From Nitrospirales bacterium (GTDB lineage: Bacteria; Nitrospirota; Nitrospiria; Nitrospirales; UBA8639), in assembly GCA_029261295.1 (NCBI GenBank), contig JAJDBP010000002.1, forward strand, positions 310,001 through 374,000: DNA of 64,000 nucleotides, in the 5' to 3' direction. Each line of letters starts with the position of its first letter. Position 1 is the stretch's first letter. Shown here piece by piece: positions 1 through 64,000 of the stretch. Under the pieces are notes generated by a model, which ran no database searches, had not been told where the DNA came from, and worked only from the letters and a program-made list of their open reading frames with translations. The translations under genes were made by a program, and so were the position numbers.

Positions 1-1
1 C

Positions 2-1225
2 AAGCAGGGTGGGTATGAGGTTTGGAAGGAATGCCTGACGAAGTCTGATCCGCAGGGCATTATTGCGAAATTGAAGGAAGCTCATCTTCGAGGGCGTGGT
101 GGCGCGGGGTTTCCAACCGGTTTGAAGTGGGACAAAGTTCTCAATCATCGTATCGAAGAGCATTATTTTGTGTGCAACGCCGGTGAGCATGAACCAGGTA
201 CCTTTAAGGACCGCTATTTACTCCGACATCATCCCCATCAACTCTTAGAGGGGTGCCTGATTGCCGCATATACCGTAGGAGCCAAAAAAGCCTACATTTA
301 TCTCAATCACGAATTTTCTGAGGAGAAAGCTATCTTTGAGCGAGCTAAGGAAGAAGCGAAAGCTAAGGGTCTAGTGGGTGAAAATATTTTAGGGACAGGT
401 CTCAATTTAGATATTGAAGTATTTGATGGCTATGGAAGCTATGTTGCCGGCGAAGAAACGGCCATGTTGGAGTCCATGCAAGGGCGTCCAGCGCAACCCA
501 AACAAAAGCCGCCATTCTATCCGACCGAATTTGGGCTCTATGGCAAACCGACATTGGTGAATAATGTAGAGACATTATCGAATATTCCACAATTACTTCA
601 GAAAGGTCCCGAATGGTTTAGAGAAGTGGGAACCAGTACGACGCCGGGAACCATGTTGTTTTCTTTGAGTGGGGCCGTCAATCGGACGGGAGTGTATGAG
701 TTGCCGTTAGGAACAACCATCCGGCATTTGATTGAAGTGTGTGGGCAAGGCGTACCGCAGGGCCGTGGGGTGAAAGCCGTGTTCCCTGGTGGGCCCTCCT
801 TCTCCATGGTGGGTGCGGATCAGTTAGATCTGCCGATGGATTTTGATTCCTTAAAAAAGGCGGGAACCGGATTGGGGTCTGCGGGTGTGATTGTGGTGGA
901 TGATGCAACGTGTATGGTGGAACAAACTCTCAAGTTTTCACATTTCTTTGAGCGAGAGACCTGTGGCCAATGCCCTCCCTGCAAAATTGGCACGGAAGAA
1001 TTGGCAACGTTGGTTCGGAAAATTGAAGACGGACAGGGCGAAGAAAAAGATTTGGCAAAATTGTTGCAAATTTGTGGGTTTGTCAAAGGTACGGGATTTT
1101 GTACGTTGGTGACCGGTGCGGCGGTTCTCGTGCAAAATAGTTTGCGACTGTTCAGGCCTGAGTTTGAAGAGCATATCCGATTAGGACGGTGCCCACAAAA
1201 AACAGCAACGGTGGCAGCAGGATAA
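2..1225 (+). CDS. nuoF: NADH-quinone oxidoreductase subunit F (5' truncated by window edge)
   Basis: Open frame continues upstream of the first Met to the window edge; RGRGGAGFPTGLKW, GEETAMLESMQGRPAQPKQKPPFP-like and CGQCPPCKIGTEE Fe-S motif. Confidence 0.93.
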   Translation, partial: KQGGYEVWKECLTKSDPQGIIAKLKEAHLRGRGGAGFPTGLKWDKVLNHRIEEHYFVCNAGEHEPGTFKDRYLLRHHPHQLLEGCLIAAYTVGAKKAYIYLNHEFSEEKAIFERAKEEAKAKGLVGENILGTGLNLDIEVFDGYGSYVAGEETAMLESMQGRPAQPKQKPPFYPTEFGLYGKPTLVNNVETLSNIPQLLQKGPEWFREVGTSTTPGTMLFSLSGAVNRTGVYELPLGTTIRHLIEVCGQGVPQGRGVKAVFPGGPSFSMVGADQLDLPMDFDSLKKAGTGLGSAGVIVVDDATCMVEQTLKFSHFFERETCGQCPPCKIGTEELATLVRKIEDGQGEEKDLAKLLQICGFVKGTGFCTLVTGAAVLVQNSLRLFRPEFEEHIRLGRCPQKTATVAAG

Positions 1226-1237
1226 AGGACGAGAAGA

Positions 1238-1585
1238 ATGCCTCGTGTGACGTTTATTCATCCTGAAGGAAAAAGTGGAGAAGTGCCAGCCGATCTTTCT
1301 CTTTTAGAGGCGGCAGAGCAATTAGGCTTTCCTCTCAATCATGACTGTGGCGGCAATGCCTCGTGTACAACCTGTCGCGTGGATGTGGTGGCCGGGTTGG
1401 AAAACTTGTCTGACATAGATTTTGATGAGCAAGATTTATTGGATCGCGAAGCTCTAATCGAACCATATCGACGATTAGGCTGTCAGGCTCGAGTGACGGG
1501 GGATGTGATTGTTCAAGTCCCTGAAGAGAAATGGGATAAATCATCATTAGATGAATCTCAAGAAGTCGAATCCTCTCCGCAATAA
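1238..1585 (+). CDS. 2Fe-2S ferredoxin (adrenodoxin-like)
   Basis: CGGNASCTTCRV motif plus downstream Cys (LGCQARV). Confidence 0.88.
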   Translation: MPRVTFIHPEGKSGEVPADLSLLEAAEQLGFPLNHDCGGNASCTTCRVDVVAGLENLSDIDFDEQDLLDREALIEPYRRLGCQARVTGDVIVQVPEEKWDKSSLDESQEVESSPQ

Positions 1586-1660
1586 CACGCAATCTCATGC
1601 TCAGAGACGAGAGCGACGTCTCATGACCCCAATGAATCCATTCTGCTCCATCTAGTCTCA

Positions 1661-2083
1661 ATGCCTCCAATTTCTTCAATTACCCGAACGTATTTCTTTT
1701 GTGCCGCGCATCGGTTGCATACCGATCAATTATCAGAGGATGTCAATCAGAAAATATTTGGCAAATGCAATAACCTGAACGGCCACGGCCATAATTATAC
1801 GATTCAAGTTACTGTTCAAGGAGAACTGGATACAACAACCGGATTGATTACGGATGTGAATCAACTTGATCAAGTAGTGCAAGAAGACATCGTTGCTCGA
1901 TTCGATCACCAACATTTAAATTTCGATCCGGCATTCGACAATCTCACCACAACAGGGGAAAATTTGGCCCGTGTCATCTGGGGTCTATTGGTGAATCGAA
2001 TTCCATCAGGTCAATTGGAAAAAATTGGAGTCGTCGAAACACGGGATAACTTTTTTGAATATGTTGGTGACCCGAAGCAATAG
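1661..2083 (+). CDS. 6-pyruvoyl-tetrahydropterin synthase family protein
   Basis: FGKCNNLNGHGHNY and DHQHLN motifs. Confidence 0.9.
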   Translation: MPPISSITRTYFFCAAHRLHTDQLSEDVNQKIFGKCNNLNGHGHNYTIQVTVQGELDTTTGLITDVNQLDQVVQEDIVARFDHQHLNFDPAFDNLTTTGENLARVIWGLLVNRIPSGQLEKIGVVETRDNFFEYVGDPKQ

Positions 2084-2128
2084 ATAGGGCAGAGGGTCGT
2101 TTTCACGAAGCCGAAATTAGGGAGCCGT

Positions 2129-2797
2129 ATGAAACAAAAAGCCATAAAGTCTAAAGTCGCATCGAAGTCGCGAAATATTAGAAAGATCGCGGACTCAGTT
2201 AAAATCGAGATTGAGCCACCGGCTCAGATCAAAGATATTGAGCCCACCGTTCGGAAATTGCTGAGCCAGCTTGGGGAAAACCCTGATCGGAACGGGTTAC
2301 AAGAGACCCCCAAGCGCGTGGCGAAGGCCTTAACCTATCTCACTCAGGGCTATCATCAAGATATTGATACATTGCTCAACGGAGCCCTCTTCCCCATTCA
2401 ATATGACGAAATGGTCATCGTCAAAGACATTGATTTTTACAGCTTGTGCGAACATCATTTATTGCCGTTTTTTGGTAAATGTCATGTGGGTTATATCCCT
2501 CGAAAGCATGTGGTTGGGTTGAGTAAAATCCCTCGTATTGTAGATATGTTCAGCCGACGCTTGCAGGTGCAGGAACGGTTAACCGTTCAGATTGCCCATA
2601 CCATTCAAGAAAAACTCAATCCACATGGTGTTGCGGTCGTCATGGAGGCACGGCATCTGTGTATGAGCATGCGAGGGGTCGAAAAGCAAAACACGGTCGC
2701 AGTGACAAGTGAAATGTTAGGGGTGTTCAGAAAACAACAGGGCACTCGAGACGAATTTCTCAAATTGATCCGTCAGCGTGGTGGAGATGGAGATTAA
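2129..2797 (+). CDS. folE: GTP cyclohydrolase I
   Basis: [20 protein letters not shown] and [12 protein letters not shown] motifs. Confidence 0.96.
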
Positions 2798-3066
2798 GGC
2801 TCCTCTCTTCTCCTCTTCTTGTTCTCATCTCGGGCTTAGCTCACTTCTTGACCATTTTCAAAGAATTAGCTTTAATAGGGCTTCTTTTATAATTGTAGTT
2901 TTCTTTCCTTTCCCACGGACGGGCCAGGAGCGCAGGATGCGCCGGTATCATGGCTCATGTCGTCTCTTCGTTAAATGAGCAGTGCAAGTGGTGGGTAGGG
3001 CGATATGCCCATCAACAAACGCCTAATTAATCTCTTCCTTCTTGTTGCCTTGATTGTCCTGTCTCA

Positions 3067-3873
3067 TTATAAAAGGCATTTTTCCAGAAAAGAATGTACG
3101 GCCTGATTGAAGGCGGCGGGTTGCTCAAAATTTGAGAGATGCCCTGCTTGAGGAATAGTCACGAATGTTGACCGAGGAATGCGCTGGGCCATGTATTGTG
3201 ATTCTGCAACGGGAGTCGCTTGATCCTCTTCACCAACAATAACCAAGGTTGGACAAGTAATGGTGGAAAGAAGATCAGTCGAATCCGGTCTTGAGGCCAT
3301 CGCCACCAAATCAACCACAATCCCCGCTGTTGGGGTTTCAAGAATCATCTGCCGAACCTGTTCCACCTGTTCAGGGTGGTGTTCAATAGTTGAAGGGGCC
3401 AGAAGTTTAGGCAGCATCATGTCGGCAATGGCTGATGCCCCATCTTTGAACGCCACTTCTGCCATCGCTTGTCGTCCAACTTTTCCTTCCTCTGTATCTG
3501 CTTGAGCCCTCGTATCGGCAAAGACCATCGCTTTCACACGATCTGAATAATGTCGATAGATTGAAAAGAGCGTATATCCACCCATCGACAAGCCCACAAA
3601 CATGGCTTGAGGAATCTCGAGATGATCAAGGAGTCGAATGACATTCTTGGCATAACCATCCAGCGAATCATTCCAGGGGACAAGGTCGGATTCTCCATGT
3701 CCCCCAAGGTCAATGGTGATGACTCGATAGGTGTTTTTTAGAGCCTCGACTTGCGGTTGCCACATGGTTTTGGATAGTGGAAAAGCATGAATAAAGACGA
3801 GAGCCGTGCCCTTCCCTTGGTCGGTATAGCCAACTGTCATTCCATCAATAATGGTCTGCATCATTTCCTCCAT
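3067..3873 (-). CDS. alpha/beta hydrolase
   Basis: VFIHAFPLS, GLSMGG nucleophile elbow, C-terminal GHLSNFEQP. Confidence 0.85.
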   Translation of the reverse strand: MEEMMQTIIDGMTVGYTDQGKGTALVFIHAFPLSKTMWQPQVEALKNTYRVITIDLGGHGESDLVPWNDSLDGYAKNVIRLLDHLEIPQAMFVGLSMGGYTLFSIYRHYSDRVKAMVFADTRAQADTEEGKVGRQAMAEVAFKDGASAIADMMLPKLLAPSTIEHHPEQVEQVRQMILETPTAGIVVDLVAMASRPDSTDLLSTITCPTLVIVGEEDQATPVAESQYMAQRIPRSTFVTIPQAGHLSNFEQPAAFNQAVHSFLEKCLL

Positions 3874-4051
3874 TCTCGTCTAGAGTAGACACACCGATTC
3901 TTCTTAAGAGATGTCATCAAGACGCAATATCTTGGTTCCATTTGCGGGAGTATGGCCGGTGGTTATAGCATATGGGGGTTGAAGAGTTAATCAGGAAAGC
4001 CATGCCCACACCTACGTAATGTTTTTAACATTCAACTAAGGTCCTTCAAAA

Positions 4052-4089
4052 CTCCCTCGCCCTTTCAGGGAGAGGGTTGGGGTGAGGGT
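4052..4089 (+). repeat. 38-bp dispersed palindromic repeat, copy 1
   Basis: ctccctcgccctttcagggagagggttggggtgagggt; 35/38 match to reverse complement of 56544-56581. Confidence 0.8.
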
Positions 4090-4138
4090 AAAGGCACATC
4101 GAATAATCAGAGCTACGATAAAGTTGTATCAGATATCT

Positions 4139-5482
4139 ATGGAACTATTTGAATCACAGTCCCAAGAAGATCTCTTCCCCGTTCAGGAGCCGTCCGATCA
4201 CCAACAAGCTCCCTTAGCAGATCGAATGCGCCCACAGAATTTCGGGGAGTTTGTCGGGCAAGCAGAAGTACTGGCTGAAGATCAGACGCTACGCATGGCC
4301 ATAGAACAAGGTCGTGTCCCCTCCCTGATTCTGTGGGGACCCCCAGGAACGGGAAAGACCACCTTAGCCAATCTTATTGCGAAGAAAACGGAAGCGACCT
4401 TCGTGCCTTTTTCTGCGGTGCTCAGTGGGGTGCCAGAGTTGCGTGGGCTATTAAAGACAGCGGAACAGCGTCGAAAAGTCTCAGGGCAACGCACGCTGCT
4501 TTTTGTAGATGAAATCCATCGGTTTAACAAAGCCCAACAGGATGCGTTTCTGCCCTATGTGGAACGGGGAGATATCACTCTCATTGGAGCCACCACTCAG
4601 AACCCATCTTTCGAAGTCATTGCCCCGTTGTTGTCGCGGGCCATGGTGGTGGTGCTTAAGTCCTTAAGCGATGAGGCCCTAGGGCATATCTTGGATCGTG
4701 CTCTTTCAGATACTAAACGGGGGCTGGGATCTTCACGCGTCACGCTGACTTCTGAGGCCAAACATTTGCTGATTGGGTACGGCAACGGCGATGCGCGTTC
4801 GATGTTAACGGGTCTAGAATTTGTGGTCACTCAATATGCAAAAACTGAGAAGCCGACTACTATCGACAAACCTCAGGTCGAACAGGCTCTCAAGCAAAAG
4901 GCTTTACGATACGATCGGGATGGAGAAGAACATTACAATCTCATTTCCGCGTTTATTAAAAGTATGCGGGATTCCGATCCCGATGGGGCTCTTTATTGGC
5001 TGGCACGAATGCTGGAAGGCGGAGAAGATCCGAAGTTTATCGCCCGGCGCATGATGATTTTTGCTTCGGAAGATGTTGGGATGGCTGATTCGCAAGCGCT
5101 GGTGATCGCCTCGGCGGTCTTTCATGCAGTGGAAGTCATAGGGTTGCCTGAAGTGCAAATTAATCTGGCCCATGGGGTCAACTATTTAGCCACTGCTCCT
5201 AAAAGTAATGCCTCCTATGCCGGAATTTTAGCTGCGAGAAAAGATGCCAAAGAAAAAGGCAACTTGCCGGTTCCGCTGCATTTGCGCAATGCCGTAACGT
5301 CGTTGATGAAGGATCTAGACTATGGAAAAAACTATCGCTATGCCCATGATGATCCAGCAGGAGCCGAAGCCCAAACTCATCTTCCTAAAGAATTAGAAGG
5401 TCGCAGGTATTATCGAGCCAAAGATCCTTCTTCTATTGAGGATGAAGAAGTTCCTCCGCTTCCTGATAATCATTTGATTTAA
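4139..5482 (+). CDS. rarA: replication-associated recombination protein A (AAA+ ATPase)
   Basis: LADRMRPQNFGEFVGQ, GPPGTGKTTLA, C-terminal MgsA domain; ATG at 4139 preferred because the upstream frame lies in a dispersed repeat. Confidence 0.92.
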   Translation: MELFESQSQEDLFPVQEPSDHQQAPLADRMRPQNFGEFVGQAEVLAEDQTLRMAIEQGRVPSLILWGPPGTGKTTLANLIAKKTEATFVPFSAVLSGVPELRGLLKTAEQRRKVSGQRTLLFVDEIHRFNKAQQDAFLPYVERGDITLIGATTQNPSFEVIAPLLSRAMVVVLKSLSDEALGHILDRALSDTKRGLGSSRVTLTSEAKHLLIGYGNGDARSMLTGLEFVVTQYAKTEKPTTIDKPQVEQALKQKALRYDRDGEEHYNLISAFIKSMRDSDPDGALYWLARMLEGGEDPKFIARRMMIFASEDVGMADSQALVIASAVFHAVEVIGLPEVQINLAHGVNYLATAPKSNASYAGILAARKDAKEKGNLPVPLHLRNAVTSLMKDLDYGKNYRYAHDDPAGAEAQTHLPKELEGRRYYRAKDPSSIEDEEVPPLPDNHLI

Positions 5483-5492
5483 AATTAAAAAG

Positions 5493-5690
5493 CCGGGGTT
5501 CATCCCGGCGGCCGATCTACTTTTCTTTCGGGAAAAGTAGACAAAACCATTGACGCCCCGTTCTGCCTCATTTGAAGGGACGGACCAAGTATACGGAGGG
5601 CGGCCTAACTCGCTGTGCTCAAGCAAAGCCCGCCGAATACAAGGTGCGTCCGTCCCTAGGGCCGAACGGTAGGCGTCGGTCCGGAGCAAA
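5493..5690. repeat. dispersed structured repeat, copy 1
   Basis: Similar to 51641-51833; hairpins CCGGGGTTCATCCCGG and CTACTTTTC-TTTC-GGGAAAAGTAG, and long-range GGGACGGAC/GTCCGTCCC. Confidence 0.75.
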
Positions 5691-5842
5691 GGCGCTTAGC
5701 AGACAACAATGATTGGGAGTTTATTTGGAAGAACCAATTCAAAAAAGGCTAGTGAGGCTTTTCATGAGAAGTGAGAAGAAGGCGGGGCGAGTGCTTAAAT
5801 ACAGACCGCAAGGGCGGCCTAAAACCAATATATAAAGGGCAG

Positions 5843-6643
5843 TTATTGGTTAGGTTTAGATAGTTTGGTTAAACATGCTGAAATAAATAGTTGTCCAAAT
5901 GGCGTAATATCAGCTCTCGCTTTTTCATAGGTCAATTTATGCTCCGGCATTTGCTCTGCAACTTGCTTCCACATTTTTTCTTGTTCGGTCCATATTGGAT
6001 TGTAGTGTTGTTCTGGAGGGACGCAGAATATATCTCTTCTGATTTTGATAATTCCTAGAGAATCTAAATTACTTAAATAAGATGCTATATTTTGTCTATA
6101 AGTTAAGCCATTAGTAACAGACGAGTGAACTACATAATCTGCTAATGTAACCCATTCGTTTTTTTCCTGTTTAAGTAACCTAATTTCTATAAAAGGTATG
6201 GCAGGTGTTTGCTGCAATATTTTTAGAAAACCAGCTTCGTCAGGGCTTAGAGAGGAAATTAAGTTTACAAAGCTTGGATGTGCTTGATTCGCTGCTTTGT
6301 GTGAAGATGCTTTGGCTAATAAGTTTACATACATGTCGCTGAGTTCTTCATTACTGACATGAGTTAATTTCTCAAGAATCGGTACTCCAACCTCAGGCGG
6401 GACTTCTACAACATCCTCTAATTCAATATTTTCTGTCTGTAGGCGATATTTCTCTAGGTTATTTTCAAGAAATATCTTCGATCTTTCATTGAGTATATGG
6501 ATAGGTAATAAAATTGTATTTCCTAGTCCTATAATTCCACCTACTGCCTTACCTATTTGAGATACTCCGGGCTTAGCCAAGTCTCCGTATATTTCCTTTA
6601 GCAGGTCTGGAAATTTTGATAGTCCTTCTACTATTTCTTTCAT
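5843..6643 (-). CDS. DUF4393 / Abi-alpha-like protein
   Basis: Family-like pattern GVPILEKLTHVSNEELSDMYVNLLAKASSH...AHPSFVNLISSLSPDEA; AT-rich relative to neighbours. Confidence 0.7.
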   Translation of the reverse strand: MKEIVEGLSKFPDLLKEIYGDLAKPGVSQIGKAVGGIIGLGNTILLPIHILNERSKIFLENNLEKYRLQTENIELEDVVEVPPEVGVPILEKLTHVSNEELSDMYVNLLAKASSHKAANQAHPSFVNLISSLSPDEAGFLKILQQTPAIPFIEIRLLKQEKNEWVTLADYVVHSSVTNGLTYRQNIASYLSNLDSLGIIKIRRDIFCVPPEQHYNPIWTEQEKMWKQVAEQMPEHKLTYEKARADITPFGQLFISACLTKLSKPNQ

Positions 6644-6823
6644 TTAACGTCCTACATACTCAAAATCTAGCTAGAAAATGGAGCAATAGTTTAAAACTCA
6701 AACACAATACTTATAGGAATTCTTAAAAATTGTCTATTTGTTAATGAATATTTCTGAAAAAATAGAAAAATTGGGCTGTTTCGATTAGTAGGTCTTTTTT
6801 CAAAAGAACCAGAGAAGTAAAAA

Positions 6824-8692
6824 CTACGAGATTTGGGATTGTTGCTTTTCTAGTTGGGCGGTGAGGTCGCCCCATTTGTGGGTGAGACGGTCGAGGTCGC
6901 GAGTCCATTTTTCGCGTTCTTGATGGAGGGTGTTCCAGCGGGAATAGTCTTGATAGGTCTCTGGGGCGGCGAGTTCGACATCTCGCGCTTTGATTTGCTC
7001 TTCAAGTTCCGCAATCTCTTTTTCGACGTTGCTGACTTGTTTTTCTAAGCGGGCGATACTTTTGGAGAGGTCTCGTCGAGATGGTGCGGCAGGAGCAGCG
7101 ACGGATGATGTAGTCGTGGTGGTTCCATTGGTGACGTGTTCGGTCGTGGGTTTGTCTTTTTCGGGTTTCTGCTTTTTCTTCGATTTTTTCTTCTCGACTT
7201 TGGCTTCCGGCGGAATTTGATCTTCTAATTCTTTGGCTCGTTTCCAGCAGTAGTATTCATAGTCGCCAATGTAATCCCGGGCTTTCCCTTCATCTATTTC
7301 TACCACACGTGTGGAGACTCGCATGAGAAACGTGGGGTCATGGGAGATGAAGACGATGGTGCCAGGGAATAGGAGAAGGGCATCAGTCAACATGTCGACC
7401 GATGAGGGATCTAAATGATTCGTGGGCTCATCTAAGAGCAAGGTGTTGGCTGGTTCGACGAGCATACGGGCAAGGGCTACGCGATTACGTTCGCCTCCGC
7501 TTAAGGCCTTGATGGGTTTGTGTTGATCGTCTCCAGTAAAGAGAAAGGCACCGGCCAACCCTCGTAGAAAATTCCGTTCAGCCATAGGGGCGGCGTCTTC
7601 GAGGGAGTCTAGGATGCTGTGCTCCGGATGCAGAATTTCGGCTTGGTGTTGCGCGAAATAATGGATGGTGACGCCATGTCCGACAGTTCGTTTGCCTTCT
7701 TCAAATTCTAGAATGCCTGCCAACATTTTCAGGAGGGTTGATTTCCCCGCGCCATTTTCCCCAACAAAGGCGATTCGCTGGCCTCGCTCAATTGCAAAGT
7801 CTAGTCCCTCGTAGACGATTTTCTCGCCATATCGTTTGTGGATGTTTTGCATCTCCAGGACTTCTCTTCCACTCGTAGGAGGCTCGGGGAATTTAAATCT
7901 GAGTCGTTTGGTGTCTCGCTGTAATTCAATGCGTTTAACTTTTTCCAAGGCCTTGATGCGCGATTGGACTTGGGTGGCTTTATTGGCTTGATATCGGAAT
8001 CGATCCACAAAAGATTGGACGCGATTAATTTCTTTGGATTGCCGATTAGCGGCGGCTTCTTCTTGTGCATCGCGTTCGGTTTTGAGCTTTTGGAAGCGCG
8101 TGTAGTTGCCCCGATATTCTTGCAGCGTGTGATTACGGACTTCCCAGATATGGGTGACCATTTTGTCGAGAAATTCAATGTCATGGCTGATGATCAGCAG
8201 TGTGAAGGGTGAATTAATGAGAAAATTTTCCAGCCATCGTTGCGTGGGTTTATCAAGATGATTGGTAGGCTCGTCCAACATCAGCACATCCGGGGCCGAT
8301 AGTAAGAGGTAGGCGAGTGCCACCCTCATGCGATAGCCGCCAGAGAGGGCCTGAATCTTTCGGTCCCAATCCCCTTCTTGGAACCCGAGTCCTGCCAGAA
8401 TGCGCTTGGCTTCATATTCGGGGAATTCATCACGATGGGTGGCATCCAAGATGGTATTGCCTGGCAGCGTTTCCAATTCTTGTGGCAGATAGCCTATTCG
8501 GAGATGTGGCCGTTTTCGGATTCGGCCACTTTCGATATCATTCTCATCAAGAATCATACGTAAGAGCGAAGTTTTTCCCGATCCATTTGGTCCAACCAGA
8601 CCCACACGGGTATTGGGTTTCAGATGGGCCGACGCTTCTAAAAACAGCGGTTTGGTTGGGAAGGTTTTAGTGAGGCGTTCTACGTGTAACAT
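6824..8692 (-). CDS. ABC-F family ATPase
   Basis: Two ABC domains (GPNGSGKTS, GENGAGKST; two LSGG signatures) and C-terminal coiled coil. Confidence 0.93.
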   Translation of the reverse strand: MLHVERLTKTFPTKPLFLEASAHLKPNTRVGLVGPNGSGKTSLLRMILDENDIESGRIRKRPHLRIGYLPQELETLPGNTILDATHRDEFPEYEAKRILAGLGFQEGDWDRKIQALSGGYRMRVALAYLLLSAPDVLMLDEPTNHLDKPTQRWLENFLINSPFTLLIISHDIEFLDKMVTHIWEVRNHTLQEYRGNYTRFQKLKTERDAQEEAAANRQSKEINRVQSFVDRFRYQANKATQVQSRIKALEKVKRIELQRDTKRLRFKFPEPPTSGREVLEMQNIHKRYGEKIVYEGLDFAIERGQRIAFVGENGAGKSTLLKMLAGILEFEEGKRTVGHGVTIHYFAQHQAEILHPEHSILDSLEDAAPMAERNFLRGLAGAFLFTGDDQHKPIKALSGGERNRVALARMLVEPANTLLLDEPTNHLDPSSVDMLTDALLLFPGTIVFISHDPTFLMRVSTRVVEIDEGKARDYIGDYEYYCWKRAKELEDQIPPEAKVEKKKSKKKQKPEKDKPTTEHVTNGTTTTTSSVAAPAAPSRRDLSKSIARLEKQVSNVEKEIAELEEQIKARDVELAAPETYQDYSRWNTLHQEREKWTRDLDRLTHKWGDLTAQLEKQQSQIS

Positions 8693-8792
8693 CGTGATCC
8701 CATAAAAAAATCATCCGGCCAGTCGGTCGGATACACTGACTCTCTCCTGTCAGGGATGAATGCCAGAGAAGATAGTAATAATAACGGAAGGT

Positions 8793-8868
8793 TGGTGGAG
8801 CTGGCCGGGATCGAACCGGCGACCTCGTGAATGCCATTCACGCGCGCTCCCAACTGCGCTACAGCCCC
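8793..8868 (-). tRNA. tRNA-Ala (GGC)
   Basis: Cloverleaf GGGGCTGTAGCGCAGTTGGGAGCGCGCGTGAATGGCATTCACGAGGTCGCCGGTTCGATCCCGGCCAGCTCCACCA with encoded CCA. Confidence 0.95.
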
Positions 8869-8944
8869 ACACCGAAAAAGATGCTATCACGGGTTTTGAA
8901 TGCGGTCAAGAAAGCTCCAGTGGAGTGTGCAGTGCAATTCTTCG

Positions 8945-8973
8945 TTGACAATTTGTGAAACGGGACCTACCAT
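8945..8973 (+). promoter_or_regulatory. sigma70-type promoter upstream of purA
   Basis: TTGACA-N17-TACCAT, 70 bp upstream of ATG. Confidence 0.5.
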
Positions 8974-9042
8974 GTCAAGTTGCGCTCTGGCCTTGTCAGA
9001 GCTTTTTTTTGCCCAGATTATCGTAAGGGAGTGGAGGAAACG

Positions 9043-10353
9043 ATGTCAGCGCTTATTGTTGTGGGGTCCCAGTGGGGTGATGAGGGAAAAGGGAAGATTG
9101 TCGATCTTCTCGCAAAAGATGCCGATGTCATCGTCCGCTTTCAGGGAGGCTCGAACGCTGGGCATACGGTCATCACTGACAAAGGGACCTTTATTTTTCA
9201 CCTCATTCCTTCGGGCGTTCTCTATCCTAGAAAGCTGTGTGTTCTTGGCAATGGCGTAGCGATCGATCCTGGTGGGTTAATTGGTGAGTTAGATGGGTTA
9301 AAGAAGAATGGCATTGCTGTTGGTAAACGATTTCTCATTTGCCAACGCGCGCATGTCATCATGCCCTACCATAAAGCCATTGATAAGGCGGCTGAAGAAG
9401 CCAAAGGGGCTCGGCGTATTGGTACCACCGGTCGAGGTATTGGTCCCGCTTATGTCGACAAGATGGCTCGTGTGGGTATTCGGATGGGGGATTTGCTCAA
9501 CGCAGATATCTTAAAGAAAAAAATCAAAGAAAACTTAGTGGAGATTAATGCTTTCTTGCAGCGCATCTATCACGCCAAGGGATTTACCGTGCAAGCGATC
9601 TTTAAGGAATACCAAGCCTATGGGGAACGATTGCGGCCTCATATTGCTGATGTCCCATTGGTTTTAGACCGGGCTTTTGCCAATGGGCAAAAGGTTTTAT
9701 TTGAAGGAGCACAAGGAACACATTTAGATGTTGATTTTGGAACCTATCCATTTGTGACGTCATCGAGCTCTTGCTCCGGGGGTGCCTGCACGGGAAGTGG
9801 CGTGGGGCCCACCAACATTTCAGCTGTATTAGGAGTGACAAAAGCCTATACCACTCGCGTGGGTGGCGGACCATTCCCTTCGGAATTGGATGATGCCATG
9901 GGGGCGCAACTCATGAAACGCGGTCATGAATATGGAGCTACCACCGGACGGGCGCGACGCTGCGGATGGTTAGATGCGGTATTGTTGCGGTATGCCGTTC
10001 GAGTCAATGGCTTGACCTCTCTCGCCATGACGAAGTTGGATGTGTTGGACGGCTGTGAAGAGCTCAAGATTTGTACGGGCTATCGATATCAGGGGAAATT
10101 GTATCGGGAGATGCCGGCTGATTTAGAGGTGTTGGAGAATTGTCAGCCTGTGTATGAACGTTGGCCAGGTTGGACGACTGATACCACTGGAGTCACCTCC
10201 TATAAAGGCTTGCCAGTTGCCGCAAAAAAATATTTAGCTCGTGTCAAAGAACTGGTGTCTTGTCCCATTGATATGGTTTCCACCGGCTCTAAACGTGAGG
10301 AAACTATTGTCATCCGCAACCCGCTTACTCATTCAAAAAAACGTCGAAAGTAA
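9043..10353 (+). CDS. purA: adenylosuccinate synthetase
   Basis: VVGSQWGDEGKGKIVDLLAKDADVIVRFQGGSNAGHT; GTTGRGIGPAY. Confidence 0.97.
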   Translation: MSALIVVGSQWGDEGKGKIVDLLAKDADVIVRFQGGSNAGHTVITDKGTFIFHLIPSGVLYPRKLCVLGNGVAIDPGGLIGELDGLKKNGIAVGKRFLICQRAHVIMPYHKAIDKAAEEAKGARRIGTTGRGIGPAYVDKMARVGIRMGDLLNADILKKKIKENLVEINAFLQRIYHAKGFTVQAIFKEYQAYGERLRPHIADVPLVLDRAFANGQKVLFEGAQGTHLDVDFGTYPFVTSSSSCSGGACTGSGVGPTNISAVLGVTKAYTTRVGGGPFPSELDDAMGAQLMKRGHEYGATTGRARRCGWLDAVLLRYAVRVNGLTSLAMTKLDVLDGCEELKICTGYRYQGKLYREMPADLEVLENCQPVYERWPGWTTDTTGVTSYKGLPVAAKKYLARVKELVSCPIDMVSTGSKREETIVIRNPLTHSKKRRK

Positions 10354-10382
10354 ATTCTTTTCAAGACACTTTCAATGGTTGT

Positions 10383-10411
10383 TTGACAACGACAAAGGCC
10401 ATTGCTAGCAT
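10383..10411 (+). promoter_or_regulatory. tRNA-Lys promoter
   Basis: TTGACA-N17-TAGCAT directly upstream of the tRNA. Confidence 0.6.
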
Positions 10412-10421
10412 CGCCTTCGGT

Positions 10422-10497
10422 GAGCCGCTAGCTCAGTTGGTAGAGCATCGCCCTTTTAAGGCGAGGGTCGTGCGTTCGAGCCGCACGCGGCTCACCA
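10422..10497 (+). tRNA. tRNA-Lys (TTT)
   Basis: Cloverleaf GAGCCGCTAGCTCAGTTGGTAGAGCATCGCCCTTTTAAGGCGAGGGTCGTGCGTTCGAGCCGCACGCGGCTCACCA. Confidence 0.96.
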
Positions 10498-11594
10498 GAA
10501 GAATCAATGGGTTGCGACTCTTCTGGTTCCTCCTCACTTCCCCCAGTCACGGTTTTAGTCACGGTTCCATCTGGAATTTTCCCCGCAAAGGTCGTCAGTC
10601 CTTCTACCGCACTCCATAAATGAGTCGGGCTGAGATGGGCATAGCGCGACAACATGGCCGGACTCTTCCATCCCCCTAAAGCCATCAGTGTTCGATCATT
10701 TGCGCCTTGCATGGCCAGCCGACTGGCGAAGGTATGTCTGAGGTCATGAAACCGAAATGGAGCCAATTTAGAGGCATTCACTGCCTTATCAAATGCCCGT
10801 CGGAGATAGCGCACGTCCAGTGGAAAAATTCGGTCCTGAGGGCCAACCTCGGACGATTTCTGGATATTGCTCAGGAGATCTTGGACGGTCGAATTCATAG
10901 GAACTCTCCGAGAATCCCCAGCCTTGGTTTCGCGAAGGGCCAAGATCCCTGTATCCCAATCTACATCAGACCATTTCAATCGTAACAATTCACCTTGTCG
11001 GCATCCCGTGTTTACAGCTGCCACGACGATGGACCGATATTTTTCTGGAAGCTTTTCAAATAAGGTCGCTTCTTGTCCAGCTGTGAGGTATCGGACTAAT
11101 ACATTATTGACCTTAGGCGGCTTTACTCGGCTTGCTGGATTTTCTTTTAGCATTCCCAACCGGCGAGCATCATTCAGTGCGGCTTTCAGGACCCCAAAAA
11201 ATCGTAGGACTGTCCCTGGCTGATAGCCTTCCTCTGCCAATGCGGATAAGACCTTCTCGATATGCCGGGGCCCCATCTTGTTGATATCCAGATCCCCCAA
11301 TTCGGCAATCCAGCGGTCGATTCGTGACTTGTCATCGCCTTTCCGTTTCCGGCGAGCGTCAATCCGAGCAATATAATCATTTGCGACATCCCGAAAGAGA
11401 ATTGTTTTCGGCTTCTCGAAATGCTTCCCTGAAAGCTGTTCGCTTTTCAGTCTGCCATAAAGAGCCTTTGCCTCACTCTTCGTCGAACAGCGAATCCGTC
11501 TTTCTCTGCCATTTACCCATATTCTCGTAGACCACCGTCCACTCTTGGGCGGCCATTCCAAAACCCCACGGTCTCTCCCACCTTTTCTAGCCAT
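10428..11594 (-). CDS. tyrosine recombinase/integrase
   Basis: NTGCRQGELLRLKWSDVDW, HDLRHTFASRL, LGGWKSPAMLSRYAH; C-terminus runs into antisense of tRNA-Lys. Confidence 0.93.
   Translation of the reverse strand: MARKGGRDRGVLEWPPKSGRWSTRIWVNGRERRIRCSTKSEAKALYGRLKSEQLSGKHFEKPKTILFRDVANDYIARIDARRKRKGDDKSRIDRWIAELGDLDINKMGPRHIEKVLSALAEEGYQPGTVLRFFGVLKAALNDARRLGMLKENPASRVKPPKVNNVLVRYLTAGQEATLFEKLPEKYRSIVVAAVNTGCRQGELLRLKWSDVDWDTGILALRETKAGDSRRVPMNSTVQDLLSNIQKSSEVGPQDRIFPLDVRYLRRAFDKAVNASKLAPFRFHDLRHTFASRLAMQGANDRTLMALGGWKSPAMLSRYAHLSPTHLWSAVEGLTTFAGKIPDGTVTKTVTGGSEEEPEESQPIDSSGEPRAARTHDPRLKRAMLYQLS
10450..10500 (+). repeat. attL core (tRNA-Lys 3' part)
   Basis: gcccttttaaggcgagggtcgtgcgttcgagccgcacgcggctcaccagaa, identical to 18160-18210. 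Confidence 0.95.
10546..10567 (+). repeat. candidate integrase arm-type sites, left end
   Basis: GTCACGGTTTTAGTCACGGTTC, 21/22 identical to 17999-18020. Confidence 0.7.
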
Positions 11595-11604
11595 ATCGTG
11601 CCCC

Positions 11605-12504
11605 CTATTTATTAGTTTTCCCTTTTCGGGATTTACTCTTGTCAGTTGCTTTTTTCCCTTTGCGTTGAGCTGCCCTCCATTGACGAACATTTGCCTGGTT
11701 TTGGCAACGGGGCGAGCAATAGATTCCCCGGTGATGCCGAGCTAAAAAGATTCGACTACATTTTGAATTGGGGCACACTTGAATCCCACTCCCTTCCTCT
11801 AAGTCCAGCATCACCATGAGATACATGAGGCCCAATAAAGAAGGCGAATCCCACCACATTATCCAATCTCTGTTTGGAACGTTTTTGTTTAGGGTGTTTT
11901 GGATCAGGCGGAACCGAAATCCATAAAACTTAATGCCAAGTATTTTTTCCAAGGTACGGCTGGCGTGGAGCCTGACGGAGGGGTCTGGATTAACCTCAGC
12001 AGCTTGGGCAAGAGCAATAGTGGCACGTAATTCCTCTTGCGCTTCATGAAACTGGGAAAGCTTCATTGTCGTGTAGTGCTTCCAAACATAGCCGTAGGGG
12101 GGAGGTTGGTCGGCTTTCTGTACCTGAAAGATGGCGTTGATGTCTTTCCCCGTCCAGGTGTGGCTAGGTTTCTCCTTCGGAACGGAGGATTTGAGAATGC
12201 GTAGGTCAAAACCATCAAGTCGGGATGGATCGATGTTCCCTGTGAAGTTCAGCGGACCGGGAAGTCCAAATTCTTGGCAAAAGCGAAGAACTTCTTTTGG
12301 CCGCTGAGGATGAACATCGAGGAAGAGATAGGGGAGGGACTTCCCTCCTTTCGGTGGGTTCTGTTCCCTTGGCCAGTAGTGGTCAAACGGATCATAAGAA
12401 AGAGGACTTTCGACGATGATCTTGTCCTTAACCAATTGAGCTTTTCTTGGTTGGCCCCATTGAGACTCATACGTTTTTAAGGGGAGGTTACTTCTAGGCT
12501 TCAT
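11605..12504 (-). CDS. CGNR zinc-finger-like protein
   Basis: C-terminal CPNSKCSRIFLARHHRGIYCSPRCQNQANVRQWR. Confidence 0.65.
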   Translation of the reverse strand: MKPRSNLPLKTYESQWGQPRKAQLVKDKIIVESPLSYDPFDHYWPREQNPPKGGKSLPYLFLDVHPQRPKEVLRFCQEFGLPGPLNFTGNIDPSRLDGFDLRILKSSVPKEKPSHTWTGKDINAIFQVQKADQPPPYGYVWKHYTTMKLSQFHEAQEELRATIALAQAAEVNPDPSVRLHASRTLEKILGIKFYGFRFRLIQNTLNKNVPNRDWIMWWDSPSLLGLMYLMVMLDLEEGSGIQVCPNSKCSRIFLARHHRGIYCSPRCQNQANVRQWRAAQRKGKKATDKSKSRKGKTNK

Positions 12505-12623
12505 AGTTTTTCAGGGGGTAGGTGTAATTGAATGTAATTGAATAAAGCGATTTATCAATTTCATATCTCATAATATAACTCTAGGGAAAACAGTGTCAAT
12601 ACTTTTAGCCATGGAGGAAGAAG

Positions 12624-12836
12624 ATGGAATTGAACAAACCTCAATTGGGACGGTTGATGACGTGTGAGGAAGTGGCGGATGCCTTGGGGCTTCGCGTTTC
12701 AACAATTAGGAGAATGATTCTGGAGCGCCGAATCGACACGGTACGACCGTCGCGCCGAAGTGTGCGGATTCCCGAAATCGCCGTTCAACATATTCTTCGT
12801 GCAGGCTATCGCCCAGCAATTCAGGAAGGAGCATAA
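12624..12836 (+). CDS. excisionase/AlpA-like helix-turn-helix protein
   Basis: LMTCEEVADALGLRVSTIRRMILERRIDTVRPSRRSVRIPE. Confidence 0.8.
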   Translation: MELNKPQLGRLMTCEEVADALGLRVSTIRRMILERRIDTVRPSRRSVRIPEIAVQHILRAGYRPAIQEGA

Positions 12837-12842
12837 GGGCCT

Positions 12843-13310
12843 ATGCTCTTGGACCAAATCTTAGACCTAATTGGATCGGTACGGAAGAGTGGCCAGGGAT
12901 GGATGGCGAAATGTCCAGCCCATGAAGATCGAAGCCCTTCCCTCTCAATCAGAGAGGCAGAAGATCGAGTCCTTCTCCATTGCTTTTCGGGGTGTAGCGT
13001 TGCCGCGATCTGTGGGGCGTTAGGTATCGGCATTCGAGACTTATTCGCTGAGAATCTGTCACCCGTTCAATGGACCCAACTCCAACAAGCACGACGAGAA
13101 CGAAAACAGGCTGACCACAAGAAAAAGATACAGGAAAGTCGGGTTATTGACGCACGAAGAGAAGCCGAGGCTCTACTCCGAGCAAGTCAAGGCCAAGATA
13201 TTTCACAATGGAGCGAGGAAAAATTTGATCGAGTGATGAAGGCCGTAGGGCGCGCCTACGACTTATTGCGAGAGGAAAATGAGGATACTTTCTATGGACA
13301 CCTTGGATGA
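12843..13310 (+). CDS. CHC2 zinc-finger primase-like protein (no TOPRIM domain seen)
   Basis: GWMAKCPAHEDRSPSLSI...VLLHCFSGCSVAAICGALGI. Confidence 0.85.
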   Translation: MLLDQILDLIGSVRKSGQGWMAKCPAHEDRSPSLSIREAEDRVLLHCFSGCSVAAICGALGIGIRDLFAENLSPVQWTQLQQARRERKQADHKKKIQESRVIDARREAEALLRASQGQDISQWSEEKFDRVMKAVGRAYDLLREENEDTFYGHLG

Positions 13311-14664
13311 GCAACTAAGCGTCTTTGAGGCAACGACACAAGAAATTGGTATGCCAATTCTGGAGGATGAGGCAACCAATTTTGAGTGTGACGGTATTCC
13401 TATCAATGCTCCGGCTGACAAACAATGGCCCGATCCAATCAATGAAGCGGCCTATTATGGATTGGCTGGAGAATTTGTGCGTCTGGTAGAGCCGGAATCA
13501 GAAGCCGACCCTGTGGCCATTCTTTTGCAATTTCTCACGGCCTTCGGGTCGGTGGTTGGTCGAGGACCGCATTTTGTCGCGGAAGGGACACGACACTATA
13601 CGAATCTCTTTATGGTCCTCGTGGGACAAACCTCCAAGGCCAGGAAGGGGAGTAGCTGGTCACATGTGTGGAATATTTTTAACGGCTGCGATGAAGTGTG
13701 GGCGACGAATCGGGTGAAGGGAGGCCTTTCTTCAGGAGAGGGTCTCATCTGGAATGTTCGAGATCCCATCTATAAACAAGAACCGATTAAAGATAAGGGA
13801 TTGCACACCGGAGAATACCAAGAAATCTGTGTGGATCCCGGTGTTGAGGATAAACGACTATTGGCCCAAGAAGCGGAATTTGCGGCACTCTTACATATGC
13901 CGGATCGGTCAGGAAACACCTTGTCACCCATTATTCGCAAAGCGTGGGAATCAGGAAATTTAGAGTCCCTCACCAAAAATTCCCCAGCCAAAGCCACCAA
14001 TGCGCATATCAGCATTGTGGGCCATATCGTGAAGGACGAAGTTCGGCGATATCTGAGCCGCACAGAAGCGGGGAATGGCTTCGGGAATCGGTTCTTGTGG
14101 GTGTGTGCTACGCGATCCAAGTTTCTTCCCGAAGGCGGACGGACCGACCAACTGAATTTTGCTCCATTAATCCATAGGCTGAAGGTGGCTATTGAGACCG
14201 CTCGCGCCACGGGTGAATTACGCCGCGATGAAGGCGCTAGGGAGATATGGCGGACCGTCTATCCCAAATTATCCGAAGGGGTTCCAGGAATGTTAGGCGC
14301 AGTCACGTCACGTGCCGAGGCCCAGGTAATGCGGTTGGCTTGTCTCTATGCCTTATTAGATGGGGCCACAGAAATTAAAGCACTGCACCTGCGTGCAGCA
14401 TTGGCAGTTTGGGAATATTGTAAAGCGAGTGCTCGGTTTATCTTTGGCGATACACTTGGCGATCCGATAGGCGATGACATTCTGACAGCGCTCCGGAATA
14501 ATTTAGATGGGCTAACACGGACTGAGATTAGTCAGCTCTTGCATGGCAACCGTAACCGGCAGCAAATTGGACGGGCATTGGGGGTGTTATTGGAATATGG
14601 GCTAGCGCGAATGATTTCTGAAGAAACAGGAGGCCGAAAGGCTGAGCGGTGGTTCGTGACCTAG
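13294..14664 (+). CDS. DUF3987/YfjI-like replication (primase-helicase) protein
   Basis: GPHFVAEGTRHYTNLFMVLVGQTSKARKGSSW; winged-helix-like C-terminus; overlaps the upstream primase ORF. Confidence 0.75.
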   Translation: MDTLDEQLSVFEATTQEIGMPILEDEATNFECDGIPINAPADKQWPDPINEAAYYGLAGEFVRLVEPESEADPVAILLQFLTAFGSVVGRGPHFVAEGTRHYTNLFMVLVGQTSKARKGSSWSHVWNIFNGCDEVWATNRVKGGLSSGEGLIWNVRDPIYKQEPIKDKGLHTGEYQEICVDPGVEDKRLLAQEAEFAALLHMPDRSGNTLSPIIRKAWESGNLESLTKNSPAKATNAHISIVGHIVKDEVRRYLSRTEAGNGFGNRFLWVCATRSKFLPEGGRTDQLNFAPLIHRLKVAIETARATGELRRDEGAREIWRTVYPKLSEGVPGMLGAVTSRAEAQVMRLACLYALLDGATEIKALHLRAALAVWEYCKASARFIFGDTLGDPIGDDILTALRNNLDGLTRTEISQLLHGNRNRQQIGRALGVLLEYGLARMISEETGGRKAERWFVT

Positions 14665-14673
14665 CTATGAGGA

Positions 14674-14745
14674 ACGAAATAGACGAATTAAACGAAAAAA
14701 GGGTAGTTGGGGATAGACTTATTTCGTTACTTTCGTTTCTTTCGT
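14674..14745. repeat. 72-bp dyad of six ACGAAA-type hexamers (3+3)
   Basis: ACGAAA/ACGAAT/ACGAAA at 14674, 14683, 14692 and TTTCGT at 14722, 14731, 14740; exact 9-bp spacing, one shared symmetry centre at 14709.5. Confidence 0.85.
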
Positions 14746-14754
14746 AGGAGGAAC

Positions 14755-14991
14755 ATGGGTAAATATCTCGATATGGCAGATGCCGTGATGGGCTTAAAGG
14801 CGAAGAACCAAGGGAGATTAGTGGAATTTGATTCTCCATTGTTTGGTCGCTGTTATGGACGGATTCGAGAGGTCAAAGCCAATCTCTACAAAATTACCAA
14901 TCATTCCGTCCTTCAAGATGAAGCGGTGATCCCTGGAGCGTGGCTTGTCAGAGTTATGGACGATGACCTAAGAGCCCACAATTACGAATGA
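14755..14991 (+). CDS. small hypothetical island protein (78 aa)
   Basis: AGGAGG ribosome-binding site just before ATG; no family recognised. Confidence 0.6.
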   Translation: MGKYLDMADAVMGLKAKNQGRLVEFDSPLFGRCYGRIREVKANLYKITNHSVLQDEAVIPGAWLVRVMDDDLRAHNYE

Positions 14992-16243
14992 GACGAAGAA
15001 AGTCAGTAACCTTCTTGGTCAAACGAGTGCATATGTTCCTTCCCTCAACATTTTTGTAGAGCGGTTTTCCATTCATGATACAGGATTGAATGAGTTCGGA
15101 AATTAGATTATGTGTTTCATTGATAACTTCATAGGAACTCTTTTGGTGGATCTTGGGTTCTACCTTTCCAGTGTGAACAGCTTGACTACGTAGTTCATAA
15201 AAATTCGTAATTAAACTCACTACCCTTTTTTTCTTCCGGCCCCTGATGTCCAAAATTGCAGGAATTCGCTGCCGTAAGGTTTTAGCAATTCCATCTTCGG
15301 GTGGTTGGTTCCGATCAATGACCAATGCCTCTAAAGCTATTCCTGAGTCTATTGCACTATCTCGAAGAAAGCTTTGCCCCTTCGATGAGTTCAATCGTTC
15401 TACGGGGACCTCAATAGCTGCTTGTTCTTCTTTGGACAATTTCAAAAGGGAATTGAATAGCTTTTCCCATTCATTGAGCTTTTTTGTATCCCAGGGTGAT
15501 GGGGGAGCCACTTGAAGTTTATTGCTGAAAATCCATGGCTGTGGGGACGGATCCCCATTCAGCGGAACCCAATCAGGAAATTCTTTCCAAGAATACCAAA
15601 ACCTGATTCCATGTTGGCCTAAGACGCCAAGAAGTTGGGCCAGAATACGTAAATCTTTTGTGGAGTCGGACATATTGGGTACTGGTAGGTTTGAAGAAAA
15701 AATGGCGTGTCTAGGAACCATCACTTCCCTCATTATGGCCGCTGAAGGTCCATGGATCCCAGGGAGAAGGTTCTGGTCAATTTGCGTTTTGTGATGTGAA
15801 GTAGAAAGAATTTCGGAGTCCCAGGGAATGAGAGAGAGTTCAGGAGTAATAGTGAATTGTTCCGGAACTTGAATTCCGTCAATCGAAAAAAATTGGTGAA
15901 AAGGAATTTTAGGAGAGCTGAAAAACTTCTCTATATTTTGAACTGCCTCCTTTGGTCCGTGCTGGCTACCTCTGCGGATGAGCCAATGGGCAAGAAAGTC
16001 ATAGGTTAAATATTGAGCTCCCCCTGATGGCCAAACTTGGTATTGGTTATGAAAAAATTTTAATTCGGGAATTCCTTTAAAAAGGTCTAAGAATTCTATT
16101 AAACAGGTCGGAGCCTTTTCCGGTACTTTGTCCGCTAAGGGCAGAAGGAAATGGATAGGCATCTTATTCTCCTGTTCCAAATCTTCAATCCGGGTTAAAA
16201 GGATTTCAAGCTTTGGAATCAGAGCTTGCAAGTTCATAGCCAA
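14954..16243 (-). CDS. hypothetical protein with C-terminal HEPN-like domain (ApeA-like?)
   Basis: SAIDSGIALEALVI...LRQRIPAILD...LITNFYELRSQAVHTGKV; R-x4-H motif in RSQAVH. Confidence 0.6.
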   Translation of the reverse strand: MAMNLQALIPKLEILLTRIEDLEQENKMPIHFLLPLADKVPEKAPTCLIEFLDLFKGIPELKFFHNQYQVWPSGGAQYLTYDFLAHWLIRRGSQHGPKEAVQNIEKFFSSPKIPFHQFFSIDGIQVPEQFTITPELSLIPWDSEILSTSHHKTQIDQNLLPGIHGPSAAIMREVMVPRHAIFSSNLPVPNMSDSTKDLRILAQLLGVLGQHGIRFWYSWKEFPDWVPLNGDPSPQPWIFSNKLQVAPPSPWDTKKLNEWEKLFNSLLKLSKEEQAAIEVPVERLNSSKGQSFLRDSAIDSGIALEALVIDRNQPPEDGIAKTLRQRIPAILDIRGRKKKRVVSLITNFYELRSQAVHTGKVEPKIHQKSSYEVINETHNLISELIQSCIMNGKPLYKNVEGRNICTRLTKKVTDFLRLIRNCGLLGHRP

Positions 16244-16638
16244 TGCCCGTCGTTAGCCTATTCGCAACAGGTCACAAGGGGTAATAATTTTTATCCAATC
16301 TTTCTCAAGCCTCTTCAGGAAACCTCTACGAAAGAACATACCAAAAGAAAAGAAAAAATGATTCCTGAAAATAAACGACGGGTGGTCTCCCCCGATAATG
16401 GAATCAACGTCTTGTATGATGTTAAGAGCGTCTTTTAACCCACCCACCTGTGGAGAACTCAAAGGCCAGAGAGAGGGGATGCCTTTCAATACGCCTTGTT
16501 CCAGCAATCTGACCGGGACGAAAGATGTCTCACTAGCATTCTATCTTTTTCCAAACAAGACCTTCACACTCTCAAAGAATTTCTCGCCAAAAAGAGTTTT
16601 TCCTTTCTCTGGGCACCATAAAAAACTATTCTAGGTCT

Positions 16639-17151
16639 ATGCCTGGTCACAAAAACCTCTCTATGAGAGTTGTCCTCCTTTTTGTGGCATGCCTCTCTCT
16701 GTGTGTCTCTTCCGTTGCCTGTCAAGAAGCAGCATCAGAACAAGCTAAAGGTGGCTTTGAATATCACCAGGTCGTCTCAACTGCCATCGACACACTGGGA
16801 TATGACACCACACAACACATACTGTTCGTTCGGTTCATCAACGGCTATGAATATTATTACTTTGAAGTCCCCCGTGAGGGATTTGAGAACTTTCTAAACG
16901 CTCCCTCAAAAGGCAGATACTTCAACCAATATATAAAGCTGCATTTTTCAAACAAACGATTGAACCCTCCTCCAAAAAATAAGCAGAGAAGAGTTGAAGT
17001 GGAAGGGAAGAATTATGATGGATGGTCTTGGGTCGTTTTAAAGTTTGTACAATTTACACAGTGGAAGGCTAGGCATTTTCCAATAATTTCTTGTCGACTA
17101 TGGAGAGCGAGCTCTATTTCATGCTCATATTCAATTGTGCCGCCATCATGA
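16639..17151 (+). CDS. KTSC-domain protein with N-terminal signal/lipoprotein-like sequence
   Basis: STAIDTLGYDTTQHILFVRFINGYEYYYFEVPREGFENFLNAPSKGRYFNQYI; hydrophobic N-terminus ending SSVAC. Confidence 0.7.
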   Translation: MPGHKNLSMRVVLLFVACLSLCVSSVACQEAASEQAKGGFEYHQVVSTAIDTLGYDTTQHILFVRFINGYEYYYFEVPREGFENFLNAPSKGRYFNQYIKLHFSNKRLNPPPKNKQRRVEVEGKNYDGWSWVVLKFVQFTQWKARHFPIISCRLWRASSISCSYSIVPPS

Positions 17152-17741
17152 CCATCTGTATCTATTTCTGCATAGGTATCTTCTTCCACATAACGTTTTT
17201 TGGATACCTTTTTAACTTCTAAAATTGCCCCTATGTCAGGCACTTTCAAGGTCAAGGGGTATTCAGCGTTCTCTTTCCACTTTTTGTAGTTCTGGAAAAT
17301 ATCTCTTACCTTGTTTATCTTGGTTTCTTCACAAGACATTACGAAATCAATAGGGGGAGTATTACCTTTTGCTTCAGCCCCAGATGGATTTCCCATCCTA
17401 AGAAAAACTCTTTCGTCAGTCCTCCAAATATCTTCAACTTCCCCACGTATAAAAAGAGTTTTTCCCACCATGCCTTTCATCCATTCTTCAATCTCGATAG
17501 AAAACGGCTCCGAAAAATAAGGGTTGCGATGTTCTTTATACCTCACGATCTCTTTGTCATAATTAATGGCATGATGTTTTTGGATAAAATCCTGAATGAA
17601 CCTCTGCTCCTCTTCTTTTGGTCTTTGCTCTTCCTGTACTGAGGGTGTTTTGGAATTGTGTGTTGGTGTTTTAGAAAATAGAAGGAAGCCTAATCCAATA
17701 ACCACTAACCCCAAAATTATTTTCTCTGCTTTGCCTGCCAT
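17013..17741 (-). CDS. hypothetical single-TM-anchored protein
   Basis: N-terminal TM (IILGLVVIGLGFLLF) followed by soluble domain; 3' end overlaps the convergent KTSC ORF. Confidence 0.6.
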   Translation of the reverse strand: MAGKAEKIILGLVVIGLGFLLFSKTPTHNSKTPSVQEEQRPKEEEQRFIQDFIQKHHAINYDKEIVRYKEHRNPYFSEPFSIEIEEWMKGMVGKTLFIRGEVEDIWRTDERVFLRMGNPSGAEAKGNTPPIDFVMSCEETKINKVRDIFQNYKKWKENAEYPLTLKVPDIGAILEVKKVSKKRYVEEDTYAEIDTDGHDGGTIEYEHEIELALHSRQEIIGKCLAFHCVNCTNFKTTQDHPS

Positions 17742-17998
17742 TCTATTTGTTCCTCAATAATATTTGGGAGCATCATGAGGATTTTCCCTAAATCCTCTAC
17801 CCTAGAAGAAGCCCCATCTAGCATAACTTTTACAGAATTCCACAATAAAAGCTATAAGAGACAAATTAAGAAGAGTCATCTGGTAAGAGAATGCTGCTCT
17901 AACCAAATTTCTCAAGCACAGCGAGGAAGCCCTAAAGGATGGTTAGACCCCCCACTCTACGTTTTCTGGCTACCCATCGTTGGGAGGGAACGAATCTG

Positions 17999-18043
17999 GT
18001 CACGATTTTAGTCACGGTTCGGTCACAGTTTCAATCACAATCA
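17999..18043 (+). repeat. candidate integrase arm-type sites, right end
   Basis: GTCACGATTTTAGTCACGGTTCGGTCACAGTTTCAATCACAATC; first 22 bp match 10546-10567 at 21/22. Confidence 0.7.
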
Positions 18044-18159
18044 AGCATCTGCCTGTTTCGTCATTCATCGCAATAAAAAATGAATAAATGCCTGTCCAGT
18101 TAAAGAGATAATGACTGTTCATCTTCCTCTGTCACTGTTGGTCGTTATCCCCCTGGCTT

Positions 18160-18210
18160 GCCCTTTTAAGGCGAGGGTCGTGCGTTCGAGCCGCACGCGG
18201 CTCACCAGAA
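18160..18210 (+). repeat. attR core (tRNA-Lys 3' remnant)
   Basis: 51-bp exact copy of 10450-10500, lacking the tRNA 5' half. Confidence 0.95.
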
Positions 18211-18296
18211 AAAATCCTCTTTTAGAGGAAATAAAAATGGGGTCAGACTCGATTTTATGGTCGATAGCGGCAAATGAAAAATTCGTATGGAGGCTC

Positions 18297-19874
18297 TTAG
18301 TGGGATTGGGCGAGTCGTGCAAGATTGGCGTTGGTTTGGGAGAGCACTAAAGAAAACGTGGCAAAGTCAGCTTCTTGTAATGGGCTGTCGTTGGTGCCCC
18401 GGTCTGCGACAATCAATCCTATGGGTTTGTTGGGGGCATAGAGAGACCCGGCCAATCCTGGGGAGGCTCCCCAAAGTGTTAGGAAACTTGCTGGGGTTTC
18501 TTTTGTGGTATCTTCGTCAACTAAAGAGTGAAATTGAATGGGATGGTATTGGTGCAGGAGGCGATACCAAAAGTTGCCCTTGGAAATGGGGCAATGAAAG
18601 GTCTGTTGTAATTCTTCCGATGATTCTCCATAGCAAATTTTAGCCTCAAGCTTTTCTTTCCCGGGAATGGCAAATGCGAGTAGAACTCGATCGAACCCGC
18701 AGGAAGAATAGAGGGTTTTTGTCGCTAATGTGAGGAGTTTAGAAGGGTCAAGGATTTTCATGGCTGCTAGGGTGTAATCCATTAACTGATTGTCTAGTTG
18801 TCGGGAAGATGGTTCAACCAATTTTTGATTGTGTGATATTTTAATAGGGGTGTTTTCTTCTTCGGGTAGCGAGTCTTCACTGTGGAGAGTTTGTTGGACG
18901 GCCCGAGTGAGCTTTTGTAATTGTTCACTTTGAACCGGGGGGGTCTCCGGGTTTAAGTCAGGACTTAAATGTTGGTGAGGAATATTAATGGCCGATGCTA
19001 CTTCCGAGGCCTGCATGAAAGCGGTTGTTACCGTTTTTTCTAGTTGGGAGAATGTGAGAGAATAGGGAGGGAGAAATTGTTGGAGCAGGGACTGAAAAAC
19101 TTTTTCTTGCCCTCTTCCAGAAGGGTTCAGTAAACAGCAGGAAAGTTCCTTTGCGGCATGGACAATATTCTCCATAATTTGTTGATCGTTTTCGGGGCGA
19201 GTTTTTGGCCATACCGGTTTTTTCTCTAAAACCTGGATGAGGCTGTCAGGTAAATGCCAATGTTTTGCCATTGCTACTGCAATGGTGGATAGAGGCTTTC
19301 CAAGAAGCGCAACTTCGGCCTTTGAACTTTTTGAGGGATCCTCTCTTCGTATGGTTTCGAGCTGCTCGGCAATGTCTGGACGGCACAAGGCCAAAATGAA
19401 TTCACCCAAAGAGGAAAGCATGGCATTGGTAAATAAATAGCCAGGCTCTGGATGGTTCAATGCTTTACCAATCTCTTGTGCTTGAGTCCCGGTGACAAGT
19501 GCTCGGGCTAAGATATGTTTGAGCAGGGAGGTATTGCCTTTAGATCCGTTTGCCTGTTCAAGGAGTTGGGCTGCAACCACCATTCCTTGGATGACGTCAA
19601 ATCCAATGAGGGTTACGGCGTGAGTCGGGGTTTTTACTGGAACCTTTGTACAGTAGGCTGGACTGTTGGCAATTTTGACGACGTTCGTCATTATTGCTTG
19701 ATCACGCTTGATAATGTCTCCAATATCGCTGGCGCTGGAACGTTTATCTTGGGTAAGATTTAAGACTTGCAGGCAACTTTGCCGAAGAATAGGAAGAAAT
19801 TCTGGGGCATCCTCCAGCAGACTTTCCAGAAACGATGGTGGGGTTGTTTGGTCTTTAAGCGTGGACTCGATCAT
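18297..19874 (-). CDS. HDOD-domain signalling protein
   Basis: N-terminal HDOD pattern (ASDIGDIIKRDQAIMTNVVKIANSPAY...HAVTLIGFDVIQGM); C-terminal GAF-like segment. Confidence 0.8.
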   Translation of the reverse strand: MIESTLKDQTTPPSFLESLLEDAPEFLPILRQSCLQVLNLTQDKRSSASDIGDIIKRDQAIMTNVVKIANSPAYCTKVPVKTPTHAVTLIGFDVIQGMVVAAQLLEQANGSKGNTSLLKHILARALVTGTQAQEIGKALNHPEPGYLFTNAMLSSLGEFILALCRPDIAEQLETIRREDPSKSSKAEVALLGKPLSTIAVAMAKHWHLPDSLIQVLEKKPVWPKTRPENDQQIMENIVHAAKELSCCLLNPSGRGQEKVFQSLLQQFLPPYSLTFSQLEKTVTTAFMQASEVASAINIPHQHLSPDLNPETPPVQSEQLQKLTRAVQQTLHSEDSLPEEENTPIKISHNQKLVEPSSRQLDNQLMDYTLAAMKILDPSKLLTLATKTLYSSCGFDRVLLAFAIPGKEKLEAKICYGESSEELQQTFHCPISKGNFWYRLLHQYHPIQFHSLVDEDTTKETPASFLTLWGASPGLAGSLYAPNKPIGLIVADRGTNDSPLQEADFATFSLVLSQTNANLARLAQSH

Positions 19875-20028
19875 TGTGGAAATCCTATGGGGAAAGAAAA
19901 TTTTAGAAGAAGTTGGATCTTAAGCTTCATTCTCGGTAATATTTCGTTCCAGATTAAGTCTATTGGTATCAATGCGGAATGAATTCGTAGGTATTAATAT
20001 CCATATTTCTTAATAATGTGAGGGTGAA

Positions 20029-20937
20029 ATGAGGAATCGGATTTCATGTTCCGCCCAGGACCTTGGTCAATTAGATCCCGCTATGGTGCAGTCTGTGGTT
20101 GGGGACCAGGTTTTTAAAATTGGCAACCAATATTTTTCTGACCAACGAGTCAATATCGTCGAAGCGAATGGGACGCAAGTTGTTGCCGAGGTCAATGGTA
20201 CCTACGGGGTGTATGCCCAGACTATTAAATTACGTGGCGGGACATTATCGACCAAATGTTCCTGCCCCTCGACGGAACAACCTTTTTGTCGACATTGCGT
20301 AGCGGTGTTATTGCAGCAATTCCATGTGGAGTCGTCCGTAGAAAAAACTGAGAAATCGGCTACCACGCCTTCTTCCCCTCCGCCCTCCGCGAAGGAGGAA
20401 TCACCTGCTGATATGTCCCCCTCTTCGGATGAACCATCTGGAACCGTGGATTTAAATTTTCGTGAAGCCACCCTATTCATTGATTGGATCCAGCAGGCTG
20501 TTGCGCATTTAGGAAAAGACGCTTCCCTCGCGCCAGTTCCTAAGGCCCTGGGTGGCGTGGCTCGGGAATGGACGGGAATTATAGATCGTCTGAACCAGCA
20601 ATTTTTAGAAAGTGAAGAAGATCGGACGGATGCTCAGCGAAATTTGCAATCTGCCGAAGGGATGGTCGATTCATTGACAAAGGAATTGGAGTCGGTGAAA
20701 GGGGAGTCAGAAGGAGCCCAGCAGACCTGTCATCGTTTGGAGAAAAAGGTGAAGCAGTTAGAAGAATCGTTGACCGATTTTACTCAGACTTCCAAGGAAC
20801 GAGACCGATTGGTGAGTAAAGTCTCCACGATGCAGGCAGAATTGCAAAATAAAGGAGCTGAATTGGAAAGTGTGTCGATGACCCTCAAGTCGTTGTCCAA
20901 CGCGATACGGAACTTACTGCCTTCTGATCCGAAATAA
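20029..20937 (+). CDS. SWIM zinc-finger protein with C-terminal coiled coil
   Basis: STKCSCPSTEQPFCRHCVAVLL; heptad-rich C-terminus. Confidence 0.8.
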   Translation: MRNRISCSAQDLGQLDPAMVQSVVGDQVFKIGNQYFSDQRVNIVEANGTQVVAEVNGTYGVYAQTIKLRGGTLSTKCSCPSTEQPFCRHCVAVLLQQFHVESSVEKTEKSATTPSSPPPSAKEESPADMSPSSDEPSGTVDLNFREATLFIDWIQQAVAHLGKDASLAPVPKALGGVAREWTGIIDRLNQQFLESEEDRTDAQRNLQSAEGMVDSLTKELESVKGESEGAQQTCHRLEKKVKQLEESLTDFTQTSKERDRLVSKVSTMQAELQNKGAELESVSMTLKSLSNAIRNLLPSDPK

Positions 20938-20972
20938 ATTGGTAAGGTAGATGTTGTGAATCCTGCCATGTT

Positions 20973-21902
20973 TTAAGCCCGCAATTTTCTGGGCTCTACC
21001 TGTGTCTCTGAGACCTCTTCTCGTTGTCTCACATGTTTCAGTAAATTCTCTAAAATTTCCTCAAAAGCCAATGTTGCGGCAGCTTGAGGAGAGCGTTCCA
21101 CAACTGGCAAATATTTCAATATAGACTGTTGTACCTGTGGATCTTCTGGAATATTTCCTAAAACAGACAGGTCAGCCCCAACATATTGTTTAAGCAATTG
21201 TTTCAAATGCAGGGTGTTTATACGAGATTTTGGAGTCATACGATTGAGAATTAAAGCCGGTTGGAATCCCTGCAGGGCTTTTTGAGCCAACGCGACACCC
21301 GACTCGCTCGTACTTCCGACCGCTTCCAAAACTTCTGTGATGCTATGAAATTCCTTGTTCAGGAGCGATTCAGCTACGGGGTCTCGAGCCAAAAAGGCTG
21401 AGAGGACCTTTCGAATCGCTGCCAGTTTGATAAATCTGTACAGATCTAAGACAGAGGTAGGATCAGGTGTTGCTACGGCCAAAAAATGATCTGCCAGGAG
21501 AAAGAAGTCAAGGGTGTGATAGCTTGTTCCAGCTCCAACATCCACGAGGATCACATCGGCATCGAGTTTGTGGAGATGTCGAATGAGACGTTTTTTCTTG
21601 GCATGTTGAAGATTAGCCGTAATCAGTGTTTCCCCTGTCCCGGGAATGAGACGGAGTCGTGAGGGGCTAGATACTGGATGCGCCAGATCTTCAAGATGGG
21701 TGACCTGATTAGAGAAGAAGTCGGTCAGCGTTGAAGGTGGATGAAACATCCCAAAGAGAATATGGAGATTGGCACCTCCAATATCCATATCTACTAAAAT
21801 AACCCGCAGCCCTTTTCTGGCCAAAAGAAGCCCAAGGTTGCTGACCACCATGCTCTTCCCAACTCCGCCTTTACCGGAGGCCACAGAAATGATTGTGGGC
21901 AT
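20973..21902 (-). CDS. MinD/FlhG-family P-loop ATPase
   Basis: ISVASGKGGVGKSMVVSNLGLLLARKGLRVILVDMDIGGANLH deviant Walker A. Confidence 0.88.
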   Translation of the reverse strand: MPTIISVASGKGGVGKSMVVSNLGLLLARKGLRVILVDMDIGGANLHILFGMFHPPSTLTDFFSNQVTHLEDLAHPVSSPSRLRLIPGTGETLITANLQHAKKKRLIRHLHKLDADVILVDVGAGTSYHTLDFFLLADHFLAVATPDPTSVLDLYRFIKLAAIRKVLSAFLARDPVAESLLNKEFHSITEVLEAVGSTSESGVALAQKALQGFQPALILNRMTPKSRINTLHLKQLLKQYVGADLSVLGNIPEDPQVQQSILKYLPVVERSPQAAATLAFEEILENLLKHVRQREEVSETQVEPRKLRA

Positions 21903-22103
21903 CTGCTGATTTCCCCTCTCCTTGCAATAGAAAAATGGGATTATTTTCTTGGGAATAAGTCTATCACGAGCCCCATCTTATGCCTATGGTGGCCTTTTGC
22001 CTCGCAAGGTTTTCTCATACTGTGTGAGGTCCTATGGCGTTGAGAATGGAGCTGTGATATCTTGCCTTTGAAAGAGGAAAGTGCTAGTGTTGGAATGAGT
22101 TGA

Positions 22104-22127
22104 GTGGGCGTGAGCCCACTTTTTTTT
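22104..22127 (+). terminator. terminator/attenuator-like hairpin in rimP leader
   Basis: GTGGGC-GTGA-GCCCAC followed by T8. Confidence 0.75.
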
Positions 22128-22163
22128 GGTCTGTAGCTCTGGCCGCTGTCTCTCAAGTATTCT

Positions 22164-22646
22164 ATGGTGGCCTTCATGACTGAAAACATTAGTCAGGTCA
22201 TACGCCAAGTGGGCGATCCCATTGCCCGGGCGTTAGGCATCGAAATTCTCGATATTCACTGCATAGGGAAACCAACCAATCTGTTGGTCCGTTTAACGCT
22301 TGATAAAGAGGGAGGGGTAGGGATTGCCGATTGTGAACAATTCCACCAATCACTTCGAAGGACATGGGATGTTACCCAACCTTCGGGACCGAATTGTCGA
22401 TTTGAGGTGTCCTCTCCAGGATTAGACCGTCCCCTAAAAGTCCCAAAAGATTTTCAACGCGTTCAAGGACAACGGCTGCGAGTGACCGTACAAAACGATA
22501 CCCAAAAAAACGTGGTGGTTATAGGACGCTTGGAAGCCGTAACCGAGGACGGACTTCATTTGGTTGATGATCGGAAAAAAGCTCTCTTAGAGCATTCGGT
22601 TTCTTGGGGTGAAATAGTAAAAGCCAATATTGAGGTAGAATTCTAG
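22164..22646 (+). CDS. rimP: ribosome maturation factor RimP
   Basis: Position before nusA; FEVSSPGLDRPLKVPKDFQR motif. Confidence 0.93.
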   Translation: MVAFMTENISQVIRQVGDPIARALGIEILDIHCIGKPTNLLVRLTLDKEGGVGIADCEQFHQSLRRTWDVTQPSGPNCRFEVSSPGLDRPLKVPKDFQRVQGQRLRVTVQNDTQKNVVVIGRLEAVTEDGLHLVDDRKKALLEHSVSWGEIVKANIEVEF

Positions 22647-22718
22647 CACTCCGACTGCTACGACAAGCAGTCAAGTGCCGTAGTGGCTACTATTTATGGT
22701 GCGTTGCGAGGAACAATC

Positions 22719-23930
22719 ATGAAAAGCGAACTTATGTCAGTCATCGACCAAATTGGTCGCGAAAAAGGTATCGAGAAAGAAAAGGTTCTTGCGGCCTTAG
22801 AGTCAGCTCTGTTGACTGCAGCCAAAAAGCGGTTTGGGCAGGGAGATAATATTCAGGTCGATATTGATACAGATTCAGGCGAAATTTCCATTGTGAGTAA
22901 GAAAACTATTTCCGAGAATGTTGTTGATGCGAAGACAGAAATTTCTTTGGAAGAAGCCCGACTAATAGATGATGAAGCTGAGATGGGTGATGAAATTGGC
23001 TCGCTCATTGATATGGAAGATTTTGGTCGAATTGCAGCCCAAGCGGCCAAGCAAGTGATCTGTCAAAAAGTTCGTGAAGCGGAATGGGAATCCATTGAAC
23101 GTGAGTATTCTAAAAAAGAGGGTGAATTGGTCCATGGGGTGATTCTTGGGCAAGAACGGCGGAATTATCTTGTGGATATTGGAAAAACAGAAGCATTATT
23201 GCCAGTCCAAGAGCAGATACCTCGTGAAGCTCATCGACGAGGGGATCGGGTTCGGGCATTGCTTCTTGAGGTTCGTCGCACACCAAAGGATGTGCAGGTT
23301 ATCTTGTCACGTGCCCATCCACATTTTGTTGTGAAGTTGTTTGGGTTAGAAGTGCCTGAAATTTCTGAAAAAATTGTGGAAATTAAGGCGGTGGTTCGTG
23401 AGCCAGGAGACCGGACAAAAATTTCAGTCGCATCTCGGGATAAAGCGGTTGATCCGGTAGGCGCCTGTGTTGGAGTGAAAGGGTCTCGAGTCCAAGCCAT
23501 TGTCCGTGAATTACGTGGTGAAAAAATTGATATTATTCCATGGACGGATGATCCGCGCGTATTTATTGGCGAAGCATTGAACCCTGCCTCAATTGAGAAA
23601 GTCGGGATTGACGACCAAAAGAAATCAGCCCTTGTGGTGGTTGCGGATTCTCAACTGTCCTTAGCTATTGGTAAAAACGGGCAAAATGTTCGATTAGCAG
23701 CGAAGCTCACCGGTTGGAAGATTGATATTATTAGCTCAACCGAATATGAAAAAGAAAAAATGGAACGCGATCAGGAAATCAAGGCTGCCTTGGCCGAAGA
23801 AACGGCCAATATTGTTGATGAATCAGGCGCGTCGAGTGAAGCTGTCGATCAGCCAATTGAAGTAGCTCCTGATGAGTCTAAGGACAAGACTACAGAAGAG
23901 GCGGTTTCAGAAGATTCTTCGTCAGCGTAA
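22719..23930 (+). CDS. nusA: transcription termination/antitermination protein NusA
   Basis: S1-KH architecture; VGACVGVKGSRVQAIVRELRGEKIDIIPW; LAIGKNGQNVRLAAKLTGWKIDI. Confidence 0.97.
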   Translation: MKSELMSVIDQIGREKGIEKEKVLAALESALLTAAKKRFGQGDNIQVDIDTDSGEISIVSKKTISENVVDAKTEISLEEARLIDDEAEMGDEIGSLIDMEDFGRIAAQAAKQVICQKVREAEWESIEREYSKKEGELVHGVILGQERRNYLVDIGKTEALLPVQEQIPREAHRRGDRVRALLLEVRRTPKDVQVILSRAHPHFVVKLFGLEVPEISEKIVEIKAVVREPGDRTKISVASRDKAVDPVGACVGVKGSRVQAIVRELRGEKIDIIPWTDDPRVFIGEALNPASIEKVGIDDQKKSALVVVADSQLSLAIGKNGQNVRLAAKLTGWKIDIISSTEYEKEKMERDQEIKAALAEETANIVDESGASSEAVDQPIEVAPDESKDKTTEEAVSEDSSSA

Positions 23931-23939
23931 AGGATAGGA

Positions 23940-26492
23940 ATGAGAGTTCACGAAATTGCAAAGAAGCTTGGGTTAGAAAGCCGTTTGGTTATTCCGGAGC
24001 TCGTGCGGCTTGGAATTGAGGTAACTTCTCATAGTAATGCTGTTGAAGATGATGCGGCTAAGTGGGCAATGGATGTGTTGCAAGGGAAGATATCCGACCC
24101 AAAAGGTGGCCCACCCGCTGTGGCGATTCCTGGTAAGGGGGAAATGAAGAAAGGTGGTGGGCGACTTCTAAAAAAGGAAGGGGTTGCTTCTGGGAAGGGC
24201 AAGGTGCTGCCTTCAGAGCCTCAAAAACCAGGCAAGAAGCATATTCTCATTAAAAAGAAAAAGACGGAAGAGGAGCTGGCCGCTGAGGCAGCGGAATTTC
24301 CTTCCATCAAAGATGAAAGTTCTGAAGCTCCTGAGGCTGTAAGTGCCTTGACAGGGGACACTCAGGGCATTGGAGAATTGGCTGCGGGAGTTTCTTCTCT
24401 GGAGTCTCCTGCCGAAGCTCAAGGTGCAAATGTTGCTGAATCCGTCGCTCTTGACCCACCAGTTCTTCCTTCAGATAAACCCGCTGATAAAGATAAGAAA
24501 ATTGAGGGGAAATTCGACAAAAAAGGTCCTGCGACTCCACGGGATAGCGTAGCAGACGAAAAATCCAAAAAAACTAAAAAAGGGCCGCGATTAAAAAATG
24601 AAGAAATGTTTGCCGCCAGATTTGAAGATGCTGCAGTGTGGCAGGACCTTCGCCCATTACCTACCTTGCGCCGAGAAGAGCGAGCACGCCAAGTTCAGCC
24701 TGCCTCGGTTGGTGAAACGACCAAACCAAGGAAAAAAGTGATGAAGGTGACGGCTGGAATATCTGTCAAAGATTTTGCCGAGACTCTAGGTCAAAAGCCG
24801 ACCGAAATCATTCGAAAATTAATGGATTTAAATGTTGTGACCACTCTGAATCAACCGATGGATCTTGATGCCGGGATTCTTATCGCTGAGGGCTATGGCA
24901 TTGCGGTCGAGGCTGTTGCACCTAAAGGAGGTGAAGCGCTTCTGGAGGATATCTTAGAGCCCAGTGGCGATGAACGATTGGAGCCGAGATCCCCAGTTGT
25001 GACGGTGATGGGACATGTTGATCACGGAAAAACGTCTCTGTTGGATGCCATTCGAAAAACCCAGGTGACGGATCGGGAGGCCGGAGGCATTACCCAGCAT
25101 ATTGGGGCATCATATGTGAAAGTTGGCGAAAAAGGCGTGACATTCCTCGATACGCCTGGGCATGAAGCCTTTACCGCGATGAGGGCTCGCGGAGCACAAA
25201 TGACGGATATTGTCGTCCTGGTGGTTGCGGCAGACGACGGAACGATGCCCCAGACGATTGAGGCTGTTAATCATGCCCAAGCGGCAAGTGTGCCTATTAT
25301 CGTAGCCATCAATAAAATTGATTTGCCTGGGGCGAATCCTGATCGAGTAAAACAAGGCTTGGCTGAATATGGACTGCTCCCTGAATCATGGGGAGGCCAA
25401 ACTATTTTTGTAGAAGTCTCAGCTAAAGAAGGCAAAGGCTTAGATAGTCTTTTGGACATGTTGTTGCTTCAAGCGGAAGTCATGGAGTTAAAGGCCAATT
25501 TGGCATGTTCTGCTCGGGGTGTTGTCCTAGAGGCCAAATTAGATAAAGGGCGTGGACCTGTAGCCACAGTATTAATTCAGGGTGGAACATTAAGCGTCGG
25601 TGACGTATTTGTGGTTGGGGCTGTGAGTGGACGAGTTCGTGGCCTGACATCGGATAAGGGTGTCCGTCTGAAAAAAGCCGGGCCTTCAACGCCTGTTGAA
25701 GTGATCGGGTTGTTAGGGGTCCCAGAAGCTGGAGACCAACTGGTTGTGGTGAAGGACGAGCGAGCAGCCAGAGACATTGCGGAAGACCGTATGCAAAAGC
25801 AAAAGGATGTTGGATTTGCGGCTTCGTCTCGGCCAACCTTGGATGATTTGTTTGCTGGAACTCAGGATGGCGATATCAAAGAATTGCCCGTACTACTCAA
25901 GGCGGATGCTCAAGGTTCAGTAGGGGCACTGGGTGATGCTTTGCAAAAGATTTCGACCGATGCGGTGAAGCTCAAGATCATTCATAGCGGTGTCGGCGGA
26001 ATTAATGAATCGGATGTGTTGTTAGCCGCCGCGTCCAAAGCGATTATTATTGGATTCCATATTCGGCCTGATTCTAATGCTGCGAATATTGCTGAACGAG
26101 AAGGGGTAGAGATTCGTCTGTATACCATTATTTATAATGTACTTGATGATGTTCGTTCCGCAGCAGAAGGGTTGTTAGCCCCCACCATAAAAGAACGGGT
26201 TTTAGGCCATGCTGAAGTCCGACAATTGTTTTCGGTTCCAAAGATGGGGACCATTTCTGGTTGTTATGTCACAGATGGTACGATCTCGCGGACAAATACG
26301 AAGGTACGGGTGGTGCGAGATCAGGTGGTGATATATGAGGGTAAAATTGGCTCATTGCGTCGGTTTAAAGATGATGCCAAAGAAGTTCAGCAGGGCTATG
26401 AATGTGGAATCGGAGTTGAAAATTTTAACGATGTAAAGTTGGGAGATGTTTTGGAAGCCTACGTTTTGGAGGAGTCGGCGACCAAATTATAA
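23940..26492 (+). CDS. infB: translation initiation factor IF-2
   Basis: [43 protein letters not shown]. Confidence 0.98.
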
Positions 26493-26519
26493 GGCGGATA
26501 TTATCGCGGGATAGAGTCA

Positions 26520-26807
26520 ATGGCCATGATTATTGGGTTGTGTACTGTAGAGCTACATTTCCCTGATGCCCAATCGCTCAAAAGTAAAAGAAAAATCCTA
26601 GTTAGCTTGAAAACTCGCCTTCAAAACCGATTCAACATATCCATTGCTGAAATTGATGAGAATCATCTCTGGCAAAAATCCATTTTGGGAATTGCGTCGA
26701 TTGCCAATGAAACGGCCAGAGTGAATCAGACGCTAGACTTTGTTCTCAATGATATACGAGCCAATCCGTCACTCGAACTTTTACGGTCTCAAATTGAAGT
26801 GCTATAA
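26520..26807 (+). CDS. DUF503 (YlxP-like) protein
   Basis: LHFPDAQSLKSKRKILVSLKTRLQNRFNISIAEI; position between infB and rbfA. Confidence 0.9.
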   Translation: MAMIIGLCTVELHFPDAQSLKSKRKILVSLKTRLQNRFNISIAEIDENHLWQKSILGIASIANETARVNQTLDFVLNDIRANPSLELLRSQIEVL

Positions 26808-26828
26808 GGTCTTAATCCATTTTGAATC

Positions 26829-27221
26829 ATGCCAAAGTCAACAATCAGTCGGGCGACAAGAGTGGCCGATCAAATCCGGATGGAAGTCGCGGAGATTCTT
26901 TCACGAAAAATAAAAGACCCTCGAGTGCAGTTTGTCACGGTTACCGAAGTCAAAATGACGGCTGACCTCAAGATTGCCCGGGTCTATGTCTCGACATTAG
27001 CGCCAGAGCAATATAACCAACAAACGGCCCCAGGCCTCAAAAGTGCAGTAGGGTTTATTCGCACGGAGGTGGGTCGACGGTTGAATTTACGCTATACGCC
27101 TGAAATTGTGTTTTATCAAGATACGAGCGCAGAATATGCTGAAAGAATCGAAAAAATTCTTGACTCTCTTCCTCCCGAAGAACCCAATGATTCGAAAGAT
27201 TCTACTCTTTCTTCCATTTAG
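26829..27221 (+). CDS. rbfA: 30S ribosome-binding factor A
   Basis: ADQIRMEVAEILSRKIKDPRVQFVTVTEVKMTADLKIARVYVS. Confidence 0.95.
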   Translation: MPKSTISRATRVADQIRMEVAEILSRKIKDPRVQFVTVTEVKMTADLKIARVYVSTLAPEQYNQQTAPGLKSAVGFIRTEVGRRLNLRYTPEIVFYQDTSAEYAERIEKILDSLPPEEPNDSKDSTLSSI

Positions 27222-27239
27222 AAGGAGAGCCATATATAC

Positions 27240-28232
27240 ATGACCCTCCTTTCTCCTACCATGGAACACTCGAACGTTAGCAATGACTTGGGGCCGGCAG
27301 GTCTTCATGGGGTGTTAATTGTGAATAAACCCGATGGATGGACATCTCATGATGTGGTGAAACGGGTTCGAACAGTTTTAGGAATCCAAAAGGTTGGTCA
27401 TGCTGGGACCTTGGATCCGCATGCAACCGGGGTGCTTCCGGTGTTAATTGGAAAGGGAACCAAAATCGCCCAATACCTTTTGGATTGGGACAAGGAATAT
27501 TCAGCGGTTCTGAAGTTGGGGGGAACGACTGATACCCAAGATGCATGGGGTACCATGCTAGAAGAGCGGGATTGTGAATCGTTGTCAGATGATAAAATTC
27601 GTTTAGCATTCAAGAGTTTCCAAGGTCCGATACAACAAGTTCCACCTATGTATTCTGCCGTGAAAGTGGGGGGGCAGCCCTTGTACAAAAAAGCGCGGAA
27701 AGGCCAAACTGTTGAACGCCAGGCCAAAACTGTGGTGATCCAGGATCTGGAGATTCAACGCGTGGCAATTCCTGAAGTCAGTTTCCGCGTGGCTTGTTCC
27801 AAAGGGACATATGTCAGGACATTATGTGCCGACATTGGGGATCAATTGGGTGTTGGGGGACATTTGAAGTGGTTACAACGCGGACGGGTCGGACCGTTAC
27901 GTCTTGATGAGGCTGTTGCTATGGAATCCCTTACTGAAGGGGTTGAATTATCGCAATTAAATGGAGCATGGTTGAGTTTGGATCAAGTGTTAAAAGAATT
28001 CCCTGCGGTGCAAGTGAATGGGGATGATGCTCGAAAAGTCTTGCATGGAAATGCCATTCCATGGAATCGAATAGAGTGGATTGGTGAGAAACCTGGAACG
28101 GCTACACTGGAAGAAGGCATACGAGTTCGTGTAAAAACCAAAGAAGGCGTGTTGTTGGCTCTAGGAACGGGGCCTTCCTTTCAAACAGGGCTGAGTGGTC
28201 CTGTGTTGGGGGTTGATACGCTATTGGGCTAG
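27240..28232 (+). CDS. truB: tRNA pseudouridine(55) synthase
   Basis: GVLIVNKPDGWTSHDVV, GHAGTLDPHATGVLPVLIG. Confidence 0.96.
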   Translation: MTLLSPTMEHSNVSNDLGPAGLHGVLIVNKPDGWTSHDVVKRVRTVLGIQKVGHAGTLDPHATGVLPVLIGKGTKIAQYLLDWDKEYSAVLKLGGTTDTQDAWGTMLEERDCESLSDDKIRLAFKSFQGPIQQVPPMYSAVKVGGQPLYKKARKGQTVERQAKTVVIQDLEIQRVAIPEVSFRVACSKGTYVRTLCADIGDQLGVGGHLKWLQRGRVGPLRLDEAVAMESLTEGVELSQLNGAWLSLDQVLKEFPAVQVNGDDARKVLHGNAIPWNRIEWIGEKPGTATLEEGIRVRVKTKEGVLLALGTGPSFQTGLSGPVLGVDTLLG

Positions 28233-28333
28233 GAGAATCGAGGAAAATTATTTAAGACCCGATTCGTATTTATAATGGTTATTAAAGAATAAGGCAGATT
28301 TTAAGTAGAGAAGGGTATTCCCAAGGAGGCATT

Positions 28334-28603
28334 ATGTCATTGACAAAGGAAGAAAAAACGGCAGCGGTGACTGCACATCAGATCCATGATCGAGACACAG
28401 GATCCTCAGAAGTTCAGATCTCGATATTGACAAAACGAATTACCAGTCTGACAGATCATTTCAAAACACACAAAAAGGACCACCATTCTCGTCGAGGATT
28501 ACTGAAAATGGTGAGTAAGCGTCGAAAATTGTTAGATTATTTACGGCGAGGAGATGAAGGAAAATATCAAGCGGTGATTGCCGCCTTAGGTATTCGAAAG
28601 TAA
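28334..28603 (+). CDS. rpsO: 30S ribosomal protein S15
   Basis: [50 protein letters not shown]. Confidence 0.98.
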
Positions 28604-28776
28604 TGGCAATCTGCCCCATGGGCAGTAGTTTGGGTCGAACGCCTGATAGCATTTTCAAGGCCGGTGTCTTTTCGTCTTGGCCCACAGTCCTTCGCCCGGA
28701 TTCTTCAGCCAAAGCAGAAAACCCCAAATACAATATAAAAATTGAGCATTTATGAAGGATTCAGAAAGGTTGCAAC

Positions 28777-30882
28777 ATGATTCATGTCGTTGAAATGGAA
28801 CTTGGTGGGCGTCCGCTTCGGTTAGAAACTGGTCGAATGGCTAAACAGGCTGATGGCGCAGTGTTGGCCACCTACGCTGATACGGTCGTATTAGCCACGG
28901 CGGTGGCTTCGAGGACATATAAGCCTGACGCTGGGTTCATACCTCTCACGGTGAATTACCAAGAGAAGTTTTATGCTGCCGGGAAAATTCCTGGTGGGTT
29001 TTTCCGTCGGGAAGGCGCCCCAAGTGAAAAAGAGGTGTTGACGAGCCGATTGATTGACCGTCCGATTCGTCCGCTAATGCCTGATGGTTTTTACTATGAA
29101 ACTCAAATCATCGTGACCGTGCTGTCCATTGATCAAACGATGGCATCTGATGTGGTGGGTATTGTGGCTGCGTCTGCAGCCTTGGCCGTTTCGGATATCC
29201 CCTGTGCTGGGCATTTGGCGTCCGTCAGAATCGGTCGCATCAACGGAGAGTTTGTGGTCAATCCAGATCGAAGTGCCTTGGAAACAAGTGAATTGAATCT
29301 GGTCGTGGCGGGGACGCAGGATGCGGTCATGATGGTTGAGGCAGGGGCCAATGGGCTTTCCGAGGACACGATGCTTGAGGCAATTGAACTGGCGCATGCT
29401 GAAATAAAAAAAATCATTGCGAAGACCCAAGAGCTACAGGATAAGGTTGGGAAAGCGAAACGGGCGTTCCAAGCTGAAGCCCTTGACGCAGAGGTAGAAA
29501 AGGCCGTTCGCACACAAGCGGCTGCGGCGATTTGTGAGGCCATGTATATTCCTGGAAAAGCGGATCGCCAAGACCGGTTTAATCAAATCCTTCAAGAATC
29601 AATTGAGGCGGTTGCTGGTGAAGATGATGAGAAAAAGGCACACGTTAAGAGGGCGTTTCATGATTTGGAATATTCTGAAGTTCGAAGGATGATTTTAGAA
29701 AAGAAAACTCGGCCAGATGGGCGAAAGCTAGATGAAGTTCGTCCTATTACTTGTGAAGTGGGGCTGTTGCCGCGCACGCATGGCTCTGCCTTATTTACGC
29801 GAGGGGAAACGCAAAGTTTGGGGGTGGTGACGCTAGGAACGGGAGATGATGAACAGCGCATTGATGCCTTGGAAGGCGAATATTCTCGCGCCTTCATGCT
29901 GCATTATAATTTCCCTCCATTTAGCGTTGGCGAGGCGAAATTTTTGCGTGGGCCAGGACGACGAGAAGTGGGCCATGGGAAATTAGCTGAGCGGGCTTTG
30001 AGCGCGGTCCTGCCTACGAAAGAGGCATTCCCTTATACCATTCGAATCGTTTCAGAAGTGTTGGAGTCGAACGGGTCTTCCTCAATGGCCACGATTTGTA
30101 GTGGAACGTTGGCCCTTATGGACTCGGCTGCTCCGATCACGGCCCCGGTAGCAGGGATCGCCATGGGGCTCATCCTCGAAGGTGATCAGCTGGCCATTCT
30201 GTCTGATATTTCAGGCACGGAAGATCATTTAGGTGATATGGATTTTAAGGTAGCCGGAACGAAAGATGGTGTGACGGCCTTACAGATGGATATTAAGATT
30301 GGTGGGGTCACGCCCACTCTCATGCGACAAGCTCTCGCGCAGGCACGTGGAGGACGCATGACCATTTTGGAAAAAATGAATGAATGCCTCGCTACTCCTC
30401 GAACTGAATTGGCCCCCTATGCTCCTCGAATCAGCACGATTCAAATTAAGCAAGACAAGATTCGAGATATCATTGGTCCTGGAGGCAAAGTTATCCGTGG
30501 AATAATTTCGGAATGTGGCGTGAAAATGAATGTTGAAGATACCGGGATTGTGACGATTGCGGCAGTCGATGAGAGCTCGGCCAAGAAGGCCATGGATATG
30601 GTACGCGGCTTAGTTGAAGAGGCGGAGATAGGAAGAATTTACTTAGGGACGGTCAAGAAAATAATGGATTTTGGGGCATTTGTGGAAATCCTCCCGAATA
30701 TGGATGGACTCGTCCACATTTCTCAATTGGCTGCTCATCGTGTGGAATCTGTCTCAGATGAAGTGTCTGAAGGTGAAAAAATTCTGGTTAAAGTGCTGGA
30801 GATTGATCGACAAGGCAAAATCAGACTCAGCCGGAAAGAAGCGATGGCAGAACAACCCGAGAGCAATCAACCTTCGGCATAA
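28777..30882 (+). CDS. pnp: polyribonucleotide nucleotidyltransferase
   Basis: Two RNase PH domains, KH (IRDIIGPGGKVIRGI), S1. Confidence 0.98.
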   Translation: MIHVVEMELGGRPLRLETGRMAKQADGAVLATYADTVVLATAVASRTYKPDAGFIPLTVNYQEKFYAAGKIPGGFFRREGAPSEKEVLTSRLIDRPIRPLMPDGFYYETQIIVTVLSIDQTMASDVVGIVAASAALAVSDIPCAGHLASVRIGRINGEFVVNPDRSALETSELNLVVAGTQDAVMMVEAGANGLSEDTMLEAIELAHAEIKKIIAKTQELQDKVGKAKRAFQAEALDAEVEKAVRTQAAAAICEAMYIPGKADRQDRFNQILQESIEAVAGEDDEKKAHVKRAFHDLEYSEVRRMILEKKTRPDGRKLDEVRPITCEVGLLPRTHGSALFTRGETQSLGVVTLGTGDDEQRIDALEGEYSRAFMLHYNFPPFSVGEAKFLRGPGRREVGHGKLAERALSAVLPTKEAFPYTIRIVSEVLESNGSSSMATICSGTLALMDSAAPITAPVAGIAMGLILEGDQLAILSDISGTEDHLGDMDFKVAGTKDGVTALQMDIKIGGVTPTLMRQALAQARGGRMTILEKMNECLATPRTELAPYAPRISTIQIKQDKIRDIIGPGGKVIRGIISECGVKMNVEDTGIVTIAAVDESSAKKAMDMVRGLVEEAEIGRIYLGTVKKIMDFGAFVEILPNMDGLVHISQLAAHRVESVSDEVSEGEKILVKVLEIDRQGKIRLSRKEAMAEQPESNQPSA

Positions 30883-30896
30883 CCCCATCTGGATTA

Positions 30897-32171
30897 ATGT
30901 CCATGTATAAAAAAGTGGTGTTGGATAATGGCGTGCGTGTAGTGCTTGAGCGGATGTCCTCTTTGAGGTCCGTGGCCCTAGGGGTGTGGGCGAATGTGGG
31001 GAGCCGCTACGAAATCAAAGGCGAGGAAGGCTACTCTCATTTCATTGAACATATGATGTTCAAGGGGACACGAAACCGAACTGCTGCGCAAATTTCCAAT
31101 GAGATTGATGCGTTGGGTGGGGAAATGAACGCCTTTACGACCCATGAGGCTACGGCTTTTTATGTCAAAGTCTTAGATCAGCAGGTGGGAGCGGCCTTTG
31201 ACTTATTGTCTGACCTTTTTCATCATTCGCGTTTCGGGCTTCGTGATCTTGAAAAAGAAAAGCAGATTGTGATGGAGGAAATCCGCACAGTTCAAGATGA
31301 TCCAGAAGATTACATCCATGAGTTACATGCCAAGGATGTTTTGGGTAATCATCCCATAGGGCGGCCGATTCTCGGAACGCCACGATCAATGCAACAAATG
31401 AGACGTCGTGCGCTGCTCCAGTATAAGCACAAACATTACCGGCCGGAAAACACAATCGTAGCAGTGGCTGGAAACTTTTCTTTCCCAAAGTTATTGGATC
31501 AAATCAATGAATATTTTGGGCAATGGCAAGGCGAACAGGCCATTGCCGTGCCTGAGAAAGTACGAAACAATGGGTGGCCGGACCATCCCTCAACCCAAAC
31601 AAGTTTTCATCAGAAGCCTTTAGAGCAGGTACATCTTTGTGTCGGATTTAATGGGCTTCAAGTTGGGCATCCTGATCGGTATGTGGCCCATGTGATGAAC
31701 ACGATCTTAGGCGGGGGTGTCAGTTCCCGATTGTTCCAGGAAGTTCGGGAAAAGCGTGGTTTGGCTTATACAATTTATACACATCTATCGAGTTTTCTCG
31801 ATGGAGGAACCTTAACAGTGTATGCGGCCACACGACCGACCGAAGTGGAAGCCGTCATTGATCAAATTTGCAAAGAAACAAAAAAAATGTGTCGTCGGGA
31901 AGTGGCTCAAAAGGAATTGGAGCGAACCAAAACGCAACTTAAAGGCAATTTGATGTTGGGTTTAGAGGGGACTTATGGTCGTATGAATAAACTGGCCAAA
32001 GACGAATTGTATCAGGGTCGTCATGTGACGCTTCAAGAAATTGTGAAGGCCATTGACCGAATTTCCCCCGAACAAATCCGGCAACTCAGTCAGAAGTTAT
32101 TAGATCAAAAGGAATTTGTAGTTACAGCCCTAGGTCCAATACCTAAAAAGGTAGTGGCAAAGTGGGGATGA
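30897..32171 (+). CDS. M16 family zinc peptidase
   Basis: GYSHFIEHMMFKGTRNRTA (HxxEH) motif. Confidence 0.94.
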   Translation: MSMYKKVVLDNGVRVVLERMSSLRSVALGVWANVGSRYEIKGEEGYSHFIEHMMFKGTRNRTAAQISNEIDALGGEMNAFTTHEATAFYVKVLDQQVGAAFDLLSDLFHHSRFGLRDLEKEKQIVMEEIRTVQDDPEDYIHELHAKDVLGNHPIGRPILGTPRSMQQMRRRALLQYKHKHYRPENTIVAVAGNFSFPKLLDQINEYFGQWQGEQAIAVPEKVRNNGWPDHPSTQTSFHQKPLEQVHLCVGFNGLQVGHPDRYVAHVMNTILGGGVSSRLFQEVREKRGLAYTIYTHLSSFLDGGTLTVYAATRPTEVEAVIDQICKETKKMCRREVAQKELERTKTQLKGNLMLGLEGTYGRMNKLAKDELYQGRHVTLQEIVKAIDRISPEQIRQLSQKLLDQKEFVVTALGPIPKKVVAKWG

Positions 32172-32197
32172 GGCCAAAATTCTCATGGGAAATTGCT

Positions 32198-32226
32198 TGA
32201 CAACGATACCCTGTGCGAGTAGCATT
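32198..32226 (+). promoter_or_regulatory. sigma70-type promoter
   Basis: TTGACA-N17-TAGCAT, same hexamers and spacing as tRNA-Lys promoter. Confidence 0.55.
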
Positions 32227-32376
32227 GTCCCTCCCCAGACCAAGCCTTATTTTTAGGTGGAAATCGGGGTAAGAATAAGTAGTAAATTTGGGATTAAGGT
32301 TTGTAAGTTTTCAGAGGATAAAATGGTTAAGGTGTTTTTTAATTTTTGTCATTCTAACACTGTAAGGAGGGAGCAG

Positions 32377-32919
32377 ATGAAGAAGTCATCTCTACGTCGG
32401 GCGATGGTAGCTCTCTGTGCGTTTGGACTGCTAAGCATGGGTATGGCCGGAGCGGTTTACGCGCAAAAAGGCCCTGCTGCTGGTAATCCAAAGGCTAAGG
32501 GAGATTCAAAAGATGTCACCTCACAGGGTGATATTTCCATGAAAGGTGTGGCAGCCTCGAGTTTAAAAGGAAGAATTTTTGGACATTGGGCTGACAATCC
32601 TGATGGGGAAATTCTTTTCGGTATTCAATATTGGAATACCTCTGAGCCAGCGGAAGTGGGGAATCCTCCAGGTCGGGCTTCTGATGACCGTATTCAAACG
32701 CTTCCAGACCCATTAGTGTCCTGTTGTGGCTGGGGTTATCAAGGCGGTACGGACAAAAATAATCCGTACTCTGGTTGGTATACGCCACAAACTACGGTTC
32801 GGTTAGCAGTCAAAGATAAAGCCCTCATGGATCAAATGACTAAGGCCGCCCAAGATTTTGTGGCCATGGAAGTACAAGTGAGTGGACATACGGTCACGGG
32901 TTTTAAAATCTTGAACTAA
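32377..32919 (+). CDS. secreted hypothetical protein
   Basis: AAGGAGG RBS; signal peptide MKKSSLRRAMVALCAFGLLSMGMAGAVYAQ. Confidence 0.8.
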   Translation: MKKSSLRRAMVALCAFGLLSMGMAGAVYAQKGPAAGNPKAKGDSKDVTSQGDISMKGVAASSLKGRIFGHWADNPDGEILFGIQYWNTSEPAEVGNPPGRASDDRIQTLPDPLVSCCGWGYQGGTDKNNPYSGWYTPQTTVRLAVKDKALMDQMTKAAQDFVAMEVQVSGHTVTGFKILN

Positions 32920-32979
32920 AGAAAAGTTTTACTCATTAATAAATGACATACAACTTTTTAGTCGAGGAGGGAAGCCATT

Positions 32980-33609
32980 ATGAAAGGTGCTAAGATGAAA
33001 GGATGGGCCTTTGTGGGAGCCATGGCGCTTGTAGGCACAATGGCCTCCAGTGCATTGGCAATCGAGGCATTCCAGGAACGGTTTGAATGGGGTGATTTAA
33101 GCAAGCCAACCACGCTTCATGCGCGGGTTGCAGTTGCTGACCCTTATGACAAAGCCGTCTGGGTTAATGTTGCCGTATTTGGTGGAAATGCTGAAAGTGG
33201 CTATTATTGGCAAAAATATTTCCCAGGCAAAAATATCAAAATGTATCCAGCAGACGATAAAGTCATGGGTGTTTTGAATGCAGCTGGGAAAGCTTCACAT
33301 AGCCAAGCCGTCATGACAGGTACCAAGCCATCGAATTACGGAATGGTTGAGATCGTGGTTCAAGAAAAAGAACAAAACAAGCGTATCATTCTTTCTGCTA
33401 AAGCTATTGATGATGTTGCGGGAACGCCTTCAAAACCACGTAGCATTCATGCTTTACGCTCAACTCCAGTAGCGCAAGCTACGGCTGATGAGAGCTGGCC
33501 ACAAAATCGGAAGATGCAATATGATGTGATGATCCCGGGTGGACCTACCATTTCCGGTGTCATTCCTTATTCCGATCAAGGGTTAGGAGTCTGGGATCCA
33601 GAAAAATAA
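32980..33609 (+). CDS. secreted hypothetical protein
   Basis: GAGGAGG RBS; signal peptide MKGWAFVGAMALVGTMASSALA. Confidence 0.8.
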   Translation: MKGAKMKGWAFVGAMALVGTMASSALAIEAFQERFEWGDLSKPTTLHARVAVADPYDKAVWVNVAVFGGNAESGYYWQKYFPGKNIKMYPADDKVMGVLNAAGKASHSQAVMTGTKPSNYGMVEIVVQEKEQNKRIILSAKAIDDVAGTPSKPRSIHALRSTPVAQATADESWPQNRKMQYDVMIPGGPTISGVIPYSDQGLGVWDPEK

Positions 33610-33633
33610 TCTTTTTAGATTATCTCTAGTTTT

Positions 33634-33668
33634 AAAGAAAGGCCTGCGTACTACGCAGGCCTTTCTTT
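33634..33668. terminator. bidirectional intrinsic terminator between convergent genes
   Basis: aaagaaaggcctgcgta-c-tacgcaggcctttcttt near-perfect palindrome with A/T tracts. Confidence 0.9.
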
Positions 33669-36323
33669 TTTTGTGCTCTCGTCAACATCTAATCGAGCTT
33701 TGAAGTCTGCTAAGCGATTGAGGGCTTCAAGAGGTGTCATGGAAAATAAGTCTATCTGTTTAACTTCTTCTAAGATTATATGGGGTTGAGGGGAAAGTTG
33801 GTTTTGAAGGACGGAAAAATTTTCGCTCGATTCTAGGTTTGAAACATTTGGAGAAGCGTGATCCTGTTCAAGTTGTTCCAAAATATTTTTAGCTCGATGT
33901 AAAATGGCTGTTGGAATTCCTGCTAGTTTTGCCACTTGAATCCCATAACTTCTGTCAGCTTTTCCTGGAATAATCTTTCTCAGAAAAAGAACATCCTGAC
34001 CTTTTTCCTGTACGAGGACGGTGTAATTTTTAATCCCCTCCCGTTGTGATTCCAATTGGGTCATTTCATGATAATGCGTAGCAAAAAGGGTTCTTGCACC
34101 CATATTTCCTCGATCAAGAATATATTCTACTAAGGCCCAAGCGATACTGAGGCCGTCATATGTGCTGGTTCCCCTTCCCACTTCATCGAGTAATAAGAGG
34201 CTTCGAGCGGTAGCGGATTGGAGAATTTTAGCTGTTTCACTCATTTCCACCATAAACGTGCTTTGACCAGCGCTCAAATCATCGGCCGCTCCTACTCGTG
34301 TAAATATTCGATCTACCAAGCCAATGCGAGCAGAATCCGCTGGGACGAAACTTCCCATTTGTGCCATTAATACGATCAGGGCTACTTGTCGGAGATAGGT
34401 GCTTTTCCCTGCCATATTCGGGCCGGTAATGAGGAGCAGTCTGTTGGTGTCGAAATCTAAAACAGTATCATTTGCAATAAATCCGTTGATATGTTGGAGA
34501 CTTTCAATGACAGGATGTCGCCCCTCTGTGATTTGGATCATTCCTCCTTCATAGACCGTAGGTTGAACATAGCGGTTAAGTGCAGCGGTTTCAGCTAAAG
34601 AGCTAAACACGTCAAGCATGGCTAATTGTTGGGCCATGGCCTGAATGCGTGTTGCTGTTGAACCCACTCGTTGTCGAAGGCCTACGAAGAGGTCAAATTC
34701 CAGATGTTTCATCTTCTGATCAGCGCTGGAAAGACGGCCTTCCAATTCCTGAAGTTCTTCTGTTGTATAGCGTTCCGCATTCACCAGGGTCTGTTTCCGG
34801 TGATAATCTGCAGGCACTCGAGAAGCATTGGCTTTTGTCACTTCAATGTAATAGCCAAAGACTTGATTGAATTTCACTTTGAGAGTTTCAATGCCAGTCT
34901 TCGCCCGTTCTCTGGTTTCCATTTCAGCTAATAAACGAGTGCCTTCTTTGGACAGTATGCGAAGCTCATCAAGCTCCCGATGCACCCCTTCTCGAAATAT
35001 ACCTCCCTCCTTGGCTGAAAGAGGAAGGTTCTCCATGAGAGCATCTGAAATCCAGGAAGACACGTCTTGGAGTGAATCCCAATTAGTGTTCATGGTCATC
35101 ATGAAGTCGGCTTGGAATGATGATAAGAGCAGCTGAATTTTCGGCAAGTTTTCCAATGATTGAGAGAGGCTCGTGAGATCCCGAGGATTGGCTACACCTA
35201 AGGCTATGCGACTATTTAGACGTTCCAGATCTTTGATTGATTTCAGGTGGCCACGAATCGACATTCGCGTTCCCACGTGATTTACGAATTCTTTGACGAC
35301 GTCTTGTCTGGATTGAATGCCTGAGAGTTGGGTGAGAGGGCGAATGATCCATTGGCGCAATAATCGAGTTCCCATTGGCGTTTGAGTCTGGTCTAAGGTG
35401 GTAAACAAGGTAGGGCTTTGCCGTTGCTCTGACGCGGGTTTGAGAATTTCCAAATTTCTGAGGGTGGCCTGGTCCAATTGCATTTCTTGGTCAAGCAGGC
35501 GAATCCATGGTCGGCGCAAGTGGGTATGAGCTAAAGTTGGCTGTGTTTCAGTGAGATAGTGCAGCAGGCCACCACAGGCTTGGTAGCCCACCGTTAGCCC
35601 AGAAAGTTGAAGGTCATGGATATCCTCTACTTCAAAAGAATTCGTCAGTGTTTTTTTGCTCGCCTCTAATTTAAAAGTATCCAGGCGGCGGGGAACCAGG
35701 CGAGGAATGTCTAATGTTTGAAGACGTTCGGAAAGTTCTTCATGCAGCGAATCAGGACAAATCACTTCTTTAGGGTCGATACGACCAAGCTCATCAAGAA
35801 GAATGTGCGGTGACTTTTCATAGAGAGCTTCAGAAACCCAAAATTCTCCTGTTGAAAGATCTAAGGTAGCCAAGCCCACATGGCTATCCACTTTGGCGTA
35901 TTGAGCATGAGGTGCTTGTGAATAAAAGATCGAGGAAATATAGCTGGCTTCTCGAGCGGGGAGCAGTTCATGGTCATACAAGGTACCAGGGGTAAAGACC
36001 CGAACAACCTCTCGTCGAACAAGCCCCTTTGCTAGTTTTGGGTCTTCTACTTGTTCGCAGAGAGCCACGATTTTCCCGCATTTTAGGAGTTTCGCAATAT
36101 ATCCAGTGGCAGTGTGATGCGGCACACCACAGAGAGGAATAGCCGTGCCTTTGGCTTTCCCTCGCGCTGTAAGCACAATTCCTAGGAGGCTGGAAGCTTC
36201 TTCAGCGTCCTCGAAAAACATTTCATAAAAATCTCCAACTCGAAAAAGCAGAATGGCTTCAGGATGTTGCGCCTTAATGCCTTGATATTGGCGCATGAGG
36301 GGAGAGAATTCTTGATCCTTCAT
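33651..36323 (-). CDS. mutS: DNA mismatch repair protein MutS
   Basis: SPLMRQYQGIKAQHPEAILLFRVGDFYEMF; TGPNMAGKSTYLRQVALI. Confidence 0.98.
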   Translation of the reverse strand: MKDQEFSPLMRQYQGIKAQHPEAILLFRVGDFYEMFFEDAEEASSLLGIVLTARGKAKGTAIPLCGVPHHTATGYIAKLLKCGKIVALCEQVEDPKLAKGLVRREVVRVFTPGTLYDHELLPAREASYISSIFYSQAPHAQYAKVDSHVGLATLDLSTGEFWVSEALYEKSPHILLDELGRIDPKEVICPDSLHEELSERLQTLDIPRLVPRRLDTFKLEASKKTLTNSFEVEDIHDLQLSGLTVGYQACGGLLHYLTETQPTLAHTHLRRPWIRLLDQEMQLDQATLRNLEILKPASEQRQSPTLFTTLDQTQTPMGTRLLRQWIIRPLTQLSGIQSRQDVVKEFVNHVGTRMSIRGHLKSIKDLERLNSRIALGVANPRDLTSLSQSLENLPKIQLLLSSFQADFMMTMNTNWDSLQDVSSWISDALMENLPLSAKEGGIFREGVHRELDELRILSKEGTRLLAEMETRERAKTGIETLKVKFNQVFGYYIEVTKANASRVPADYHRKQTLVNAERYTTEELQELEGRLSSADQKMKHLEFDLFVGLRQRVGSTATRIQAMAQQLAMLDVFSSLAETAALNRYVQPTVYEGGMIQITEGRHPVIESLQHINGFIANDTVLDFDTNRLLLITGPNMAGKSTYLRQVALIVLMAQMGSFVPADSARIGLVDRIFTRVGAADDLSAGQSTFMVEMSETAKILQSATARSLLLLDEVGRGTSTYDGLSIAWALVEYILDRGNMGARTLFATHYHEMTQLESQREGIKNYTVLVQEKGQDVLFLRKIIPGKADRSYGIQVAKLAGIPTAILHRAKNILEQLEQDHASPNVSNLESSENFSVLQNQLSPQPHIILEEVKQIDLFSMTPLEALNRLADFKARLDVDESTKKERPA

Positions 36324-36356
36324 AGGGCGTGGGTCAGCGGTTGGTGAAAAAGTGAT

Positions 36357-36947
36357 TTACTGTGCCGTATTGGAATGGAGAGCTAATACGATTGCCTGAC
36401 TTCTGGGCCCTCTTGCTCGTATGGTCATAGCACGAGTTGTCTCGGAATCGCCATGTTCCAAATGAATCTCTAAAAAATCAGGCGGAAGAGCCTGGATAAA
36501 TCGATCAGCCCATTCAATGATGACAATATTCTTAGCCGTGAAATAATCTTCCAGTCCTAACTGTAAAATGGCTACTGGGTCTTCCAGTCGGTATAGGTCG
36601 ACATGAATGACGGGAATATGGTTTTCATAGGCTTGGATAAGGGAAAACGTTGGACTATTCACCTGGCCAGCTGGGATCCCTAAGCCCAGGGCGATTCCTC
36701 GAGTGATGAGTGTTTTCCCCACACCTAAATCACCGGTTAAGGCAAGGACATCTCCTCCTATCAAGGTATGGCTCAAGTTCTCGCCAAATGCCAGGGTTTT
36801 CTCTACAGAATTCAATTCAAGAGACAAAGATTCAAGAGTCGATTTGGGAGAGGAATGTGAAGGGTTGTCTATAATGGTAGGCCTCCCCTTACTTCGAAAG
36901 CGTTTTGGAGAGAGCCTGGGGGATGGCTGAGATGAGATCACTGGCAA
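36357..36947 (-). CDS. tsaE: tRNA t6A biosynthesis ATPase TsaE
   Basis: LTGDLGVGKTLITRGIALGLG, VNSPTFSLIQAY, HVDLYRL. Confidence 0.92.
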   Translation of the reverse strand: MPVISSQPSPRLSPKRFRSKGRPTIIDNPSHSSPKSTLESLSLELNSVEKTLAFGENLSHTLIGGDVLALTGDLGVGKTLITRGIALGLGIPAGQVNSPTFSLIQAYENHIPVIHVDLYRLEDPVAILQLGLEDYFTAKNIVIIEWADRFIQALPPDFLEIHLEHGDSETTRAMTIRARGPRSQAIVLALHSNTAQ

Positions 36948-38481
36948 TTAAACTCGTCTCCCCCGTGGATAAGGCAGCTAAGTCGCCAGCCAGGCCATGG
37001 ACATAGACCCCTACTCGGGCTGCATCCCAGGCAGGCAATCCTTGCGCTAGCAATCCGGCTATCATCCCTGTCAACACATCGCCCATGCCCGCGGACGCCA
37101 TTCCTGGGTTCCCAGTTGGACAAATGGCAATTTGTCCTTGTGGGTTAGCAATGACGGTATTTGCACCCTTTAAAACGAGAATGACGCGATGTTGGGTGGC
37201 AAAGGTCTTGGCGACACTGATCCGATCTTCATTGATCGTTTTTGGTGAATGGGTTTTTAGGAGTCTGGCCATTTCCCCTGGATGTGGAGTTAAAATTGGA
37301 GGAGATTTCATGGTCGAAAAGACCTCTAAGTTGGAAGTCAAATTATTGAGAGCATCGGCATCCAACACACAAGGGGCCTCAGTTTGGGGAAGTAGATGGG
37401 ATAACAGCTTTGTAGTTGAAGAAGAAACCCCCATCCCTGGGCCAAAGGCCAAAGCCGATTTATTTTGACAAAATTGTATGAGAACAGGTCGAGCCTCCAT
37501 CCCTATCAGGTGTTCGAGTGTTTCCGGTAGGGCCAGCGTCATCACTTCAAGAAGTTTAGATTCCACGATCGGCAAGATGGTTGCCGGGGTCGCAACGGTG
37601 ACGAGGCCAGTTCCCGACCGGAGGGCTCCGAGTGCCGTGAGTGCTGGTGCTCCAGCCTTTCCAGGGGATCCAGCGATAATTCCAACATGCCCGAAGGTGC
37701 CTTTATGAGAAGACGCAGATCGGAGTGGAATCAAAGAGCGAATGGATTGTTGTGTTAAGAGTTGAGTGTGAGGATGCATCTCATTGACAAATGTATGAGG
37801 AATGCCGATGTCTACCAATTCGATGTGTCCTACTTGATCAATGGCATCTCCGACATAGAGTCCAACTTTTTGGCAACCCAATGTCACAGTCAAATCAGCT
37901 TTTATGGCTGTACCAAATATAGCCCCTGTTTTGCCGTCCAATCCCGATGGAATGTCTACTGCGACCGTATAGGCGTGAGAGGCATTCATTGATTCAATGG
38001 GCGCTATGTAGGGAGCGCGTACTGATGATGAAAGGCCGGTGCCTAGAAGGGCATCAATGACCAGATGAGCATTTAGGGTCACAGCCTGCAGTTTTTCGGC
38101 ATGAGGTTGTAAAAGGATTTGAGAAGGTTGGGCCTTTTTTTTAAACCGTCGATACATTGTTTTGGCATCTTTACTGAGCTCTTGATATGGAGTCAGCAAG
38201 ATCACTTGGACCAGGGCACCTTTTGACTGGATGAGCCGGGCGACCACAAACCCATCGCCCCCATTATTCCCTTTCCCACAAAACACCACCACATGCTTCC
38301 CATTTAGAGGGCCATAGTACTGGAGAAGGTGGGCAACCACGCCGGTTCCGGCTCGTTCCATTAAGGAAACACCAGGAATTTTGGCCTCTTCGATCGTTCG
38401 ATGGTCGAGCGCTCGCATCTGGTCTGGGGTCACAAGCCACGTGGTCCCATTGGAAGAAGGGGGTGATTGAGATGAAGGCAT
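36889..38481 (-). CDS. bifunctional NAD(P)H-hydrate epimerase/dehydratase
   Basis: N-terminal YjeF-type VVFCGKGNNGGDGFVVARL; C-terminal LTPHPGEMARLL and GNPGMASAGMGDVLTG. Confidence 0.94.
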   Translation of the reverse strand: MPSSQSPPSSNGTTWLVTPDQMRALDHRTIEEAKIPGVSLMERAGTGVVAHLLQYYGPLNGKHVVVFCGKGNNGGDGFVVARLIQSKGALVQVILLTPYQELSKDAKTMYRRFKKKAQPSQILLQPHAEKLQAVTLNAHLVIDALLGTGLSSSVRAPYIAPIESMNASHAYTVAVDIPSGLDGKTGAIFGTAIKADLTVTLGCQKVGLYVGDAIDQVGHIELVDIGIPHTFVNEMHPHTQLLTQQSIRSLIPLRSASSHKGTFGHVGIIAGSPGKAGAPALTALGALRSGTGLVTVATPATILPIVESKLLEVMTLALPETLEHLIGMEARPVLIQFCQNKSALAFGPGMGVSSSTTKLLSHLLPQTEAPCVLDADALNNLTSNLEVFSTMKSPPILTPHPGEMARLLKTHSPKTINEDRISVAKTFATQHRVILVLKGANTVIANPQGQIAICPTGNPGMASAGMGDVLTGMIAGLLAQGLPAWDAARVGVYVHGLAGDLAALSTGETSLIASDLISAIPQALSKTLSK

Positions 38482-39194
38482 TACGCCAGGAGGGCTTTCA
38501 TTTCTCGAACAGCGCGTTCAAGGCCGACAAAAATGGATTGAGCAATGATGCTATGTCCAATATTAAATTCTTCGATTTCTTGAATTTTAGTCATCCGTTG
38601 CGAATTGTGATAGTTCAGACCATGTCCGGCACTCACGCGCAAACCTAATTTCGCAGCGAGTTTTGCAGCTTGAACAAGTGCCTCAAATTCGGTGTCCGTT
38701 TCCTGTTGGCGTTGGGTATTGGCATAACGCCCAGTATGGAGTTCAACGAAATCGGCATTTGCCTTGTGAGCGGCGCGAATTTGTTGAAGGTCAGGGTCAA
38801 CAAATAAACTCACGCGAATGCCTCCTTCATGAAGAAGATTCACCATGGCTTGGATGCGATCACTGTGTTCGATCACGTTAAGCCCTCCTTCTGTTGTGAG
38901 TTCTTGCCGGCGTTCAGGAACTAATGTTGCGATGTCTGGTTTAACATGGAGGGCAATTTTTGCGACCGATTCCTCTGCTGCCATTTCTAAATTCAGTTGA
39001 ATATGGACGGTTTCTCTGAGAATCGTCAGGTCGCGTTCCTGGATATGTCGCCGATCCTCTCTGAGATGGACGACAAGTCCATCTGCCCCGGCTAGTTGTA
39101 CCAGAGAAGCGGCCATAATAGGATCGGGTTCATGTCCTCCGCGAGCTTGACGAAGAGTTGCCACATGATCCACGTTGACGCCGAGTCGAGCCAT
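38481..39194 (-). CDS. pdxJ: pyridoxine 5'-phosphate synthase
   Basis: MARLGVNVDHVATLRQARGGHEPDP; GLRVSAGHGLNYHN; start codon at 39192-39194. Confidence 0.96.
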   Translation of the reverse strand: MARLGVNVDHVATLRQARGGHEPDPIMAASLVQLAGADGLVVHLREDRRHIQERDLTILRETVHIQLNLEMAAEESVAKIALHVKPDIATLVPERRQELTTEGGLNVIEHSDRIQAMVNLLHEGGIRVSLFVDPDLQQIRAAHKANADFVELHTGRYANTQRQQETDTEFEALVQAAKLAAKLGLRVSAGHGLNYHNSQRMTKIQEIEEFNIGHSIIAQSIFVGLERAVREMKALLA

Positions 39195-39444
39195 TGCACC
39201 TCCTAGGATAAAGAAACAGAAAGGGAAGATATTATCGCAAACCGGAATTGGTCCGGCAATAAAACAAATCTTCAAGGCATCGTTGGATAACCGGCAAAAA
39301 CTATCTTATGGATTTTCCCTCAAAATATCCGCATTCCAAATTGACTGGTTTCATTCCCTCCACTAGAATGAAATTTCTTAAGATTTATTAGAATTTCCTG
39401 TTATTTACCGCCTCAAATACCGAGGAACGTTCCTTCATTCTTCA

Positions 39445-40635
39445 TTGATAATGGACCCTTTTTACAGAATTCAACGACTTCCTGGGTACGTCTTTACCCA
39501 AGTTCAAGACTTGAAGCTTCAAGCTCGAAAGCGAGGTGAGGATATTATTGATCTTGGAATGGGTAATCCTGATCAGCCAACTCCCCCTCATATTGTGGAG
39601 AAATTAATTGAAGCGGCTCAGAATGGACGAAATCACCGGTATTCGGCTTCCCGAGGTATTACTAAATTACGGCATGCGATTTGTGATTGGTATCAACGAA
39701 AATATGATGTCACGTTGGACCCAGAGACCGAATCGATCGTAACCCTAGGTGTCAAGGAAGGGTTAGCTCATCTTGCTTTGGCCATTGTGGGGCCTGGCGA
39801 TGTGGTTCTAGCACCGACTCCGACATACCCAATACACATGTATTGCGTCATTATTGCTGGAGGGGAAGTCCGTGGAGTGGGATTGGGCCCTGACACTGAT
39901 TTTTTTGAAAACCTCACGAAGGCTTTTAAGCAAACCCAACCGGCTCCGAAGGCCCTAATTATTAGTTTCCCCCACAATCCAACCACACAGGTGGTGGATC
40001 TCGAATTTTTCAAGAAAGTTGTTGAGTTTGCTTTGGAACACAATGTCTGGGTTATTCACGATTTAGCCTATGCCGACCTTGTATTTGATGGATATCGAGC
40101 TCCGAGTCTGTTGCAAATTCCTGAAGCAAAAAAAATTGGGGTAGAATTTTATTCGTTATCCAAAAGTTATAATATGCCTGGGTGGCGCGTTGGATTTTGT
40201 GTCGGAAATCCTGAACTCATTGGCGCGTTAACTCGCGTCAAAAGTTACTTGGATTATGGGATGTTTCAGCCGATTCAAATTGCCAGTATTATTGCCCTCA
40301 ATGGACCACAAGATTGTGTCAAAGATATTGTGGGATTGTATGAGCAACGACGAAATGCCTTGGTTCGTGGCCTTAATCGAATTGGATGGCCGATAGATTA
40401 TCCTCGTGCCACGATGTTTGCTTGGGCTAAAATCCCAGAACCTTATCTTGGGATGGGGTCATTAGAATTTTCCAAGTTCTTACTTCGTGAAGCCAAAGTT
40501 GCGGTGTCACCGGGCATCGGATTTGGTGAGGGCGGTGATGAATATGTACGGTTTGCCCTTGTTGAAAACCAACAGCGAATCTTTCAGGCTGTCCGTGGGA
40601 TTCGGCAGGCCTTGAAATTAGGAGAAGACACATAA
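39445..40635 (+). CDS. PLP-dependent aminotransferase (AlaC/DapL-like)
   Basis: [39 protein letters not shown]. Confidence 0.88.
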
Positions 40636-41945
40636 TGAACCAGGCCGTGAAGGTAGGACTGATTGGGTTTGGCACCGTTGGTTCAGGTGTGGTGAAAATT
40701 CTGCAAGATAATGCCAGCCTCATTGCTCGGCGAGTTGGTCAAAGCGTGAATCTCGCCAAAATTGCGGATTTGGATATCACGACAGATCGAGGCGTAGCGG
40801 TGCCTTCAGGTGTTTTGACGACGAATGTCAATGATATTCTAGACGATCCTGAAATAGACATTGTAGTGGAATTGATCGGCGGTCATGTGCCTGCCAAGCG
40901 TTTCATTCTCCAAGCCTTATCAACCCAAAAAGGTGTTGTGACTGCAAATAAGGCCTTGTTAGCGGATCATGGTGAAGAAGTGTTTGAAGCGGCCTTTAAG
41001 TCAAAATCGGATCTGGGATTTGAAGCCAGTGTGGGTGGGGGAATCCCCATTATCCGATCGTTGACCGAAGGATTGGCAGGCAATCATCTAACGTCGATTA
41101 CCGGTATTATGAATGGAACATCAAACTATATTTTAACGAGAATGACTCAGGAGGGGCGAAATTTTGGTGATATTTTGCAAGAAGCCACACGAGAGGGCTA
41201 TGCAGAAGCTGACCCTTCCTTAGACATTGAGGGCATTGATGCCGCCCACAAATTGGTGATCATGGTAAACTTGGCTTATGGAACACCGGTGCCAATGGAT
41301 GCTGTGTACACCGAAGGCATTTCAAAAATTTCCACTGTGGATATTGCATTTGCCAGAGAATTGGGCTTTACCATTAAATTATTAGGAATTGCGAAATTTC
41401 AAGACCAAGTCATCGAGGCGCGTGTGCATCCGACTCTTGTTCCTACGGATTCTCCAATCGCCCAGGTCCATGGTGTGTATAACGCGATTCATTTAGTGGG
41501 TGACGCAGTGGGTGACATTGTCCTGTATGGGCAGGGTGCGGGCTCTCTACCCACGGCAAGTGCGGTAGTCGGGGATATTATTGATTTAGCTCGAAACCGA
41601 ATCAGGGGATCTTCTTCCAGGATACCGGCAACTTCTTTTCAATGGGAGTCTCGCCAACCCCTAACAATAAAGCCGATGCCGGATATAGAGAGTCGGTACT
41701 ATTTGCGTTGTATGGTCAAAGATGAACCGAGGGTCCTCTCGACTATTTCTGGTATTCTAGGCCAGCAGGGAATCAGTATTTCATCAGTCTTGCAAAAAGG
41801 CCGAAAACAAGGGCAGCCCGTTCCATTGATCATTTTGACTCATCATTCAAGTGAGCGTGGCATTCAATCGGCCCTTCAGGATATAAACGCCCTTTCAATC
41901 GTGGCAGAACCTACCACATTGCTAAGAATGGAAGGGGGAGAATAA
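40635..41945 (+). CDS. hom: homoserine dehydrogenase
   Basis: GLIGFGTVGSGVV, GIMNGTSNYILTRM, C-terminal ACT domain. Confidence 0.96.
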   Translation: MNQAVKVGLIGFGTVGSGVVKILQDNASLIARRVGQSVNLAKIADLDITTDRGVAVPSGVLTTNVNDILDDPEIDIVVELIGGHVPAKRFILQALSTQKGVVTANKALLADHGEEVFEAAFKSKSDLGFEASVGGGIPIIRSLTEGLAGNHLTSITGIMNGTSNYILTRMTQEGRNFGDILQEATREGYAEADPSLDIEGIDAAHKLVIMVNLAYGTPVPMDAVYTEGISKISTVDIAFARELGFTIKLLGIAKFQDQVIEARVHPTLVPTDSPIAQVHGVYNAIHLVGDAVGDIVLYGQGAGSLPTASAVVGDIIDLARNRIRGSSSRIPATSFQWESRQPLTIKPMPDIESRYYLRCMVKDEPRVLSTISGILGQQGISISSVLQKGRKQGQPVPLIILTHHSSERGIQSALQDINALSIVAEPTTLLRMEGGE

Positions 41946-41977
41946 ACCTTGGGCCAACTTTCGCCGATAAAGGCAGA

Positions 41978-43045
41978 ATGCGAACAATGATACCCTGGCG
42001 TGGAATAATTGAGGAGTACCGCAAATTCTTACCGGTGAGCGATCAGACTCCTATTGTGTCCTTGCAAGAGGGAAATACTCCTCTCATTCCTGCTACACGT
42101 TTGGCTAAGACCATTTGCCCTGGGAGAGAGCTCTTTTTAAAAATAGAAGGTGCCAATCCTACAGGGTCGTTTAAAGACAGAGGTATGACCATGGCGGTTT
42201 CTAAGGCCATGGAAAAGAAAGCCAAAGGCTTGATGTGTGCATCAACTGGCAACACTTCAGCCGCTGCCGCGGCCTATGCAGCTAAAGCTGGGCTGCCAGC
42301 CTATGTCGTTGTTCCTGCTGGGAAGATTGCTTTAGGAAAACTGACTCAAGCACTCATGCATGGCGCCAGGGTTATCCAAATAGAGGGAAACTTTGATCAG
42401 GCCCTCACAATTGTCAAAGCGCTCTGTGAGGAAACGGCAATTGAATTGGTCAATTCCATAAATCCCTTTCGGTTGGAAGGTCAAAAAACAGCGGCTATGG
42501 AAGTATGTGATCAACTTGGGGGTGCCCCCGTGATTCATGCGTTACCAGTTGGCAATGCCGGAAATATTACGGCCTATTGGCGTGGCTATTGCGAATATAA
42601 AGAGGCTGGACAAACGCAAGGTTTGCCTCGTATGTTTGGGTTCCAAGCTGAGGGAGCTGCTCCTCTTGTCAGAGGCCATGTTGTGGATTCACCTCAAACG
42701 GTAGCCTCCGCAATTCGTATTGGAAATCCTGCAAGTTGGACCTTTGCCCTTCAAGCCGTTGAAGAATCAGATGGATGCCTTCACATGGTTTCCGATGAGG
42801 AAATCCTTCAGGCCTATCAAATGGTCGCTTGTGAAGAAGGTGTATTTTGTGAGCCGGCCTCGGCCGCGTCTCTTGCTGGAGTTTACAAGCTTAATCGGGA
42901 AGGCCTCTTACCTCCCGAAGGTCCTATCGTCTGTACGTTAACCGGCCATGGGTTGAAAGATCCTGATACCGGATTGTCTGTCTCCTATCGACCGGTAACG
43001 GTTCCTGCAACTCGTGAAGCTGTTGCCGCCCAATTAACGGCCTAA
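41978..43045 (+). CDS. thrC: threonine synthase
   Basis: EGNTPLIPATRL, EGANPTGSFKDRGMTMA. Confidence 0.96.
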   Translation: MRTMIPWRGIIEEYRKFLPVSDQTPIVSLQEGNTPLIPATRLAKTICPGRELFLKIEGANPTGSFKDRGMTMAVSKAMEKKAKGLMCASTGNTSAAAAAYAAKAGLPAYVVVPAGKIALGKLTQALMHGARVIQIEGNFDQALTIVKALCEETAIELVNSINPFRLEGQKTAAMEVCDQLGGAPVIHALPVGNAGNITAYWRGYCEYKEAGQTQGLPRMFGFQAEGAAPLVRGHVVDSPQTVASAIRIGNPASWTFALQAVEESDGCLHMVSDEEILQAYQMVACEEGVFCEPASAASLAGVYKLNREGLLPPEGPIVCTLTGHGLKDPDTGLSVSYRPVTVPATREAVAAQLTA

Positions 43046-43114
43046 TCGTTTTATGTGCGTATTACCCAAACGCTAACGCTCCAACAATGAATCCTAAACA
43101 GTGAGGCAAGGATC

Positions 43115-44350
43115 GTGAAGAAAACGATCATGGTTCACATCGATGGCATGTCTGCTCATTCCTTTGAGGAGTTGGGCACTCGTACTATTTTGCAAGCGGC
43201 CAATATCCCGCATTTTGACCATTTGGCCCAACATGGTGAATTGGGGCATTTAGGAATTCCTCATGAATCTCGTGCTTTTGCCGGAGAATTGGCTTTTTTA
43301 GGTCTGTTAGGTTATGAGACGCAGAAATGGTATGGCGGCCCTGGAGCCTTTGAAGCCATGAATTTAGAAGTGGTTCTCGATCGAAATGACGTGGCCTTTT
43401 TGTGTGACTTTGTGACATTGCGGGCCGAAGATGGTTGGGGAGATGGGAAAAAACTTGGACCAGCCTTAGTGATGGATGATGTGTCTGGTGGAGAGTTGGA
43501 GACTGAAGAGGCACGCGAATTAATTGATGCCATTAACGAACAATTAGTGTCAGAAAATATTCAGTTTTATTTCGGGCATCATGCCCGTCATCTCATGGTT
43601 TGGGTCGGTGGAAACGTTAAAATTGGTTGCCGGAATCCCCAGGAAGCTTTAGGCCAATCCATTGAGCCGTATCTCCCAACAGGAGAGGGGACTCAAATAT
43701 TGCGCGAATTTATGGAAGCCTCTCGTATGATTCTGCGGCATCACTCCGTGAATCAAGAGCGGGTCAATGCTGGGTTGAAGCCAGCAAATTGCTTGTGGCC
43801 ATGGGGACAGAGTAAGCCGGTAGAATTGACGCCGTTGATAGAACGGTGGCCAATCGAAGGTACGGTGGTTTCACAGAGTGGGCCGTATCGTGGGGTTGCT
43901 TTGGCCAGCGGCCTCAAGGTGGTCAAGTCTGAAGATCTTGAGGAGAGTCAACCAGAACCGTTAGGACAAATGGCAAAATTGGCTTCAATGATTTTGGAAA
44001 AACAGGATTTGGCCTGTCTCCATATTCCCTTCTTTTCTTTGTTTCCTAGTCATCGATTGTCCGAACAAGCTGGGATGGTTGTAGAATATCTGGAAAAAAT
44101 TGATGAATATCTCGTTAAATCGTTACAGCAATTCTGTTCGGAAAATGGGAATACTCAGCTTTTTGTCGTGATCACTCCAGGGGCCGGAAATTCGAAAGAG
44201 GGTTCCTCTTCCCCCGCGCCGTTTGTGCTGTATGAAGAGCAAAAAGCTGATAAGCCGATTTCTGAGATAGCGTTTCATGAACATGCAGCTTCGCAGGGTC
44301 CTATTCAACGTGCAGGTAATTTTTTTGATCGGTTTTTCGGGGGGAAATAG
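43115..44350 (+). CDS. ApgM-like (cofactor-independent phosphoglycerate mutase superfamily) protein, degenerate active site
   Basis: Colinear ApgM-like segments: [50 protein letters not shown]; catalytic residues appear substituted. Confidence 0.75.
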
Positions 44351-44355
44351 CTGCT

Positions 44356-45582
44356 ATGGCTTGTTATGTTCAGAAATTTGGTGGGACGTCGGTAGGAAGT
44401 ATCGAGCGTATTCAACACGTGGCTCAGCTTATTGATAAAACCTATCGCGCAGGGCACCAATTAGTGGTGGTCTTATCTGCCATGAGTGGGGAGACGGATA
44501 GGCTTACGAAAATGGCGAGGGAAGTTAGTGCGGATCCTGATGATCGAGAATTAGATGTCTTGCTCTCTTCAGGGGAACGGGTGACGATTGCACTGATGGC
44601 CATGATGCTAAGGAATCTTGGTGTGAAGGCACGATCTTTTACCGGACGACAAGTGGGTATCGTGACAGATGGGGCCCACACCAAGGCTCGGGTTTCCCGC
44701 GTCGATACCCAAAGGGTCTTGGCTGCCTTAAAAGAGGGGGTTGTGCCTATTGTGGCAGGGTTTCAGGGTATTAATGAAGCCTCTGATGTGACGACCCTGG
44801 GACGTGGAGGGTCAGATCTCACCGCAGTGGTCCTAGCCGCCGCGCTTCATGCCGAGACGTGTTTTATTTATACTGATGTGGATGGGGTGTATACCGCTGA
44901 TCCCAATATGGTGCCGACGGCTCGTCGATTGGAAAAAATCTCGTATGAGGAAATGTTAGAATTAGCCAGTTTAGGAGCCAAAGTTTTACAAACACGCTCC
45001 GTGGAGCTGGCCGCGAAACATCAGGTTCCTATGGAAGTGCGATCCAGCTTTCAGGACGGACCGGGAACCCGTGTGGTAAAAGAGGATGCTGATATGGAAC
45101 AAGTCTTAGTTTCAGGGGTAACTGGAGATCGAAATCAGGCCAAAATTACCGTGATTGGGGTCCCGGATCAGCCGGGTATTGCGGCGAAAATGTTTGTGGC
45201 CATTGCGGCAGCCGGGATCAATGTTGATATGATTATTCAAAATGTGAGCCAGGAGTCTTTGACGGACATTTCCTTTACCGTGCCAAGGGGAGATCTCAAG
45301 GCCGCGACCAGTCTGGTTCAAGACCTTGCCAAAGAGGTGGGCGCTCGAACCTTTGAAGTGAATGAAGCTATTGCCAAGGTCTCGTTAGTGGGAGTGGGAA
45401 TGCGGTCTCATTCAGGGGTAGCGGCAAGGATGTTCGCAACCCTTTCTCGAGATGGGATTAATATTATGATGATCAGTACCTCAGAAATAAAAATTTCTTG
45501 TGTGATTGAAGAGAAATATATGGAATCGGCGGTTCGGGGATTACACCAGGAATTCGAATTAGAAAAGCCTACAATCGTTTAA
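44356..45582 (+). CDS. lysC: aspartate kinase
   Basis: [25 protein letters not shown]; two ACT domains. Confidence 0.97.
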
Positions 45583-45638
45583 AACAAGACCTCTTGTATG
45601 AATGCCTCTAGAGGGGTTGATCGGCAAAATTGAGTTCA

Positions 45639-47231
45639 ATGCTTCAGAATCAAAATATTGAAATTTATGATACGACTTTGCGAGATGGGTCGCAGGCCGA
45701 AGACGTGAGTTTTTCGGTGGAAGATAAGGTTCGTATTACTCTCAAGTTGGATGAATTGGGCGTTCATTTCATTGAGGGCGGGTGGCCTGGAGCCAATCCA
45801 AAAGATATCGAATTTTTCCAAGTTATCAAAGCCACTCCGCTTCAACAGGCAAAAATTGTGGCGTTCGGGTCGACGAGGAAAGCTAAAAACTCTGCCAAAG
45901 AAGATCCCACACTTGAGGCTCTGCTTTCCGCTGAAACTGACATTGTGACCATTTTTGGCAAAAGCTGGACGTTGCACGTAACTGAGGCTCTGAGTACGAC
46001 CTTAGACACAAATTTGGAACTCATCGCGGATTCGATTACCTTTCTCAGGTCAAAAGGTCGGCAGGTGTTTTATGATGCCGAACACTTTTTTGATGGCTAT
46101 AAGGCCGATCCCACTTATGCTATGAAAACCCTTGAGGCAGCGATGAAAGCCGGAGCGGAACGCCTGGTATTGTGTGATACCAATGGGGGAACCATGCCTT
46201 GGGAGATTCGGGAGATTGTCTCCGTAGTCAAAGAGGGGTGCTCGGTACCGTTAGGGATTCATGCTCACAATGATGCGGAAATGGGCGTTGCGAATTCCCT
46301 AGTGGCGGTGGAAGCGGGTGTCTCCCATGTTCAGGGAACGATCAATGGCATTGGCGAGCGATGTGGTAATGCAAATCTCTGTTCCATTATGGCGAATTTG
46401 GAATTGAAAATGGGCCGGACCGCATTGGGGGATGGAAAATTATCCAACCTCAGGATGATTTCTCATTATGTGGCGGAAATGGCCAATCTTTTGCCAAATA
46501 AACGACAACCGTATGTGGGAGATACGGCGTTTGCCCATAAGGGGGGAGTTCATATTCATGCGGTGCAAAAAAACCCTCTGACGTATGAGCATGTACAACC
46601 GGAAGAAGTCGGCAATCAACGGAGAGTGCTTATTTCAGATAACAGTGGTCGCAGCGCAGTCTTTAATAAGATTGGGACTTTTGGGGTGGATCTTCCCCAG
46701 GATAATCCCAAAGTTCAGGAACTTTTAGGTTCTTTAAAAAACTTGGAATATGAAGGCTATCAATTTGAAGGTGCTGAAGGATCATTTGAATTACTGGTAC
46801 GTGAAGCCCTTGGAACTCATACCCCATCCTTCGAATTGCTAGGCTGTCGTATTATTGTCGAAAAACGAAAAACTGATGAAGAATCACTATCTGAAGCCAC
46901 CATTAAGGTCAAAGTAGGCGAGGTTGTTGAACATACGGCAGCGGTAGGAGATGGCCCAGTTAATGCGCTTGATCATGCCCTGCGAAAAGCCCTCGAGAAA
47001 TTTTACCCTCAATTGCGGGAGGTCAAACTTCTTGACTATAAGGTGCGAGTGTTAACAGGGCGCCGGGGGACGGGTTCTCGGGTCCGAGTATTAATTGAAT
47101 CGGGTGACCAGAAGGAAAAATGGGGGACGGTTGGGGTATCCGAGAATATAATTGAAGCGAGTTGGCAGGCTTTGGCTGATAGTATTGAATATAAATTAAT
47201 GAAAGAGCAGGAATTGAAGCCCAAGTCTTAA
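45639..47231 (+). CDS. cimA: citramalate synthase
   Basis: [47 protein letters not shown]; LeuA-type C-terminal domain. Confidence 0.93.
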
Positions 47232-47388
47232 TGCGTCCAGTTGTAGGTAGCGATGGGTCAATAGAAAATCATTTCTTCTTGACAACAATCATGAGTGTCG
47301 TTACGTTCTGCCATTCAAGACCGCTGGGAGAGAGGACAGGTCGTCCCTTTTTACTCCTTTCACAATCATTTGCCAGGGGGTATTGATT

Positions 47389-47688
47389 ATGCGAAAGGCG
47401 GACATCGCCGATATTATCACCGAAACCGCCGGGATTCAAAAGTCGGAATCTATGGAAATGGTGGAGCAGGTCTTAGATTTAATTAAGGCGATGCTTCAGC
47501 AAGGTGAGGTGGTCAAAATTGCAGGGTTTGGTAATTTTGTGGTTCGAAGTAAGGGGGAGCGCAAAGGGCGAAACCCACGGACCGGAGAGGAAATTGCCAT
47601 TACCCCTCGACGGGTCGTGTCCTTTAGGCCAAGCGCCCTCTTTAAGCAATATGTCAACTCCGATGGCCAAGGTCAGAGCGTATCATGA
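47389..47688 (+). CDS. HU/IHF-family DNA-binding protein (IHF-alpha-like)
   Basis: VKIAGFGNFVVRSKGERKGRNPRTGEEIAITPRRVVSFRPS. Confidence 0.93.
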   Translation: MRKADIADIITETAGIQKSESMEMVEQVLDLIKAMLQQGEVVKIAGFGNFVVRSKGERKGRNPRTGEEIAITPRRVVSFRPSALFKQYVNSDGQGQSVS

Positions 47689-47705
47689 TTATGGTGTGAA
47701 CGAGT

Positions 47706-48056
47706 ATGGCCGCGGGCACGAAACACGAAGAAAAAACTGGATATAAGATTGGGGAAGTCGCCTCGTTAACGAATCTTCCTGCCTATGTGCTGCGGTTTTG
47801 GGAATCCGAATTTATATTTTTGAAGCCCAAAAAAAGCCAGGGTAAGCATCGGGTCTATACTAAAACGGATATCGAAACAATTTTTGAAATCAAACGAATG
47901 TTGTATGAGGAAGGTTATACTATTGCCGGGTTGAAACGATTTTGGTATCGCAAGAAAAAAGGCGGGAAATCGGTTCAAATACCCAAGGATCGAGTGGAAA
48001 AAGCCAAATCGGAACTGCAAGGAATCCTGAAGCTGTTAGATCGCCAATCGGCGTAA
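47706..48056 (+). CDS. MerR-family regulator
   Basis: [24 protein letters not shown]...[30 protein letters not shown]. Confidence 0.92.
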
Positions 48057-48097
48057 AGATTGGTACCCAGGTAAAGAAAAGATATGACACTATTTGG

Positions 48098-48174
48098 CGG
48101 GGCGTAGCGCAGCCCGGTAGCGCACTCGCTTGGGGTGCGAGAGGTCGGCCGTTCAAATCGGCTCGCCCCGACCA
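48098..48174 (+). tRNA. tRNA-Pro (GGG)
   Basis: CGGGGCGTAGCGCAGCCCGGTAGCGCACTCGCTTGGGGTGCGAGAGGTCGGCCGTTCAAATCGGCTCGCCCCGACCA. Confidence 0.96.
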
Positions 48175-48252
48175 AATTTTTCAGTAGGAAGTCAAAAGAG
48201 AACAACGAGGAGGAAAAGTCTCCTCAAGAAGACAGGGAAATGTTTGCCAGCG

Positions 48253-48507
48253 CTAACTCTGCAAGTCTTCATCCTCAATCAGCTCTTCACTGTCAGGCAT
48301 CCCGTAGGCAATGAACTTCGCATACGAAAGATAGATTTGGCTGCTGTCTCGTATCGCTGTTGAGCCAGCCTTCATACGCTCGAATTTTACCTGGTCTGCT
48401 GGGTCCTCACTTTTTTGGAGAGTTCCCACGTAGTCTCCAAGCAACATTGAGTAGCGTTGCATGGCCTGCTCAATTTCCATATAAGCTTGCATGATGTCTT
48501 CTTGCAT
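48253..48507 (-). CDS. small hypothetical protein (84 aa)
   Basis: Complete ORF with plausible amphipathic composition; RBS-like GGAGGAACG upstream on minus strand. Confidence 0.5.
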   Translation of the reverse strand: MQEDIMQAYMEIEQAMQRYSMLLGDYVGTLQKSEDPADQVKFERMKAGSTAIRDSSQIYLSYAKFIAYGMPDSEELIEDEDLQS

Positions 48508-48755
48508 TAACGTTCCTCCACAAAGATAATCGTCACCTTACAAAAGCGGGTTCATTTGGTCAACTTTCGCTGGAATAATGGCCGCCCTCGGCCCGTCGTT
48601 TTTGGAGACTGAGTTCGAGTAAGTAGAGAGGCTTCTCCATTCATAATGTTTGACCGGTTTTTCAAGGATTCAGTAGAATGGCCTAGCTGAGCTGGAATAC
48701 CTTGACGTAAGCGGTATCCAATAAGAAAGGGCGCCCTGCCTTCTCAGTCCTTTCC

Positions 48756-49529
48756 ATGAACAACCTTTCCCTTCCATGGATTTCAGTCGTTATACCCATC
48801 AAAGATGAACGGGACAACATTCCTTTATTAGTGAGCCAATTGCTCAAATTTTTTGAGGGTCGTGCGGAAAGTGTAGCCGCTCCCTTTGAACTGATTTTAG
48901 TGGATGATGGGAGCACCGATGGCAGTGAGACGTTGTTGGATGAGTTGGTTATGCAATCTCCATCGGTGAGAGTCATTCACTTGGACAAAAATCATGGGCA
49001 GACGGCAGCCTTTGATGCGGGGTTCCGCCAGGCAAAAGGGGAACTTATTGCCACGATGGATGGCGACTTGCAGTATGATCCAAATGATTTTGCAAACCTG
49101 TTACCATTAGTGAACCAATTTGATTTAGTCTGTGGTCAACGGGCCGCTCGACACGACAATATGGTGCGACGGTGGTCATCAAAAATTGCCAATTTCGTGC
49201 GGAATTGGGTCGTTCATGACGGGATTTCTGATACAGGATGTTCGTTGAAAATATTTCGCAGAGCGGTGGTCGAGCGAATCCCGTTGTTTAAAAATATGCA
49301 TCGCTTTTTCCCTGCATTAGCGCAGATGTATGGGTTTACCGTAGCAGAAATTCCTGTGCAGCATTTTCCTCGAGCCCATGGCGTATCAAAATATGGAGTC
49401 GGCAATCGATTGTTTGTAGGTCTCTATGATTTGTTGGCTGTTCGATGGATGCAGAAACGCTGTCTGAACTTTACTATGCGAGAGTCCAATCCTTCACGCT
49501 CAAATGAGTGCCCCAAGAGTGATAGCTAA
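48756..49529 (+). CDS. family 2 glycosyltransferase (dolichol-phosphate mannosyltransferase/ArnC-like)
   Basis: SVVIPIKDERDNIPLL, ELILVDDGSTDGS, ATMDGDLQYDP. Confidence 0.93.
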   Translation: MNNLSLPWISVVIPIKDERDNIPLLVSQLLKFFEGRAESVAAPFELILVDDGSTDGSETLLDELVMQSPSVRVIHLDKNHGQTAAFDAGFRQAKGELIATMDGDLQYDPNDFANLLPLVNQFDLVCGQRAARHDNMVRRWSSKIANFVRNWVVHDGISDTGCSLKIFRRAVVERIPLFKNMHRFFPALAQMYGFTVAEIPVQHFPRAHGVSKYGVGNRLFVGLYDLLAVRWMQKRCLNFTMRESNPSRSNECPKSDS

Positions 49530-49532
49530 GGG

Positions 49533-49829
49533 ATGGATTTTACTTCGCTGACAACGGAAGAACTCGTATGGTTAGGTATTGGCTTTTTAGGACAAAGTCT
49601 CTTTTTTTCTCGGTGGTTGCTGCAATGGGCCTCATCAGAACGGCGTGAAGAAAGTCATATTCCGGTTTCGTTTTGGTATATGAGTTTAATCGGCAGTATC
49701 ATCGTGTTGGCTTATGCCCTTCATCGAGTGGATCCAGTTTTTATCGCAGGGCAGAGTGTTGGAACCGTCGTCTATGTGCGTAACCTAATTCTTCTCTATC
49801 GTTCGAAGAAGCGAGCGATGAGTGGATAA
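49533..49829 (+). CDS. lipid-A-biosynthesis N-terminal domain (LABN) protein
   Basis: GQSLFFSRWLLQWASSERREESHIPVSFWYMSLIGS. Confidence 0.9.
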   Translation: MDFTSLTTEELVWLGIGFLGQSLFFSRWLLQWASSERREESHIPVSFWYMSLIGSIIVLAYALHRVDPVFIAGQSVGTVVYVRNLILLYRSKKRAMSG

Positions 49830-51588
49830 TCTCTCTGTTCCTTCTGATTCTTCCTCGACGTCGCCTTCTCTTTCTATTCCTCTTCAATCCAAGTTTTCTC
49901 ACCCTGCATTCGTGCATATTGTCTTAGTGCTGATGCTAGGTATCTGGCTGTTCGGCTTGGAAGGCGGATGGCTTGGGGGGTTAGAGATGGGTGGGTTAGG
50001 GCTGACCGATCGGGATGAGGGGAGTAATGCCGAGGCCGCGAGAGAAATGCTGGAAACTGGTGATTGGATTTCCCCAACTCTCAATTACGAACCACGTTTT
50101 GCCAAGCCCGCATTCACCTATTGGCTAATCAGCGGCTCCTATAGCCTGTTTGGCATCAATGAATTTGCGGCGCGATTTCCCTCAGCCATTTCGGGACTCT
50201 GTGTGTTGTTGTTGCAGTATGTTTTTGTCTATCGATGGCTGGGTGCGCGACTGGCCTTTCTCTCCTCACTCATGCTGTTGCTCAATATAGAATTCTTAGC
50301 AATCAATCGTATGGTGATTACTGATCCAGAGCTAGTGGTTTTTACCACGTTAGCAGGGTATTGCTTCTGGCAAGGGTTGCACGCTTCCACAAGCACCAGT
50401 CGATGGTGGTTCAGTTCTTTCTATCTAGCTATGGGATTCGGAATGTTGGTCAAGGGTCCGGTCGGCATTATTATTCCGTTGGTGGGTGCGATTCCCTATC
50501 TCATGCTAACCCGACAGGGGAAAAATTTTTGGCAAAAAGGAATGTCGTTGCTCGGAATAGGTCTTGTCCTTCTGCTCGCGGCACCCTGGTATATCGCGAT
50601 GATTCAAATTCATGGGGATGCCTATTGGGTCGCGGCGCAAGCCAATACCACTGGTCGATTTATGAATCCGATGGAAGGTCATGGGGGAACGCTCTTCTTT
50701 TATGTGCCGATCTTGCTGCTGGGATTTTTTCCTTGGAGTGCCTTTCTCCCTTCTATACTCTTCCAATCATTGAAGCAGTGGAAGACCTATTGGAAGGGGA
50801 AAGAATTTTCCACAAAGGAAGCTGATCTAGAATTTTTTCTGAGTCTATGGGTTGTGGGCTTGTTGATATTTTTTACCCTCTCCGCGACACGGTTGCCTCA
50901 CTATATTTATCCGTTGTTTCCCCCATCCGCCATCTTGGTGGCGCTATGGTGGAGGCGTTTTCGCAGTATGGTTGTATCACCGGATTGGCGAATCTCTCGT
51001 CGGCTCCTTCTCGGAATAGGCTATGTCTTGGGAATAGCTATCATGGTCGCTCCCGCCATTTTTCATCAATTTATTACGCAAATCACTAAGGAATTTCCGG
51101 CTGCCGTACAGGTAGACTTTGGGTGGCTTCCAGTCATCATGGGATTGGTCATTGTGCTAGGAACGCTGGGTACTCGACTGTGTCTGGATTCAGAAACAAA
51201 GCGATCCTGGGCCTTGGGAGTGGCCGCTGGAATGATGGTCGTCTTTGGTCTTTTTCTTGTCAAAGGCGCGCTTCCCGTTTTCCACATGTATTTTCTCGAA
51301 CCACCTCAGCAATTAGCGGCGATTGCGGGGTTTAACTTGGGGAAAGATGACCATCTATTGCAAGTCGGAAGAAAGCGTCCTTCTCTCAGTTTTTATGCTC
51401 AGCGTAAGGTGCATTTTCTCGGACCACGAGATGAGAAAAAATGGGAAACTCATCTAACGGCTTCAGGGAAAAAAATGATCATTCTTCAAACACCTCTTCG
51501 TCGAGAGATACCAGAAGCCGTGTCCGATTGGACCGTTGTCCTCGAACATGGCGGCTTCTCTTTGCTCTCCAGCGAACCGCTGTTGTAG
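49822..51588 (+). CDS. GT39/ArnT-like membrane glycosyltransferase
   Basis: DRDEGSNAEAAREMLETGDWISPTLNYEPRFAKPAFTYWL; multiple TM segments. Confidence 0.92.
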   Translation: MDNLSVPSDSSSTSPSLSIPLQSKFSHPAFVHIVLVLMLGIWLFGLEGGWLGGLEMGGLGLTDRDEGSNAEAAREMLETGDWISPTLNYEPRFAKPAFTYWLISGSYSLFGINEFAARFPSAISGLCVLLLQYVFVYRWLGARLAFLSSLMLLLNIEFLAINRMVITDPELVVFTTLAGYCFWQGLHASTSTSRWWFSSFYLAMGFGMLVKGPVGIIIPLVGAIPYLMLTRQGKNFWQKGMSLLGIGLVLLLAAPWYIAMIQIHGDAYWVAAQANTTGRFMNPMEGHGGTLFFYVPILLLGFFPWSAFLPSILFQSLKQWKTYWKGKEFSTKEADLEFFLSLWVVGLLIFFTLSATRLPHYIYPLFPPSAILVALWWRRFRSMVVSPDWRISRRLLLGIGYVLGIAIMVAPAIFHQFITQITKEFPAAVQVDFGWLPVIMGLVIVLGTLGTRLCLDSETKRSWALGVAAGMMVVFGLFLVKGALPVFHMYFLEPPQQLAAIAGFNLGKDDHLLQVGRKRPSLSFYAQRKVHFLGPRDEKKWETHLTASGKKMIILQTPLRREIPEAVSDWTVVLEHGGFSLLSSEPLL

Positions 51589-51640
51589 GGAACTTTCTTG
51601 ACTTTTTTGATGCTTGACGAAGAATTGTGTACCTAAGGTT

Positions 51641-51833
51641 CCGGGTATTGGGCCCGGCAGCCGAGCTCCTTTTGTTTCGGCAAAAGAATCCAAAACCATT
51701 GACGTCCCGTCCGGCCTTATTAAATGTGACGAACGCAAGACTTTGGAGGGCGGACCAACTCGCTACGCTCAAACAAGGCCCTCCAGATTTTTGGAGGGTC
51801 TGTCCAGATGGCCGAACGGCAGGCGTCGGGTAA
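51641..51833. repeat. dispersed structured repeat, copy 2
   Basis: Shares AAAACCATTGACG(C/T)CCCGT, GGAGGGCGG, ACTCGCT, GGCCGAACGG(T/C)AGGCGTCGG with 5493-5690. Confidence 0.75.
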
Positions 51834-51975
51834 GGAGAAAATGGAACCCCCAAACGATATTGATGGTATTGGTGGAGAATGGGAGCCTTCGGTTGGCCTC
51901 CAAACGACGGTGGCAGCGGATGGACTTATCTAACCTGCTGAATTGGAAAGCGACGTGGAGAATGAGGAGAATAAA

Positions 51976-52188
51976 ATGAGTAGGATCCCTCTCAACTTCC
52001 TGGCACGTTCTGAAGGCGAACGCCAGTGGATTATGGCAAACACTTGGTGCGATGTATGCGGGGAGGCCGACTTGGGTATGAACTCACCACAGGAGTACAA
52101 GGATAATGGTAGGATATACGTCGAAGGCAATTGCAGGCGCTGTGGTGGAATTGTTCGGTCAGAGGTCTGTGAGAAGGATGGTGGTTAA
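51976..52188 (+). CDS. small zinc-ribbon-like hypothetical protein
   Basis: CDVCGEAD...CRRCGGIV paired CxxC motifs. Confidence 0.55.
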   Translation: MSRIPLNFLARSEGERQWIMANTWCDVCGEADLGMNSPQEYKDNGRIYVEGNCRRCGGIVRSEVCEKDGG

Positions 52189-52330
52189 CGAGTTGGTTTT
52201 GCAGATTGCCTTTGGTAGCGAAAAACCGTATTCGACAACATAAGGGATTCACTGTTATCCGAAGGACGGAAAAAGTCCTTGGATCATATTACATGCCTTA
52301 ATTACTTGTTCTAAAACAGAAAAAAGATAA

Positions 52331-52555
52331 CTATAGGGAACGCAGGGAGAGGGTTAGGAGGGATAGGAGAAATATTTCTATACCCAAAACCGCTTCCGAT
52401 AGGATGGGATTCAGACCTGCGATGAAATTGTTGGGGATTTCAGATTGTGATAGCCGTTCAAATTGAGTTCCGAGCTACCAGATGATTCCTGCTAAGATCC
52501 TTACTCCTATTATGCCTAAGTTGCCAGTTGTTTTTGTTAGCCCAAGATCCATGGA
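52331..52555 (-). pseudogene. 3' fragment of a PAP2-family phosphatase gene
   Basis: Minus-strand translation MDLGLTKTTGNLGIIGVRILAGIIW*LGTQFERLSQSEIPNNFIAGLNPILSEAVLGIEIFLLSLLTLSLRSL* matches MGIGLASTTGSLIVIGAGSLAGITWWLNIQSQSISLPNNTIKFIAELNPFLTEAIFGIGMFLLALLCFSIRINTFPSSLF* of 55367-56479. Confidence 0.85.
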
Positions 52556-52900
52556 TTGGCTAGCGAACGTTTGAAAATTCAAGCCAGATTTTGAATTGAG
52601 TTTTCTGAATTCCCGTATCCATTGAGATACCAAATGTATCCTGTAGGATACGGGTACCTTTTGATCTGTCTCCCTTCTCTACCTAGTCCTTTCCGACCCA
52701 AAACTGAATACCTCCTTGTCTTTCACGCATTTACCTGCAGAAGGCCTAAAACGTACAGGCTGAAGAGATTCGGCATAAGAGTTGCTCGCTTCCCGCATTG
52801 AGTCAGCATCAAATTTTGGGTATTTCCTGAGCTTTGATTGACTCGACATTCGCTGGGTCCTCTCAATCATTATTATTGTTTCTGAACAGGAGGTTGGAAA

Positions 52901-55192
52901 ATGGCTTCACCGTTTATTGGAAAACAATTTACTTTTACGCAACCAGATGGATCGATGATTCAAGTACGTGGATGGGGTGACCAGCATTATGGAGTTTTCG
53001 AAACCTTAGACGGGTATACCTTAGTGAAAAATCCTAGCACGGGATTCTTCGAAATTGCCCAGTTATCAAATGATGGAGATCATCTAGAGCCTGCATCAGG
53101 TCCACGAGGAGAAATGGATGGGAGGCGGTTTTCCGTTCAGCCTGGTGTGCGGATCAATCGTGAGACAGCTCGGGCGCGAGGGTTGGAAAGCGCATTACGG
53201 TTTAGCGGCCGGCGATGTGATCGGCGGCGGGAACAACGTAAATCCCTGGCCAGGTCGGCTCGAAGCTTGAGGGGGCCAGCTTTTGCCCCGCCGCAACGCC
53301 CAACAGTTGGTGATTTTGTAGGGCTTTGCCTCCTCATTGATTTTCCTGATGAACATGGAACGATTGCCAGAGATGACGTTGACAAATTTTGTAATCAACA
53401 AGGGTACAACGGTTTTGGTAATAACGGATCTGTTTTTGATTATTTCCTGGATAATTCAATTGGCCGATGTCGTTATACGAATATTGTCGTAGAATATTAT
53501 CGAGCTCAACATCCCAAATCGTTTTATACCAACCCCGCCATTGAGATGGGAGTTCGGGCCCGGCAATTGATTGTTGAAGCTCTCACACATTTAAAAAATA
53601 ATAATTTTGATTTTTCGCCATTAACCGTTGATAGTGAAGGATTTGTTTATGCGCTGAATGTGTATTATTCCGGTGAGGTAGTGAATAATTGGTCTGAAGG
53701 TTTATGGCCCCATGCATGGCATTTAGCCAACTCGATTGAATTAGCGCCTGGAAAGGCCGCCTTTGATTATCAGTTTACCGATATGAGTCACCAACTGTCG
53801 CTTGGAACGTTTTGCCATGAGAACGGGCACATGCTTTGTGACTATCCTGATTTATATGATTATGGAAGTGAGTCAAGTGGGGTGGGCGCCTATTGCTTAA
53901 TGTGTGCTGGGGGGAACATCAATGAGAAAAACCCAACCCATATTTCCGCATATCTTAAGCGGCTGTCTGGGTGGGCCAACAATGTCAAAGCCATTGGGCA
54001 CAATGAGGAAATAGAACTGGCCTCTGGGACAAATGATTTTGCTCTCTTTCCGAAAAGTAGTGGGGAATATTTCATTCTTGAGAATCGAAAAAAGAGTGGA
54101 CGAGATATTTCATTAACTGATGAAGGTCTCACTATTTGGCATGTGGATGAAGATGGCAATAACAGTCATGAGCAAATGACTCCGAACCAGCATTACGAAT
54201 TATCCTTAGAACAGGCGGATGCGCAATTCCGTTTAGAAACTTGGCGCGCTCATATGGGAGATTCAACCGATTTGTATGGACGGAACAACAACCGTTTTTC
54301 AGATACCACGATGCCGAATAGTAAGTGGTGGGATGGAACGGCATCTCACTTAGATATTTCTGAAATTTCGGCACCTGGTCCCATAATGCAGTTTCGGGCG
54401 AAGTTATTCCAGGATGATGAGAACCAACAGCCCATACAAGGGGAGTCTTTGCCGGGGGCTCCAATTCCAGATAATATGGCTGCTGGGATTTCTGACACGA
54501 TCACCATCAATCAAGAAGGGATGATAGCTGGGGCCAAGGTAACCTTGGATATTACACACACCTATCGTGGAGACTTGCGGGTGACCTTAGTCGCTCCATG
54601 GGGTGAAGAGATTCGATTGCATGAAAGAAACCAAGGTGGGAGCGCTGATCATCTTCAGCGAATCTACGATGAGTCAGATCTGCAAATTCTTGCCAATCTC
54701 CATGGGAAGAGCACATTAGGGGATTGGCGTTTAATGGTTCAAGATCTGGCCTCTGCTGACGTGGGAGTGTTGAACCGTTGGGGGTTGGAATTTGCCACAA
54801 GTAGTCAGCCAAAGGGAGATGTCATATTGGAAGAGTCTCCAGGTACCCATATCCCGGATAATAATACTGCAGGCATTCAGCGTACTCTCGATACCAATGT
54901 AGAGGGGGAGGTTGCCAATGTAGAAGTCTCAGTCAATATTACACATACTTATATTGGTGATCTGCGGGTTAGCTTGCTGTCGCCTTCCGGCACAGAGGTG
55001 GCCCTCCATAGTCGGACCGGTGGGTCTGGCGATAATGTGGAAGAAATCTACACGACCTCCACTACCCCTACTTTAGGAACATTAGCAGGCGAATCAATAA
55101 AGGGAACTTGGGGGTTGAAAGTTTCTGATCAAGCTGGGCTCGATGTTGGGAAGCTCAATAACTGGCGAGTACTGATTCAGCCAGTATCTTGA
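52901..55192 (+). CDS. M6-family metalloprotease with two C-terminal proprotein-convertase P domains
   Basis: GTFCHENGHMLCDYPDLYDYG; two repeats of IPDN..AGI...ITHTY.GDLRV.L..P.G.E..LH. Confidence 0.9.
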   Translation: MASPFIGKQFTFTQPDGSMIQVRGWGDQHYGVFETLDGYTLVKNPSTGFFEIAQLSNDGDHLEPASGPRGEMDGRRFSVQPGVRINRETARARGLESALRFSGRRCDRRREQRKSLARSARSLRGPAFAPPQRPTVGDFVGLCLLIDFPDEHGTIARDDVDKFCNQQGYNGFGNNGSVFDYFLDNSIGRCRYTNIVVEYYRAQHPKSFYTNPAIEMGVRARQLIVEALTHLKNNNFDFSPLTVDSEGFVYALNVYYSGEVVNNWSEGLWPHAWHLANSIELAPGKAAFDYQFTDMSHQLSLGTFCHENGHMLCDYPDLYDYGSESSGVGAYCLMCAGGNINEKNPTHISAYLKRLSGWANNVKAIGHNEEIELASGTNDFALFPKSSGEYFILENRKKSGRDISLTDEGLTIWHVDEDGNNSHEQMTPNQHYELSLEQADAQFRLETWRAHMGDSTDLYGRNNNRFSDTTMPNSKWWDGTASHLDISEISAPGPIMQFRAKLFQDDENQQPIQGESLPGAPIPDNMAAGISDTITINQEGMIAGAKVTLDITHTYRGDLRVTLVAPWGEEIRLHERNQGGSADHLQRIYDESDLQILANLHGKSTLGDWRLMVQDLASADVGVLNRWGLEFATSSQPKGDVILEESPGTHIPDNNTAGIQRTLDTNVEGEVANVEVSVNITHTYIGDLRVSLLSPSGTEVALHSRTGGSGDNVEEIYTTSTTPTLGTLAGESIKGTWGLKVSDQAGLDVGKLNNWRVLIQPVS

Positions 55193-55208
55193 TTCACAGA
55201 GGGAGTTT

Positions 55209-55250
55209 GCGCACCTTAGGCGTAGTTCAATCCTACGGCCTAAGGTGCGC
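55209..55250 (+). terminator. strong hairpin downstream of M6 protease
   Basis: gcgcaccttaggcgtag-ttcaatc-ctacggcctaaggtgcgc followed by a T-rich stretch. Confidence 0.75.
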
Positions 55251-55366
55251 GGCAGATTTTTGGAAATATTTGGAATAGAATTCATGAAATAGGTTCTGAA
55301 AAAAATGAATAGCTCTGGCAAAAAATTCTAAGGAGATGGACAAAGTTCATAAACGAGTACCTTTGT

Positions 55367-56479
55367 TTAAAATAAGGAAGATGGAAAAGTATTAATCCTG
55401 ATTGAGAAACACAGGAGAGCGAGAAGAAACATTCCTATTCCAAAAATAGCTTCAGTGAGAAAGGGATTTAGTTCAGCAATGAACTTGATAGTATTATTAG
55501 GTAGAGAGATTGATTGAGATTGGATGTTCAGCCACCAAGTGATTCCTGCCAAGCTACCTGCCCCTATTACGATTAAACTGCCGGTTGTTGATGCTAGGCC
55601 GATTCCCATGAGGACTCGTGGCCAGGTTGGTTTTTTCAGGTGGGAATCCGTCTGAGCGATTCTCTTTTCGCCTATCCACCAGAAGCGTAGTCCCAATCCC
55701 ATCATTATTAAAACCAGTCCGCAATATAGTGAGATGTAGGGCTCCAATTCGATGCCTGGATGAGGTACCAGAATCCAGAATAGGCCAAACGCTGTAACAA
55801 GCCAGGGGAGGCCATGGGCTAAAACGTAAACAGTCGTTTCTTTCCAGGTAGCGCGGGTGTAGACCAAGACTAGACCGCATCCTATTCCCACCAATAATCC
55901 TCCCAACACATCTGTAGGGAAATGTGAGCCTTTGATGACGCGGCATGTGCCAATGAAAGTCGCAAGCCCAAACCATATTATTCTTCCTTTAGGAAAGTAA
56001 TAGGAGAACACCAGTGCCATCGAAAATGATCCGGAGGTATGGCCGGAAGGAAAGGAATCTAATCCGCTCTCCAGGGTAGGGCCGATCTCCCAGGGTGTGG
56101 TGTCCATGAGGCGGGGACGGGGTCGGCTTAGAGTGTGTTTAAGGATTTGAGTGATTAGGCCACTAATGCCGTGGGCGAGTAAGGAGTAAAGCCCAGCGAA
56201 TTTCCAATTCTCCGATTTAAGCCAAAGGCCGATTCCTCCAATGGCCAATGAAACTAGGACTAAGGTGAGGCCGTGTCCCATCTTATTTCCGATATTGCCA
56301 ATTTGATCGACGAGGGGATCTGTGAAGCGATGAACGAGGTTCAAGCTGGGATGGTCTGCTTGACCCATGGCCGCGAACAACAGGATGATGAGAAGGATGG
56401 AGAGTCCGATAATCGAGTTGGCAGCGTGCCTGGATAGGATTGGAGGAACGGGTGAAGGAGACGGTGGTTGGTCAATCAC
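55367..56479 (-). CDS. PAP2-family membrane phosphatase
   Basis: KHTLSRPRPR, SFPSGHTSGSFSMA, GSHFPTDVLGG motifs. Confidence 0.92.
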   Translation of the reverse strand: MIDQPPSPSPVPPILSRHAANSIIGLSILLIILLFAAMGQADHPSLNLVHRFTDPLVDQIGNIGNKMGHGLTLVLVSLAIGGIGLWLKSENWKFAGLYSLLAHGISGLITQILKHTLSRPRPRLMDTTPWEIGPTLESGLDSFPSGHTSGSFSMALVFSYYFPKGRIIWFGLATFIGTCRVIKGSHFPTDVLGGLLVGIGCGLVLVYTRATWKETTVYVLAHGLPWLVTAFGLFWILVPHPGIELEPYISLYCGLVLIMMGLGLRFWWIGEKRIAQTDSHLKKPTWPRVLMGIGLASTTGSLIVIGAGSLAGITWWLNIQSQSISLPNNTIKFIAELNPFLTEAIFGIGMFLLALLCFSIRINTFPSSLF

Positions 56480-56543
56480 AGAATATTAGTGAGGATGGAT
56501 TCCTGCCAACTATTGGAGTGCTGTAATTATTTTCTATGTCTCG

Positions 56544-56581
56544 ACCCTCACCCTAGCCCTCTCCCTGCAAGGGCGAGGGAG
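56544..56581 (-). repeat. 38-bp dispersed palindromic repeat, copy 2
   Basis: accctcaccctagccctctccctgcaagggcgagggag; inverted relative to 4052-4089, 35/38. Confidence 0.8.
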
Positions 56582-56602
56582 CATAGAAAGGGAAGGAGGA
56601 AA

Positions 56603-57712
56603 TTATGGAACCCAATCAGCTATAAAAATATTGAATTCCCCTTTGGCGGTTGTATTGCGGTCGGAAGACCATACAAGCTGTTTCCCATCAGGCGAGAACA
56701 TAGGGAAACCATTGAATTTCCCATTGAAGGTAATTTGTTCGGGTTTTGTGCCGTCTTCCCCAATGACATGGAGATGAAACGATGGACGACCTTGATGATC
56801 GGGTGGTGTGGCGAGATTCGACGAGTAAATAATGCGCTTGCCGTTAGGGAGGAAAAATGGCGCAAAGTTTGAACGTCCATTGTTTGTGACCTGGGTTTTG
56901 TGTGATCCGTCAGTATTCATGATAAAGATTTCTAAGTTGGAGGGCTCCACCTGGTTTTGTGCTAAGAGTTCCTTGTAGGCCTTCACTTCGTCCTCGGCTT
57001 GAGGATGATGTGCCCGATACACAATTCGCTTACTGTCTGGTGAGAAAAATGCCCCGCCATCATAGCCGACTTCTTTGGTTAGGCGTTTGATATTTCGCCC
57101 ATCGATATCCATCGAATAGATATCAAGGTCGCCATTGCGGACTGAGGTAAAGACCACCATTCTCCCGTTCGGGGAAACTGTAGCCTCCGCATCGTATCCC
57201 GGTGCCGACGTCAGCCGTTGTAAGTCGGTGCTGGCGACATTCATCGAGAAAATATCATAGTTATCTAACGCCCATCGGTACTGTTTTGTTTGTGGAAGTT
57301 TTGGTGGGCATTGTCCGCCAGTTAAATGAGTTGAGGAAAATAAGACTCGACGGTTTCCTGGAAAATAGTACCCACATGTTGTGCCACCTACCCCCATGCT
57401 CACGCGACGGACATTCGAGCCATCAAGATTCATGGTGTAGATCTGATAACAAGAACGCAGTGTTTTGCCATCCGGTTCCAACGTGGATTGATACACGAGT
57501 TTATAACCGTCAGGTGAAAAATAGGCTTCCGCATTTTTTCCGGAAAATGTCAATTGCTTGATATTGGCTAAATGGGGTTCGGACTTCGTCTCTTGAGTTG
57601 GAGTGTGTGCTGCAGGAGGTTCAGCAGCCAATACTGGAGAATAGATGAGTAAAAAGAGCATGGTCAAAAGTGTCCATGCTGCGAGCGTATTAGTTCGGAT
57701 ATTCCAATCCAT
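56603..57712 (-). CDS. secreted TolB/PD40-type beta-propeller protein
   Basis: Signal peptide; repeated FSPDGxxxVY/W motifs. Confidence 0.88.
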   Translation of the reverse strand: MDWNIRTNTLAAWTLLTMLFLLIYSPVLAAEPPAAHTPTQETKSEPHLANIKQLTFSGKNAEAYFSPDGYKLVYQSTLEPDGKTLRSCYQIYTMNLDGSNVRRVSMGVGGTTCGYYFPGNRRVLFSSTHLTGGQCPPKLPQTKQYRWALDNYDIFSMNVASTDLQRLTSAPGYDAEATVSPNGRMVVFTSVRNGDLDIYSMDIDGRNIKRLTKEVGYDGGAFFSPDSKRIVYRAHHPQAEDEVKAYKELLAQNQVEPSNLEIFIMNTDGSHKTQVTNNGRSNFAPFFLPNGKRIIYSSNLATPPDHQGRPSFHLHVIGEDGTKPEQITFNGKFNGFPMFSPDGKQLVWSSDRNTTAKGEFNIFIADWVP

Positions 57713-57791
57713 GTTGTAGTCTCTACCTCCCCTGTCCCCTCCCCACAAATGAGAGGGAACGATCAAAGCCCCGAATGTTTATGCGCATTGC

Positions 57792-59933
57792 TCATGGTGA
57801 TGAGATGATGAATTCACGAGCAGAGTGTACTGGCTGAAACATCCCGCGGGCAACAACCTTGCCTTTTTCAAACACCAAATAACTATCCCACCCATAAAAG
57901 AAGAGGAGACGGGCGACGGGAGTGACGGCTTCAGGCGAGTGGCCGAAAAAGAGCGAGACAGTGTGATTCGACAAATTCGGATGTGAACAGGTGATAAGAA
58001 ACGCCATGTTGAGTCCCTCAAATACCTGGTCCAGAATTGTGGTGCGTCCTGATTCCATCTGAACATGCTTGTTGCAGGCTTGGAAGGATTTTGACTCCAA
58101 GAGCTGACGGGCCGGGGTGCCAATGATGAGATATGAAGCCTCATCCGTTATTTTCGGGGAATCGATTTGACGTACTTCAATATTAGGCTGCCCCTGGATT
58201 CGCTGCATGAGAGCCTGGAGACTGGCATCTTCTTCTTCCGAAGCGGTCTTGGCATGAACCAAAATGCGATGGGTATCGGTGTCCCAAGCATTCAACATGG
58301 GAGGCAACTGTTCGCGTTGTAGGCGCAGGAGCCAATGGTGTTCTGGGTCAAGGGAAATGGAAGTAGGAATGCCAGGGACATTTAATGAAAGCGGCTGGCT
58401 TTTCTGCTCCAGCGTCACTTTCGCGTTGAATGTTCGGTCATTTTGAAGATTGACTTGAATAGGTAATGGCAGTGTATAGGGCGTATCATTTTGAGAAAAA
58501 GTTCCGGACACAAGGCTTTGGCCTGGACGAAGCGGATCTGGCTGAAATAAGAGGTTCTCAACGGTGACTGATGGTGCGCCTGGTCGCCCAACCCACTGCC
58601 TAAAGAACTCTGTCAGATTCTGCCCTGATATCTCTGAGAACCCTCGTTCCAGATCTTTCCATTCAACATACTTTCCTGTTCCTTCATGAATAATGTGACG
58701 GATGCTTTTGAAAAATAAATCGTCACCAATCTCCTGTCGGAGCATATGAAAGACCAGGGCAGTTTTTTGATACCCTACAGCATTATCGATACGGGTTTCT
58801 TTGTGGTGGAACTGCCGGATGGGATAATCCTTAATTGGGGTTGCATAGAGGTTGTATTCGTCCATCATTCGACGGCGGGTCTTGACGGCTGCCGCGTGGT
58901 TCCCCGTCGCTTCATCGTAATAATAATTAGAAAGATAGGTTGTGAGGCCTTCGACCCAATTGCCCTCAGAAAAATTATTGAACACGGAATTCCCCAGCCA
59001 AGAATGCACAATTTCATGACCAAGAGAGTAGGGTTGTGTGTATCCACGGCGTACAATGCGTTGTCCTAGAAGGGTGAATGAGGGCATCCCCAATCCGCTA
59101 GGAAAAAAGTTCTCAACGACGGAAAATTGTGTGAAGGGATAGGGGCCTAAGAGTTTGGTATACAGATCTAAATAATTGGCAGTCGCATCGAGATATTGGG
59201 GTGCCAATGGGGCCTCGTCTGGAAAGAGATAGGTCGCCAGTTGAATGTCCCGCCAGGATTGTTTCTGGACCACAAAATGATTGGCGGCTAGCGTCAAAGC
59301 CTCGGTGGGCGCCTGAATACTCCATTGGCTTATTCGTTGTTCCCCCGTCACCGACTGATTGGTTTCCTGCCCCTGTGTGATCGCTTGCCAATCAGCAGGG
59401 AGAGTCACTGCCAAATCAAATGTAACAAGATGTTGTTCCCACGTTGGATACCAAAATGTTTCTGATGTGAGGTAGATCCCTTCCGGTCCAATATGGCCCT
59501 TGGTTTTATCTGGCCTGACAAAGCGAAGTCCCCTTGACGTTTTTGGCGCTTCTTCAATCTGTCCGTGATAGGCAATTGTGAGGGTAGGTATATCGTCTGA
59601 TGGCTTTTTGCTAGATGAGGGATGGTCGATTATCCATTGCCTGAATCCCGTTTGGTTTGAGGGATTATCAGGAATTTTTGAAACGGAGACTGATTGTCCG
59701 TTTATCTCTACCCGATCTATTACCAAATTCTGATTCAATGCAAAGGAAAATGGTGATGGCTTTAACAGGCTCTTCGGCAAATGAATAACATCCGTGGCCG
59801 AGAGGTTATGAGTGTCAGGGGCTAATTCAACTGTTAGGCTGTGGTGTATGGATGGTAGGGTAGAGGCGACAGTAATGGGGCTTGTACCCATCCACCCAGC
59901 AATGAGCCAAATAAGAATACGAAGGGTGGCCAT
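57792..59933 (-). CDS. M1-family aminopeptidase
   Basis: HEIVHSWLGNSVFNNFSEGNWVEGLTTYLSNYYY zinc motif; signal peptide at MATLRILIWLIAG. Confidence 0.9.
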   Translation of the reverse strand: MATLRILIWLIAGWMGTSPITVASTLPSIHHSLTVELAPDTHNLSATDVIHLPKSLLKPSPFSFALNQNLVIDRVEINGQSVSVSKIPDNPSNQTGFRQWIIDHPSSSKKPSDDIPTLTIAYHGQIEEAPKTSRGLRFVRPDKTKGHIGPEGIYLTSETFWYPTWEQHLVTFDLAVTLPADWQAITQGQETNQSVTGEQRISQWSIQAPTEALTLAANHFVVQKQSWRDIQLATYLFPDEAPLAPQYLDATANYLDLYTKLLGPYPFTQFSVVENFFPSGLGMPSFTLLGQRIVRRGYTQPYSLGHEIVHSWLGNSVFNNFSEGNWVEGLTTYLSNYYYDEATGNHAAAVKTRRRMMDEYNLYATPIKDYPIRQFHHKETRIDNAVGYQKTALVFHMLRQEIGDDLFFKSIRHIIHEGTGKYVEWKDLERGFSEISGQNLTEFFRQWVGRPGAPSVTVENLLFQPDPLRPGQSLVSGTFSQNDTPYTLPLPIQVNLQNDRTFNAKVTLEQKSQPLSLNVPGIPTSISLDPEHHWLLRLQREQLPPMLNAWDTDTHRILVHAKTASEEEDASLQALMQRIQGQPNIEVRQIDSPKITDEASYLIIGTPARQLLESKSFQACNKHVQMESGRTTILDQVFEGLNMAFLITCSHPNLSNHTVSLFFGHSPEAVTPVARLLFFYGWDSYLVFEKGKVVARGMFQPVHSAREFIISSP

Positions 59934-59934
59934 G

Positions 59935-60861
59935 TCAATCTGGGGGTGTTTCTTGAGGCAACAGGGCATCCACGAAAGCTGCAGCATTAAAATCTTGGAG
60001 ATCCTCTTCCTTTTCACCCACGCCGATGAGTCGAATGGGAAGATTGAGTTCTTCGACGATGGCGACCACCACTCCGCCTCTTGCTGTTCCATCGAGTTTC
60101 GTGAGAGCAAGTCCGGTGACACCAAGTGATTCATGAAATTGTCGAGCTTGGGCGATGGCATTTTGGCCCAGTGTACCATCTAAGACGAGCAATGTTTCAT
60201 GGGGTGCGCCAGGCATCTCCCTTTCAATGATTCGTTTCATTTTCTTTAATTCATCCATTAAATTGACTTTGGTGTGAAGCCGTCCGGCGGTGTCGATGAG
60301 CACGACATCCACGTTTCGTGCTTTGGCGGCCACGATGCCATCAAATACCACAGCTGCTGGATCGGAACCTTGTTTATGCTTAATGACGTCCACACCCGTT
60401 CGCGTTCCCCAAATATCTAATTGTTCGATCGCGGCTGCACGAAAGGTATCGCCTGCCACAAAGAGGGTTTTTAATCCGAGTTGACTGAAACGATGGCCTA
60501 ACTTGGCAATGGTAGTGGTTTTGCCAACGCCATTGATGCCAATAGTTAAGAACACGAACGGTTGAGGTCCTCGACGAATGATTTCTTCTAGTGGCTCTGT
60601 TTCCCCTTTTCTTAAAATATCAAGGAGCAGTCTTTTTAGTACCTCAAGGGGAGTGGCAGATTGAAATGGTCCGGTTTGAGAGTTTATTTCTTCTAAAAAT
60701 CTTTGAACCGTCCTTACGCCGACATCGGCTTGAAGAAGGCTTTCCTCGACATCTTCAATAACAGTTGGATCAAGCTCGCTTCCGATCAAGCGGCGAAGTG
60801 AACTTTGCACGCTTTGGCGTGTTTTCGATAACCCATCCTGAAGACGTTGAATCCAGCTCAT
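59935..60861 (-). CDS. ftsY: signal recognition particle receptor FtsY
   Basis: GINGVGKTTTIAKLGHRF, DTFRAAAIEQL, LIDTAGRLHTK, TKLDGTARGG. Confidence 0.97.
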   Translation of the reverse strand: MSWIQRLQDGLSKTRQSVQSSLRRLIGSELDPTVIEDVEESLLQADVGVRTVQRFLEEINSQTGPFQSATPLEVLKRLLLDILRKGETEPLEEIIRRGPQPFVFLTIGINGVGKTTTIAKLGHRFSQLGLKTLFVAGDTFRAAAIEQLDIWGTRTGVDVIKHKQGSDPAAVVFDGIVAAKARNVDVVLIDTAGRLHTKVNLMDELKKMKRIIEREMPGAPHETLLVLDGTLGQNAIAQARQFHESLGVTGLALTKLDGTARGGVVVAIVEELNLPIRLIGVGEKEEDLQDFNAAAFVDALLPQETPPD

Positions 60862-60906
60862 AGCCTGTACAGGAGAAAAAGTGGTGAATGTATAGAGAGA
60901 GTTGAT

Positions 60907-61356
60907 TTAGGCAAGTAGTCGAGGGATGGGCGAAAGTTTTTTAACGATGGTCCGCTCTTTTCGCTGCATCCTTCCGGCTTCCCGCGCTGATTGTTCGTGA
61001 TCATAGCCTAGAAGATGAAGGGTCCCGTGGATGAGTAATCGAAGAATTTCTTGGTCAGAGGTATTTTCGAACCGGGAAGCTTGCCCAATCGCGATGGGTA
61101 GGCAGATGACGACATCTCCCAAGAAGACTTCTCTTTGTTTCCCCACACTTACCATTGGAAACGCGAGAACATCGGTGGGGTAATCCTTCCCCCGGTATTT
61201 CCGATTTAAACTGCGCATGCGTGTTTTTCCGACCAATGAGAGGCTCAACTGTGCGGTGGGATGACCAGCCTGTACTAATATTGACTGGGCGACGCGACGA
61301 ATCGTATTGGTATGGACGGAATGACGGCGAAGATGAGTACGAAACCAAATGGCCAT
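60907..61356 (-). CDS. ybeY: endoribonuclease YbeY
   Basis: LNRKYRGKDYPTDVLAFPM; HGTLHLLGYDHE. Confidence 0.95.
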   Translation of the reverse strand: MAIWFRTHLRRHSVHTNTIRRVAQSILVQAGHPTAQLSLSLVGKTRMRSLNRKYRGKDYPTDVLAFPMVSVGKQREVFLGDVVICLPIAIGQASRFENTSDQEILRLLIHGTLHLLGYDHEQSAREAGRMQRKERTIVKKLSPIPRLLA

Positions 61357-61362
61357 GGGGCA

Positions 61363-62346
61363 TTAGACCATCGGTCCTTGACCATTGGTGTTCGATCCCG
61401 AATCAGATTCAAACCGATCATAGGCTTTGATTATGTCTTTGACTAATTGATGACGGACCACATCTTGTTCTGAGAAATAGACGAATTGAATACCTTCAAT
61501 CTTCACAAGAATTTCCGCAATTTGGGATAACCCTGATTTTTGTGAATCCGGCAGGTCAATTTGTGTGATATCTCCGGTAACGATAGCTTTAGAGTTCATC
61601 CCGAGACGCGTTAAAAACATTTTCATTTGTTCGGTTGTGGTGTTTTGGGCTTCATCTAGAATGACAAATGCGTCATCCAAAGTTCGGCCACGCATGAATG
61701 CCAATGGAGCAATTTCTATTTCCCCTCGTTCGATGAGTCGATTCGCGCGCTCAATATCCATCATGGTATAGAGCGCATCGTATAAAGGCCGTAAGTAAGG
61801 ATGGACTTTGGCAAACAAATCACCAGGGAGAAAGCCAAGATGCTCGCCGGCCTCTACGGCAGGACGTGCCAATATAATCCGGCTGACCTGTTTGTGGGTC
61901 AGAGCAGCTAAGGCCATTGCCATGGCCAAGTACGTTTTCCCAGTTCCGGCAGGGCCAATGGCAATGACCAAATCAGACTGCTTAATCGCCTGGAGGTAAG
62001 CCTGCTGCGTGGGTGTTTTAGGGTTAACCGTTCCCTTGGTGGTAGAAAGATTATTCGTAGGAAAGGTGTAGGGCTTGAGAGGAACGTCCCGTTTTTCTTC
62101 GGTCGCTCTGATCGCCCGGGAAATGTCTTCCGGTTTCAATTCATGGTGGATCTGAGTCCAGTCAGCGAGTTCCTGTAAAATATGTTCGGCTCGTTTGATG
62201 GATTCAGGTTGACCCTCCAGAGTGATTTCATCGCCGCGTGCGGCCATGTTGACCTTCAGCTCCCCTTCAATCATTTTGAGGTGCAAGTCCTGTGGGCCGA
62301 ATAGATTTGCTAAATCAACTCCTTCGCGTAGTTTAATTTTTCTCAC
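61363..62346 (-). CDS. PhoH-family ATPase
   Basis: AIGPAGTGKTYLAMAMALAAL; RGRTLDDAFVILDEAQNTT. Confidence 0.95.
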   Translation of the reverse strand: MRKIKLREGVDLANLFGPQDLHLKMIEGELKVNMAARGDEITLEGQPESIKRAEHILQELADWTQIHHELKPEDISRAIRATEEKRDVPLKPYTFPTNNLSTTKGTVNPKTPTQQAYLQAIKQSDLVIAIGPAGTGKTYLAMAMALAALTHKQVSRIILARPAVEAGEHLGFLPGDLFAKVHPYLRPLYDALYTMMDIERANRLIERGEIEIAPLAFMRGRTLDDAFVILDEAQNTTTEQMKMFLTRLGMNSKAIVTGDITQIDLPDSQKSGLSQIAEILVKIEGIQFVYFSEQDVVRHQLVKDIIKAYDRFESDSGSNTNGQGPMV

Positions 62347-62450
62347 AGAAGACGTGAATTACCTTCCTACCTGCATTTGTATCAGAAATTTGTAACCGTG
62401 GTTGCATTCTAACAAAGGCCCTCACATGCCTCAAGAAAGAGATATCTATC

Positions 62451-63281
62451 TCAGCGTTTCTTTTGACAGGCCGGACAAAAGAATGAACTGCGTTCTTTCT
62501 GAAGGCGTTTGATGACGGTTGGGCATCCATGCTGACAGGGCGTCCCATCCTTTTGATAGACCTGATGCGAATCCTGAAAGTGCCCTTGTGTTCCGTTGGG
62601 AGTACGGAAGTCGCGAATAGAGGACCCTCCAGCAGTAATCGCTTCTCGCAAGACCTCTTGCATCGTTTGATAGAGGCGTTGGCATGAGGTTCGTCGAAGT
62701 TGGTGTCCTTTGGCATCAGGGTGAATATTGGCACGATAGAGAATTTCATTGGCGTAAATATTTCCAATGCCAGCTAGCCGATGTTGGTTGAGGAGGAAGG
62801 CTTTCAGTTGGCCATGCGTTGTTTGAATAAGCTGGCAAAACGCCTCTTTGGTAATAGTCAGAGCGTCAGGTCCAAATCGGCGCTTAATGAAAGCTTCCAA
62901 CCCCGGGGGCTCAAACAGCCAGAGCCGTCCAAATCTTCGAGGATTCCAATAATGGAGCTCGTTTTTTTTGGTTCCAGACAATCTGATCTGGCAATGGATA
63001 TGTTGAGGGGATGTTGCGAAATGAGCCTTATAAAACCAAAGCCCCGTCATGCCGAGCTCGGAAAGGAGATACCGGCTTTCCTGTAAGCGTTGGCAGGTCA
63101 TCACCACGCATTTTCCCATTCGCTGAACATGGGTCAATGTTGCTCCGTGAAACCAGGGGATTAGGTCACGCCCTGTTCTGATGATATCCGACCGATGAAC
63201 CGTGACAGTTTGAATCGTAGACCCAACAACATGTTTTTTGAGGTGCTGGACGACCACTTCGACTTCGGGAAGTTCGGGCAT
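62451..63281 (-). CDS. mutM: formamidopyrimidine-DNA glycosylase
   Basis: MPELPEVEVVVQHL; C-terminal CQHGCPTVIKRLQKERSSFFCPACQKK zinc finger. Confidence 0.96.
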   Translation of the reverse strand: MPELPEVEVVVQHLKKHVVGSTIQTVTVHRSDIIRTGRDLIPWFHGATLTHVQRMGKCVVMTCQRLQESRYLLSELGMTGLWFYKAHFATSPQHIHCQIRLSGTKKNELHYWNPRRFGRLWLFEPPGLEAFIKRRFGPDALTITKEAFCQLIQTTHGQLKAFLLNQHRLAGIGNIYANEILYRANIHPDAKGHQLRRTSCQRLYQTMQEVLREAITAGGSSIRDFRTPNGTQGHFQDSHQVYQKDGTPCQHGCPTVIKRLQKERSSFFCPACQKKR

Positions 63282-63486
63282 GGAGACGAATCTTTGGGAA
63301 AGAAGTATTGTGAGAGAAGCGGCGTGAGTGAGAGCCACGACTATATGGTCTTGTTATGACCAATGACGAGTTGTACCAGATTCCCGGTCGAATCCGGAAA
63401 TGTTTCTAGTTCTGGATTATAAGATGATGGGCTAACCATCTGATCCCTGATGCGGAAGAGAAACAGACCAGGTGCATGAAATGATG

Positions 63487-63948
63487 TTATCGATCAGAGG
63501 AGCGGGCCAGAGTTTTTGTTTTCAATTTTTCGATTACCGAGGCCAAGCAAGGAAGGGGAGTGGTGCCAGGTCGTTTTTGTGTGACCAGGGCCTGGGCTTC
63601 TTCGAAGGAAAGCCCAAGTTTGCAGCAAAAATAGGCAATAATGAGTGAAGGTGAGCGCCCGAAACCTGCACGACAGGCTACTAAAATATGATGTTCTGGA
63701 AGATGCCGGGTGAGCCAGGTGATTCCCATGTCCAGATCGATGGGGTCGGGTTCCGTATATTCTTTGAGAGGGAGTCGGGCAAAGAGGATATCGGAGGCTT
63801 GAGCAAGGTGAATGTCTAATGCAGTCCAGAGGACTGCGGTAATAAAGGCTGGAGGAGATTCTGCATCTGCCTGTTCACCAATATAGAGCTGTTGGTCAAC
63901 ATAACTGATCATTATCCCTTTCTTGTCGGCAAGGAGATGGACAAACAC
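63487..63948 (-). CDS. dual-specificity/tyrosine phosphatase-like protein
   Basis: ILVACRAGFGRSPSLIIAYF (C-x5-R-S P-loop). Confidence 0.8.
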   Translation of the reverse strand: MFVHLLADKKGIMISYVDQQLYIGEQADAESPPAFITAVLWTALDIHLAQASDILFARLPLKEYTEPDPIDLDMGITWLTRHLPEHHILVACRAGFGRSPSLIIAYFCCKLGLSFEEAQALVTQKRPGTTPLPCLASVIEKLKTKTLARSSDR

Positions 63949-64000
63949 AAGCGGGATACAACCGACATATCGTGCCCGCCATGCCCTAAATCCTTGGTGG

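Follow-up and report, generated by a model that had tools for sequence, protein, structure and literature searches.

The array of six short units that lies directly 3′ of a DUF3987 gene in a tRNA-Lys island of a Nitrospirales genome is likely to be the iteron cluster of the island's replication origin, recognized by the island's own DUF3987 helicase; both the binding and the replication are inferred. The array itself, its conserved place after DUF3987 genes, the drift of its sequence between lineages and its covariation with the winged helix of the protein are shown by computation. The origin reading is strengthened because DUF3987 genes of different phyla are followed by arrays of the same architecture built from other units, and because the first base of the unit covaries with a residue that adjoins the DUF3987 recognition helix.

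The array and its island

The six hexamers were all verified at their positions in the window, that is, the whole 64,000-nucleotide stretch that was analyzed. ACGAAA, ACGAAT and ACGAAA, starting at 14674, 14683 and 14692, form the left arm, and three TTTCGT copies, starting at 14722, 14731 and 14740, form the right arm; the phasing is exactly 9 bp in both arms, which have one common centre, and the whole array occupies 14674-14745. The initial annotation, made from sequence alone, had reported these hexamers with their positions, their 9-bp spacing and their shared symmetry centre, and had placed the array between a CHC2/DUF3987 module and a 78-aa gene, ending at the ribosome-binding site of the latter. 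All of these claims held, the last TTTCGT directly preceding AGGAGG. The unit is better read, as a refinement of the hexamer, as a conserved ACGAA followed by a variable, A/T-rich tail. The distance from the DUF3987 stop codon (gene end 14664) to the start of the array is 9 bp.

When up to two mismatches are allowed, chance predicts 0.12 occurrences of ACGAA-N4-ACGAA-N4-ACGAA in the window, where its sole matches are the two arms, both perfect; a pattern search of the 4.06-Mb genome showed the array to be a single site. A blind search was made for any 3+3 inverted array with a period of 6-13, which was called significant when it beat all 100 shuffles. By this measure the region scores 35 (maximum 36), and 100 dinucleotide shuffles reach no more than 28 at any of these periods. 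Two more units, ACGAATGAG and ACGAAG, lie 9 bp apart at 14984-14998, overlapping the end of the 78-aa gene, and are not present in the related island of G035 described below.

The island that harbors the array is an integrated element of 7.7 kb (about 10450-18209) at tRNA-Lys, bounded by two perfect 51-bp copies of an att repeat (Table 1). No match to the 78-aa protein was found in Pfam, PHROG or PADLOC, and no relative among phage and plasmid records. The rest of the cargo (14954-17741) comprises a protein (16639-17151) that has a KTSC domain and begins with a lipoprotein-like signal, together with two minus-strand ORFs without informative matches (14954-16243 and 17013-17741). A search of the island proteins against Pfam, PHROG and PADLOC gave no match to terminase, capsid or interference genes. 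The island therefore does not meet the criteria for a PICI, since int, HTH_17, CHC2, DUF3987 and the array are present and terS, packaging and interference genes were not matched; nor does it meet those for a P4-like satellite, there being no matches in it to an alpha primase-helicase with psu, delta and sid. Terminase-like ORFs were noticed, by eye only, in the related loci L021 and L051.

Table 1. Positions of the array, the island genes and the DUF3987 domain features within the window
Feature	Position	Strand	Remarks
att repeat 1	10450..10500	+	overlaps 3′ end of tRNA-Lys (10422-10497)
Tyrosine integrase, adjoining tRNA-Lys	10428..11690	-	PF00589 E=3e-29
HTH_17 / AlpA-like excisionase-regulator	12624..12836	+	PF12728; PHROG excisionase and regulator
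CHC2 zinc-finger primase-like protein, predicted helicase partner	12843..13310	+	PF01807 E=6e-7; PHROG DNA primase
DUF3987 gene, 461 aa, predicted MCM-like AAA+ initiator helicase	13279..14664	+	PF13148 E=4e-9
C-terminal winged-helix domain	14458..14661	+	about residues 394-461, AF2
Ser418 codon	14530..14532	+	candidate second specificity residue, exploratory
Asn424 codon	14548..14550	+	residue tracking unit base 1
Left arm of array	14674..14697	+	three 9-bp units ACGAAATAG ACGAATTAA ACGAAA(AAA), predicted iterons
Inter-arm spacer	14698..14721		AAAGGGTAGTTGGGGATAGACTTA
Right arm of array	14722..14745	-	three inverted units, predicted iterons
78-aa gene, 3′ of array	14755..14991	+	function unknown; protein start MGKYLDMA
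att repeat 2	18160..18210	+	51-bp perfect repeat

A related island in the same genus

When 48 other genomes of the family were searched with the window DUF3987, a single match was obtained, in G035. This genome, which belongs to the same genus, carries a shorter tRNA-Lys element (L004/L005, contig C518) containing an integrase, the C-terminal part only of DUF3987, the array and a homologue of the 78-aa gene that is 80% identical to that of the window (L004). In this element the integrase region is joined to the C-terminal third of DUF3987, so that the N-terminus and core of the helicase are lost; the winged-helix part and the array are both kept despite this loss. It had been proposed at the outset that an alignment of related islands should show whether the hexamers and their 9-bp phasing are conserved while the spacers diverge. 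The island in L004 passes this check on all three counts.

Arrays downstream of DUF3987 homologues

With the window DUF3987 alone as query, no relatives were found among viral and genome contigs, and phage and plasmid records yielded only remote DUF3987 relatives. Homologues were reached by way of the 3+3 DNA pattern, followed by alignment of the DUF3987 proteins so found. Clustering of 3388 ORFs neighbouring ACGAA arrays gave one group that was array-adjacent in every case and consisted of five DUF3987 proteins, from genomes of Nitrospinota, Acidobacteria (Pyrinomonadaceae), Planctomycetota and Omnitrophota and from a viral contig. Four of the five are 43-55% identical to the window protein over the aligned part, and the arrays beside the five genes, like that of the window, are without the preceding C and the ACC/GGT ends that mark the dispersed palindromes discussed below.

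The blind search detected a period-9 3+3 array just 3′ of the stop codon in 33 of 83 distinct DUF3987 homologues and in none of 77 upstream control regions, whereas arrays of other periods were found at 4/83 DUF3987 genes and 1/77 controls. No significant 3+3 array was found in the region searched for 46 of the 83 homologues; several of these have partial or wider-spaced arrays when inspected by eye, and distant ones seem to have none there. Many of the loci are metagenome contigs, and their mobility is unknown. Unit spellings differ by lineage (ACGAA, ACGAC, ACGCC, ACGGA, GCGAA, GCGAC, GCGGA, GCGCN and others), and the inter-arm spacer of the significant arrays ranges from about 10 to 71 bp. 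Place, phase and symmetry are thus kept while the sequence drifts, as would be expected if sites and protein evolve together. In this set every array is preceded by a DUF3987 gene, and the gene after the array varies, being an integrase (L060), an HTH gene (L196) or a zinc-ribbon-like ORF (L046).

Several further features of these loci deserve mention. Some arrays have the inverted orientation, with the TTCGT-type arm first and the ACGAA-type arm second at the same 9-bp phase (L159, L162, L173, L180, L212 and L235), and because such arrays face outward, a strict inward 3+3 arrangement is not essential. At an Omnitrophota locus (L091), the end of DUF3987 and the array occur twice in tandem, at 2816-2887 and in a copy about 200 bp away. 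The classical PF13148 genes of L267-L270 are followed after the stop codon by 9-bp repeats with the units CCTCAATAT, TGCGGATAT and CCCGACATT, which were seen by eye and carry no statistics. Genes that follow arrays often begin M-x-x-Y-L-[DEN]-x-[AL], the remainder of the proteins being unlike, and 24 of 117 fit a loose form of the pattern. Such starts are found in the window (14755-14800) and in L021, L051, L151, L197, L199, L201, L202, L204, L210, L252, L330, L331, L358, L373 and L374; the shared start may possibly be a short docking peptide.

The DUF3987 protein

The window protein meets the criterion for DUF3987 membership (PF13148, 36.6 bits against a cut-off of 27). Its AlphaFold2 model (pLDDT 87.7, pTM 0.84) shows a helicase core and a C-terminal winged helix, the latter made up of helices 396-407, 414-420 and 427-439 and strands 443-448 and 455-460. 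The 50 best PDB matches listed by Foldseek are all MCM helicases (best E about 1e-7, probability 1.00, TM about 0.4), and a profile search of PDB sequences found no MCM homology at E<=0.1, so the likeness to MCM, which is predicted from the model, is at the level of the fold only. An earlier study predicted that DUF3987 constitutes a novel family of helicases in mobile elements and suggested that the winged helices of such primase-helicases recognize origins (Kazlauskas et al., 2018; PMC5862659). The passages of that study that bear on the question give no origin or recognition sequence, whereas here both are put forward and cross-validated.

Residue 424 and the first base of the unit

In the winged-helix alignment, the position of residue 424 of the window protein, which in the AlphaFold2 model is located in the turn preceding the recognition helix (427-439), is occupied by Asn in proteins whose arrays have ACG units and by His in those with GCG units. 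When the left arms of the significant arrays were read mechanically, Asn went with A in 19 cases and with another base in one, and His with A in none and with another base in nine (Fisher p=1e-6). A second reading, the purine rule, was fixed before the hold-out data were fetched and gave Asn-A in 20/20 and His-G in 8/9 of the first set, with no calls in 109 control regions. The hold-out comprised 32 new DUF3987 genes from other scans, nine of which have callable arrays: Asn-A in 4/4, His-G in 4/4 and one Lys with G. Mechanical calls therefore agree in 28/29 cases on the first set and in 8/8 Asn/His cases on the hold-out. Within the hold-out, the pairs L332/L334 and L373/L374 are close kin, and the independent number is nearer six. 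These two readings replaced two earlier ones: automatic orientation of the unit by conservation asymmetry was dropped for its many wrong-strand reads (Fisher p=0.02), and a strand-blind tally of the unit base was dropped for its ties.

A scan of about 400 alignment columns singles out the same position, column 424 reaching z=12.8 with mechanical labels (next column 5.5) and z=67 with curated labels (next column 4.9). The curated labels were read by eye after the pattern was known and are not independent. In a tree built from the helicase core, with the winged helix excluded, the unit base has changed at least 13 times, and the residue has changed with the base in all six independent pairs on supported branches (p=0.03); a more quickly built tree, whose set was only partly the same, contains three such pairs, all concordant. 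One exception to the rule is L172 (His, unit ATCCGTCGA), and L163 (Arg) and L317 (Lys), both with GCG units, fall outside it. Contacts of Asn with adenine and of His with guanine are chemically ordinary. Residue 424 is therefore likely to predict base 1 of the unit, Asn going with A and His with G, on statistical and not biochemical evidence.

Position 418 is a weaker candidate. Among 19 proteins whose units carry C at base 4 or 5, 13 have Arg there, against none of 30 others, a relation that was noticed after the fact; the independent pairs on supported branches that are informative for it number only three and leave it undecided.

Origin reading and proposed mechanism

An initiator with downstream iterons is expected to have iterated short sites by its gene, a helicase with a DNA-binding domain and site specificity in the C-terminal part. 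The site criterion is met by the iterated short sites immediately 3′ of the DUF3987 gene; the protein criterion, by prediction only, by the AAA+/MCM-like helicase with its C-terminal DNA-binding domain; and that of C-terminal specificity, statistically and not biochemically, by the covariation of residue 424. The leading idea of the initial annotation, an origin recognized by the island's primase-helicase, is thus supported; replication itself has not been shown.

In the mechanism that we propose, the island excises and DUF3987, as an MCM-like AAA+ helicase, would bind the six 9-bp units through the winged helix at its C-terminus, whose recognition helix would read the unit with its N-terminal end; Asn424 would recognize the A of ACGAA. 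Helicase subunits would in this way come to sit on two triplets of sites that face in opposite directions, the DNA would open between the triplets or next to them, and the CHC2 primase would then begin synthesis. Binding, the service of the six sites to one hexamer or two, melting, priming by CHC2 and replication are all inferred and rest on no experiment. It is also possible that the array serves autoregulation or partition, instead of initiation or beside it.

A separate class of dispersed ACGAA palindromes

The exact 3+3 ACGAA pattern is found in 17 viral contigs and in at least 120 stretches of sequenced species. Most of these matches, which come from many phyla, are dispersed chromosomal palindromes of the form ACC-ACGAAnnnC-ACGAAnnnC-ACGAA-loop-complement, with up to 76 exact copies in one genome. 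The sixth base is typical of the genome (ACGAAG, ACGAAA, ACGAAT or ACGAAC), and example loci are L035, L047 and L063 (within L010-L026 and L031-L150). No description of the ACC(ACGAAnnnC)3 palindrome was found in the open literature searched. The mirrored spacers of dispersed palindromes are complementary (z=+3.8), whereas those of DUF3987-linked arrays are not (z=-2.1), and the two populations of arrays are therefore distinct. The 9-bp ACGAA layout that they have in common is unexplained.

Alternative explanations

The array could be an operator, bound by DUF3987 or another island protein and regulating its own operon or the 78-aa gene. Its end at the ribosome-binding site of the 78-aa gene and the M-x-x-Y-L-[DEN] start shared by several post-array genes speak for this, and initiators often autoregulate. 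However, the gene after the array differs between islands while the DUF3987 gene before it is constant, which makes an operator less likely as the main role, and in known analogues the same place is the origin. The absence of any sigma-70-like promoter or terminator among those sought in 14500-15000 is weak evidence in the same direction. We regard the operator as an unlikely explanation, one that is not excluded and could possibly coexist with an origin. A hairpin in the 5′-UTR RNA, or a cruciform, controlling the 78-aa gene is much harder to sustain. The RNA does fold as a long imperfect hairpin of modest stability (z=-2.2), but direct repeats in inverted arms pair automatically. Moreover, the spacers of mirrored units match at 0.62, against 0.67 with shuffled unit order (z=-2.1, 17 linked arrays), so that pairing has not been selected; outward-facing arrays exist, and no Rfam covariance model matches a known structured RNA here. 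Both alternatives had been raised alongside the origin in the initial annotation, and both are disfavoured, the operator by the variable downstream gene and the hairpin by spacers that are not complementary.

That the window array is merely one of the dispersed ACGAA palindromes, with no link to island biology, was our first idea, and the same 3+3 pattern does occur in many viral contigs and genomes. It was dropped after the neighbour clustering and the spacer test, and is now very unlikely. The distinguishing features of that class (ACC/GGT ends, preceding C, complementary spacers, multiple copies) are not met by the window array, which lacks the C and the ACC...GGT-like ends and is single-copy in its genome, and the place beside DUF3987 is common to arrays of quite different unit sequence. 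Also very improbable is a partition, excision or packaging site of another island protein such as HTH_17. Such islands need excision and packaging sites, and an AlpA-like protein is encoded upstream; the covariation, however, is with residue 424 of the DUF3987 winged helix, and the att sites lie elsewhere.

Implications of the origin reading

Mobile elements of many phyla carry DUF3987, a domain whose function is unknown. If the origin reading is true, the origin of an island could be read from the DNA after its DUF3987 gene, and one or two residues of the protein would tell to which compatibility group the origin belongs, so that replication, host range and mutual exclusion in a large uncharacterized group of satellites and islands would become directly testable. 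The arrays would also offer a natural series of protein-DNA specificity switches, in which it could be followed how an initiator changes its site with its function kept, and bacterial MCM-like helicases would be tied to a defined origin structure.

A bolder reading can be put forward only tentatively, and on balance we would rather expect it to fail. It holds that DUF3987 is a large class of bacterial MCM-like initiators with a residue-base code, facing double loading and predictable origins. The code would comprise Asn-A and His-G at 424, Arg at 418 with C at base 4 or 5, and 9-bp-phased sites; the opposed sets of three sites would load two facing helicases, in parallel to the loading of the MCM double hexamer. 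If this were true, origins would be predictable from protein sequence across uncultured phyla.

Comparison with known systems

No described origin for DUF3987 was found in the open literature searched, and a description elsewhere is not excluded. In Vibrionaceae, the PICMI satellite replicates with the involvement of a DUF3987 protein (PMC10803314), and it resembles the window island in its int, alpA and DUF3987 'prim' genes; PICMI differs in requiring, according to that model, a Fis gene, and no iteron array is described in the relevant sections of that paper. The initial annotation had compared the island with P4-type satellites, and phage P4, with alpha and ori-crr, is indeed a satellite that encodes its own primase-helicase and carries the cognate iterated sites. 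Alpha is a single polypeptide whose helicase is of a different type, and its sites lie in two regions. The comparison holds as an analogy only, the initiators of SaPI and SCCmec being closer in layout.

In SaPI Rep and SCCmec Cch2, the C-terminal domain binds short iterons directly downstream of the protein's own gene (PMC7581432). SCCmec Cch/Cch2 are also alike in being MCM-like or self-loading helicases. They differ in their domains, which are DUF927 and Primase_Cterm/D5 and not DUF3987, and in their iterons, three copies of the 5-bp AAGTG as against six units in the window array; no residue-base relation is given in the sections of PMC7581432 that bear on the question.

The origin of a PICI lies 3′ of rep and has an AT-rich core with a set of iterons on either side (PMC6092414). 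The Rep-ori systems of SaPI and PICI (Ubeda et al., 2007; PMC6092414) share with the window island the order of integrase, regulator, primase, rep and an origin immediately 3′, as well as two sets of short iterons flanking a core and a Rep specificity that resides in the C-terminal domain. In contrast to them, the helicase here is DUF3987, MCM-like by fold, the units keep a strict 9-bp phase, mostly in an inverted 3+3 arrangement, and the window island showed neither terS nor any other PICI marker. The array and its protein thus probably belong to a known kind, the initiator helicase with downstream iterons, here with a helicase of the DUF3987 type and an unusual, testable residue-base rule.

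Follow-up and report, generated by a model that had tools for sequence, protein, structure and literature searches.

The window analyzed here, a 64,000-nucleotide stretch of the genome of a Nitrospirales bacterium, carries within its threonine operon a degenerate gene of the ApgM/TIGR02535 (ThrB2) type, the product of which has probably been displaced by ThrH and retained under selection as a pseudoenzyme. The role of TIGR02535 proteins as homoserine kinases is still unproven, and their repeated decay beside ThrB or ThrH constitutes independent comparative evidence for that role. Furthermore, ThrH is predicted to fill the missing threonine step in the Nitrospirales, the order to which nitrite-oxidising and comammox bacteria belong, and a single tree of this order carries a pseudoenzyme series running from nearly intact to lost. 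Literature searches, with subscription papers outside their coverage, returned no report of such a pseudoenzyme or displacement in Nitrospira.

A ThrB2-type gene in the threonine operon

The gene is an intact, full-length ORF of 411 aa that runs from a GTG start codon at 43115 to a stop codon ending at 44350 (43115..44350) on the + strand, where all features of the window given below also lie, and it is present as a single copy in its genome. These boundaries agree with those of the first-pass annotation, which had also placed the gene between thrC and lysC. Comparison with relatives reveals an operon with the order aat-hom-thrC-apgM-lysC-cimA that is syntenic throughout the order Nitrospirales. 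The conserved cluster is opened by an aminotransferase gene (aat, 39445..40635) and closed by a gene for a cimA-type synthase (45630..47231), both assigned by synteny and the latter named from its sequence. Between them lie hom (40635..41945), encoding a homoserine dehydrogenase with an ACT domain and syntenic in relatives, thrC (41978..43045), encoding a threonine synthase close to the solved ThrC structures 2zsj, 1uim and 2d1f, and, 5 nt past the stop codon of the pseudoenzyme gene, lysC (44356..45582), encoding aspartate kinase. Hom, ThrC and LysC each exceeded their cut-offs in a profile scan of the window. Outside the window, the genome encodes a second threonine-synthase-like PALP protein, 34% identical to ThrC, at G000:C22:68843-69853, about 1.5 kb from a further gene of the PALP family; most of the Nitrospirota searched likewise have a second ThrC-like protein.

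The alignment of the protein along its length with ApgM-type mutases, reported in the annotation, is borne out by profile searches. Residues 38-213 (43226..43753) match PF10143 (PhosphMutase, the lid/substrate domain) above the cut-off, with 116.8 bits, and both TIGR00306 (ApgM) and TIGR02535 (ThrB2) are matched over the whole length, with 241 and 229.7 bits that fall short of their membership cut-offs of 320 and 446.3, respectively. Descent from TIGR02535 is nevertheless indicated by a graded series that leads through an NS-4-like family (f2) to canonical members, and by synteny, which also supports the position in the threonine operon. An AlphaFold2 model built with 37 homologues has a mean pLDDT of 88.5, and its top Foldseek matches are the archaeal ApgMs 3kd8, 3idd and 2zkt, with E-values of about 1e-27 to 3kd8 and 2zkt. 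On the basis of this model, the protein is predicted to adopt the ApgM-superfamily fold.

Loss of the active site

Alignment with 30 TIGR02535 members, all from Nitrospirota outside the class, set the metal and nucleophile positions, seven in number (D, S, D, H, D, H and H); we take their ligand identities to be those established for iPGM and ApgM enzymes. All 30 of these sequences keep 7/7 positions. The same is true of 42/42 non-Nitrospirales loci in a second set, drawn from another collection; these loci are named as Nitrospirae, Deltaproteobacteria, Peptococcaceae and others, and some organisms may overlap with the first set. None of the Nitrospirales sequences tested keeps 7/7.

The window protein departs from the TIGR02535 ligand set at all positions but one, retaining only D10 (43142..43144). 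The annotation had deduced from the sequence that the first Asp alone survives, and the proper alignment upholds this site by site. The nucleophile Ser and the next Asp of the canonical GSDV are replaced by Gly57 and Glu58 (43283..43288), the EAPDEAGH metal site reads PFFSLFPS, the late D-H pair is T-P and the final His is Gly, such that the C-terminal half with its alkaline-phosphatase fold (residues 246-411, 43850..44347) has lost all five later ligands. The family alignment suggested along with that reading finds the substitutions in all 16 congeners aligned, so that a sequencing error or an artefact of one genome can be rejected. A realignment of ligands elsewhere in the protein was likewise discarded: H313 lies one residue off the EAGH histidine and is not conserved in congeners. 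Nor is a new catalytic site apparent by sequence, as the newly invariant residues belong to the lid and no fresh cluster of D, H or C ligands is seen.

Graded loss across the Nitrospirales and decay in other Nitrospirota

The number of ligands kept differs among families of the order, amounting to 5-6/7 in the NS-4-like family f2, 2-5/7 and mostly 4-5/7 in the Nitrospiraceae (f3, the loci of which include that of N. defluvii, L188), and 0-3/7 in the family of the window (f1). The latter is probably UBA8639, Nitrospira lineage IV, judging from its place in the tree beside the Nitrospiraceae and the description in PMC12342949. In three further lineages (f4, g2 and g4), apgM is gone from the operon and thrC runs directly into lysC; an IQ-TREE phylogeny of ThrC and LysC rooted on outgroups places these three on separate branches. 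In L052 (genus g5), frameshifts and stop codons have turned apgM into a true pseudogene. Both the lineages without apgM and that of L052 carry ThrH. The ORF is open in nearly all genomes with the gene. Separately, the congener L054 encodes a second, unlinked ApgM-type protein with 6/7 positions (G009:C1:1139525 region) that is absent from the genome of the window.

Outside the Nitrospirales, the same operon slot holds an intact ThrB2 in outgroups. Two other lineages of the class, f6 (L175) and f10 (L168), have a ThrB above the cut-off and an operon-slot ThrB2 that keeps 0/7 and 4/7 ligands, respectively; in f7 and f8, ThrB is present and ThrB2 is absent from the operon. A counter-example is provided by f5, where ThrB is present and ThrB2 still shows 7/7. 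ThrB2 thus tends to decay beside another homoserine-phosphorylating enzyme, with f6 and f10 as independent cases, and its decay where such an alternative is present supports the homoserine role proposed for TIGR02535.

Selection and constraint on the lid domain

Pairwise Nei-Gojobori estimates over 19 pairs yielded a median dN/dS of 0.12 for the gene, the N-terminal/lid half being at 0.075 and the C-terminal half at 0.15. The gene therefore evolves faster than thrC and lysC (both 0.06), and values around 0.1 rule out a plain pseudogene. Among non-redundant proteins, the mean pairwise identity of the C-terminal half is 30% in f1 and f3 combined versus 63% in active-type relatives, and the overall identity is 45% versus 64.5%; for residues 126-165, the relation is reversed (73% versus 63%). 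The best 40-residue stretch, residues 130-169 (43502..43621), is more conserved than its counterpart in active-type ThrB2, a result reached by 0 of 2000 column permutations. Within it, R134, N141, Q143, E147 and Q150 have become invariant or almost invariant in both f1 and f3, while R158, H159 and W163 stayed so, as did N213, R216, N225 and W228 beyond it.

Such a pattern of constraint would be expected if catalysis had been lost and a binding role kept or sharpened. The pseudoenzyme reading, which the first-pass annotation had offered as a possibility, is well supported by the sequence comparisons: despite the loss of the catalytic ligands, purifying selection acts on the gene and residues of the lid do not vary. 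The residual job of the protein would most likely be non-catalytic, consisting in the binding of a threonine-branch metabolite or of an operon partner (ThrC or LysC). More tentatively, and along the lines of the regulator that the annotation named as the other possibility, it might act as a metabolite-sensing or regulatory subunit, the lid of which could bind homoserine, O-phosphohomoserine or threonine, or dock onto ThrC, LysC or ThrH, and thereby tune threonine/lysine flux.

Homoserine phosphorylation in the Nitrospirales

The annotation had remarked that no thrB is visible, and a TIGR00191 profile search extends this statement to the whole genome, in which no ThrB exceeds the cut-off and the best match reaches 35.9 bits. 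Likewise, none was found above the cut-off in 69 Nitrospirales genomes, and ThrB was present in 16/16 class-level outgroups tested. A ThrB diverged below detection can be rejected as far as tested because the weak TIGR00191 matches in the genome of the window belong to other families (IspE, two mevalonate-kinase-like proteins, a heptose-kinase-like protein and a diphosphomevalonate decarboxylase). In G029, a complete genome without apgM of which 2.0 of 2.35 Mb were read, a ThrB profile built from outgroups retrieved one protein, IspE-like by sequence, and there was one clear shikimate kinase. The APH-type homoserine kinase profile TIGR00938 had no match in the genome of the window. ThrB2 exceeds the TIGR02535 cut-off in 147/295 Nitrospirota genomes, the sole Nitrospirales member among them being G036 (f2). 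From these counts, the Nitrospirales appear to have neither ThrB nor ThrB2 in canonical form, whereas most other Nitrospirota have one of them. As a side observation, the mevalonate-kinase-like and diphosphomevalonate decarboxylase genes form a mevalonate-pathway cluster (G000:C19:134237-136377 and G000:C27:30242), beside which the genome carries IspE, of the other isoprenoid route.

ThrH (TIGR02137) exceeds its cut-off in 108/114 Nitrospirales genomes versus 0/181 other Nitrospirota (denominators tallied from the profile-search table), a match with the order that represents one co-occurrence and not many independent trials, given that ThrH was probably gained in a single event. Among the six remaining genomes (G167, G171, G262, G282, G304 and G308), three have no match and three a partial one; most of these are small assemblies (1.7-2.5 Mb), and the shortfall possibly reflects assembly gaps. 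The homologue in the genome of the window, encoded outside the window at G000:C23:32211-32828, scores 278 bits with TIGR02137 (residues 6-201; cut-off 223.4) and 282.8 bits with NF010109, the cut-off of which is 133. Its alignment with P. aeruginosa ThrH (1rku, residues 4-201; E 3e-71) extends from end to end. In vivo, the P. aeruginosa enzyme complements the lack of homoserine kinase and also that of phosphoserine phosphatase; homoserine receives its phosphate from phosphoserine, and ATP-dependent kinase activity is absent (PMC1079889). By homology, ThrH would make O-phosphohomoserine in the Nitrospirales as well. Its gene lies outside the threonine operon, at a distance of 41-46 kb in three f3 genomes. 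None of 12 Nitrospirales genomes tested (e.g. G000, G018, G029 and G053) encodes a SerB above the TIGR00338 cut-off, leaving ThrH as their sole close phosphoserine phosphatase candidate, so ThrH could be retained as a phosphoserine phosphatase only.

Alternative explanations

Two alternatives concern the window protein itself. A slowly decaying relic, kept for its position between thrC and lysC (e.g. by translational coupling), would fit the loss of the gene in three related lineages and its pseudogene form in a fourth, its evolution at a faster rate than that of its neighbors and the short gap to lysC. We consider this unlikely, since dN/dS is far below 1, the lid half is nearly as constrained as thrC, a 40-residue lid stretch exceeds active-type homologues in conservation, and the reading frame has stayed open almost wherever the gene occurs. 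Persistent phosphorylation of homoserine through a rebuilt or metal-independent site is very unlikely. It would be in line with the retention of the gene in the operon under purifying selection, with the conserved lid residues R158, H159, W163, N213, R216, N225, W228 and K234, and with the requirement for the active-type relative BT2402 during growth without threonine (PMC7311316); however, the nucleophile and 6/7 positions are gone, the C-terminal half has dropped to 30% identity, the newly invariant f1 residues map to the lid and the sequence shows no evident replacement metal ligands, and sister lineages with hom and thrC have neither the gene nor ThrB.

Other alternatives reassign the metabolic step. 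If homoserine were phosphorylated by another enzyme, be it a kinase resembling shikimate kinase or APH, or through a side activity, ThrH might serve as phosphoserine phosphatase only, as the lack of any other SerB passing TIGR00338 in the 12 genomes would allow, and a shikimate-kinase-like homoserine kinase is on record in Desulfovibrio (PMC5764234). This seems unlikely in view of the empty TIGR00938 search of the genome of the window, of the single clear shikimate kinase and single, IspE-like GHMP match in the 2.0 Mb of G029 that were read, and of the strong, full-length homology of ThrH. It is extremely improbable that threonine derives mainly from glycine and acetaldehyde through threonine aldolase, making a homoserine kinase unneeded: G029 does encode an LtaE homologue (278 bits), but hom and thrC occur in every Nitrospirales lineage checked, thrC has a dN/dS of about 0.06 and its product is close to solved threonine synthases.

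Displacement of ThrB2 by ThrH remains our preferred explanation, with an order of events that we infer as follows. The ancestor of the gene would be a Nitrospirota ThrB2 (TIGR02535) that most likely phosphorylates homoserine outside the order. The Nitrospirales ancestor would have acquired ThrH, a HAD-type phosphoserine:homoserine phosphotransferase, which would supply ThrC with O-phosphohomoserine using phosphoserine as donor and would double as phosphoserine phosphatase. Freed by ThrH, ThrB2 would have lost its two-metal site stepwise, most likely because ThrH took over the reaction; several lineages would then have deleted the gene, and that of the window would have kept a folded pseudoenzyme with a strongly constrained lid domain.

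Comparison with known systems

The window protein shares its fold and domain order with ApgM, the archaeal-type cofactor-independent phosphoglycerate mutase (TIGR00306; 2zkt, 3kd8), but lacks the catalytic site, lies in a threonine operon and scores below the family cut-off. ThrB, the GHMP homoserine kinase (TIGR00191), acts at the same pathway step and co-occurs with a decayed or absent ThrB2 in some Nitrospirota families; in contrast, none was detected above the cut-off in the 69 Nitrospirales genomes. P. aeruginosa ThrH (1rku) is unrelated to the window protein and matches the ThrH encoded elsewhere in the genome, the proposed replacement. A further parallel is with TIGR02535/ThrB2 proteins such as BT2402 of Bacteroides thetaiotaomicron, with which the window protein shares fold, full-length homology and lid residues, as well as, for those of Nitrospirota, operon neighbors. 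BT2402 retains its zinc sites (PMC9765024) and did not rescue an E. coli thrB mutant, though its host requires it to grow when threonine is not supplied (PMC7311316). In contrast to these proteins, the window protein falls below the TIGR02535 cut-off and has lost the nucleophile and metal ligands, in genomes that carry ThrH.
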